From Spirosoma fluviale (GTDB lineage Bacteria > Bacteroidota > Bacteroidia > Cytophagales > Cyclobacteriaceae): DNA of 38,004 nucleotides. Below are positions 1-38,004 of this stretch, one piece after another (within the stretch, counting starts at the first letter, position 1; each line of letters opens with the position of its first letter). The position numbers and the translations under genes are program-made. The DNA lies in contig CAMCBC010000005.1 of NCBI GenBank assembly GCA_945872775.1, positions 1 through 38,004 of the forward strand, given 5' to 3'. Below the pieces are notes generated by a model. The model saw only the letters and a list, made by a program, of their open reading frames with translations. It ran no database searches and was not told the origin of the DNA.

Positions 1-1
1 T

Positions 2-931
2 GCGCACCAAAAGGCAAGCGGCATCAAGTTGCTCTGGGGTACAGCCAATGTGTTTAGCAATCCGCGCTACATGAATGGTGCCTCCACCAACCCGAATTTT
101 GATGTATTGTCATTTGCGGGAACGCAAGTTAAAAATGCGCTTGATGCTACCATCAAGTTGGGAGGAGAAAATTATGTATTCTGGGGTGGTCGCGAAGGCT
201 ACATGTCTTTATTGAATACAGACATGAAGCGGGAAAAGGAGCACCTTGCTCGTTTCTTGACTATGGCCCGAGATTATGCACGTAAAAACGGGTTTAAAGG
301 TACCTTCTTCATTGAGCCAAAGCCAATGGAGCCGACCAAGCACCAGTACGATTACGACTCTGAAACGGTGATTGGATTTTTGCGTCATTTTGGGCTGGAT
401 AAGGATTTCAAACTCAACATTGAAGTGAATCACGCTACTCTAGCGGGGCACACCTTCCAGCACGAACTTCAAGTGGCTGCAGATACAGGCATGCTGGGTT
501 CCATCGATGCAAATAGAGGAGATTACCAAAATGGTTGGGATACCGACCAATTTGCCCTTAACCTGCAAGAGTTGGCTGAATCCATGCTAATCATCCTGGC
601 TGCAGGAGGATTGCAGGGTGGTGGAGTCAATTTTGATGCGAAAATCAGACGAAACTCTACCGATCCAGAAGATTTATTTTTGGCGCACATCGGAAGTATG
701 GATGCATTCGCTCGTGGCCTACTCATTGCCGCCGACATCCTTGAAAAGTCCGATTACTTGGCCCGAAGAAAAAATCGATATGCTAGTTACGATGCAGGCA
801 AAGGGAAGGCTTTCGAAGAGGGGAAATTGACTTTGGAGGATTTGCGTGCACATGCCTTTGAAGTAGGAGAACCTACCCAAATCAGCGGAAAGCAGGAATA
901 CTTCGAAAATCTGATCAACAAGTTTATCTAA
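2..931 (+). CDS. xylA: Xylose isomerase, C-terminal part (5' end outside the window)
   Basis: Frame open from base 2 ([27 protein letters not shown]...). Characteristic XylA blocks: [59 protein letters not shown]. Confidence 0.97.
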
Positions 932-965
932 AAAAAAAGGGGAGGTTAACCTCCCTTTTTTTTTT
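932..965. terminator. Bidirectional intrinsic terminator between convergent xylA and hydrolase genes
   Basis: A-run + GGGAGGTTAACCTCCC palindrome + T-run, located between two convergent stop codons. Confidence 0.9.
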
Positions 966-969
966 ACTC

Positions 970-2043
970 TTAGCGGATGCTGTCCAACAATTGATTGGCC
1001 TGAGTCATTTGCTCCACCCGCTGTTGGTATACCTCCTGGGCTGGAACGCCCACTACTTTTTCTAGAAACTCGATGCTGGAGAAAAGTACCGTTTGCCAGT
1101 CTTTGGAGGTGATGGAAGAGGCGATGACGTGGTCTCCTGTTTTCGGAAATGCAATTTCTTTTTTCATTGAAGCAGGGGTACCAAGTTGGCTGTACATTTC
1201 TTTCATTTTAGCTACAGATACGACCATGTCCTTTTCTTGCTCATTTTTGAAGTAATAGCCCATAAATACAGGCTGCTTCACTTGCGTAAAAGTTTCTTTG
1301 TTCATCTCACCATACATCAACATGGCCAAACTCTGGTATCCATTGGCATGGTATTCTTCAGACCAATACGCTTTCTTCTCTCCCTCCCGTTGCTGAATCA
1401 TCACCCCGTCCTCTAGAAGTGTTTTTTTCATTACCCAAAAGGTCCAGGGTTTAAATAATCCTTCCAGTAACCTTGCTTCATCACGAATAGCAGGGGAATA
1501 AAGGACTAGCGCATGGAGATCTGGCTGCTGACTAGCTAGTAGTAGGCCAAGGGAACCTCCCATTGAAGTCCCAACTACAATCACTTTATCACCTAGACTT
1601 TTTCCGATTTGGTAGGCTTCTCCTGCGGCATTAGCCAAGTCTTGAGCGGTCATGTATTCCATCCCGTTTTTGCGGCTAATCCCGTGTTCTGGGAGTCGAG
1701 TCACGAATAGATTGGCTCCAAAATGAGCTGCCAAAAAGCGATGGACTGGGTCACCTTCCATGGGACTAGCGCCAAAACCATGGATGTAGACAATAGAATA
1801 AGGGGTTTTTTGCTTGGCAACGGAATCTGCCCAAATGATGTAAGCCTCGTTTCCAGGCTTTAATCCTTTTACTGAATCCTCTCGGGTGGACAGGTACTGC
1901 TCTAGACCCTGAGCATCGGTGGGAACTTCAGGGTAGGCGATTGTCAATTCCTGTGTTTTTACCTTGGGGCCAAGCATGTAGATGACCACCAAGATCATGG
2001 CGGTAGCAAATAGACCTAGAAATATTTTTTTCAGTAGTTTCAT
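970..2043 (-). CDS. Alpha/beta hydrolase, membrane-anchored or secreted
   Basis: N-terminal hydrophobic segment MKLLKKIFLGLFATAMILVVIYML; GTSMGGSLG nucleophile elbow; YIHGFGASP oxyanion region; GDHVI near the C-terminus. ATG at 2043 preferred over the upstream ORF start at 2085. Confidence 0.85.
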   Translation of the reverse strand: MKLLKKIFLGLFATAMILVVIYMLGPKVKTQELTIAYPEVPTDAQGLEQYLSTREDSVKGLKPGNEAYIIWADSVAKQKTPYSIVYIHGFGASPMEGDPVHRFLAAHFGANLFVTRLPEHGISRKNGMEYMTAQDLANAAGEAYQIGKSLGDKVIVVGTSMGGSLGLLLASQQPDLHALVLYSPAIRDEARLLEGLFKPWTFWVMKKTLLEDGVMIQQREGEKKAYWSEEYHANGYQSLAMLMYGEMNKETFTQVKQPVFMGYYFKNEQEKDMVVSVAKMKEMYSQLGTPASMKKEIAFPKTGDHVIASSITSKDWQTVLFSSIEFLEKVVGVPAQEVYQQRVEQMTQANQLLDSIR

Positions 2044-2205
2044 AAAAGGAGAAAATAGCCAAACAATGTGCGGACAAGTTTGCAAATATTCTGGATTTTA
2101 TTGTGATCTGCACCTTTTCCGCCCGGATTTAGATCAGAATTTCATGCATACAACCATTCTTAAAATTGAAGCGTTTAACTTTGGAAATTCATAACCGCTA
2201 AAACC

Positions 2206-2766
2206 ATGAAAAAGCTAGTACTCGCAGTCGTTTTACTTCTTAGTTCCCTTGCTGCATTTGCACAGGATGGTCCACTTCCAACGCGTTCAGTTTTTGCAGA
2301 ATTAGGCGGTTCAGGACTTGCCTACAGCTTCAATTACGATTTCCGATTCGACTCCACCCGAATGGATTCTTGGGGGATGCGTGTGGGTGCTGGGGGCTAT
2401 AAAATAGGAGATGATTCCTTTTTTTCTTTGCCTGTACTAGTCAATAGGCTTTTTGGAAAAGACGATCGCTTTTTCGAGTTAGGTTTGGGTATGACTTTTT
2501 TTGGAGTGAATAATGAACCCTATTCCTACTGCCAATCTTTCGATAGTAACGGAAATTGCATAGGCCCTTTGGTCACTGAAAAGTCAGATGTTAATTTCAT
2601 CCTACCTGTGGATGGCTCACCAAGTTTGATGGGAACTATGAACATCGGCTATCGGAAAATTCCGCTAGACGGAGGCTTTACTTGGCGAGTTAATCTTACT
2701 CCCATTTTCAATAACAACGGCTTTTGGCCCTTGTTTGCGGGAATAGGTTTCGGCTACGCATTTTAA
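2206..2766 (+). CDS. Small secreted, possibly outer-membrane beta-barrel protein
   Basis: Signal peptide MKKLVLAVVLLLSSLAAFAQ; alternating aromatic/hydrophobic strands; terminal aromatic residue (GFGYAF). A TAACTTTG -7-like box at 2176-2183 lies upstream. Confidence 0.7.
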   Translation: MKKLVLAVVLLLSSLAAFAQDGPLPTRSVFAELGGSGLAYSFNYDFRFDSTRMDSWGMRVGAGGYKIGDDSFFSLPVLVNRLFGKDDRFFELGLGMTFFGVNNEPYSYCQSFDSNGNCIGPLVTEKSDVNFILPVDGSPSLMGTMNIGYRKIPLDGGFTWRVNLTPIFNNNGFWPLFAGIGFGYAF

Positions 2767-2823
2767 ATTTTCTGATTATTCGCTTTTTCACCACTAACAA
2801 GAGAAAAAATGTTAGAGGTTCAA

Positions 2824-2870
2824 TTAACTGAGCTGTGAACCGTGGACCGTCAGCTGTTAACGATCATCCG
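2824..2870. repeat. Degenerate ~7-nt-period repeat with imperfect dyad symmetry between convergent genes
   Basis: TGAGCTG|TGAACCG|TGGACCG|TCAGCTG|TTAACGA|TCATCCG; outer arms TTAAC(tg)AGCTG ... CAGCTGTTAA. Confidence 0.5.
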
Positions 2871-4113
2871 CGGATTTCAACAGGTGCAAGGTCAATCGTT
2901 GCGCCTGTTTTTCCAGATCAATTCCCAGTTCATCACGGGTCACCCGAATTACTTTTTCCCGATCGGAGATAGGCAATTTCGTGTAGCCATACCACGCACC
3001 AAGTATTCCACCTGCCAGAGAAGCTGTGGTGTCGTTGTCTCGCCCGTAATTGGTAAGGAAGGTGAGCGTGCCCATAAAGTCAAAATCTGTGAATAACATG
3101 GCAGTGAGCGCTTGTTGATAAATCTCTCCTGCATGGAATGGCATGTCTTGCTGCCTGCGATCCAATTCACCGTAGGCATAGACCAAGGCAGGATTATTTA
3201 GGGTCAAACGGGACGGAAGTGAATCCAATTTATTCGCTTCGCGTACGATAGTTAATGCATCCTTGAGCAATTTATGTGATGTTCTACCCACCAGTCGGCT
3301 TTGGAAATAGCCTTCTGGATCGAGTCGTAGTGTAGCTAAAAGGCTGTCTTGACTAGCTTTTGGGGCCATCCCGGCTGCCGTCATGGCTGCGGCTAGGGCA
3401 GTCAAGTCGCGAGCATAGCCCAAGTCAAAAATTGAAAGTTTGTAGGCCTCTTGGTAGGCTTTCTTCGGATTACCTGGAAAAAAGGCCCCCAAAGTAGGCG
3501 CATACAGCAGTCCGGCACAGACCATTTCACCTCCATAGAATTTGGACAAGGAGTCTGCATAGCCTCCCAAATTATCTTCTAGGTAGGGTGAGGCTACTTT
3601 TGCCCACTCCGAAAGCCAGTTGGCTTCCTGAAGTGCATTTTCGAAAGGCTCTACATCTGTACCTTCTGTCTTTTTGAGTTTATCCAAACTACCCCTGTAG
3701 GTTTTTAAGAGGTGCGAAGCAAAGGCTTTGGAATCAAGGGACTCTGATTTTTGACTGAGCAAATAATCTACAGTCAGGTTTTTCCATCGGGTGTCATCCG
3801 TGGTGCCTCCAGCCGGTAAGTTGGCCTTCCAGATTCCCTCAGGAGATGCCTCGCGTACCATGGAGTCTAGGTCTTCTACAAATCCATATTCCAGTTGAAT
3901 CGCATCTCGTGACCACATTTCGGTGGGAGCTCCCATGGCATCGCCGATGGCGGAACCCACCAGCATTCCCAAAACTTTGTCGTAGAGTTCTGCCTCGGTT
4001 AATCCAAATTCGGTAGGGATGTCCTTGGAAAATGAGTTGGATACCACTTCAGTTTCCTGTTTCGCACACGAGAAGGATAGTAAGGCAATAAAAACAAAGA
4101 CTAGCTTTTTCAT
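2857..4113 (-). CDS. ADP-ribosylglycohydrolase family protein, predicted lipoprotein
   Basis: Lipobox-like MKKLVFVFIALLSFSCAKQ; GMLVGSAIGDAMGAPTE; GTTDDTRW; YGRDNDTTASLAGGILGAWYG (metal-binding motifs of the ADP-ribosylglycohydrolase family). Confidence 0.9.
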   Translation of the reverse strand: MKKLVFVFIALLSFSCAKQETEVVSNSFSKDIPTEFGLTEAELYDKVLGMLVGSAIGDAMGAPTEMWSRDAIQLEYGFVEDLDSMVREASPEGIWKANLPAGGTTDDTRWKNLTVDYLLSQKSESLDSKAFASHLLKTYRGSLDKLKKTEGTDVEPFENALQEANWLSEWAKVASPYLEDNLGGYADSLSKFYGGEMVCAGLLYAPTLGAFFPGNPKKAYQEAYKLSIFDLGYARDLTALAAAMTAAGMAPKASQDSLLATLRLDPEGYFQSRLVGRTSHKLLKDALTIVREANKLDSLPSRLTLNNPALVYAYGELDRRQQDMPFHAGEIYQQALTAMLFTDFDFMGTLTFLTNYGRDNDTTASLAGGILGAWYGYTKLPISDREKVIRVTRDELGIDLEKQAQRLTLHLLKSADDR

Positions 4114-5094
4114 TTAGGACATGAGGTAAGTTCGTGCATGGGCAAGAAGGGAATTTTTTTCATCTAAACTTAAAGTTACTGGCAATTGGGCAATTCCAAT
4201 TAAGCGTCGTAGGAGTTCCACGCCTCGGTACTGCTGTACCAAGTCCCCATCTAGGGGTAAGTTGTAGGTGGTCTGCACCAGTTGGGCTACTTTAGGGTCT
4301 TGCTTCGTAAGGTCCAGATGCGCGAGGAATACACCAAGATCAAATTCAGCATCGCCCAAGCCACCAAATTCGGGATCTATGATTTTGATGCCAGAGGCTA
4401 CTTCTAGCCAGCTACCTGGGTAAAAATCTCCATGCATGAGGGTTTTGCCAGTTTTAAGGTAGCGCTGTCCAAGCGAATGAATTTTTGCTTTGAGTACGGC
4501 GTCGCGCTTGTAGGGAAGGCTTGCCTCTTGCAATCCCGGCTGGATTTGGTTTAGGTCAAACCCGTTTTCTTCCAAAAAGGGAAACTCAAAAATATGCTCA
4601 TGATTTAAGGTGCGCATGCCGTCTGTATCGGGGAATTCGGTAACCTGCACCTGATGAAGCTGCATTAAATACTTCACTAAATGAATGAGTTCATTGGGTT
4701 GAAGCTGCCTGATCCCTCCATATAGGGGGAGAAAGTCGCTTCCTTTGCCCAAATCCTCCAAGAGCATGAGATGCGCTTGGGAATCGTAGTGAAGCACTTT
4801 GGGGGAATGGGATGCCAGGTAAAGATTTCTGTTGAGGACTGTCAAGAATCGGTATTCAACCTCAATTCGGCTGATGGGAGCTGGAATTTGCGGGTATTTC
4901 CGGACATACGATTTGGACTGCTTGAGGATGTAGCTACCCAGATTCGTTTTTATTCGAAGCACTAAGTTCATGTTACTTTCTCCTGGTACTTCGGTATGGG
5001 TGATGTGTTCACCAGACTTCCAAATACCTAAGGTTTGGAGGAGTTCGATGGGGGAATTTTGTTGGATGTCGATCATTTTCTCAGTAGTCGTCAA
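4114..5094 (-). CDS. Phosphotransferase, APH/fructosamine-kinase-like superfamily
   Basis: LLEDLGKG; LMHGDFYPGSWL catalytic loop; IKIIDPEFGGLGDAEFDLG metal-binding motif. Confidence 0.85.
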   Translation of the reverse strand: MTTTEKMIDIQQNSPIELLQTLGIWKSGEHITHTEVPGESNMNLVLRIKTNLGSYILKQSKSYVRKYPQIPAPISRIEVEYRFLTVLNRNLYLASHSPKVLHYDSQAHLMLLEDLGKGSDFLPLYGGIRQLQPNELIHLVKYLMQLHQVQVTEFPDTDGMRTLNHEHIFEFPFLEENGFDLNQIQPGLQEASLPYKRDAVLKAKIHSLGQRYLKTGKTLMHGDFYPGSWLEVASGIKIIDPEFGGLGDAEFDLGVFLAHLDLTKQDPKVAQLVQTTYNLPLDGDLVQQYRGVELLRRLIGIAQLPVTLSLDEKNSLLAHARTYLMS

Positions 5095-5214
5095 ATTTAG
5101 GCTTTCGATTCAAAGAAGTAGCGGATTTAGGGAGATTATTCCAGTTGAAAAATTGATTTATGCTCGCTTAACTAGCTATTTTTCTATTTTTGAAAAGTAA
5201 ACCTAAACCCAAAT

Positions 5215-6372
5215 ATGTTCGGACTTCATCGATCGCTCTTTACGGAGGAGCATGACTTATTTCGCCAAAGCGTTAGAGATTTTATTGCAAAAGAAATTAT
5301 CCCAAATAATGCGACTTGGGAGGTTCAAAAGATGGTAAGCAGAGAATCCTGGCTCAAGCTCGGAGAAAATGGATTCTTAGGGATGCAGGCTCCAGAGGAA
5401 TTGGGCGGACTGGCCATTCAAGATTTTCGTTACCCTGCTATTTTTATTGAGGAATTGGGTTTGAGTGGTTGTTCAGGTCCTGCGATAGGGTATCCCTTGC
5501 ACAGCGACATTGTGATGCCCTACATTTTGCACTACGCCACGGAATCGGCAAAGAAAAAATACATTCCTAAAATGGTCAGTGGGGAATGGATTGGCGCAGT
5601 AGCCATGACTGAGCCTGGTGCTGGCTCTGATTTGCAGGGCATGATTACTACTGCCATGGACCAAGGGGATCACTACCTCATCAATGGATCCAAGACCTTT
5701 ATCACCAATGGATACCTATCTGACGTGATCGTAGTGGCTGCCAAAACAGATCCAAGCCGTGGAGCCAAGGGAATTTCTTTGTTTATTCTTGAGCAAGGAA
5801 TGCCAGGATTTACCAAGGGTGTGCCCTTCGAAAAGGTAGGTTTGCATGCGCAGGATACCTGCGAACTGTTTTTTGAAGAGGTCAAGGTGCCCAAGGAAAA
5901 CTTGTTGGGAAAGCTTGGAGAGGGATTCACCTACCTAATGACTGAATTGGCGCAGGAACGCTTGGTTGTGGCATTGGCAGCGATTGCACTTTCTGAGTAT
6001 GCCTTAAAATGCACCATTGACTACGTGAAGCAGCGCAAAGCCTTTGGAAAGGCAATCAGTGAATTCCAAAACACCCGGTTTAAACTAGCTGAAATGGCTG
6101 CCATGGTGGAGCAGGGGAGGATTTATTGCGACTACCTGGTGCTATTGCACAATGAAGGAAAGCTTGATTCGGCCATGGCTTCCGCCGCCAAGTACAACAT
6201 GACCGAACTGCAATGCAAGGTAGCCGATGAATGCGTGCAACTGCACGGGGGATATGGGTACATGTGGGAATATGGGGTGGCTCGTGCTTGGGCAGATGCT
6301 CGGGTACAGCGGATCTATGCAGGCACCAACGAGATCATGAAAGAACTGATTGCTCGAAAAATATTGAAATAG
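5215..6372 (+). CDS. Acyl-CoA dehydrogenase
   Basis: AMTEPGAGSDLQGM; KTFITNGYLSDVIVVAAKTD; RKAFGKAISEFQNTRFKLAEMA; QLHGGYGYMWEYGVARAWADARVQRIYAGTNEIMKELIAR. Confidence 0.96.
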   Translation: MFGLHRSLFTEEHDLFRQSVRDFIAKEIIPNNATWEVQKMVSRESWLKLGENGFLGMQAPEELGGLAIQDFRYPAIFIEELGLSGCSGPAIGYPLHSDIVMPYILHYATESAKKKYIPKMVSGEWIGAVAMTEPGAGSDLQGMITTAMDQGDHYLINGSKTFITNGYLSDVIVVAAKTDPSRGAKGISLFILEQGMPGFTKGVPFEKVGLHAQDTCELFFEEVKVPKENLLGKLGEGFTYLMTELAQERLVVALAAIALSEYALKCTIDYVKQRKAFGKAISEFQNTRFKLAEMAAMVEQGRIYCDYLVLLHNEGKLDSAMASAAKYNMTELQCKVADECVQLHGGYGYMWEYGVARAWADARVQRIYAGTNEIMKELIARKILK

Positions 6373-6443
6373 TGTGCCTGATGCTTGGCGATGCCCAACT
6401 ATTTTAAGTAATTGAATTTTAATACACCCAAAATAGTAGACAA

Positions 6444-8129
6444 ATGAACGATTTCTCTTGGTTTAAATTTTATCCTTCGGCAGTTCCTCAAGAAGTAGAT
6501 TGTACCGCCTATTCCAGTGTTACGGAGCTTTTTGAAGAAAGTGTCAAGAAATATGGAACAGCTGTAGCCTACGAATGTATGGGCAAAACCCTGACTTTTC
6601 AGGAGTTGGACCGTTTGAGTGCACAGTTTGCCAATTACCTAATCCACGAATTGAAGCTGAGCAAAGGATCGCGGGTAGCAATACAGATGCCCAATGTATT
6701 GCAGTATCCGGTGGCCATGTTTGGAGCCCTTCGTGCAGGCATGGTGGTGGTCAATACCAATCCACTCTACACTCCATCGGAAATGAGACACCAATTCAAT
6801 GATTCTGGTGCAGATGTGGTGGTGATTGTGGCCAATTTTGCCTCAAATCTTGAGAAGATCAAAACTGAAATTCAGGCCAAGCATGTGGTGGTTACCGAGT
6901 TGGGAGATTTGTTGGGAGGATTGAAAGGTTCCATTGTCAATCTTGTGGTGAAGCATGTCAAAAAGATGGTTCCTGCATTCAACCTTCCAGAGGCGGTCGG
7001 CTTCAAAAAAGCCTTGGCTTTGGGATCAAAGCATTCTTTTTCAAAGGTGGCGATGACCTTGGAAGACCCTGCGTTTTTGCAATACACGGGGGGAACTACA
7101 GGGGTGTCTAAAGGAGCGGAACTAAGCCATGGAAATATTGTGGCCAACATGCAGCAAATCTCGGCTTGGATGAAACCCAAGTTGCGGGAAAGAGAAGAGA
7201 TCGTAATTACCGCATTGCCACTTTACCACATTTTCGCTTTGACAGTCAACTGTCTTGCCATGTTGAAAATTGGTGCACATAATGTGTTGATTACCAATCC
7301 AAGAGACATGAAGGCCTTTATTGGAGATTTAGCAAAGAAGCGCTTCACTGTGATCACGGGAGTGAATACCCTGTTCAATGGATTATTGAATCAGGAGGCC
7401 TTTGGTAAATTGGATTTCTCAGGTTTGAAGATTGCAGTAGGAGGAGGCATGGCCGTGCAGAAAGCGACTGCTGAAAAATGGAAAGCAGTCACTGGGGTAC
7501 CGCTTGCAGAGGGGTATGGCTTAACAGAAACAGCTCCTGTAGCCACTTGTAATCCCATCGATGGAACCGAACGAATTGGTACCATTGGGATGCCTCTTCC
7601 AAATACCGAGGTGATGATTGCCGATGATGCAGGCAATGCAGTTGCGCTAGGTGAGCGAGGAGAGATTTTGATCAAAGGCCCACAGGTGATGCGTGGCTAT
7701 TGGAATAGACCTGAAGAAACAGCCCTTGTCATGCATGGAGATTGGTTTAAGTCTGGAGATATCGGCGTCATGGATGCCGACGGATTTACCAAGATTGTGG
7801 ACCGAAAGAAAGAAATGATCTTAGTATCGGGATTCAATGTGTATCCCAATGAAGTGGAAGATGTGGTTGCTTCTTGTCCTGGAGTCTTGGAAGTAGGAGT
7901 GATCGGTATGCCTGATCCGAAATCCACAGAAAAAGTGGTTGCTTATGTGGTCAAGAAAGATGCTGCGCTCACGGAAGAAAAAGTAATTGAACACTGCAAA
8001 GAGTTTTTGACCAATTACAAAGTTCCTAAGGAAGTCTTTTTTACGGACGAACTTCCAAAGACCAATGTGGGCAAGATCCTACGCCGAAAAATCAAAGAAG
8101 CGCATCTTGAAAAGTTGGGCTTAGCCTAA
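6444..8129 (+). CDS. fadD: Long-chain fatty acid--CoA ligase (AMP-binding)
   Basis: LQYTGGTTGVSKGAELSH P-loop; EGYGLTETAPV; GWFKSGDIG-like block (DWFKSGDIGVMDADGFTKIVDRKKEMILVSGFNVYPNEVE); PKTNVGKILRR. Confidence 0.95.
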   Translation: MNDFSWFKFYPSAVPQEVDCTAYSSVTELFEESVKKYGTAVAYECMGKTLTFQELDRLSAQFANYLIHELKLSKGSRVAIQMPNVLQYPVAMFGALRAGMVVVNTNPLYTPSEMRHQFNDSGADVVVIVANFASNLEKIKTEIQAKHVVVTELGDLLGGLKGSIVNLVVKHVKKMVPAFNLPEAVGFKKALALGSKHSFSKVAMTLEDPAFLQYTGGTTGVSKGAELSHGNIVANMQQISAWMKPKLREREEIVITALPLYHIFALTVNCLAMLKIGAHNVLITNPRDMKAFIGDLAKKRFTVITGVNTLFNGLLNQEAFGKLDFSGLKIAVGGGMAVQKATAEKWKAVTGVPLAEGYGLTETAPVATCNPIDGTERIGTIGMPLPNTEVMIADDAGNAVALGERGEILIKGPQVMRGYWNRPEETALVMHGDWFKSGDIGVMDADGFTKIVDRKKEMILVSGFNVYPNEVEDVVASCPGVLEVGVIGMPDPKSTEKVVAYVVKKDAALTEEKVIEHCKEFLTNYKVPKEVFFTDELPKTNVGKILRRKIKEAHLEKLGLA

Positions 8130-8152
8130 AGGATTCACCGACTTGTTTCATC

Positions 8153-8181
8153 AAAAAACCGCGATTTCTCGGTTTTTTTTT
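8153..8181 (+). terminator. Intrinsic terminator downstream of fadD
   Basis: AAAAAACCG-cgatttct-CGGTTTTTTTTT stem-loop with T-run. Confidence 0.85.
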
Positions 8182-8341
8182 GTTCTAATTTTTCTAATTC
8201 ACCCTTAGTTCTTCAATGAAGTCCATTGAGGTTGCTTCGTCTGAATACTAATAAATATAATTGAAACTATTCATGGACAAAATCGACTAATTTGATTTAA
8301 TTTGCCACAAGTTAAAGCCCTACTGCAGCAATTACCACTAC

Positions 8342-8371
8342 TTGGAAGTTGGACTTGTTTTGGTACATTTG
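8342..8371 (+). promoter_or_regulatory. Bacteroidota sigma-ABfr-type promoter of the channel-like gene
   Basis: TTG at 8342-8344, exactly 19 nt, then TACATTTG (TAnnTTTG) at 8364-8371, ~43 nt before the ATG at 8414. Confidence 0.65.
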
Positions 8372-8413
8372 AAATTTATTATTTACATAAAAAAAGTATA
8401 AAAAAAACATTAT

Positions 8414-9541
8414 ATGTTTAATAAAAAGAAAACATCGCATGTAATTTTAATGATTTTCCTAATTGGTATATTAATTTCAGGATTTGCTTTTTCATATACA
8501 ATATCCAGTTTCATAAAGGATATGGCCACCAATGTGAGCAAAAATATGAAAGACACCATGGATCCTAAAGTTCCAGATTCAGGTAAAACTGTCTCAGATA
8601 GTTTTTTAATACCACCAAGTTCAAAAAAAGTTGTAATTGGAACCTATCTAGAAAGAATTGAAGACCTAAATATTAAAGAATCTTATTGGACTTATGAATT
8701 TTATTTGTGGTTTAAATGGAATCCAAATGAGATCGACTTTTTAGGGGAAAAAAGTTTAGCACACCAAAATGAACTTCCATTTACGGTAATTAACGGAGAA
8801 ATTTTAAAAACTGATTTGGTTGACCGATACACAGACTCAATTAACAAGGTTGAATACATTCAATATTACGTAAAAGCAAAAAGTACCCAATTTTTTGATG
8901 TTTCTCTGTATCCAATTGATCAACATAATTTGATTATACCGATTGAACATAAATGGATTGATAGAAAAAATCTATATTTTGAACCAGACACCAAAGATTC
9001 TAAAGTAAGCTCAAGAGTAATGGTAAATGGTTATGAAAAAGACAATAGTGTTAAAATGATCGAAAAGCCCCATGCTTATAAATCAGCGAGAGGAAATCCA
9101 AAATTCTCTGCTGACTATAAAGTGGATTTTTCTCAATACAGAATGGCAGTTAGAATCTACAAGGGTGGAATATCTGTAATTTTAAAACTATTTTTGATTT
9201 TATATATCGCTGTATTGGTAACCTTCATAGCTCCATTTGCACCAGATCCAAGTAGATACACAGTTGGTGCACTATTCACAGCAGCAGGGGGTAGTTATAT
9301 TCTAGCTTCAAAATTACCATCCACAAATGTTTTTTCCTTAGCAGAAATTATCAATGCATTTTGCATTGTTTTAATAGTTGCCATGATCGCAATTTTAGGT
9401 ATTTTACCTTCATTAATATTTAAAGATGGTGTTATAGATTCATTCGAAAAAAAGATGATTAGGGTAATTAATTTAGTTATGTTTATATTTTTCATACTAA
9501 TCAATTCCTCATTAATCTACTTCGCTTTAAGCTATTCGTAA
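8414..9541 (+). CDS. Divergent pentameric ligand-gated ion channel (Cys-loop-less pLGIC) homologue
   Basis: N-terminal TM/signal anchor; extracellular-domain pattern VVIGTYLERIEDLNIKESYWTYEFYLWFKWNP; FFDVSLYPIDQHNLIIPIE (beta6-beta7 F-D-x-S-x-YPxDxxxL); four-TM arrangement: M1 with Pro, PSRYTVGALFTAAGGSYILASKLP (M2 and M2-M3 loop), M3, M4 at the extreme C-terminus. Confidence 0.7.
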   Translation: MFNKKKTSHVILMIFLIGILISGFAFSYTISSFIKDMATNVSKNMKDTMDPKVPDSGKTVSDSFLIPPSSKKVVIGTYLERIEDLNIKESYWTYEFYLWFKWNPNEIDFLGEKSLAHQNELPFTVINGEILKTDLVDRYTDSINKVEYIQYYVKAKSTQFFDVSLYPIDQHNLIIPIEHKWIDRKNLYFEPDTKDSKVSSRVMVNGYEKDNSVKMIEKPHAYKSARGNPKFSADYKVDFSQYRMAVRIYKGGISVILKLFLILYIAVLVTFIAPFAPDPSRYTVGALFTAAGGSYILASKLPSTNVFSLAEIINAFCIVLIVAMIAILGILPSLIFKDGVIDSFEKKMIRVINLVMFIFFILINSSLIYFALSYS

Positions 9542-9587
9542 TTTCAAAAGGGACCATAATTCATGTAAATCAAATTTCATTTGGATT

Positions 9588-9614
9588 AAAAACCGCCTTG
9601 TGCGGTTTTTTTTT
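9588..9614 (+). terminator. Intrinsic terminator downstream of the channel-like gene
   Basis: AAAAACCGC-cttgt-GCGGTTTTTTTTT. Confidence 0.88.
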
Positions 9615-9687
9615 GTTGTTTTGTGTACCAAATTCCCTGCTTCACCCTTCCTAGATTGGTGAACTTCATTCGTCCATCATTATTTCT

Positions 9688-11067
9688 ATGACCTGGCAAC
9701 TGATTAAAGATGCCCTTTCAGGTAAGGAGCAAGACTTTACCCGTCTTCCTTTGAAGACAGCCATATTTATTCTTGCCCTTCCCATGATCTTGGAAATGAT
9801 GATGGAGTCATCATTTGCCATTGTGGACCTATTTTTTGTGGCACAACTTGGGGAATACGCCATTGCTACGGTAGGATTGACCGAGTCGGTTATTGTGTTG
9901 ACTTATGCGCTGGGTTTTGGCTTGAGCATGGCTGCAACCGCCCTTGTGTCTCGGAGATTTGGGGAAAAAAATTACTCTGACGCAGGTTCAGCAACTTTCC
10001 AATTGTTAGTGATTGGGGCCTTAATTTCCATTGTGCTCGGGGTCTTGGGTTGGTTGTATGCAGCAGACCTACTCCGATTGATGGGTGCCGACGAACAACT
10101 CATTGAATCAGGGTCAAATTATGCCAAAATTGTATTTGCAGGGAATACGGCTATTCTTTTGCTTTTTTTATGCAATGGAGCTTTCCGAGGTGCAGGTCAA
10201 GCGCACCATGCGATGCGTTCCTTAATGATTGCGAATGGGCTCAACATTGTATTGGATCCCTTGTTGATTTTTGGAATTGGCTCTTGGGATGGGTATGGGT
10301 TAGATGGAGCGGCTATTGCCACTACTTTTGGTAGAAGCATGGGAGTTGTTTACCAGTTTTACCACCTATTCAATGGAAAGCACAAACTCAAAATCCTCAA
10401 GGAAAACATTGCGTTAAGCTGGGAGACGGTCAAAAAAATCGTTGAATTATCCTTGGGAGGAATGGGACAATCCTTGATCGATTCCTTATCCTGGGTAGCC
10501 TTGACTCGAATGAATGCGGAATTTGGTTCGGCGGCTTTGGCGGGCTATACCATTGCATTTCGGATTTTGATCTTCACCATTTTACCTGCCTGGGGATTAT
10601 CTGGTGCAGCGGCAACTTTGGTTGGGCAAAATCTTGGCGCCATGAAAACAAAGCGAGCCGAATTAGCCGTATGGCTGACAGTTCGTTACAATGTGATCTT
10701 CATGGCATCGGTTACGGGAATTTACCTGATTTTCAGCAAGCAATTGGTTGGATTGTTTACCAGTATTCCGGAGGTCGGTGAAGTGGCTGCTCAGGGCTTG
10801 TGGGTGATTGCGCTAGGCTACGTTTTTTTTGCGATTGGGATGGTGCTTACCCAAGCATTTAATGGAGCAGGAGACACCAAGACCCCCGCTTGGATCAATG
10901 CCGTAGTATTGCTGGGTGTCGAAGTTCCAATGGCTTACTTGCTCGCTTTTCCTCTAGAATTGGGCTATTTGGGTATATTTATTGCCATTGCAACCTGCCA
11001 TTCTCTGCATGCGCTTGTTGCGCTTTACTTTTTCAGAAAAGGGAAATGGAAATTGAACAAGGTTTAA
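9688..11067 (+). CDS. MATE family efflux transporter
   Basis: 12-TM-like hydrophobic protein; VDLFFVAQLGEYAIATVGLTES; ALVSRRFGEKNY; FNGAGDTKTPAWIN; VGQNLGAMKTKRAELAVW. Confidence 0.93.
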   Translation: MTWQLIKDALSGKEQDFTRLPLKTAIFILALPMILEMMMESSFAIVDLFFVAQLGEYAIATVGLTESVIVLTYALGFGLSMAATALVSRRFGEKNYSDAGSATFQLLVIGALISIVLGVLGWLYAADLLRLMGADEQLIESGSNYAKIVFAGNTAILLLFLCNGAFRGAGQAHHAMRSLMIANGLNIVLDPLLIFGIGSWDGYGLDGAAIATTFGRSMGVVYQFYHLFNGKHKLKILKENIALSWETVKKIVELSLGGMGQSLIDSLSWVALTRMNAEFGSAALAGYTIAFRILIFTILPAWGLSGAAATLVGQNLGAMKTKRAELAVWLTVRYNVIFMASVTGIYLIFSKQLVGLFTSIPEVGEVAAQGLWVIALGYVFFAIGMVLTQAFNGAGDTKTPAWINAVVLLGVEVPMAYLLAFPLELGYLGIFIAIATCHSLHALVALYFFRKGKWKLNKV

Positions 11068-11117
11068 ATCCTTGATGATTTTTGAGGGGCTTCTAACAGA
11101 TTTGAATCAAGGGTAAA

Positions 11118-12221
11118 TTACCGCGCTCCTTCAGCATGGTCTACCACTTGGCCATCCAAACTCAAGTAGCTCCCCATGCAATCTGCCGTCATGCAGGAAT
11201 GCACAGGCAAGATCCCTAGCAAATCACCCACTTGCACGGATGCCAATAGCTCGTCCGAAGCCTGAACGATCCCATGTTCCTGGGAAATGCTTTTCACGAA
11301 GGAACGGTGGCTTGGAATGCTCCAGCTTTTCTCGTGCAGCATGACAATCTCCCCGAAATTTTTGCTTCCGTCTTCGTTGATCAGGACATCTTTTGCCAAG
11401 TGAACTCCTCCACCATGAATGAGGATCTCCTTTCGATCTTTTCGAATGTCTACTACTGGTACTGCTAAGCAAACGGCAATGTCTTCTTTGGTGCAGCTGC
11501 CTAACTGCACTTGCATCAGATCAAAAAACACAAAATTTCCAGGGCCCAATTCATCAACCTCTCCAAATTCACTTCGAACGGCACATCCCGGCGTATCGCC
11601 TAGGCGAGTCACTAAGTTGGGGTAGCGATGCAGGTACTTTGCTTTCATTTTGGCAAGTGCCTCTTGACTTTCCAAATGGATTTTACCCGTGTCTTTTCCG
11701 TAATAGGTATGCCCAGGATGGATGTAAAAGCCTTTAAATTTTAAGAATTCACTTCCATCCGCTTGGCTTAAAATCGCTTCCAGCTCAGCTTCTTGGGTCT
11801 CTTGAATGCCTGTTCGCCCATAGCCTGCATCCAGTTCCACAAAGAATTCCACCTTTTCGGTCAGACCCTCAGCAAGCGCTTTTGCCGTAGCTGCATTGAC
11901 TACTTGTACCGAAATCCCTTGCTTTGCTGCGATTCGATTGAGTCTTGGGATTTCACGGATATTGAAAGGAAAAGCGATGTGAATGGAATCCCAGCCTTGA
12001 CCGCAGAGGTATTCGGCTAAGGATATGGAGGAAGCTGTTACCTCCTGGATGCCGTACTCTTTTGCCCAATTCCCAATGGTACGGGATTGGGCAGTTTTCC
12101 AGTGAGGAACCAACTTTTTACCGAGTGCCTGTACTTTATTGGCCATCTTTTTTAGATTGGCTCGGGTGATTTTTTCGTCGATAAGGAGGGTAGGAGATGC
12201 GATCTGCTCGAGGTAGGACAT
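11118..12221 (-). CDS. D-TA family PLP-dependent enzyme (D-threonine aldolase-like / alanine racemase N-domain)
   Basis: TPTLLID-like start (SPTLLIDEKITRANLKKMA); PHWKTAQS; VELDAGYGRTG; YIHPGHTYYGKD; C-terminal HSCMTADCMG Zn-site-like H-x-C motif. Confidence 0.9.
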   Translation of the reverse strand: MSYLEQIASPTLLIDEKITRANLKKMANKVQALGKKLVPHWKTAQSRTIGNWAKEYGIQEVTASSISLAEYLCGQGWDSIHIAFPFNIREIPRLNRIAAKQGISVQVVNAATAKALAEGLTEKVEFFVELDAGYGRTGIQETQEAELEAILSQADGSEFLKFKGFYIHPGHTYYGKDTGKIHLESQEALAKMKAKYLHRYPNLVTRLGDTPGCAVRSEFGEVDELGPGNFVFFDLMQVQLGSCTKEDIAVCLAVPVVDIRKDRKEILIHGGGVHLAKDVLINEDGSKNFGEIVMLHEKSWSIPSHRSFVKSISQEHGIVQASDELLASVQVGDLLGILPVHSCMTADCMGSYLSLDGQVVDHAEGAR

Positions 12222-12450
12222 GGAGATGGGGTTCTAAAAACGAATATAAAAAGAATCTTCCGTATTCATTTCCCACAAACTAGAATCCAACTAGCGTAAA
12301 AAATCATCCCAAATACCAGGCAAAGCTTTTTGTCAAAAACGCAAATACCCGTGCATAAGCCAGTCAATTCTATTAAATTTGTGGCTTGCATTTGTATTTA
12401 TTTCACAGATGTACTCCAACTAGTTTTAGCCACTGTACCGACAATCTTCC

Positions 12451-15075
12451 ATGGAAGCCAAAAAAATCAGAAGTACGTATATCGAGTTTTTCCAATCCAA
12501 GCAGCATCAGTACGTTCCTTCTTCTCCCATTGTAGTTAAAAACGATCCCACGTTGATGTTTACCAACGCGGGGATGAATCAATTCAAAGATGCTTTTTTA
12601 GGCAATGAGGTGGCCAAATTCCCCCGAGTAGCCAATTCTCAAAAATGTCTTCGAGTAAGTGGGAAGCACAACGATTTGGAGGAAGTGGGGGTAGATACCT
12701 ACCACCACACCATGTTTGAAATGTTGGGGAACTGGTCTTTTGGAGATTATTTCAAAAAAGAAGCCATAGAATGGGCTTGGGAACTGTTGACCGATGTTTA
12801 CAAGTTGCCCAAAGACCTATTATACGTATCCGTATTCCAAGGAGATGCTGGAGACAATCTAGCCAAGGACCAAGAGGCCTATGACCTATGGAAAAATATA
12901 GTGGCAGAGGATCGCATCATCATGGGTTCAAAGAAGGATAACTTCTGGGAAATGGGAGATACCGGTCCTTGTGGTCCTTGCTCCGAGATCCATGTTGACT
13001 TACGGTCAGCTTCTGAAAGAGCTGCTATTCCAGGTCGTGAGTTGGTCAACAACGACCACCCGCAGGTGATTGAGATTTGGAACTTGGTATTTATGCAGTT
13101 CAATCGTCTATCTGACGGAAGTTTGAAACCACTTCCTGCTACGCATGTGGATACAGGAATGGGCTTTGAGCGTTTGGTACGAGCGATTCAACACAAATCC
13201 TCCAACTACGATACCGATTTGTTTATGCCTTTTATCGCTGCATTGGAGCGTAAATCAAGCAAATCTTATGGTAAAGACGAGCCTACAGACATTGCCTTCC
13301 GGGTAATTGTAGATCACATCCGAGCGATATCTTTTACCATTGCCGATGGACAAATTCCATCCAACAACAAGGCGGGCTATGTGATCCGAAGAATTTTAAG
13401 AAGAGCAGTGCGTTACGGATATACCTTCCTAGGTTTCCAAAAGCCATTTTTATTTGAATTGACACCGCTGATCGCTGAGAATTTTGGAGATATTTTTCCA
13501 GAAGTTCGTGCGCAGCAGGAATTTATTGCCAAGGTTATTCAAGAGGAAGAGGCTTCTTTCTTGCGTACGCTGGACAATGGACTTCGGATGTTGGATGGCA
13601 TCAAGGTAGATTTACTAGCCACCAACCAGCAGGTGATCTCTGGAAAGACTGCCTTTGAGTTGTACGATACCTACGGATTCCCATTAGATCTCACGTCCCT
13701 CATCGCCCGTGAAAATGGATTTTCAGTCGATGAAATAGGCTTTGCAGAAGAAATGGAGAAGCAAAAGACCCGTTCCCGAGCTGCTTCTGAGCAAGATACC
13801 GGAGATTGGGTGATGGTGCAAGAGGATTCAGGAGTGGAATTTGTCGGGTACGACATGCTGGATACCTATTCGCACATTGTTAAATACCGTACCATTACCG
13901 ACAAAAAAGGTGATCGATTCCAACTGGTATTGGATCGAACACCATTTTATGCAGAGAGTGGGGGGCAAATCGGAGATACAGGTTGGTTGAAGACCGATGC
14001 GGAACAAATTCGTGTTTTGGATACCAAAAAAGAGAATGACTTGATTGTTCATTTTGTAGAGAAACTTCCTCAGCATCCTGAAGCGCAGTTTTTTGCCGTG
14101 GTGGATCGGGAGAAGCGTCAGCTCATCATGAACAACCATACTGCCACGCACCTGCTTCAATCTGCGCTCAAGTCCGTATTAGGGGAGCACATCCAACAGC
14201 GTGGATCTTTGGTCAATGAGCATCTGCTTCGCTTTGATTTTTCCCACTTTGGGAAGATGACTGAAGAAGAGATCGCGCAAGTGGAGGCCATTGTTAATGC
14301 CAAAGTGCGTGAAAATATCTCCTTGATCGAGCAGCGCAATGTGCCTATTGAAGATGCTAAAAAGCTAGGTGCGACAGCCTTATTTGGGGAAAAATACGGG
14401 GATTTTGTTCGAGTGATCACGTTTGATCAAGATTTTTCAGTGGAACTTTGTGGAGGTACTCACGTGTCCCAAACGAGCCAAATCGGATTATTTAAAATCA
14501 GCAGTGAAGGGTCCATTTCCTCTGGAGTTCGTCGTATTGAAGCGATCACTTCCACGGCTGCTGAGCAGTATTTGCGTGAGCAGGAAGCCTTGGTGAAGGA
14601 AATTCAGGAGCTGCTAAAGAATCCAAGAGATCTGGTCAAAGCGGTGGAATCCTTGGTTCAAGAGCGAAACGACTTGAGAAAAGAACTGGAGCAGTTGCAA
14701 TTGGAAAAGTCCGCGGGCATCAAGGAGCAGCTAAAGGGACAGTTTGTACAGAAAGATAGCATGCAAGTATTGATTGCTGCAGTAACACTTCCCAATGCCG
14801 ACTTTTTGAAGAAGTTGGTGTATGAATTGAAAAATGAGGTGGCGAATGCCTGTATCGTGTTGGCAGCAACCATAGAGGACAAGCCTCAGGTCGCAGTCTT
14901 TATTGATGAGTCCTTGTTGGAGGCAACTGGCTTGCATGCAGGAAACCTCGTTCGTGAACTTGCCAAAGAAATCCAAGGTGGAGGAGGAGGGCAGCCCTTC
15001 TTTGCAACTGCTGGAGGGAAGGACCTTGCTGGTTTGCCCCAGGTGGTTGCCAAAGCGAAGTCTATTTTATTGTAA
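12451..15075 (+). CDS. alaS: Alanyl-tRNA synthetase
   Basis: NDPTLMFTNAGMNQFKDAFLG; GDTGPCGPCSEIH; HTATHLLQSALKSVLG; CGGTHVSQTSQIG; C-terminal GGGGGQPFFATAGGKD. Confidence 0.99.
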   Translation: MEAKKIRSTYIEFFQSKQHQYVPSSPIVVKNDPTLMFTNAGMNQFKDAFLGNEVAKFPRVANSQKCLRVSGKHNDLEEVGVDTYHHTMFEMLGNWSFGDYFKKEAIEWAWELLTDVYKLPKDLLYVSVFQGDAGDNLAKDQEAYDLWKNIVAEDRIIMGSKKDNFWEMGDTGPCGPCSEIHVDLRSASERAAIPGRELVNNDHPQVIEIWNLVFMQFNRLSDGSLKPLPATHVDTGMGFERLVRAIQHKSSNYDTDLFMPFIAALERKSSKSYGKDEPTDIAFRVIVDHIRAISFTIADGQIPSNNKAGYVIRRILRRAVRYGYTFLGFQKPFLFELTPLIAENFGDIFPEVRAQQEFIAKVIQEEEASFLRTLDNGLRMLDGIKVDLLATNQQVISGKTAFELYDTYGFPLDLTSLIARENGFSVDEIGFAEEMEKQKTRSRAASEQDTGDWVMVQEDSGVEFVGYDMLDTYSHIVKYRTITDKKGDRFQLVLDRTPFYAESGGQIGDTGWLKTDAEQIRVLDTKKENDLIVHFVEKLPQHPEAQFFAVVDREKRQLIMNNHTATHLLQSALKSVLGEHIQQRGSLVNEHLLRFDFSHFGKMTEEEIAQVEAIVNAKVRENISLIEQRNVPIEDAKKLGATALFGEKYGDFVRVITFDQDFSVELCGGTHVSQTSQIGLFKISSEGSISSGVRRIEAITSTAAEQYLREQEALVKEIQELLKNPRDLVKAVESLVQERNDLRKELEQLQLEKSAGIKEQLKGQFVQKDSMQVLIAAVTLPNADFLKKLVYELKNEVANACIVLAATIEDKPQVAVFIDESLLEATGLHAGNLVRELAKEIQGGGGGQPFFATAGGKDLAGLPQVVAKAKSILL

Positions 15076-15092
15076 TTGAAAGTAGTAGCGTC

Positions 15093-16553
15093 ATGTTGTC
15101 CAAAGAACTTGCAGTTAAGTACCAATTGGTAGTAGGACTGGAAGTGCATGCGCAACTGGCAACTTCCAGTAAATTATTTGCTGAAGATGCGATTGGCTTC
15201 GGGGCAGATCCCAATACCCAGGTTTCTGTGATTTCTTTGGGACATCCTGGCACCCTCCCCAAACTCAATATGCGGGCAGTTGAATTTGCTGTAAGGATGG
15301 GTTTGGCCTGTGAGTGCAGGATCAACCGCCACTCAAGTTTTGATCGGAAGAATTATTTTTATCCAGACCTACCCAAGGGCTACCAAATCACACAGGACAA
15401 GGAGCCGATTTGCCTAGGGGGCAAGGTGCCACTCATTTTAGAGGATGGAAGTGAATTAGATGTTCAGCTGAATCGGATTCATTTGGAAGAGGATGCAGGG
15501 AAACTAATTCATGCTCCTGGAAAGGAAGAGAGTTGGGTGGATTTCAATCGTGCAGGAACGGCTTTAATTGAGATTGTGACCGAGCCTTGCCTTCGATCTT
15601 CCGAGGAGGCAGTTGCTTTTTTGAATGAAGTGAGAAAGCTGGTGATGTATTTGGGGATTTGTGATGGATCAATGGAAGAAGGGTCCCTGCGCTGCGATGC
15701 CAATGTATCGGTTAGACTTCGTGGAGCAGAAACACTTGGAAAGAAAGTGGAAGTCAAGAACATGAACTCTTTCCGCAATTTGGGTCGTGCCATTGATTAT
15801 GAATACGAGCGTCAAGTAGGTTTGCTCGAAGGGGGAACTGCCGTTATTTCTGAGACGCGCACCTTTGATGCGGATGGGGGTTGTACTAGCAGTATGCGAA
15901 CCAAGGAAGAACTGAACGATTACCGGTATTTTCCGGATCCTGACTTGCCTCCAGTTTTACTTACTGAAGAATGGATCGGATCGGTAAGCGTGCAGCTGCC
16001 TGCCTTGCCACATGCCTTGTATCGAAAATTTAGGGAAATCTATGGATTGCCGAGATACGATGCTGCCTTGCTCACAGAAAGTAAGGAGATGGCTCTCTTT
16101 TTTGATACGCTTTGCAGCAAGACTAGACACTACAAAGCAGCTTCCAATTGGATGATGGGACCAATGAAGTCACATGCAAATGAGACAGGTACTTCTTTCG
16201 CCGATTTTCCGCTGAAAGTGGAGGTAATTGCCCAGCTAATCGAATTGGTAGAGGAGGGGCAAGTTTCTTTCTCGGTTGCAGCTCAAAAGATTTATCCTGA
16301 ACTTATCATTAATCCAGGAGTTACACCTTTGGAAATTGCGCAGCGTCTCAACTTGATCCAAGAAAGTGATTCAAGCTACCTAAACCCATTGGCTAAGGAG
16401 GTGCTTCTCGAAAATCCAGAAAAGGTAAAAGAGTTTAAGTCTGGAAAAAAAGGACTTTTGGGATTGTTTATGGGTGAATTAATGAAAAAATCAGGGGGGA
16501 AGGCAGACCCAAAAGTTGCTTCCCGTATTTTCAGTGAATTGTTAGCGAATTAA
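15093..16553 (+). CDS. gatB: Asp/Glu-tRNA amidotransferase subunit B
   Basis: VGLEVHAQLATSSKLF; RKNYFYPDLPKGYQITQ; GSLRCDANVSVR; EVKNMNSFRN; C-terminal YqeY-like tail GKKGLLGLFMGELMKKSGGKADPK. Confidence 0.98.
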   Translation: MLSKELAVKYQLVVGLEVHAQLATSSKLFAEDAIGFGADPNTQVSVISLGHPGTLPKLNMRAVEFAVRMGLACECRINRHSSFDRKNYFYPDLPKGYQITQDKEPICLGGKVPLILEDGSELDVQLNRIHLEEDAGKLIHAPGKEESWVDFNRAGTALIEIVTEPCLRSSEEAVAFLNEVRKLVMYLGICDGSMEEGSLRCDANVSVRLRGAETLGKKVEVKNMNSFRNLGRAIDYEYERQVGLLEGGTAVISETRTFDADGGCTSSMRTKEELNDYRYFPDPDLPPVLLTEEWIGSVSVQLPALPHALYRKFREIYGLPRYDAALLTESKEMALFFDTLCSKTRHYKAASNWMMGPMKSHANETGTSFADFPLKVEVIAQLIELVEEGQVSFSVAAQKIYPELIINPGVTPLEIAQRLNLIQESDSSYLNPLAKEVLLENPEKVKEFKSGKKGLLGLFMGELMKKSGGKADPKVASRIFSELLAN

Positions 16554-16556
16554 ACT

Positions 16557-17669
16557 ATGAAAAAATCTATGTTCGGAATTTTATTGAGTGCCACCATGGC
16601 CTTGTTTTCCTGCGGAAATGCAGATTCTGCAGGGGGCAAAGTGGTCATCACAGGAAATCTACAAAATGCTCCAGATGGAGTTGTGGTACTTTCCCAATAT
16701 ACAGACAGTAGACCGAAGGTATTGGACACCTTGGAAATCAAGTCTAATGGAGACTTTACCTACGAAATTGACTCTATTGGTACTCCGACATTTTATGAAT
16801 TGAACCTGTATGGGCAGCGTGTAGTCAAACTGGCGCTATTCAAAGAAAATGTGGATGTAAAGTTTAATTTTTCGGACCCAAATAGCCTTCAAATCGAAGG
16901 TTCCCAAGACAGCAAAGAAATGCTGAAGCTGGAAAAGCTCATGGAAGGATACCAGGCTCAAGTCAATCAGCTCAATGAGCGTTACTACGAGGCAATGAGC
17001 AAAAACGATGCGGAGGTAATTCGCCAAGTCCAACTAGATGCCATGGCCTTGGAATCCCAACAAGTGGTAAGCGTGAAGGAGATGATTGAGAGTATGGGTA
17101 CTTCATTTGCTTCCTTGGCAGCTATTGGGCTTTTAAATCCACAAAATGATTTTCTCTTTATTGATGGATTGATCACCAAGCTGAATGAGAATTACCCAGG
17201 AACCGCTTCAATTCTTCAGATGAAGCAGCAGCTGGATGAATTGAGAGCATTGGCAGTGGGGCAGGTTGCTCCTGATATCGTCCTTCCTGATCCGAGTGGA
17301 AAGACAACCAAGTTATCAGATTTGAGAGGTAAGTATGTGCTGATTGATTTTTGGGCGGCTTGGTGCAAGCCTTGTAGACAGGAAAACCCAAATGTCGTTC
17401 GCTTGTATTCCCAATACAATGCGAAGGGATTCGAAGTCTTTGGAGTTTCCTTGGATCGCTCCCGTGAGGATTGGGTCAAAGCGATTGCAGACGATCAATT
17501 GAATTGGACTCAGGTTTCAGATTTGCTGTACTTCAACTCTGCTGCTGCTGAGTTGTACCAAATTCAAGCCATTCCTGCTACTTATTTGATTGATCCAGAT
17601 GGTAAAATCATTGCCAAGGATTTGAGAGGACCAAGCCTCGAGGCCAAGTTGGCAGAACTCTTCGATTGA
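16557..17669 (+). CDS. TlpA-family thiol:disulfide oxidoreductase lipoprotein with N-terminal DUF4369-like region
   Basis: Lipobox MKKSMFGILLSATMALFSCGN; thioredoxin-fold VLIDFWAAWCKPCRQENPNVVRLY (WCxxC); IPATYLIDPDGKIIAKDLRG. Confidence 0.9.
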   Translation: MKKSMFGILLSATMALFSCGNADSAGGKVVITGNLQNAPDGVVVLSQYTDSRPKVLDTLEIKSNGDFTYEIDSIGTPTFYELNLYGQRVVKLALFKENVDVKFNFSDPNSLQIEGSQDSKEMLKLEKLMEGYQAQVNQLNERYYEAMSKNDAEVIRQVQLDAMALESQQVVSVKEMIESMGTSFASLAAIGLLNPQNDFLFIDGLITKLNENYPGTASILQMKQQLDELRALAVGQVAPDIVLPDPSGKTTKLSDLRGKYVLIDFWAAWCKPCRQENPNVVRLYSQYNAKGFEVFGVSLDRSREDWVKAIADDQLNWTQVSDLLYFNSAAAELYQIQAIPATYLIDPDGKIIAKDLRGPSLEAKLAELFD

Positions 17670-17686
17670 GGAATTTTAAAAAATAA

Positions 17687-17756
17687 AAATCCTTCTATTC
17701 GAAACGATTCCATGCGGGTTAAAACCTAAATGGACTGGTTGCGAATGGAAGGATTT
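17687..17756 (+). other. Long structured RNA-like inverted repeat (15-bp stem) downstream of the tlpA-like gene
   Basis: AAATCCTTCTATTCG (17687-17701) pairs with CGAATGGAAGGATTT (17742-17756). The single mismatch is a G.U pair only in plus-strand RNA. Possible inner pairings CCAT/ATGG and GGT/ACC. Confidence 0.5.
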
Positions 17757-17851
17757 CTGTTTTAAGGGCAATTAAAAAAAGTGAAAGAAGGAAAAAATTA
17801 CTGTGTAGTCCTTCTCTTAAAAATAGATTCATTTAAAAAAGAAATGTTAAA

Positions 17852-17875
17852 AGTTTTATCACCCGTTATAAAACT
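17852..17875. repeat. Short inverted repeat in AT-rich intergenic region
   Basis: AGTTTTAT-cacccgtt-ATAAAACT. Confidence 0.4.
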
Positions 17876-18203
17876 AATAAAAATATTTAAAAACCAAAAT
17901 AAATTTAAATTAAAATTAAAATAAAAAATTGTATTTAAATAAGAATTTAAAATCTATTTGTCCCTATTTTTTAATTTACTTTTGCCTTTATCGGCAAAAA
18001 GACAATTAATTGGCTGTTTTTGGGTCGATTAAATTCTTGGCAGAATCCAATGAAAAAAAAATATTTTTTTTGGCTCAGGCTGAATTTTTTTTCAAAGGCA
18101 GCTATTCCTTTGTTTTTTACCTGCTTTGGTCTAGGTCAATCCTTTATTTTTAGTCAAGTTCTTCTGAGAAAATTTTACCTTTGTGGCTCATACAATTCTT
18201 TAA

Positions 18204-19355
18204 ATGCCAAAGCTTCTCCTTCTTTCCACCGAGCCAATTACTTTTAAACTTTTACTCTCTGGTCAGCCTAAATTTATGAAAGAGGAAGGATGGGACCTGC
18301 TTCTCGTAAGTGCAGATGGGCGAGAAGTGCAATCCATTTGTCGCGCCGAAGGAGTACAACATGAGGTTATTCCCTTTGTGAAAGGGCTCAACTATGTGGA
18401 GGACTTTATTTGTTTTTGGCTGCTCTTTCAATTGATCCGAAAGGAAAGACCGGATGTAATTCATAGTTACGACTCCAAAACTGGGTTCTTGGGCATGCTT
18501 GCAGGTAACTTGGCTGGAATTCCGCATCGAATCCATAGCATCACTGAGATGCCTGTACATGCGAAAAACCCACAAAAGGGACTTACTTTCCTTGAAAAGT
18601 GGACTTTATCGAAAGCCACAAGCCTTTGGGTCAACTCCACAGGAATGCTTACGTATTTGACTAGCAATTCAGGAGTTGAAGCTTCCAAGTTTAAGCTGCT
18701 TGGAACTGGCTCTACCCTAGGAGTGGATTTGGAAAAATTCAATAGATTGGTTCTCAAAGAGAATCATTTGGTAGCAGCGACCATGCGCATTCTACCAGGA
18801 GAAAATGATTTCATTATTTTAGCTGTAGGAAAGCTGATTAAACGAAAAGGAATCGAAGACTTAGTTGCTGCTTTTTTAAAATCCAAGATTGTATCTAAAT
18901 CTAAATTGGTACTTATTGGGACCTTTGAACCAGAGGAGGAAGGTCTCAGTCAAGAAACTATACAAACGATTCGGGAACATCCGCGTGTTGTACAAATCGA
19001 TTGGACAGATCATGTGGAACACCACCTTGCCTTGGCAGATGTGTTGGTTCAGCCTTCGCATGAAGAAGGGTTTTCGAATGTTCTTTTGGAGGCGGCAGCC
19101 ATGCAAGTGCCTATTATTTGTTCCAACTGCATTGGGAATACCTCTTTCATCAAACAGCAAAAGACAGGCTTGGTTTTCCCAGTTGGAGAGCCCTCCGTAT
19201 TGAAAGAAGCCTTGGAGTTTGCCTTTGTGAAGCAGGATACGTTAGCAGGCTATGCGGATGCTCTCTTTGAAGAAGTTCAAGAGAAATATGACCGAAAAGT
19301 ATTGCGCAAGCTACAGGTAGATGCTTACAGTCAATTGCTAAAGAATCAAGATTAA
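18204..19355 (+). CDS. Glycosyltransferase family 4-like (GT1/GT4 fold)
   Basis: VGKLIKRKGIEDLVAAF; ADVLVQPSHEEGFSNVLLEAAAMQVPIICSNCIGN; KTGLVFPVGE. A TACCTTTG -7-like box at 18176-18183 lies upstream. Confidence 0.92.
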   Translation: MPKLLLLSTEPITFKLLLSGQPKFMKEEGWDLLLVSADGREVQSICRAEGVQHEVIPFVKGLNYVEDFICFWLLFQLIRKERPDVIHSYDSKTGFLGMLAGNLAGIPHRIHSITEMPVHAKNPQKGLTFLEKWTLSKATSLWVNSTGMLTYLTSNSGVEASKFKLLGTGSTLGVDLEKFNRLVLKENHLVAATMRILPGENDFIILAVGKLIKRKGIEDLVAAFLKSKIVSKSKLVLIGTFEPEEEGLSQETIQTIREHPRVVQIDWTDHVEHHLALADVLVQPSHEEGFSNVLLEAAAMQVPIICSNCIGNTSFIKQQKTGLVFPVGEPSVLKEALEFAFVKQDTLAGYADALFEEVQEKYDRKVLRKLQVDAYSQLLKNQD

Positions 19356-19401
19356 AGGGCACCATGGTACTGTTTTGTAAGCTAATTCTGTTTTGTAATC
19401 C

Positions 19402-20454
19402 ATGAAATACCTAGTTACTGGCGCTGCAGGTTTTATTGGATTTCATGTGGTCCAACACCTACTCGAAAGAGGAGAGGAAGTGGTAGGTTTGGATAATATT
19501 AACTCCTACTATAGCCTTGAACTTAAGTTTGCCCGATTGGCAGAATCGGGAATTGCTCGAGATAAGATTGCAGCTGGTGTTTTGGTGTCATCACAGAAAC
19601 AATCAAATTATCGCTTTATTCAGCAGGATTTGGTAGATAAGGAGTCTTTGCTTCGCCTGTTTGAAGCAGAAAAGTTTGACCTGGTCATTCATTTGGCTGC
19701 CCAAGCAGGAGTGCGAAATTCAATTCTTCACCCCGAAGATTACCTGCATAGCAACTTTACTGGATTTTTGCACCTCTTGGAAGCCTGCCGATTTTTTCCA
19801 GTAAAGCACTTCGTGTTTGCTTCCTCCAGTTCGGTCTATGGAAGCAATGCCAAAATGCCCTTCGCGACTTCCGATGGAGTGGATCATCCGATTTCACTCT
19901 ATGCGGCCTCCAAAAAGTCAAATGAACTGATGGCACACAGCTACAGTCACCTTTTTGGAATCCCAACCACAGGTCTTCGATTCTTCACGGTTTATGGCCC
20001 TTGGGGCAGACCTGATATGGCTTATTTTCTCTTTGCCGATGCAATTCGCAAAGGAGAGCCCATTCAAGTATTTAATCAGGGTCAAATGAAGCGGGATTTC
20101 ACCTACATCGATGATATCGTGTCTGGTGTAATTCGCGTAGCAGATCGGCCAGCTACTTCCAACCCCAACTTTGACCGGCAGCATCCCGATCCTTCGAGCT
20201 CTACGGCTCCCTACAAACTCTACAATATCGGGAACTCGTCTCCTGTGCCCTTGCTAGAATTTATCGAAGCCATCGAAAAGGGACTTGGAAAAAAGGCGAA
20301 GATGGAGTTTCTTCCCACGCAGCCCGGAGATGTGGTCGAAACACATGCCGACATCAGTGAGTTAGTACAAGATATGGGCTACGATCCCAAAGTTTCGGTG
20401 GCCCAAGGGGTGGAGGAATTCACCAAATGGTATATGAACTTTTATCAATCTTAA
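19402..20454 (+). CDS. NAD-dependent epimerase, UDP-glucuronate 4-epimerase-like
   Basis: VTGAAGFIGFHV; LDNINSYY; HLAAQAGVRNSI; SSSSVYGSNAKMPF; YAASKKSNELMAHSYSHL; TVYGPWGRPDMA; C-terminal MEFLPTQPGDVVETHADIS. Confidence 0.92.
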   Translation: MKYLVTGAAGFIGFHVVQHLLERGEEVVGLDNINSYYSLELKFARLAESGIARDKIAAGVLVSSQKQSNYRFIQQDLVDKESLLRLFEAEKFDLVIHLAAQAGVRNSILHPEDYLHSNFTGFLHLLEACRFFPVKHFVFASSSSVYGSNAKMPFATSDGVDHPISLYAASKKSNELMAHSYSHLFGIPTTGLRFFTVYGPWGRPDMAYFLFADAIRKGEPIQVFNQGQMKRDFTYIDDIVSGVIRVADRPATSNPNFDRQHPDPSSSTAPYKLYNIGNSSPVPLLEFIEAIEKGLGKKAKMEFLPTQPGDVVETHADISELVQDMGYDPKVSVAQGVEEFTKWYMNFYQS

Positions 20455-20455
20455 T

Positions 20456-21511
20456 ATGTCAAAGTCAATTTTAATTACCGGAGGAGCCGGATTTATTGGA
20501 TCTCATGTAGTCAAACTTTTTGTGGCTACCTATCCGCAGTATCGAATCGTCAACCTAGATGCCTTGACTTATGCGGGCAACTTGGAAAATCTGGTTGAGG
20601 TAGAGGATGCATCCAACTACTTTTTTGAAAAAGCAGATATTCAAGAGGAGGAGGCTTTGGAAGCGATATTTGCCAAGCATGGAATTACGGATGTCATTCA
20701 CCTAGCTGCTGAATCCCATGTGGATCGATCTATTTCAGATCCTTTGGCATTTGTACGAACCAATGTGTTTGGAACCGTGAATCTGCTGAATGTGGCCAAG
20801 AAAGCTTGGGCTGGAGCCTTAGATCAACACCTGTTCTACCATGTCTCTACAGACGAAGTCTATGGTTCTTTGCATGATGGAGGATTTTTCTTGGAGACGA
20901 CTGCCTACGATCCACAGTCACCCTATTCTGCATCTAAAGCAGCTTCAGATCACTTTGTAAGGGCCTATGCAAATACCTACAAAATGAAAACGGTGGTGTC
21001 CAACTGCTCCAACAACTATGGTCCCAACCATTTCCCGGAGAAGCTGATTCCGCTTTGTATCCATAACATCAAGAATAACAAGCCTTTGCCAGTCTATGGG
21101 AAAGGAGAGAATGTGCGTGATTGGTTGTTTGTAAAGGATCATGCGCGTGCCATTGATGTGGTATTCCATAAAGGAAAGCCAGGGGAGACCTACAACATTG
21201 GCGGCTTCAACGAGTGGAAAAATATCGACATTGTGCGCTTGTTGTGCCAAAAGATGGATGGCAAGCTTGGCCGCGAGGAGGGCGCTTCAGAGAAGCTGAT
21301 CACTTTTGTGCAGGATCGTGCTGGGCATGATTTGCGTTATGCCATCGATGCTACCAAGATTCAGCAGGAGTTAGGCTGGGAACCGAGTTTGCAGTTTGAA
21401 GAAGGAATAGAGCTGACGATTGACTGGTATTTGGCGAATGAAGCTTGGCTAAATCGAGTGACCTCAGGAGCTTACCAGACTTACTACGAAGATCTTTACG
21501 GAAACAAATAA
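20456..21511 (+). CDS. rfbB: dTDP-glucose 4,6-dehydratase
   Basis: ITGGAGFIGSHV; LDALTYAGNLENL; AAESHVDRSI; STDEVYGSL; PYSASKAASDHFVRAY; NCSNNYGPNHFPEKLIPL. Confidence 0.97.
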   Translation: MSKSILITGGAGFIGSHVVKLFVATYPQYRIVNLDALTYAGNLENLVEVEDASNYFFEKADIQEEEALEAIFAKHGITDVIHLAAESHVDRSISDPLAFVRTNVFGTVNLLNVAKKAWAGALDQHLFYHVSTDEVYGSLHDGGFFLETTAYDPQSPYSASKAASDHFVRAYANTYKMKTVVSNCSNNYGPNHFPEKLIPLCIHNIKNNKPLPVYGKGENVRDWLFVKDHARAIDVVFHKGKPGETYNIGGFNEWKNIDIVRLLCQKMDGKLGREEGASEKLITFVQDRAGHDLRYAIDATKIQQELGWEPSLQFEEGIELTIDWYLANEAWLNRVTSGAYQTYYEDLYGNK

Positions 21512-21537
21512 AAAAAGCCCTTTTAAGGGCTTTTTTT
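21511..21537. terminator. Bidirectional intrinsic terminator between convergent rfbB and serB-serA fusion
   Basis: AAAAAAGCCCTTTTAAGGGCTTTTTTT between two converging stop codons. Confidence 0.92.
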
Positions 21538-21547
21538 ATGGGTGCAA

Positions 21548-23440
21548 TTAGTATAGAGTTCTGAAGCGAATGGTACCTGGAATATTCTTTAGGGCTTCAA
21601 TCGCATCGGGATCGTATACTTTGTCTATGTCTGTGATCACGTAGCCAATCTTTTCATTGGTTTTGAGGTATTGACCTACAATGTTGATGTGATAGTTGGC
21701 CAGTACAAGATTGATTTTTGCCAATACACCGGGTTCATTCTGGTGCAGGTGAATCAGTCGATGCGCATCTTTCAAGAATGGAAGCTGGATATTGGGGAAG
21801 TTGACCGAGTTGTAGGTGTTTCCTGTATTGACATATTCCATGATTTTGCCAGGCACAAATCGGGCTATATTTTCTTGAGCCTCCAGGGTGCTGCCTCCAA
21901 TATGTGGGGTAAGGATGGTATTTGGCAATCCCTTGAGTTCTGATTCGAAGCCCTCTTTGTTGTTTTTCGGTTCCTCCGGGAATACATCTACTGCACAGCC
22001 TCCGATATGTCCGGAAAGAATGGCAGCTCTAAGTGCGGGTATGTCCACCACATGTCCTCGGCTCAGGTTGAGCAGGAGAGCACCGGGCTTCATTTTTGAG
22101 ATTTTTTCCTGATCGATGAGGCAGCTGTTGTCTTTTCTACCATCCACGTGTAGGGTGATGACATCGCAGGTAGCCAATAATTCATCCAAGGAGTTCATCT
22201 TGGTGGCGTTTCCGAGTGCTAGTTTTTCAATGACATCGTAATAGAAGACATTCATACCTAGGTTTTCGGCAAGGACAGAGAGCTGAGCGCCAATGTTGCC
22301 ATAGCCAACGATTCCTAGTTTTTTACCGCGAATTTCAAAGGAACCCGTCGCTGATTTGTCCCAGATCCCTTGGTGCATTCCGACGGATTTGTCTTGGAAC
22401 CTGCGCATCAAGAAAATGATTTGTGCGATGGCCATTTCTACGACGGAGCGGGTGTTGGAAAATGGAGCATTGAAAACTGCAACCCCTCTTTTTTGGCATT
22501 CTTCTAGATCAATCTGGTTGGTCCCGATACAAAAAGCACCAATTGCCAATAGGCGATTCGCATTTTCTAATACCTTTTTTGTGACTGTAGTTTTGGAGCG
22601 TATGCCAAGGATTGAGATAGTGCGAATCTTTTCACAGAGCTCTTCCTCACTCATTGCACCCGAAGCTACCTCTACTTGGTAACCTTCTTCTTTGAGGAGT
22701 TCAAGGGCAATGGGGTGCACATTTTCAAGAAGGAGCACCTTAATTCTGCTTTTTGGGTAGGAAAACTTCGTATTGAGTTTGTTGATGTAGAGGATCTCAT
22801 CAAAGCTTGGTGCGATGTGATCTGCTTGGCTGGTAACTTTTGGACGGCTTACATTTTCGGTAAAGGCATAAAATTTATTGGCTAATCCAGAAGCCTTAAT
22901 TTCGTAGTCGGTGTAGCCATCTCCGATGACATAGATGTCTCCATCCAAGTTGATGTCACGGATGGTTTCCGATTTGCCATTATTTTTTGATAGGGGATTT
23001 TCTCGATTGAAATCGATGATTTTTCCACTCTCGTCGTATATCAAATCATTTGCAAAGACATTTTCCTGCTTAATTCCGTACTCGGTTACGATGGGGATGA
23101 TAAAATCCTTGAAGCCATTGGAAATGATAAAGACATCGGCTGCATTATCCTTCAACCAATCCTTGTTTCGCTCAAAGGATTTGGAAACTTTTTGCTTCAA
23201 AATGATGATCAATTCTGCAATTTGACTTTTACTGGCTTGAAGAATATTGAGTCGTTGTTCTAGACTTTCTCTAAAAGTGAGGCTACCATCCATTCCTTTG
23301 TCGGTGATATCCTTGATGGCTTGTAATTTTTCCTTTTGTTGGGGATCAACTGAAAGGCTGATTTCTCCCAGGATATCTAAAGCCTCTACTCGGGTAAAGG
23401 TACTGTCAAAATCAATGATGAATTTTTTGGTTTTTGGCAT
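21548..23440 (-). CDS. Fusion of HAD phosphoserine phosphatase-like domain (N) and D-3-phosphoglycerate dehydrogenase with ACT domain (C)
   Basis: N-domain IIDFDSTF (motif I), IISNGFKDF, VIGDGYTDYEIKASG (motif III); C-domain GAFCIGTNQIDLEECQKRGVAVFNAPFSNTRSVVEMAI, KLGIVGYGNIGAQLS, LLNLSRGHVVDIPAL, LTPHIGGSTLEAQENI, ACT region HQNEPGVLAKINLVLANYHINIVGQYLKT. Confidence 0.92.
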   Translation of the reverse strand: MPKTKKFIIDFDSTFTRVEALDILGEISLSVDPQQKEKLQAIKDITDKGMDGSLTFRESLEQRLNILQASKSQIAELIIILKQKVSKSFERNKDWLKDNAADVFIISNGFKDFIIPIVTEYGIKQENVFANDLIYDESGKIIDFNRENPLSKNNGKSETIRDINLDGDIYVIGDGYTDYEIKASGLANKFYAFTENVSRPKVTSQADHIAPSFDEILYINKLNTKFSYPKSRIKVLLLENVHPIALELLKEEGYQVEVASGAMSEEELCEKIRTISILGIRSKTTVTKKVLENANRLLAIGAFCIGTNQIDLEECQKRGVAVFNAPFSNTRSVVEMAIAQIIFLMRRFQDKSVGMHQGIWDKSATGSFEIRGKKLGIVGYGNIGAQLSVLAENLGMNVFYYDVIEKLALGNATKMNSLDELLATCDVITLHVDGRKDNSCLIDQEKISKMKPGALLLNLSRGHVVDIPALRAAILSGHIGGCAVDVFPEEPKNNKEGFESELKGLPNTILTPHIGGSTLEAQENIARFVPGKIMEYVNTGNTYNSVNFPNIQLPFLKDAHRLIHLHQNEPGVLAKINLVLANYHINIVGQYLKTNEKIGYVITDIDKVYDPDAIEALKNIPGTIRFRTLY

Positions 23441-23760
23441 GGAGCAGCTAAAATTATAAACAGTAAAATTAATGGATTGTCAAAAAAAGTGACCATTTAT
23501 TCCTGTATTTGTTACGAATCTTTTTTGTTTTTGAGTTCCTGGAAATTTTAGGTTATTAGAGAATTAAACAAGCGATGGGCTTGAATGGTTTATTTTTGTC
23601 TTTTTCTAAATGAAGGAAGAGTCTGTCTAAAAATTACTTTTGAGGCAAAGACTTTTCACCTATTTTTGAATCTCAGGTTGCATTAAGAATTAAAAGTGCA
23701 CGGTAACGCGCTTGATTGGTGCAACCCCTAGTTTTACTTTGTCAACTACCTATTCGAACG

Positions 23761-24276
23761 ATGAAATTGAACGCTAAAATTTTAATGATTGCGCTTGTTG
23801 CTGGCCTTGCTGCTTGCCAAAAAACGGGCATTGTGTCTCAAAAAACCACCTACGAATTGGTAGGCGAAGCCAAGTCGGTTCCTGGAAACTATGGGGATGT
23901 GGTGAAAGAAGCGGGTGTAGTCACTCCGGCAATTCTTCTTCAAAAAGTGGAATCTGCTGGAACTTTTACAGGAAAAGTTTCTGGACAAATTAAGGAGGTA
24001 TGTACCAACAAAGGCTGTTGGTTTGCCATGGAGTTACCAAATGGATCTAGCATGCGAGTTACTTTTAAAGATTATGGATTTTTTATCCCCACCAACTCCC
24101 AAGGATTTCCCATTACGATAGAAGGGGTGGCTACCTTGACCGAAACCGATGTGGAAACCTTACGGCACTATGCAGAAGATCAGGGAAGATCCAAGGAGGA
24201 GGTTGAGGCCATCACCTCACCAAAAAAAGAAATCACTTTTGAAGCTTCAGGAGCCTTAATTAAAGCCAAATCCTGA
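23761..24276 (+). CDS. DUF4920-like lipoprotein
   Basis: Lipobox MKLNAKILMIALVAGLAACQK; TFTGKVSGQIKEVCTNKGCWFAMEL (the C..KGCW pattern of DUF4920 proteins). ATG at 23761 chosen over the upstream ORF start at 23716. Confidence 0.75.
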   Translation: MKLNAKILMIALVAGLAACQKTGIVSQKTTYELVGEAKSVPGNYGDVVKEAGVVTPAILLQKVESAGTFTGKVSGQIKEVCTNKGCWFAMELPNGSSMRVTFKDYGFFIPTNSQGFPITIEGVATLTETDVETLRHYAEDQGRSKEEVEAITSPKKEITFEASGALIKAKS

Positions 24277-24479
24277 TGGCTCTGGCTTTAGATAATTTGA
24301 GAGTAGGGAGGGTTTATCGACTGGTCAACCAGGGCGAAATCCGGAAAATTGAGGTCATGTCCCGGCTTCCTGGGGAAGATTTCAGGATTAAGGATTTGGA
24401 TACCCTGGAGTACTATACCTTGCACGAGTTGCTGCAATGGGGCAAGGGCAAGGATTACGATCTGGAGGAATTGCGCTAA
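24276..24479 (+). CDS. Small conserved-looking protein of unknown function (67 aa)
   Basis: ATG overlaps the upstream stop (TGATGG), suggesting translational coupling; acidic/basic soluble composition. Confidence 0.55.
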   Translation: MALALDNLRVGRVYRLVNQGEIRKIEVMSRLPGEDFRIKDLDTLEYYTLHELLQWGKGKDYDLEELR

Positions 24480-24600
24480 GGGGCGAAATTTTATTTTTTT
24501 GATTTTTTAATAAACCAGAACTTCCTAGGTATTCCTGCGTAACAAAAGTCACAGCAAGAATTCTCCTGTTCGGCTAGATTTACGTACTTATTTTTCAATT

Positions 24601-24972
24601 ATGTCAAAAAGCTTAGCTGCGGCCATCGCACAGGCCAAGTGTCCAAAATGCAGACAAGGAAATATGTTTCCAGTCTCTCCCTTTAGTTATCGAAAACTAT
24701 CGGTTATCCATTCGCGATGCGAAGTTTGTGATGCCAGTTTGGTTCCTGAACCGGGATTCTACGATGGTGCGATGTACATCAGCTATGCCTTTTCGGTTGC
24801 GCTAATGGTCACATCTTTGGTGGCCATCAATGTATTGGTCGCTGAACCCAAACTTTGGATGTATTTGACTTCAGTAGTGGTACTCACTATTTTTTTGATG
24901 CCTGCCATGCTTCGGTATTCCAAAACCTTGTACCAATATGGAATGGGCAAATTGAAGTACCGAGGATATTGA
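24601..24972 (+). CDS. DUF983-like membrane protein
   Basis: CPKCRQGNMF zinc-ribbon-like start, second CEVCDASLVPEPGFYDGAMYISYAFSVAL and two TM segments. Confidence 0.85.
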   Translation: MSKSLAAAIAQAKCPKCRQGNMFPVSPFSYRKLSVIHSRCEVCDASLVPEPGFYDGAMYISYAFSVALMVTSLVAINVLVAEPKLWMYLTSVVVLTIFLMPAMLRYSKTLYQYGMGKLKYRGY

Positions 24973-25038
24973 TTTCGTAAGCAGGTTTGCTTGATAAGAC
25001 CCTGTTTTTTTGTACCTTTTTGCTTTGGAAAAAATAGG

Positions 25039-25434
25039 ATGAAAAAATTTTTGAAGAAGTTCCTCATTTACAGCATGGGTTATTTTTACCTGGTAGCAGG
25101 TGTCAACCATTTTGTGACTCCCGATTTTTACCTTCCGCTCATTCCACCTTTTTTTCCCATGCCAGAGCTAATCAACATTCTTTCTGGTGTTGCTGAGGTG
25201 CTATTGGGTATAGGGGTGTTGTATTTGCCTACCCGTAAGCGCGCTGCTTGGGGTATTTTCGGGATGCTGATTTGTTTTATTCCGTCCCACGTGTATTTCA
25301 TTCAGGTAGGTTCTTGTATTGAAGGAGTCCTCTGTGCTCCCGAATGGATGGGTTGGGTTCGTTTGTTGGTTTTTCATCCCATTCTGCTTTTTTGGGCGTA
25401 TTGGGTAAGTAAAAATGATAGTGTAGGAAATTGA
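25039..25434 (+). CDS. DoxX-like small integral membrane protein
   Basis: Four TM segments; YLVAGVNHFVTPDFYLPLIPPFFP; VLLGIGVLYLPTRKRAAWGIFGMLI. ATG at 25039 preferred. Confidence 0.75.
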   Translation: MKKFLKKFLIYSMGYFYLVAGVNHFVTPDFYLPLIPPFFPMPELINILSGVAEVLLGIGVLYLPTRKRAAWGIFGMLICFIPSHVYFIQVGSCIEGVLCAPEWMGWVRLLVFHPILLFWAYWVSKNDSVGN

Positions 25435-25639
25435 TTTTTAGTTAATTACGAGCAGCAAGAGGTCGTTTTTTTTTCTTTACCAATACATTTAGTTCGCTCC
25501 ATTTATCGCATTTTTTTTTCGAATTGATTTTGATTTGTATATGCTTATATACTATTTGTTACGATTACTAACAAAAATGATTGAAAAGCAAACCTTTGAT
25601 TGGTATCTTTCGTTATAGGTTTAGTTTCGACACAAAAAA

Positions 25640-26311
25640 ATGGAATCGATTTTAAAGAAAATACGGGTTGATGTAAACAGTAATCTGTTTCTAAAAGACC
25701 CATTTAGTTCGGAGTTAGGCGTGCTAATTGTTCAAGAAGGCGCTCACCTTATTCAGGAATTGGGAATGGAGCACTTCACTTTTAAAAAATTAGGCGCTAA
25801 GATTGGAAGTACAGAGGCAGCTATTTACCGGTACTTTGAAAACAAGCACAAGTTGCTTTTGTATCTGAGTGCATGGTATTGGGCTTGGTTGGAACATAAT
25901 TTAGTTTTTGGCACTGCCAATCAATCTGATCCAGTGGGCAGGCTATCCGTTGCAATTCGATTGCTTGTGGAGGGCCCGATTTACAAGCAAAATGATTTTC
26001 TAGACCCAGAAATTTTAAGAAGTATAGTGATCAATGAATCTATCAAAGGATTCTTGACCAAGGAGGTTGATTTGGAGCATGAGTCTGGGATTTTTTCCCA
26101 GGTATATAAATTTGGAGACCGAGTTTCTGCCATAATTGGAGAGATCAATCCGGATTACCTCTATCCCAAAACCTTAGTATCTACAATTCTTGAGTCTAGC
26201 CTATTGCAGAACTTCAATTCCCAGCATTTACCGGGAATGCTGGATTCAGGTCCCGATAGCAAAGACCGTTATCAATTCTTTTTTCAACTCGTGACCAAAG
26301 CCATTCACTGA
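25640..26311 (+). CDS. TetR-family transcriptional regulator
   Basis: N-terminal HTH: GAHLIQELGMEHFTFKKLGAKIGSTEAAIYRYFENKHKLLLYL. Confidence 0.85.
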   Translation: MESILKKIRVDVNSNLFLKDPFSSELGVLIVQEGAHLIQELGMEHFTFKKLGAKIGSTEAAIYRYFENKHKLLLYLSAWYWAWLEHNLVFGTANQSDPVGRLSVAIRLLVEGPIYKQNDFLDPEILRSIVINESIKGFLTKEVDLEHESGIFSQVYKFGDRVSAIIGEINPDYLYPKTLVSTILESSLLQNFNSQHLPGMLDSGPDSKDRYQFFFQLVTKAIH

Positions 26312-28008
26312 TGCAGCGCGAACAAGAATTAACACCGATCAGACGATTTTTCAATATTCTCAAAGAAGAGAAAAATCAAGTCTATGCCATTTACTTCTAT
26401 GCGATTTTAAATGGGTTGATTACGCTCATCTTGCCTTTGGGTATTCAGGCCATCCTCAACTTTATTCTTGGGGGTAGAATTACTACTTCTTGGATAATTT
26501 TAGTGGTTATTGTGGCTGCAGGGGTAATTTTTGGTGGTTTTTTACAAATCTCCCAACTTCAGATTATGGAGAAATTCCAGCAGCGAATTTTCTCGAAATC
26601 TGGACTTTCTATTGCCTACCGTTTGCCACGAATCAAAACTGAAATACTTCATGGCAAATATGCGCCTGAAATCGTGAATCGGTTCTTTGATACAGTGAGC
26701 TTGCAAAAAGGAATGGCGAAAATCTTGATTGATTTCTCTGCTGCGCTTCTTCAAGTGGTTTTCGGACTTTTATTGCTTTCATTTTACCATCCTGCTTTCA
26801 TCGTATTTGGCTTAGGTTTATTTGGGATTTTGGCCCTAATCTTTTATTACACCGCTCCAAAAGGAATGGAAACTGCCATCCAGGAGTCTTCCTATAAATA
26901 CCAAACAGCCTATTGGTTGGAAGAAGTAGGGAGAACCTTGAATTCATTTAAACTGGTAGGAACCACACAACTTCCCATCCTGAGAGCCGACAAGCTAATT
27001 CAAAAATACGTTCAGTTTAGATCGCAACACTTTAATGTATTGATTTTCCAATACAAGGTGATGATTGCATTTAAGGTACTAATTGTTACCAGTTTATTGA
27101 TCGCAGGTAGTTTGCTTTTAATTAATGATCAAATCTCTATTGGACAATTCGTTGCGGCAGAAGTAATTATTATTCTCGTGGTCAATTCGGTGGAGAAACT
27201 CATTCTTTCCTTGGAAACAGTCTACGACACCTTAGTATCCATTGATAAGCTTGGTCAAATAATGGATTTGGACTTGGAACACCATGAGCCTCATGAAAAA
27301 GTGATAGACCCTACTTCAGAAGGTATCAAGTTTAGCATGGAGGATGTGGTTTTTCAACCCGCAGATTCACACCAGCCACTATTGTCTGGAGTGACCTTTA
27401 CGATTGCGCAGGGTAAGAAAGTAGTCGTAACTGGAAAGAGTGGAAGTGGAAAAAGTGCCATGATGGCTTTATTTTCTGGTCTTTACGAAGAGTACCAGGG
27501 AAAAGTATTAGTCAATGACCTGTCTTTGGAATACATCAACTTGGAGAAATTCCGGGGTATGGTTGGTGATTTTCTTGAGCTTCAACAGATTTTTCACGGT
27601 ACCATCCTTGAAAATATCTGCATGGGAAGAGATTATACCCAAGAGCAATTGGAATCCCTCATTGCCCTAGTTGGGTTGAAAGACTTTATCTACCAAGCAC
27701 CTATGGGATTGGAAGCCGTTCTTCAGCCTGAAGGCAAAGGTTTATCTAAAACCATCGCGCATCAGATTTTGCTTGCTAGGGGGTTTGTGGGGCAACCGAA
27801 GGCTTTGATTATGGAGAATATCCTAAACTATGTGGATCCTACTGTTAAAGCCAAGGTAATCGACTATGTAATGAAAGGGCCTTGGACCTTGATTATGATT
27901 TCGGATGAACCAAAGGTGCAGCAGTTGGCTGACGAGGTGATCGTAATGGATCAAGGCAAGCTTGCTTTTCAAGGAAAATTTGAGGACTACCGTACTTTCA
28001 AAAACTAA
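26311..28008 (+). CDS. ABC exporter (type I secretion-like, no peptidase domain) with degenerate nucleotide-binding domain
   Basis: Exporter TMD; Walker A GKSGSGKSA. The LSGGQ, Walker B/catalytic Glu, H-loop and A-loop positions are non-canonical (GLSKTI, ALIMEN, MISDE, VVFQP). Start overlaps the TetR stop (TGATG). Confidence 0.88.
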   Translation: MQREQELTPIRRFFNILKEEKNQVYAIYFYAILNGLITLILPLGIQAILNFILGGRITTSWIILVVIVAAGVIFGGFLQISQLQIMEKFQQRIFSKSGLSIAYRLPRIKTEILHGKYAPEIVNRFFDTVSLQKGMAKILIDFSAALLQVVFGLLLLSFYHPAFIVFGLGLFGILALIFYYTAPKGMETAIQESSYKYQTAYWLEEVGRTLNSFKLVGTTQLPILRADKLIQKYVQFRSQHFNVLIFQYKVMIAFKVLIVTSLLIAGSLLLINDQISIGQFVAAEVIIILVVNSVEKLILSLETVYDTLVSIDKLGQIMDLDLEHHEPHEKVIDPTSEGIKFSMEDVVFQPADSHQPLLSGVTFTIAQGKKVVVTGKSGSGKSAMMALFSGLYEEYQGKVLVNDLSLEYINLEKFRGMVGDFLELQQIFHGTILENICMGRDYTQEQLESLIALVGLKDFIYQAPMGLEAVLQPEGKGLSKTIAHQILLARGFVGQPKALIMENILNYVDPTVKAKVIDYVMKGPWTLIMISDEPKVQQLADEVIVMDQGKLAFQGKFEDYRTFKN

Positions 28009-29367
28009 TTGGCTATGTTGAATATTTCAAAAAACACCATCAAAGACTCAAGTCCTTTCATTGGTGCCAAAAGCTTGGAAATCACACTCCCAAAAAGGGA
28101 GAGCAAGAAGCGATTGAAAATTTTGATATGGGTGATTGTTGCTTTTTTTCTGATGCTCTTCTTGCCATGGACACAGAATATTCGTTCCAAGGGCCTAGTT
28201 ACAGCGCTGCGTCCTGACCAGCGTCCGCAGACAATTCATTCCATTATTGCTGGACGAATTGAGAAATGGTATGTGGCTGAAGGCGATTATGTAGCGGCAG
28301 GGGACACTATCTTGCGGATTTCAGAAGTAAAGGACGAGTATTTTGATTCCTTGCTACTTCCGCGAACGCAGCAGCAGGTGGATGCCAAAACGCAAGCTGC
28401 ACAGTCCTATGGGGAGAAAGTAGGAGCTTTGGAAAACCAAATTTCTGCGCTTGAGCAAAATAATATCCTCAAGTTGCAGCAAGCACGAAACAATTTGAAG
28501 ATTGCTGAATTGAAGGTACAGTCCGACAGTATGGAATTGGTGCAGGCCAAAGTCAATTACGATATCGGAAAGTTTCAATTGGATCGTGCGGAACAACTTT
28601 TAAAAGAAGGGTTGATTTCTGTTACTACTTTGGAAGGTAGAAGACTCAAGTTCCAGGAGGTTCAAGCAAAGTTGATTGGCTCTGAAAACAAATTTCTGAG
28701 CAGCAAAAACGAGTTTATTACTTCCCGAATTGATTTGAGCGCCATAGACAATGAGTTTAAAGACAAGGTTGCCAAGGCAAATTCCGATAAATTCACGGCT
28801 TTGTCCTCTCAATTTGATGCAGAAGCTACGGTAACTAAGCTTGAGAACCAGTACTCCAATTATGAGCAGCGGGCGCAGTACCGGTATATCCTAGCACCGC
28901 AAAATGGATACATCGCCAAAGCCATTCAGGTAGGAATCGGTGAAACCATCAAGGAGGGGGCTGAAATCGTAAATATTGTGCCTGCAGATGCTGAATTGGC
29001 AGTTGAAATGTATGTACAGCCAGTGGACTTGCCCTTGGTTCAGCCTGGAAATAAGGTTCGTTTCATCTTTGATGGTTGGCCCGCAATCGTCTTCTCGGGA
29101 TGGCCTCAGCTTTCCAACGGAACTTTTGGTGGAGTAGTCATTGCGATTGACCAGTTTGCCGGTCCTACAAATCAATACCGTGTATTGGTTACCGAAGATC
29201 CAGAGGAAGAGGGCTGGCCAGATTTATTGCGCATGGGTTCCGGTGCTGAAGGCATCGCCTTGTTCAATGATGTGCCCGTATGGTATGAAATCTGGCGACA
29301 GCTCAATGGCTTCCCTGCAGATTACTATTCTCAAGAAGAAAAAGATAAAACTGCTTCTGCCAAGTAA
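28009..29367 (+). CDS. HlyD-family periplasmic adaptor (membrane fusion protein)
   Basis: One N-terminal TM; GRIEKWYVAEGDYVAAGDTILRI lipoyl-like half, coiled coil, YRYILAPQNGYIAKAIQVGIGETIKEGAEIVNIVP. Confidence 0.93.
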   Translation: MAMLNISKNTIKDSSPFIGAKSLEITLPKRESKKRLKILIWVIVAFFLMLFLPWTQNIRSKGLVTALRPDQRPQTIHSIIAGRIEKWYVAEGDYVAAGDTILRISEVKDEYFDSLLLPRTQQQVDAKTQAAQSYGEKVGALENQISALEQNNILKLQQARNNLKIAELKVQSDSMELVQAKVNYDIGKFQLDRAEQLLKEGLISVTTLEGRRLKFQEVQAKLIGSENKFLSSKNEFITSRIDLSAIDNEFKDKVAKANSDKFTALSSQFDAEATVTKLENQYSNYEQRAQYRYILAPQNGYIAKAIQVGIGETIKEGAEIVNIVPADAELAVEMYVQPVDLPLVQPGNKVRFIFDGWPAIVFSGWPQLSNGTFGGVVIAIDQFAGPTNQYRVLVTEDPEEEGWPDLLRMGSGAEGIALFNDVPVWYEIWRQLNGFPADYYSQEEKDKTASAK

Positions 29368-30761
29368 TGAAAAAAGTAGCACTACTCTTCTTCTGGCTCG
29401 TGTCTTCGGCTTCACTTTTGGCTCAAGAAATTCAAAAGTTAAGCTTTGAAGATTACATGCTATGGGTTCAAGACTATCATCCCATTGCCATCCAAGCAGA
29501 TCTTAACCTTCGCTTAGGTCAAATGGAGGTGCGTAAAGCGCGTGGGGGTTTTGATCCCATGCTGTATGGCAACCTAGATAAAAAGGAGTTTAACCAATCC
29601 ACTTACTTCGAAAAGAGAGAGGCAGGCGTACTCGTGCCTACTTGGATGGGGGTGGAGCTGATGGGTAATTTTGAGCAGAACTCCGGAGCTTTCCTCAACT
29701 CGGAAGGTAACGTGCCCACCAATGGGCTACTTTCAGCGGGTGCTGCTGTAAATTTAGGACAGGGGTTGCTTTTGGATGATCGTAGAGCTACGCTTCAAAA
29801 GGCACAACTCTATGCCCAAGCTACAGAAGTGGAGCGCCTTAACTTCAGAAATGAACTGAATCTTCAAGCAACCGCTGCCTATTGGAAGTGGGCGGCAGCT
29901 TACGAGAATAAATTGGTCCTTGAAGAAGGAGTGAAGCTGGCAAAAATTCGATTTGATGGAATTAAACGCAGTTACGAACTAGGTGATCAAGCGGCGATTG
30001 ATACCGTAGAGGCCCTGTCACAATTGCTGAATAGAGAATACCGCTTGCAGCTTGCCGAGAATACGTTTTTCGAAAATACGCAGGTGTTGAATACCTTTTT
30101 ATGGAATGATTCAGGAGAACCGATGCTTCTTGAATCGGGAGTTTTTCCTCAACCCCTATCCCAATTTCTAAATGCTGCCCCTGATGCAGAGGATTTGCGG
30201 GCTTTGGTGGTTAGGCATCCAGAATTGTTGCTCACAGATTTTGACTTAGCAAGCTTGAAGGTCGAGAAGCGATTGCAGACGCAGGAATTGCTTCCTGTAG
30301 TCAAGCTGAAATATAACTTCCTAACCGAGGAGTTGGCAGATGCCAATCCTTCCCCTCTTTTTGAGAACAATTACAAATGGGGATTAACGGTGTATACGCC
30401 TTTGTTTTTACGAAAGACGAGAGGGGAACTGGGAAGCACCAAGGCGAAACTAGAAATCAAGCAAACAGGTAGAAATTTGAAGGAGCAGCAGCTCAGAACA
30501 AAGTTGGAGACAGAACTTAACTCTTGGAATCTATTGAATCAACAGGTGCGTACTCTTGGAGAAAATGTAAAGAGCTTGGAGGCCTTACTCTCCGGAGAAA
30601 CCCGTCGTTTTGAGATTGGAGAAAGTAGTCTATTTTTAGTCAATGCACGCGAAGTAGCGGTTTTTGACGCGAGAGTTACCTTGAACGAGCTTTCTTCTCG
30701 GCTTCAAATTGCCTATGCAAAGGCTAGATTTGCGGCTGGGGTCGGCTTTGCCGAAAACTAA
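29367..30761 (+). CDS. TolC-family outer membrane efflux protein
   Basis: Signal peptide; long heptad helices; ELNLQATAAYWKWAAAYENKLVLEEGVKLAKIRFDGIKRSYELGDQAAIDTVEALSQ. ATG overlaps the hlyD stop. Confidence 0.9.
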   Translation: MKKVALLFFWLVSSASLLAQEIQKLSFEDYMLWVQDYHPIAIQADLNLRLGQMEVRKARGGFDPMLYGNLDKKEFNQSTYFEKREAGVLVPTWMGVELMGNFEQNSGAFLNSEGNVPTNGLLSAGAAVNLGQGLLLDDRRATLQKAQLYAQATEVERLNFRNELNLQATAAYWKWAAAYENKLVLEEGVKLAKIRFDGIKRSYELGDQAAIDTVEALSQLLNREYRLQLAENTFFENTQVLNTFLWNDSGEPMLLESGVFPQPLSQFLNAAPDAEDLRALVVRHPELLLTDFDLASLKVEKRLQTQELLPVVKLKYNFLTEELADANPSPLFENNYKWGLTVYTPLFLRKTRGELGSTKAKLEIKQTGRNLKEQQLRTKLETELNSWNLLNQQVRTLGENVKSLEALLSGETRRFEIGESSLFLVNAREVAVFDARVTLNELSSRLQIAYAKARFAAGVGFAEN

Positions 30762-32062
30762 GACTTCCCGTTTAACTTGGAATAGGCGAGTTCAAGGCTG
30801 ATTCGATCTTCGATCCCAAACAATTCCTGACTTGCTTGAATGACTTTGTCTAATTCAGATGCATCACTAGCTTGAAGTTGCTTGAAGTACCGCTTGTTTT
30901 CTTCCGAGTCTCGCATCTGATCGGGGGATTGCAAGTGACCCATAAGCAGTGCCACTAAGCCTACTGTGATTCGAGGAGGTAGCATTCTCTTTTTTTCTAA
31001 AGAATAGGAGCAAATAGGTAACAATCGACTTTTGAACTTGGCAATGGATTGCAATGAAATGTCATTCAGTGCATGGGACATGAACGGATTTTTAAATCGG
31101 TCGAAGATGGCTGATGTATAGGCTCGAAGTTCATCCAAGGGCTGGTCTAAAAACGGAAATAGCTCCTCTTCTGCCAAGAGATTGAGTTCTTGAAGCCGAC
31201 CGGGGTCCTGCACATATTCCTGAACGGTTTTAATTTGTTGTAACCTTCCTAGGGCCGCCATTAGGGTGTGTAACCCATTTAAAATGCTGATTTTGCGTTT
31301 GGTGTAGGAGAGGAGTGAGTCAGTGAGCACTACCCCTTTGCACTTTCGGAAAGGTAATTTTTTCAAATCTTGGTCACTTCCTTCAATTCCCCAAAAAAGA
31401 TAGGGTTCTACCTGTACGGTGTAGGGAGCTACTTTTTCCGCGAGCTGCTTTGGAAATCCAGGCACAATCCGATCCACCAATGTATTGTGAAAACGACAGT
31501 TGAGATTGAGCCAATTCAAAAATTCAGCATCTAATTTCCATGCCGATGCATGCTGCTGGATTAAGCTTTTCAAGAAGTCTCCATTGTTAGGAATAAGTTC
31601 GCAAGGGAGGAGGATCGTTTTTAATTCTGGAGCTTGTTCAAAACGAGTGTAAAGCCATTGAGTAATCCTTCCTGGAAATGAGCTGGCGATTTGATCTTGG
31701 TCGCCTTCTTGACTCCAAACCAATCCCGCCTCAGTGACATTGGAAATGAGGTATTTCAGTTCTGCTGAACTAGCATATGAAAAGAACTTTTCAGAGTCCT
31801 GGGGTAAGCTGAGCCCATCCTTAATGCAGGTGATGGATTGAAATTTCTCGATGGTTTGGCCTTGATCCCTACCCGCTACATACACTTCGTAGGCATAGTC
31901 TTGTGTACGTAATCCTTCAAGGGTATTGCCATCGGTGCTTTGAACTAGGCAAACCTGTAGGGATTCACCTTGGCTATTTAGTTCTTCGATTAAGGGTTCA
32001 ATAAAACCACGGAGGAAATTTCCTGTTCCAAATTGGAGAACCTGTATCGATTGACTATTCAT
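30758..32062 (-). CDS. uxaB: Tagaturonate reductase (mannitol dehydrogenase family)
   Basis: LQFGTGNFLRGFIEPLI; NCRFHNTLVDRIVPGFP; KRKISILNGLHTLMAALG; next to uxaA and kdgK. Confidence 0.88.
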   Translation of the reverse strand: MNSQSIQVLQFGTGNFLRGFIEPLIEELNSQGESLQVCLVQSTDGNTLEGLRTQDYAYEVYVAGRDQGQTIEKFQSITCIKDGLSLPQDSEKFFSYASSAELKYLISNVTEAGLVWSQEGDQDQIASSFPGRITQWLYTRFEQAPELKTILLPCELIPNNGDFLKSLIQQHASAWKLDAEFLNWLNLNCRFHNTLVDRIVPGFPKQLAEKVAPYTVQVEPYLFWGIEGSDQDLKKLPFRKCKGVVLTDSLLSYTKRKISILNGLHTLMAALGRLQQIKTVQEYVQDPGRLQELNLLAEEELFPFLDQPLDELRAYTSAIFDRFKNPFMSHALNDISLQSIAKFKSRLLPICSYSLEKKRMLPPRITVGLVALLMGHLQSPDQMRDSEENKRYFKQLQASDASELDKVIQASQELFGIEDRISLELAYSKLNGKS

Positions 32063-32102
32063 TTTTTGTTAGTTTAACTTCGCAATTTAAACACTAAAAA
32101 CT

Positions 32103-32387
32103 ATGGCAGCCTACATGCTTGTTGAAGTAGCTATTCATTCACCCATGTTGTATGAAAAATACAAAGAAAAGACCCCTGCTAGTCTGCAAGCTTTTGAGGG
32201 AAAGTTTGTCCTGAGAGGTTTGCCAGTGGAGGCTTTGGAAGGTACTTGGGATCATGATCGGCTCGTTTTGTTGGAGTTTCCCAACCGAGAGAAGGCCTTG
32301 GCTTGGTATCATTCTCCGGCTTATCAAGAAGCCAAACAAATCCGTGATAAGGCTTCTACAGCTCGGTTTTTGTTAATCGGAGAGTAG
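32103..32387 (+). CDS. DUF1330-like small protein
   Basis: MAAYMLVEVAIHSPMLYEKYKEKTPASL..GGKFVLRG-like; LVLLEFPNREKALAWYHSPAYQEAKQIRDKAST. Confidence 0.9.
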   Translation: MAAYMLVEVAIHSPMLYEKYKEKTPASLQAFEGKFVLRGLPVEALEGTWDHDRLVLLEFPNREKALAWYHSPAYQEAKQIRDKASTARFLLIGE

Positions 32388-32431
32388 GTAACTAGCTGTT
32401 TGACGGATGATTGAGACTCGGGGCAGGGTCA

Positions 32432-34060
32432 TTAAAGGGAAACGCCTCTTTTCCAGGGGATGAAATCAAAATTCCGTTTTTCCTCCGCCTTGGTTTGTAT
32501 TTGACCACTCGCCACCGCAACTAGAAACTCCATTAATCTTTCTCCTGCAGTTGCCGGTGTTTCCTCTCCAGAAATGATGGTGCCTGCATCGAAGTCGATG
32601 ATATCGGGCATTTTCAGCGCCAGTTTTGTATTGGAGGCCACCTTGATTACAGGGCAAATTGGATTTCCTGTAGGGGTACCTAATCCGGTAGTAAATAGAA
32701 TTAAATTGGCACCGCTTCCGGCAAGGGCTGTGGTGCTCTCCACATCATTTCCAGGAGTACACAGGAGATTGAGACCTGGATTGGTAATGTATTCTGGATA
32801 GTCCAAAACATCCGAAATAGGTGCGGTACCTCCTTTTTTGGCGGCGCCACAAGACTTAATCGCATCTGTGAGGAGTCCGTCTTTGATGTTTCCTGGGCTC
32901 GGGTTTTTGTCAAATCCGCTTCCAACCCGTTTGGCGGAAGCATTGTAGGTTTCCATCAGGTGTACAAATTTTTTGGCAAGCTCTGGACGAGTACATCTGT
33001 TGATTAGGTCTTGCTCTGCTCCGCATAATTCCGGAAACTCAGATAGAATGGCTGTACCTCCCAAGGCTACTACTACATCCGACACATGTCCAAGGGTTGG
33101 ATTGGCCGAAATGCCCGAAAATCCATCTGATCCACCGCACTCCAAGCCGACCACCAGTTTACTGAGGGGTGCTGGCTCTCGGAAACACTGGTTCGCTAGC
33201 TTCAATCCATCTATTGTATCTTTTACAGCCTTTGAAAGTAAGGCATGGGTCGTTCCTTCTTGCTGCTGCTCACAGATCATCACGGGTTTTTGGCAATTCA
33301 GAGATGCAAGCTTTTCTTGAAGTAAGCCTACTTGGGCATTTTGACATCCCAGACTCAATACGGTGGCACCAGCTACATTGGGGTGGTGGATGTACCCCGC
33401 AAGGAGACTACAAAGTGCAGAAGCATCATCTCTAGTGCCTCCACAGCCCATGCTATGGGTTAAGAATCGGATGCCATCCACTTGCGGGAAAAGTCTATTG
33501 CGTTCTATCTCCAAGGTAGCGCTTGTATCTGCTAGTGCTGTTCCACTTTTATCACCAGCGATTAGGGCCTTAATTTGCAGTTCGTAGGGATTGGGCTGCG
33601 CAAACCCGAGTGCATTTTCAAAAGCCTCTTGCAGCAGTTTGATGTTGGTGTTTTCACAAAATACGAGAGGTAGTACCAACCAATAATTGGCGGTACCTAC
33701 CTGCCCATCTTCTCGATGGAAGCCTAAAAAAGTTTTGTCTTTCCAATGGGCTACCTCAGGCTGCCTTCTAGCTTCTGTTTTTAGTTCTAAAGAATAGGCT
33801 TGGGTTTTGTGTTGGATGTTTTCCAAAGTAAGGGCAGCCCCTTTATTGATTTTTTGAGTTGCTTCCGCCACTACGGTGCCGTACATTAAAATTTCGTCAC
33901 CAGGAAAAAAATCCTGAAGTGCAAATTTATGCTTGGCTGGAATGAATTGCCGTATTTCGAGGGAATGCAATTCGAGCTTTACCTGCTCCCCAGGAGTTAA
34001 GTCGCAGAGGGCTACGCCGACATTATCCAAAGAATCTAATAGGAGTGCGGTGTTATTCAT
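32432..34060 (-). CDS. uxaA: Altronate dehydratase (SAF domain plus catalytic domain in one chain)
   Basis: N-terminal SAF-like domain; LGFHREDGQVGTANYWLVLPLVFCEN; VVGLECGGSDGFSGISANPTLG; GTAPISDVLDYPE; FTTGLGTPTGNPICPVIKVASNT. Confidence 0.95.
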   Translation of the reverse strand: MNNTALLLDSLDNVGVALCDLTPGEQVKLELHSLEIRQFIPAKHKFALQDFFPGDEILMYGTVVAEATQKINKGAALTLENIQHKTQAYSLELKTEARRQPEVAHWKDKTFLGFHREDGQVGTANYWLVLPLVFCENTNIKLLQEAFENALGFAQPNPYELQIKALIAGDKSGTALADTSATLEIERNRLFPQVDGIRFLTHSMGCGGTRDDASALCSLLAGYIHHPNVAGATVLSLGCQNAQVGLLQEKLASLNCQKPVMICEQQQEGTTHALLSKAVKDTIDGLKLANQCFREPAPLSKLVVGLECGGSDGFSGISANPTLGHVSDVVVALGGTAILSEFPELCGAEQDLINRCTRPELAKKFVHLMETYNASAKRVGSGFDKNPSPGNIKDGLLTDAIKSCGAAKKGGTAPISDVLDYPEYITNPGLNLLCTPGNDVESTTALAGSGANLILFTTGLGTPTGNPICPVIKVASNTKLALKMPDIIDFDAGTIISGEETPATAGERLMEFLVAVASGQIQTKAEEKRNFDFIPWKRGVSL

Positions 34061-34109
34061 CGTAATTATTTCTTATTTTGGTCAAATTAGATAAAAAATT
34101 TATTCTTCC

Positions 34110-35102
34110 ATGAAGAAAATTATCACTCTTGGTGAAGTCATGCTACGGCTCAGTCCTCCTGGAAACCAGCGTTTTTTTCAAGCACAGGATCTTGAAATGG
34201 AGTTTGGAGGCTCAGAAGCAAATGTAGCTGCAGCTTTGGCCTATTGGGGTATGGATGTCTCACACCTCACCGCCTTTCCAGACCATGAGTTGGGATGGGC
34301 TGCTGCCGGTAAGCTTAGAAAGAATGGGATTGATACCCGTGCCATTTCCTTTAAACCAGGTAGGATGGGCATCTATTTTTTGGAGCATGGAGCCATGCAG
34401 CGAAGTTCTCAAATAATCTACGATCGAGCAGATACTGCCTTTGCCAATTTTGAAGGCGAAGACTTGGATTGGGATTCAATTTTGGAAGGGGTGTCTTGGC
34501 TACATTGGTCGGGAATTACGCCTGCACTCTCTCAAAAATGTGCAAACCTAACCTTGGTTGCCCTTCAAAAAGCCAATGAAAAAGGTATACGGGTAAGTGG
34601 AGACTTGAATTACCGAAGCAATTTATGGCAATACGGCAAGGCCCCTCATCAAGTCATGCCCCAGCTAATGGAGCTGACGCACATCATGATTGCCGGCACA
34701 CGAGATTTTAGACAATGTCTCAATGAAGAATTCAAGAGCTTTTCGGATACCAAGAAAATGGCCTTTGACCGTTTTTCGAAGTTAGATTACTTAGTCAAAA
34801 CAGAACGTATTTCCCATAATTCCTCTGTTAACACCCTGTCTGCGAGCCTTTATGGACGAAAAAAATCTTACAATTCAAAAAGCTACGAATTGACTCACAT
34901 CGTGGACCGAGTAGGATCTGGCGATGCTTTTGCAGGAGGTTTGATTTATGGATTACTGCACTTGAGTCCCAAAGAAGCCATTGAGTTTGCCATGGCGGCT
35001 GGTGTGCTCAAGCATAGTGTTCCTGGAGATATATTGTACTGCTCTCTCCAAGAAATTCAAGAGTTGGTGGCAGGTGAAGGCAATGGAAAAATAAAACGAT
35101 GA
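34110..35102 (+). CDS. kdgK: Sugar kinase, 2-keto-3-deoxygluconate kinase-like (PfkB family)
   Basis: TLGEVMLRLSPPG; FGGSEANVAAALAYWG; VSGDLNYRSNLW; VDRVGSGDAFAGGLIYGLL. Confidence 0.9.
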   Translation: MKKIITLGEVMLRLSPPGNQRFFQAQDLEMEFGGSEANVAAALAYWGMDVSHLTAFPDHELGWAAAGKLRKNGIDTRAISFKPGRMGIYFLEHGAMQRSSQIIYDRADTAFANFEGEDLDWDSILEGVSWLHWSGITPALSQKCANLTLVALQKANEKGIRVSGDLNYRSNLWQYGKAPHQVMPQLMELTHIMIAGTRDFRQCLNEEFKSFSDTKKMAFDRFSKLDYLVKTERISHNSSVNTLSASLYGRKKSYNSKSYELTHIVDRVGSGDAFAGGLIYGLLHLSPKEAIEFAMAAGVLKHSVPGDILYCSLQEIQELVAGEGNGKIKR

Positions 35103-35767
35103 TGCGGAATCCAAGTCCATTTATTCGGCGCATGCATGCAGGAGGAATGATGCCCATTTTTTTTCATCCAGAAGAAAAAGTATGCTTGGAGCTAGTAGGA
35201 GCCGCTTATGAAGGCGGTGTTCGGGTCATTGAGATGGTTAATCGTGGAAAAGAAGCCAAGGCCATTTTCCCAAAGATTAAGGAGCTTGTCGACCAACTTC
35301 CAGGGATGTATCTGGGAGTGGGCACCATCTACCATCCTGAAGAGGCTGAACAGTTTTTAGATATGGGTGCAGAATTTATCGTGGCACCCGTGATGAATCC
35401 TGCCTTAGGCGAGTATTGTAAAGGACTAGACGTTCCTTGGATACCAGGTTGTGGAACAGTCTCGGAGGTATTTTTCGCACAGGAGTTAGGAGCGGAGCTG
35501 GTGAAGATGTATCCGGCCAACTTGTTGACTCCCGCATTTATTACTGCGGTACATGCCGTGATGCCTACCATAGAGCTCATTCCCACTGGGGGAGTGGAAC
35601 CCACGCTACCCAGTATCAAAAGTTGGTTTGATGCGGGTGCACTTTGTGTGGGAATGGGTTCCCAGTTGTTTCGAAAAGAGGACATTGCCGCAGGCAACTA
35701 TTCCAAAATCTCTCAGACCATAGCCCAGGTAATGGCTCAAATCGCTTCACTTCGAAACCCATCCTAA
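35099..35767 (+). CDS. kdgA: 2-dehydro-3-deoxy-phosphogluconate / 4-hydroxy-2-oxoglutarate aldolase
   Basis: EGGVRVIEMVNRG; LGVGTIYHPEEAEQFLDMGAEFIVAPVMNP; WIPGCGTVSEVFFAQELGAELVKMYPANLLTPAFI; IPTGGVEPT. ATGA overlap with kdgK. Confidence 0.92.
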   Translation: MMRNPSPFIRRMHAGGMMPIFFHPEEKVCLELVGAAYEGGVRVIEMVNRGKEAKAIFPKIKELVDQLPGMYLGVGTIYHPEEAEQFLDMGAEFIVAPVMNPALGEYCKGLDVPWIPGCGTVSEVFFAQELGAELVKMYPANLLTPAFITAVHAVMPTIELIPTGGVEPTLPSIKSWFDAGALCVGMGSQLFRKEDIAAGNYSKISQTIAQVMAQIASLRNPS

Positions 35768-36756
35768 TGCTAATGACCCGAAGAATAGTTTTTGTTTTCC
35801 TTGCTCTTGTCCTTGCTCTTGGGGGCTGCCAATTGGATACTGGAGTAAAAGTCATCAAGATGGGGCATGCCCAGGTGGTATCGCATCCCGTGCACCAGGC
35901 GATGGTATTTCTTGGAAAGCGACTGGAAGAAAAATCAGGGGGGAAAATAAAAGTAAAGGTATACCCCAACCAACAGTTGGGCACCGAACGCGAGCTACTC
36001 GAATTGTTGCAAATTGGAAGCGTGGGGATGACCAAGGTTTCTGCCGCTTCTTTGGAGGCTTTTTCTCCGGAGATAAGTGTGCTGGGCTTGCCTTATTTGT
36101 TTCGAGATGATGCCCACATCACGCAAGTATTGGAAGGAGAGATCGGCAAAGAATTGCTCTTGAGTACCGAAAAGTATTGGTTACGTGGTTTGTGTTTTTA
36201 CGATGCAGGAAAGCGAAGTTTTTACAGTAAAACCAAACCCATAGCCACGCCTGCTGATTTGGCGGGACTGAAAGTTAGGGTTCAGGAATCCAAAATGGCA
36301 ATCAACATGGTTCGTGGCATGGGAGGTTCGCCCACCCCGGTGTCCTATGGAGAGCTCTACACTGCTTTGCAGCAAGGCATTGTGGATGCCGCAGAGAACA
36401 ATCCTCCCAGTTTTTACAATTCGAGGCATTACGAAGTTTGCAAGTATTACTCTATCGACGAGCATACAGCGATTCCTGATGTTGTCTTGGTGAGCACCAA
36501 GGTCTGGAGTGAACTGAGTCCTGAAGAACAGGTTTGGTTGCAGGAAGCAGCAGTTGAATCTGCAGTCTACCAGACCAAACTTTGGAAGGAGGCGGTAGAA
36601 GAAGCACTTCGTGAGGTACAAAAAGCTGGGGTAGAGATCAGTTATCCCTCCAAGGAACCTTTCTTAGAAAAAGTTTCTGCGGTGTATGCGCAAGTATTTC
36701 AAGAACATAAACAGTTGGAAGCATTGGTTCAACGAATTCAACAGACGAAGAAATGA
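35767..36756 (+). CDS. TRAP transporter substrate-binding protein (DctP family), predicted lipoprotein
   Basis: MLMTRRIVFVFLALVLALGGCQ lipobox; HPVHQAMVFLGKRLEEKSGGKIKVKVYPNQQLGTERELLE; GLKVRVQESKMAINMVRGMGGSPTPVSYGELYTALQQGIVDAAENNPPSFY. Confidence 0.95.
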   Translation: MLMTRRIVFVFLALVLALGGCQLDTGVKVIKMGHAQVVSHPVHQAMVFLGKRLEEKSGGKIKVKVYPNQQLGTERELLELLQIGSVGMTKVSAASLEAFSPEISVLGLPYLFRDDAHITQVLEGEIGKELLLSTEKYWLRGLCFYDAGKRSFYSKTKPIATPADLAGLKVRVQESKMAINMVRGMGGSPTPVSYGELYTALQQGIVDAAENNPPSFYNSRHYEVCKYYSIDEHTAIPDVVLVSTKVWSELSPEEQVWLQEAAVESAVYQTKLWKEAVEEALREVQKAGVEISYPSKEPFLEKVSAVYAQVFQEHKQLEALVQRIQQTKK

Positions 36757-37226
36757 AATTGAAATTAACACTAGATCGATCCATTCAAGTCATCATTGCC
36801 GTTTTGATGGGGGTGATGGTCCTGAATGTGACCTGGCAGGTTTTTTCCCGCTATGTATTGGGTGACCCGAGTTCATTTACTGATGAATTGGCTCGATACA
36901 GCATGATTTGGTTGGGACTTTTGGGTGCAGCCTATGTATCCGGCAAGCAGGGTCATTTGGCTATTGATGTGTTGGTAGAAAAGATAAAGGGTAAAAACCT
37001 CTTTTATTTGCAGCTATTTATCCATGCGATGGTTATTTTTTTCGGAGCCGTAATTATGGTAGGCGGCGGGGCTAACTTGGTTTACATTTCACAGTTGCTG
37101 CAGCAAAAATCAGCCACTCTTCAAGTTCCCTTGTCTTGGGTGTATGCCATGGTACCTATTTCTGGAGTTTTAGTGGTGTATTACCATAGTTTTCATGTGG
37201 TTCAATTGATTAAAAGCCAAGAATAA
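36753..37226 (+). CDS. TRAP transporter small permease (DctQ family)
   Basis: Four TM segments; WQVFSRYVLGDPSSFTDELARYSMIWLGLLGAAYVSGKQGHLAIDVL. Confidence 0.93.
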   Translation: MKLKLTLDRSIQVIIAVLMGVMVLNVTWQVFSRYVLGDPSSFTDELARYSMIWLGLLGAAYVSGKQGHLAIDVLVEKIKGKNLFYLQLFIHAMVIFFGAVIMVGGGANLVYISQLLQQKSATLQVPLSWVYAMVPISGVLVVYYHSFHVVQLIKSQE

Positions 37227-37228
37227 CC

Positions 37229-38004
37229 ATGGAATGGATCGCAATTATAATCTTGGTTTTAAGTTTTGTATCGCTTTTACTCCTGGGTGTTCCAGTAGCC
37301 TGGAGCTTGGGTCTTTCTAGTTTCTTCACGCTGCTTGTATCTGTGTCAGCTATGCCTGCTGCTACCACAATTGCACAGCGAATGGCTACTGGCTTGGATA
37401 GTTTCTCCTTGTTGGCCATTCCATTTTTTGTATTGGCTGGGGAGATCATGAATAAAGGGGGGATTGCGAATCGATTGATAGATTTTGCAAAAGGGCTTAC
37501 GGGTAAACTCCCGGGTGGGCTTTTGTATGTCAATATCATTGCAGCCATGCTTTTTGGAGCAATTGCTGGTTCGGCCGCTGCTGCAGCCTCAGCCTTGGGT
37601 AGTATTTTGGGAAAGCGTATGGACGATGAAGGATATCCCAAAACTCTGGGTGTGGCGGTCAACATCACCTCATCCACAACGGGATTGATTATTCCTCCTT
37701 CCAATGTATTGATCATTTATTCTTTGGCTAGTGGTGGAGTTTCCATTGCAGCACTTTTTGTAGCGGGATACCTACCTGGAATTCTGTTGGGTGTTTCCTT
37801 GATGATTTGCGCAGCTATTTTTATCAAGAAGAATAAGCTTCCCTATGCGGAAGCTGTAAGTTTTGGGTATTTGATCAATGCTTTTTGGAGAGCGGTGCCA
37901 AGCCTTTTTCTCCTTATCCTGGTGATTGGAGGGATTGTTGCTGGGGTTTTTACTGCTACTGAAGCCTCTGCAATCGCAGTCGTCTATACCTTATTGCTTT
38001 CCTT
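37229..38004 (+). CDS. TRAP transporter large permease (DctM family), truncated at the right edge
   Basis: ATG at 37229, frame open to the window end: MEWIAIIILVLSFVSLLLLGVPVAWSLG...LLAIPFFVLAGEIMNKGGIANRLIDFAKGLTGKLPGGLLYVNIIAAMLFGAIAGSAAAAASALGSIL...IPPSNVLIIYSLASGG. Absent from the supplied ORF track because it has no stop inside the window. Confidence 0.93.
   Translation, partial: MEWIAIIILVLSFVSLLLLGVPVAWSLGLSSFFTLLVSVSAMPAATTIAQRMATGLDSFSLLAIPFFVLAGEIMNKGGIANRLIDFAKGLTGKLPGGLLYVNIIAAMLFGAIAGSAAAAASALGSILGKRMDDEGYPKTLGVAVNITSSTTGLIIPPSNVLIIYSLASGGVSIAALFVAGYLPGILLGVSLMICAAIFIKKNKLPYAEAVSFGYLINAFWRAVPSLFLLILVIGGIVAGVFTATEASAIAVVYTLLLS

Follow-up and report, generated by a model that had tools for sequence, protein, structure and literature searches.

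Results

The window, that is, the whole stretch of 38,004 nucleotides analysed here, is the whole of one of the 231 contigs that make up a 2.6-Mb, 79% complete draft genome, in which a single pentameric ligand-gated ion channel (pLGIC)-like gene was detected. The bacterium is known from draft genomes only. The gene spans 8414–9541 on the plus strand, to which all protein features given below also refer, and was assigned from its ORF, the match of its family profile to GLIC, an AF2 model and a Foldseek search. The ORF called on the window starts with ATG, ends with TAA and encodes 375 amino acids, exactly at the coordinates that a preliminary description of this DNA had given, and the strand opposite to it has many stops and a closed frame. 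Four orthologues with 82–86% identity to the window protein retained the frame and all motifs, which argues for more than a chance resemblance. When three of them were compared at the DNA level, dN/dS was 0.14–0.19; the gene is real and under purifying selection (dN/dS ~0.15). The pore region was the best-conserved part among the orthologues, with residues 258–296 (M1-M2) invariant between the window protein and orthologues L002–L004.

The gene is flanked by fadD-like and MATE genes, and the same site was occupied in the three orthologues having enough flanking sequence, the fourth being on a 3-kb contig. The fadD-like/MATE gap is 1,558 bp in the window (8130–9687), and it was empty (112–125 bp) in the nearest sister species (G005), whose MATE is 97% identical to that of the window, and in four other near species. 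Comparison of these orthologous sites placed the inserted segment approximately at 8190–9580, with GC content of ~30% in the insert against ~44% in the flanks. That the gene belongs to an operon with its neighbours was ruled out, as the fadD-like and MATE genes adjoin without the channel in the sister species. When the genomes were ordered by MATE identity, carriers and non-carriers of the channel gene were intermixed, and therefore one gain with no later loss does not account for the pattern. The insert is thus a single-gene, low-GC segment at a site of variable occupancy. Similar terminator hairpins were found on either side of it, at 8153–8178 and, 3′ of the gene on the plus strand, at 9588–9610, and they possibly offer recombination a substrate through which the insert is gained or lost. 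It was also observed that ~55 bp of the empty site of the sister species align with both ends of the insert, and this may account for its appearance at or disappearance from the site. A phage origin of the insert was without support, as phage records yielded no relative, nor did IMG/VR when scanned with the orthologue alignment. Among 76 genomes of the genus, five, all of them small drafts, carry any detected pLGIC, which in four is the window gene. Separately, one orthologue-bearing genome (G027) encodes a second, very divergent pLGIC with 26% GC (L017, 258–1226, minus strand), and a third type is present in a different member of the genus, G006 (L013, 1456–2427, minus strand).

The window protein alone matched no family in Pfam and nothing meaningful in NCBIfam and PHROGs, and its sole matches in the PDB were nicotinic receptor (nAChR) beta subunits (E = 0.013). 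A PADLOC match to Csm3 was weak (E = 0.008) and was judged as chance. A profile made from 18 homologues matched GLIC end to end over 290 columns (E ~4e-17), and the relatives matched PF02931, mostly at 1e-4 to 1e-7 and mostly under the Pfam curated cut-off, TIGR00860 LIC (to 1e-13) and NF033918 LGIC_1. The AF2 monomer model (mean pLDDT 82, pTM 0.73) began with a helix, continued into a beta-rich ectodomain and ended in four more helices at residues 253–275, 279–300, 309–335 and 343–374, which is the ectodomain plus transmembrane bundle expected from the preliminary description. With this model, Foldseek returned GLIC and GLIC chimeras first in the PDB (E = 5e-18, probability 1.00), with TM-scores to GLIC entries of about 0.75–0.81 when normalised by target length. 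Membership in the pLGIC (Pro-loop receptor) superfamily is therefore settled by profile and by fold, two of the checks that the preliminary description had suggested for its proposal, and its word “divergent” proved apt, given the missing Pfam match of the protein alone and a clade branch of 4.8 changes per column. Bacteroidota pLGICs, for example that of Cytophaga hutchinsonii, were already known (Tasneem et al, PMC549065).

The N-terminal hydrophobic segment (residues 10–27; 8441–8494), a signal anchor or signal peptide by hydropathy, falls within an AF2 helix of modest confidence (residues 5–49) and was retained in the four orthologues, including L055. This 18-residue stretch is separated from beta1 by a linker of ~45 residues, and most relatives have short signal peptides. 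A25-x-S27 is compatible with signal-peptidase cleavage, and a retained N-terminal transmembrane helix is plausible from the hydropathy. The beta-rich ectodomain follows at residues 71–250 (8624–9163), as delimited by AF2 secondary structure and the GLIC match. The motifs quoted in the preliminary description were all found, namely IGTYLERIEDL at residues 75–85, TYEFYLWFKWNP at 93–104, FFDVSLYPIDQHNLIIPIEH at 160–179, PSRYTVG at 279–285 and SKLPSTNVFSLAEI at 299–312. The [F/Y]PxD motif at beta6-beta7 defines the Pro-loop receptors, with the proline invariant (Jaiteh et al, PMC4795631), and it is present here as YPID (Y166, P167, I168 and D169; 8909–8920), its proline and aspartate being kept in 54 of the 54 aligned family members. 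The beta9 aromatic is Y207 (W in 45, Y in 7 and F in 2 members). The only cysteine of the protein is C317 in M3; none occurs around residues 155–180, in agreement with the absence of a Cys pair noted earlier.

The superfamily frequencies of the pre-M1 arginine, the M1 kink proline and the M2-M3 proline are 94%, 77% and 88%, respectively (PMC4795631, Table 1). The window protein has Lys250 (9161–9163) at the pre-M1 arginine position, a conservative change restricted to the window clade of five among 54 members. Membership is unaffected by it, because an arginine present in 94% of the superfamily is not universal. In M1 (residues 253–275; 9170–9238), the preliminary reading of a helix ending in Pro held in part: prolines occur near its end, but the conserved kink proline (P204 in GLIC, P211 in ELIC) is absent, the position being Ile262 here and Gly in 42 of 54 members. 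Lys258 inside M1 is lysine in 52 of 54 members, N200 in GLIC and serine in ELIC. A parallel between Lys258 and the nAChR mutation alphaN217K, aligned through GLIC N200, was dropped, as it is disputed how N217K affects agonist binding. M2 (residues 279–300; 9248–9313) is entered at PSRYTVG and contains Arg281 and the predicted gate residue Phe288 (9′). It is followed by Pro302 of the M2-M3 loop (9317–9319; Pro in 51 of 54 members), M3 (residues 309–335; 9338–9418) and M4 (residues 343–374; 9440–9535). Since the M3-M4 loop has ~7 residues, there is no intracellular domain.

The pore entry sets the window clade apart from its family. The claim that M2 is two residues shorter than in animal channels was correct from the arginine to Leu-Pro, but the whole stretch from Lys258 to Phe288 is five residues shorter, 30 here against 35 in 42 of 54 members, and the 30-residue span was exclusive to the window clade among the 54. 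In the AF2 model of a relative (L011, pLDDT 92.7), M2 begins at -3′ (residue 219, with F231 as 9′); in the window protein it begins at 0′ (residue 279), about three residues or one turn later, and the distance from the end of M1 to the lysine is equal in both. The similar M1 end together with the later M2 start implies a loss of ~2 residues from the loop and 3 from the cytoplasmic end of M2. Most family members have an acidic residue at -2′ and an arginine at 0′, many as E/D-P-R or E/D-S-R, and the window clade has P-S-R with no acidic residue at -2′ or -1′. By ungapped helix count from Phe288, Arg281 is at 2′. The unusual pore anticipated earlier was thus borne out as a feature specific to this clade. 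Animal anion-selective receptors have P-A-R at the M2 entry.

The putative ligand site was compared with that of ELIC, whose reference sequence was verified against PDB 2yn6. The primary-amine site of ELIC consists of Glu77, Glu131, Phe133, Tyr174/175 and Phe187/188 (PMC3119659). Glu178 (8945–8947) aligned with Glu131, and a glutamate was found at this position in 59 of 62 family members. Phe239 in loop C (9128–9130) aligned with Phe188, and the aromatic was kept in 57 of 62. The positions of ELIC Tyr38 and Phe19 are mostly aromatic across the family, with Tyr97 and Tyr78 in the window clade. Both alignment modes agreed that Phe133 is replaced by Lys180 in the window clade and Tyr175, Phe or Tyr in the family, by Arg226 in loop C (9089–9091). 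The equivalent of Glu77 would be Asp108, an unsure assignment made across gaps. These residues suggest a ligand that carries an amino group and, for the window clade, possibly a carboxylate as well. Arg226 might, tentatively, shift the ligand toward a zwitterion or carboxylate.

Homologues, mostly 21–30% identical to the window protein, were found in 52 of 392 genomes of the same order (many families) and in 22 of 398 genomes across the phylum, and also on Azospirillum and Streptomyces plasmids. In addition, a 618-residue protein (L014:19–1875) consists of tetratricopeptide repeats fused to a pLGIC module, and Foldseek against BFVD returned pLGIC-like A0A5J6VL22 (Megaviridae environmental sample) and A0A7S9SUV3 (Virus NIOZ-UU159). 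Placement of the window clade within the family tree failed: at 4.8 changes per column its branch is very long, and the fork is left open. To judge by sequence, the clade is without close kin outside itself, and four features separate it from the rest of its family, namely Lys250, the five-residue-shorter M1-M2, Arg226 and the long N-terminus.

At 14 of 14 loci in f66, a family belonging to the same phylum, a flavin amine oxidase gene (PF01593) followed the main channel copy after 6–25 bp, and a Tat signal was found in the one f66 oxidase scanned with Pfam. Two loci of family f22, from the window's own order, also had the channel with a flavin amine oxidase, at gaps of 3 and 40 bp. The loci concerned were L151–L164, L145 and L146, and also L127, L131 and L137. 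The oxidases of f66 and f22 share 46–48% identity, and their channels are split by well-supported branches; either the association evolved on two occasions or two lineages kept it. No adjacent amine oxidase was found in the window clade or in most relatives. Such a pair could form an amine-sensing and amine-oxidising operon, and because relatives in two clades pair with the oxidase, the ligands probably belong to the amino compounds, a conclusion that the pairing supports without proving. A full-text literature search found no paper joining a pLGIC and a flavin amine oxidase, which is not proof of novelty.

Discussion

We give a probability of roughly 0.7 to the reading that the window gene encodes a homopentameric inner-membrane channel that is gated from the periplasm by an amino compound. 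The five subunits would sit in the membrane with a periplasmic beta-sandwich ring above a pore lined by M2, and a small amino compound would bind between subunits at the site formed by Glu178 and the aromatics. Binding would move the Pro-loop and the M2-M3 loop, the hydrophobic gate at Phe288 (9′) would open, and the resulting ion flow would change the membrane potential. Ion channel function as such is very likely; it is supported by the GLIC profile and fold match and by the retained Pro-loop, beta9 aromatic and M2-M3 proline, and weakened by the change of the pre-M1 Arg to Lys and the M1 Pro to Ile. An amine-type ligand is likely; it is supported by the retained equivalents of ELIC Glu131 and Phe188 and by the oxidase operons of relatives in two clades, and weakened by the replacement of Phe133 and Tyr175, by the unsure equivalent of Glu77 and by the absence of the oxidase link from the window clade and most relatives.

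The chances are about even that this is an ordinary ELIC/GLIC-like cation channel in which, with the late M2 start, Arg281 would be at 0′ outside the pore and cations would pass by way of Asp278 or the vestibule. Most family members do combine an acid at -2′ with Arg at 0′, a basic 0′ residue is common across pLGICs (PMC4795631), and ELIC, a bacterial relative of solved structure, selects for cations (PMC3119659); however, the window clade lost the entry acid, has P-S-R, and Arg281 counts as 2′ from Phe288. The shortened M2 and an arginine ring at the cytoplasmic mouth, without the acid, may tentatively favour anions. That M2 arginines can confer anion conductance follows from the muscle receptor, in which one M2 arginine reportedly gave chloride conductance at positive potentials (PMC6800317). 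It is a doubtful but possible proposal that in this clade a bacterial pLGIC has naturally become anion-selective, with five arginines at its inner mouth and a zwitterionic amino compound as the gating ligand. Equally tentatively, the lost acid, the gained Pro-Ser-Arg and an M2 about a turn shorter might be an independent counterpart of the glycine/GABA-A filter. The loss of the acidic filter could instead mean low selectivity.

A non-conducting receptor derived from a pLGIC, acting as a ligand-binding membrane sensor with five arginines at the pore mouth, would agree with the deviations at pre-M1, the M1 kink and M2 and with the very long branch of the clade, but we regard it as improbable, the pore region being the best-conserved part among orthologues and Phe288 and the M2-M3 proline being retained. 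Chance resemblance, a contaminating contig or a decaying pseudogene, to which the GC content below that of the flanks and a draft of 231 contigs at 79% completeness might point, can be discarded with near certainty. It is already refuted by the orthologues, three of which occupy this site in other assemblies and one of which lies on a short contig, by purifying selection and by the profile and fold matches.

Bacterial pLGICs are structural models for human neurotransmitter receptors, yet little is known of what most of them bind and do in nature. The amine oxidase link in related clades is a genomic pointer to a ligand class for the whole Bacteroidota family. In the window clade the selectivity region carries a deletion that arose naturally, M1-M2 is fixed across species, and charge selectivity is testable by a few residue swaps with relatives; anion permeability, if true, would be unusual for a bacterial pLGIC.

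Like the window protein, GLIC, which is the proton-gated channel of Gloeobacter violaceus, has an ectodomain and four transmembrane helices, no Cys-loop disulfide and a short M3-M4 loop. The two share ~15% identity in structural alignment, and the window protein differs in lacking the kink proline and in having Lys for the pre-M1 Arg, a shorter M1-M2 and a long N-terminal segment. ELIC of Erwinia/Dickeya, gated by primary amines, has in Glu131 and Phe188 the equivalents of Glu178 and Phe239, whereas the window protein has Lys180 and Arg226 in place of Phe133 and Tyr175, and a shorter M2. The Bacteroidota pLGICs, including that of Cytophaga hutchinsonii, share the glutamate at ELIC position 131, the M1 lysine and VGxLF in M2; unlike the window protein, they have a short signal peptide, a Y-x-T-x-F-G-D-P loop C, an acidic M2 entry and a full-length M2, and some, unlike the window gene, are in an operon with a flavin amine oxidase. 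Animal glycine/GABA-A receptors resemble the window protein in the Pro-x-Arg M2 entry (Foldseek E ~1e-16), whereas the window protein has no Cys-loop disulfide, no intracellular domain and an M2 shorter by two residues; this resemblance in the filter is not kinship.
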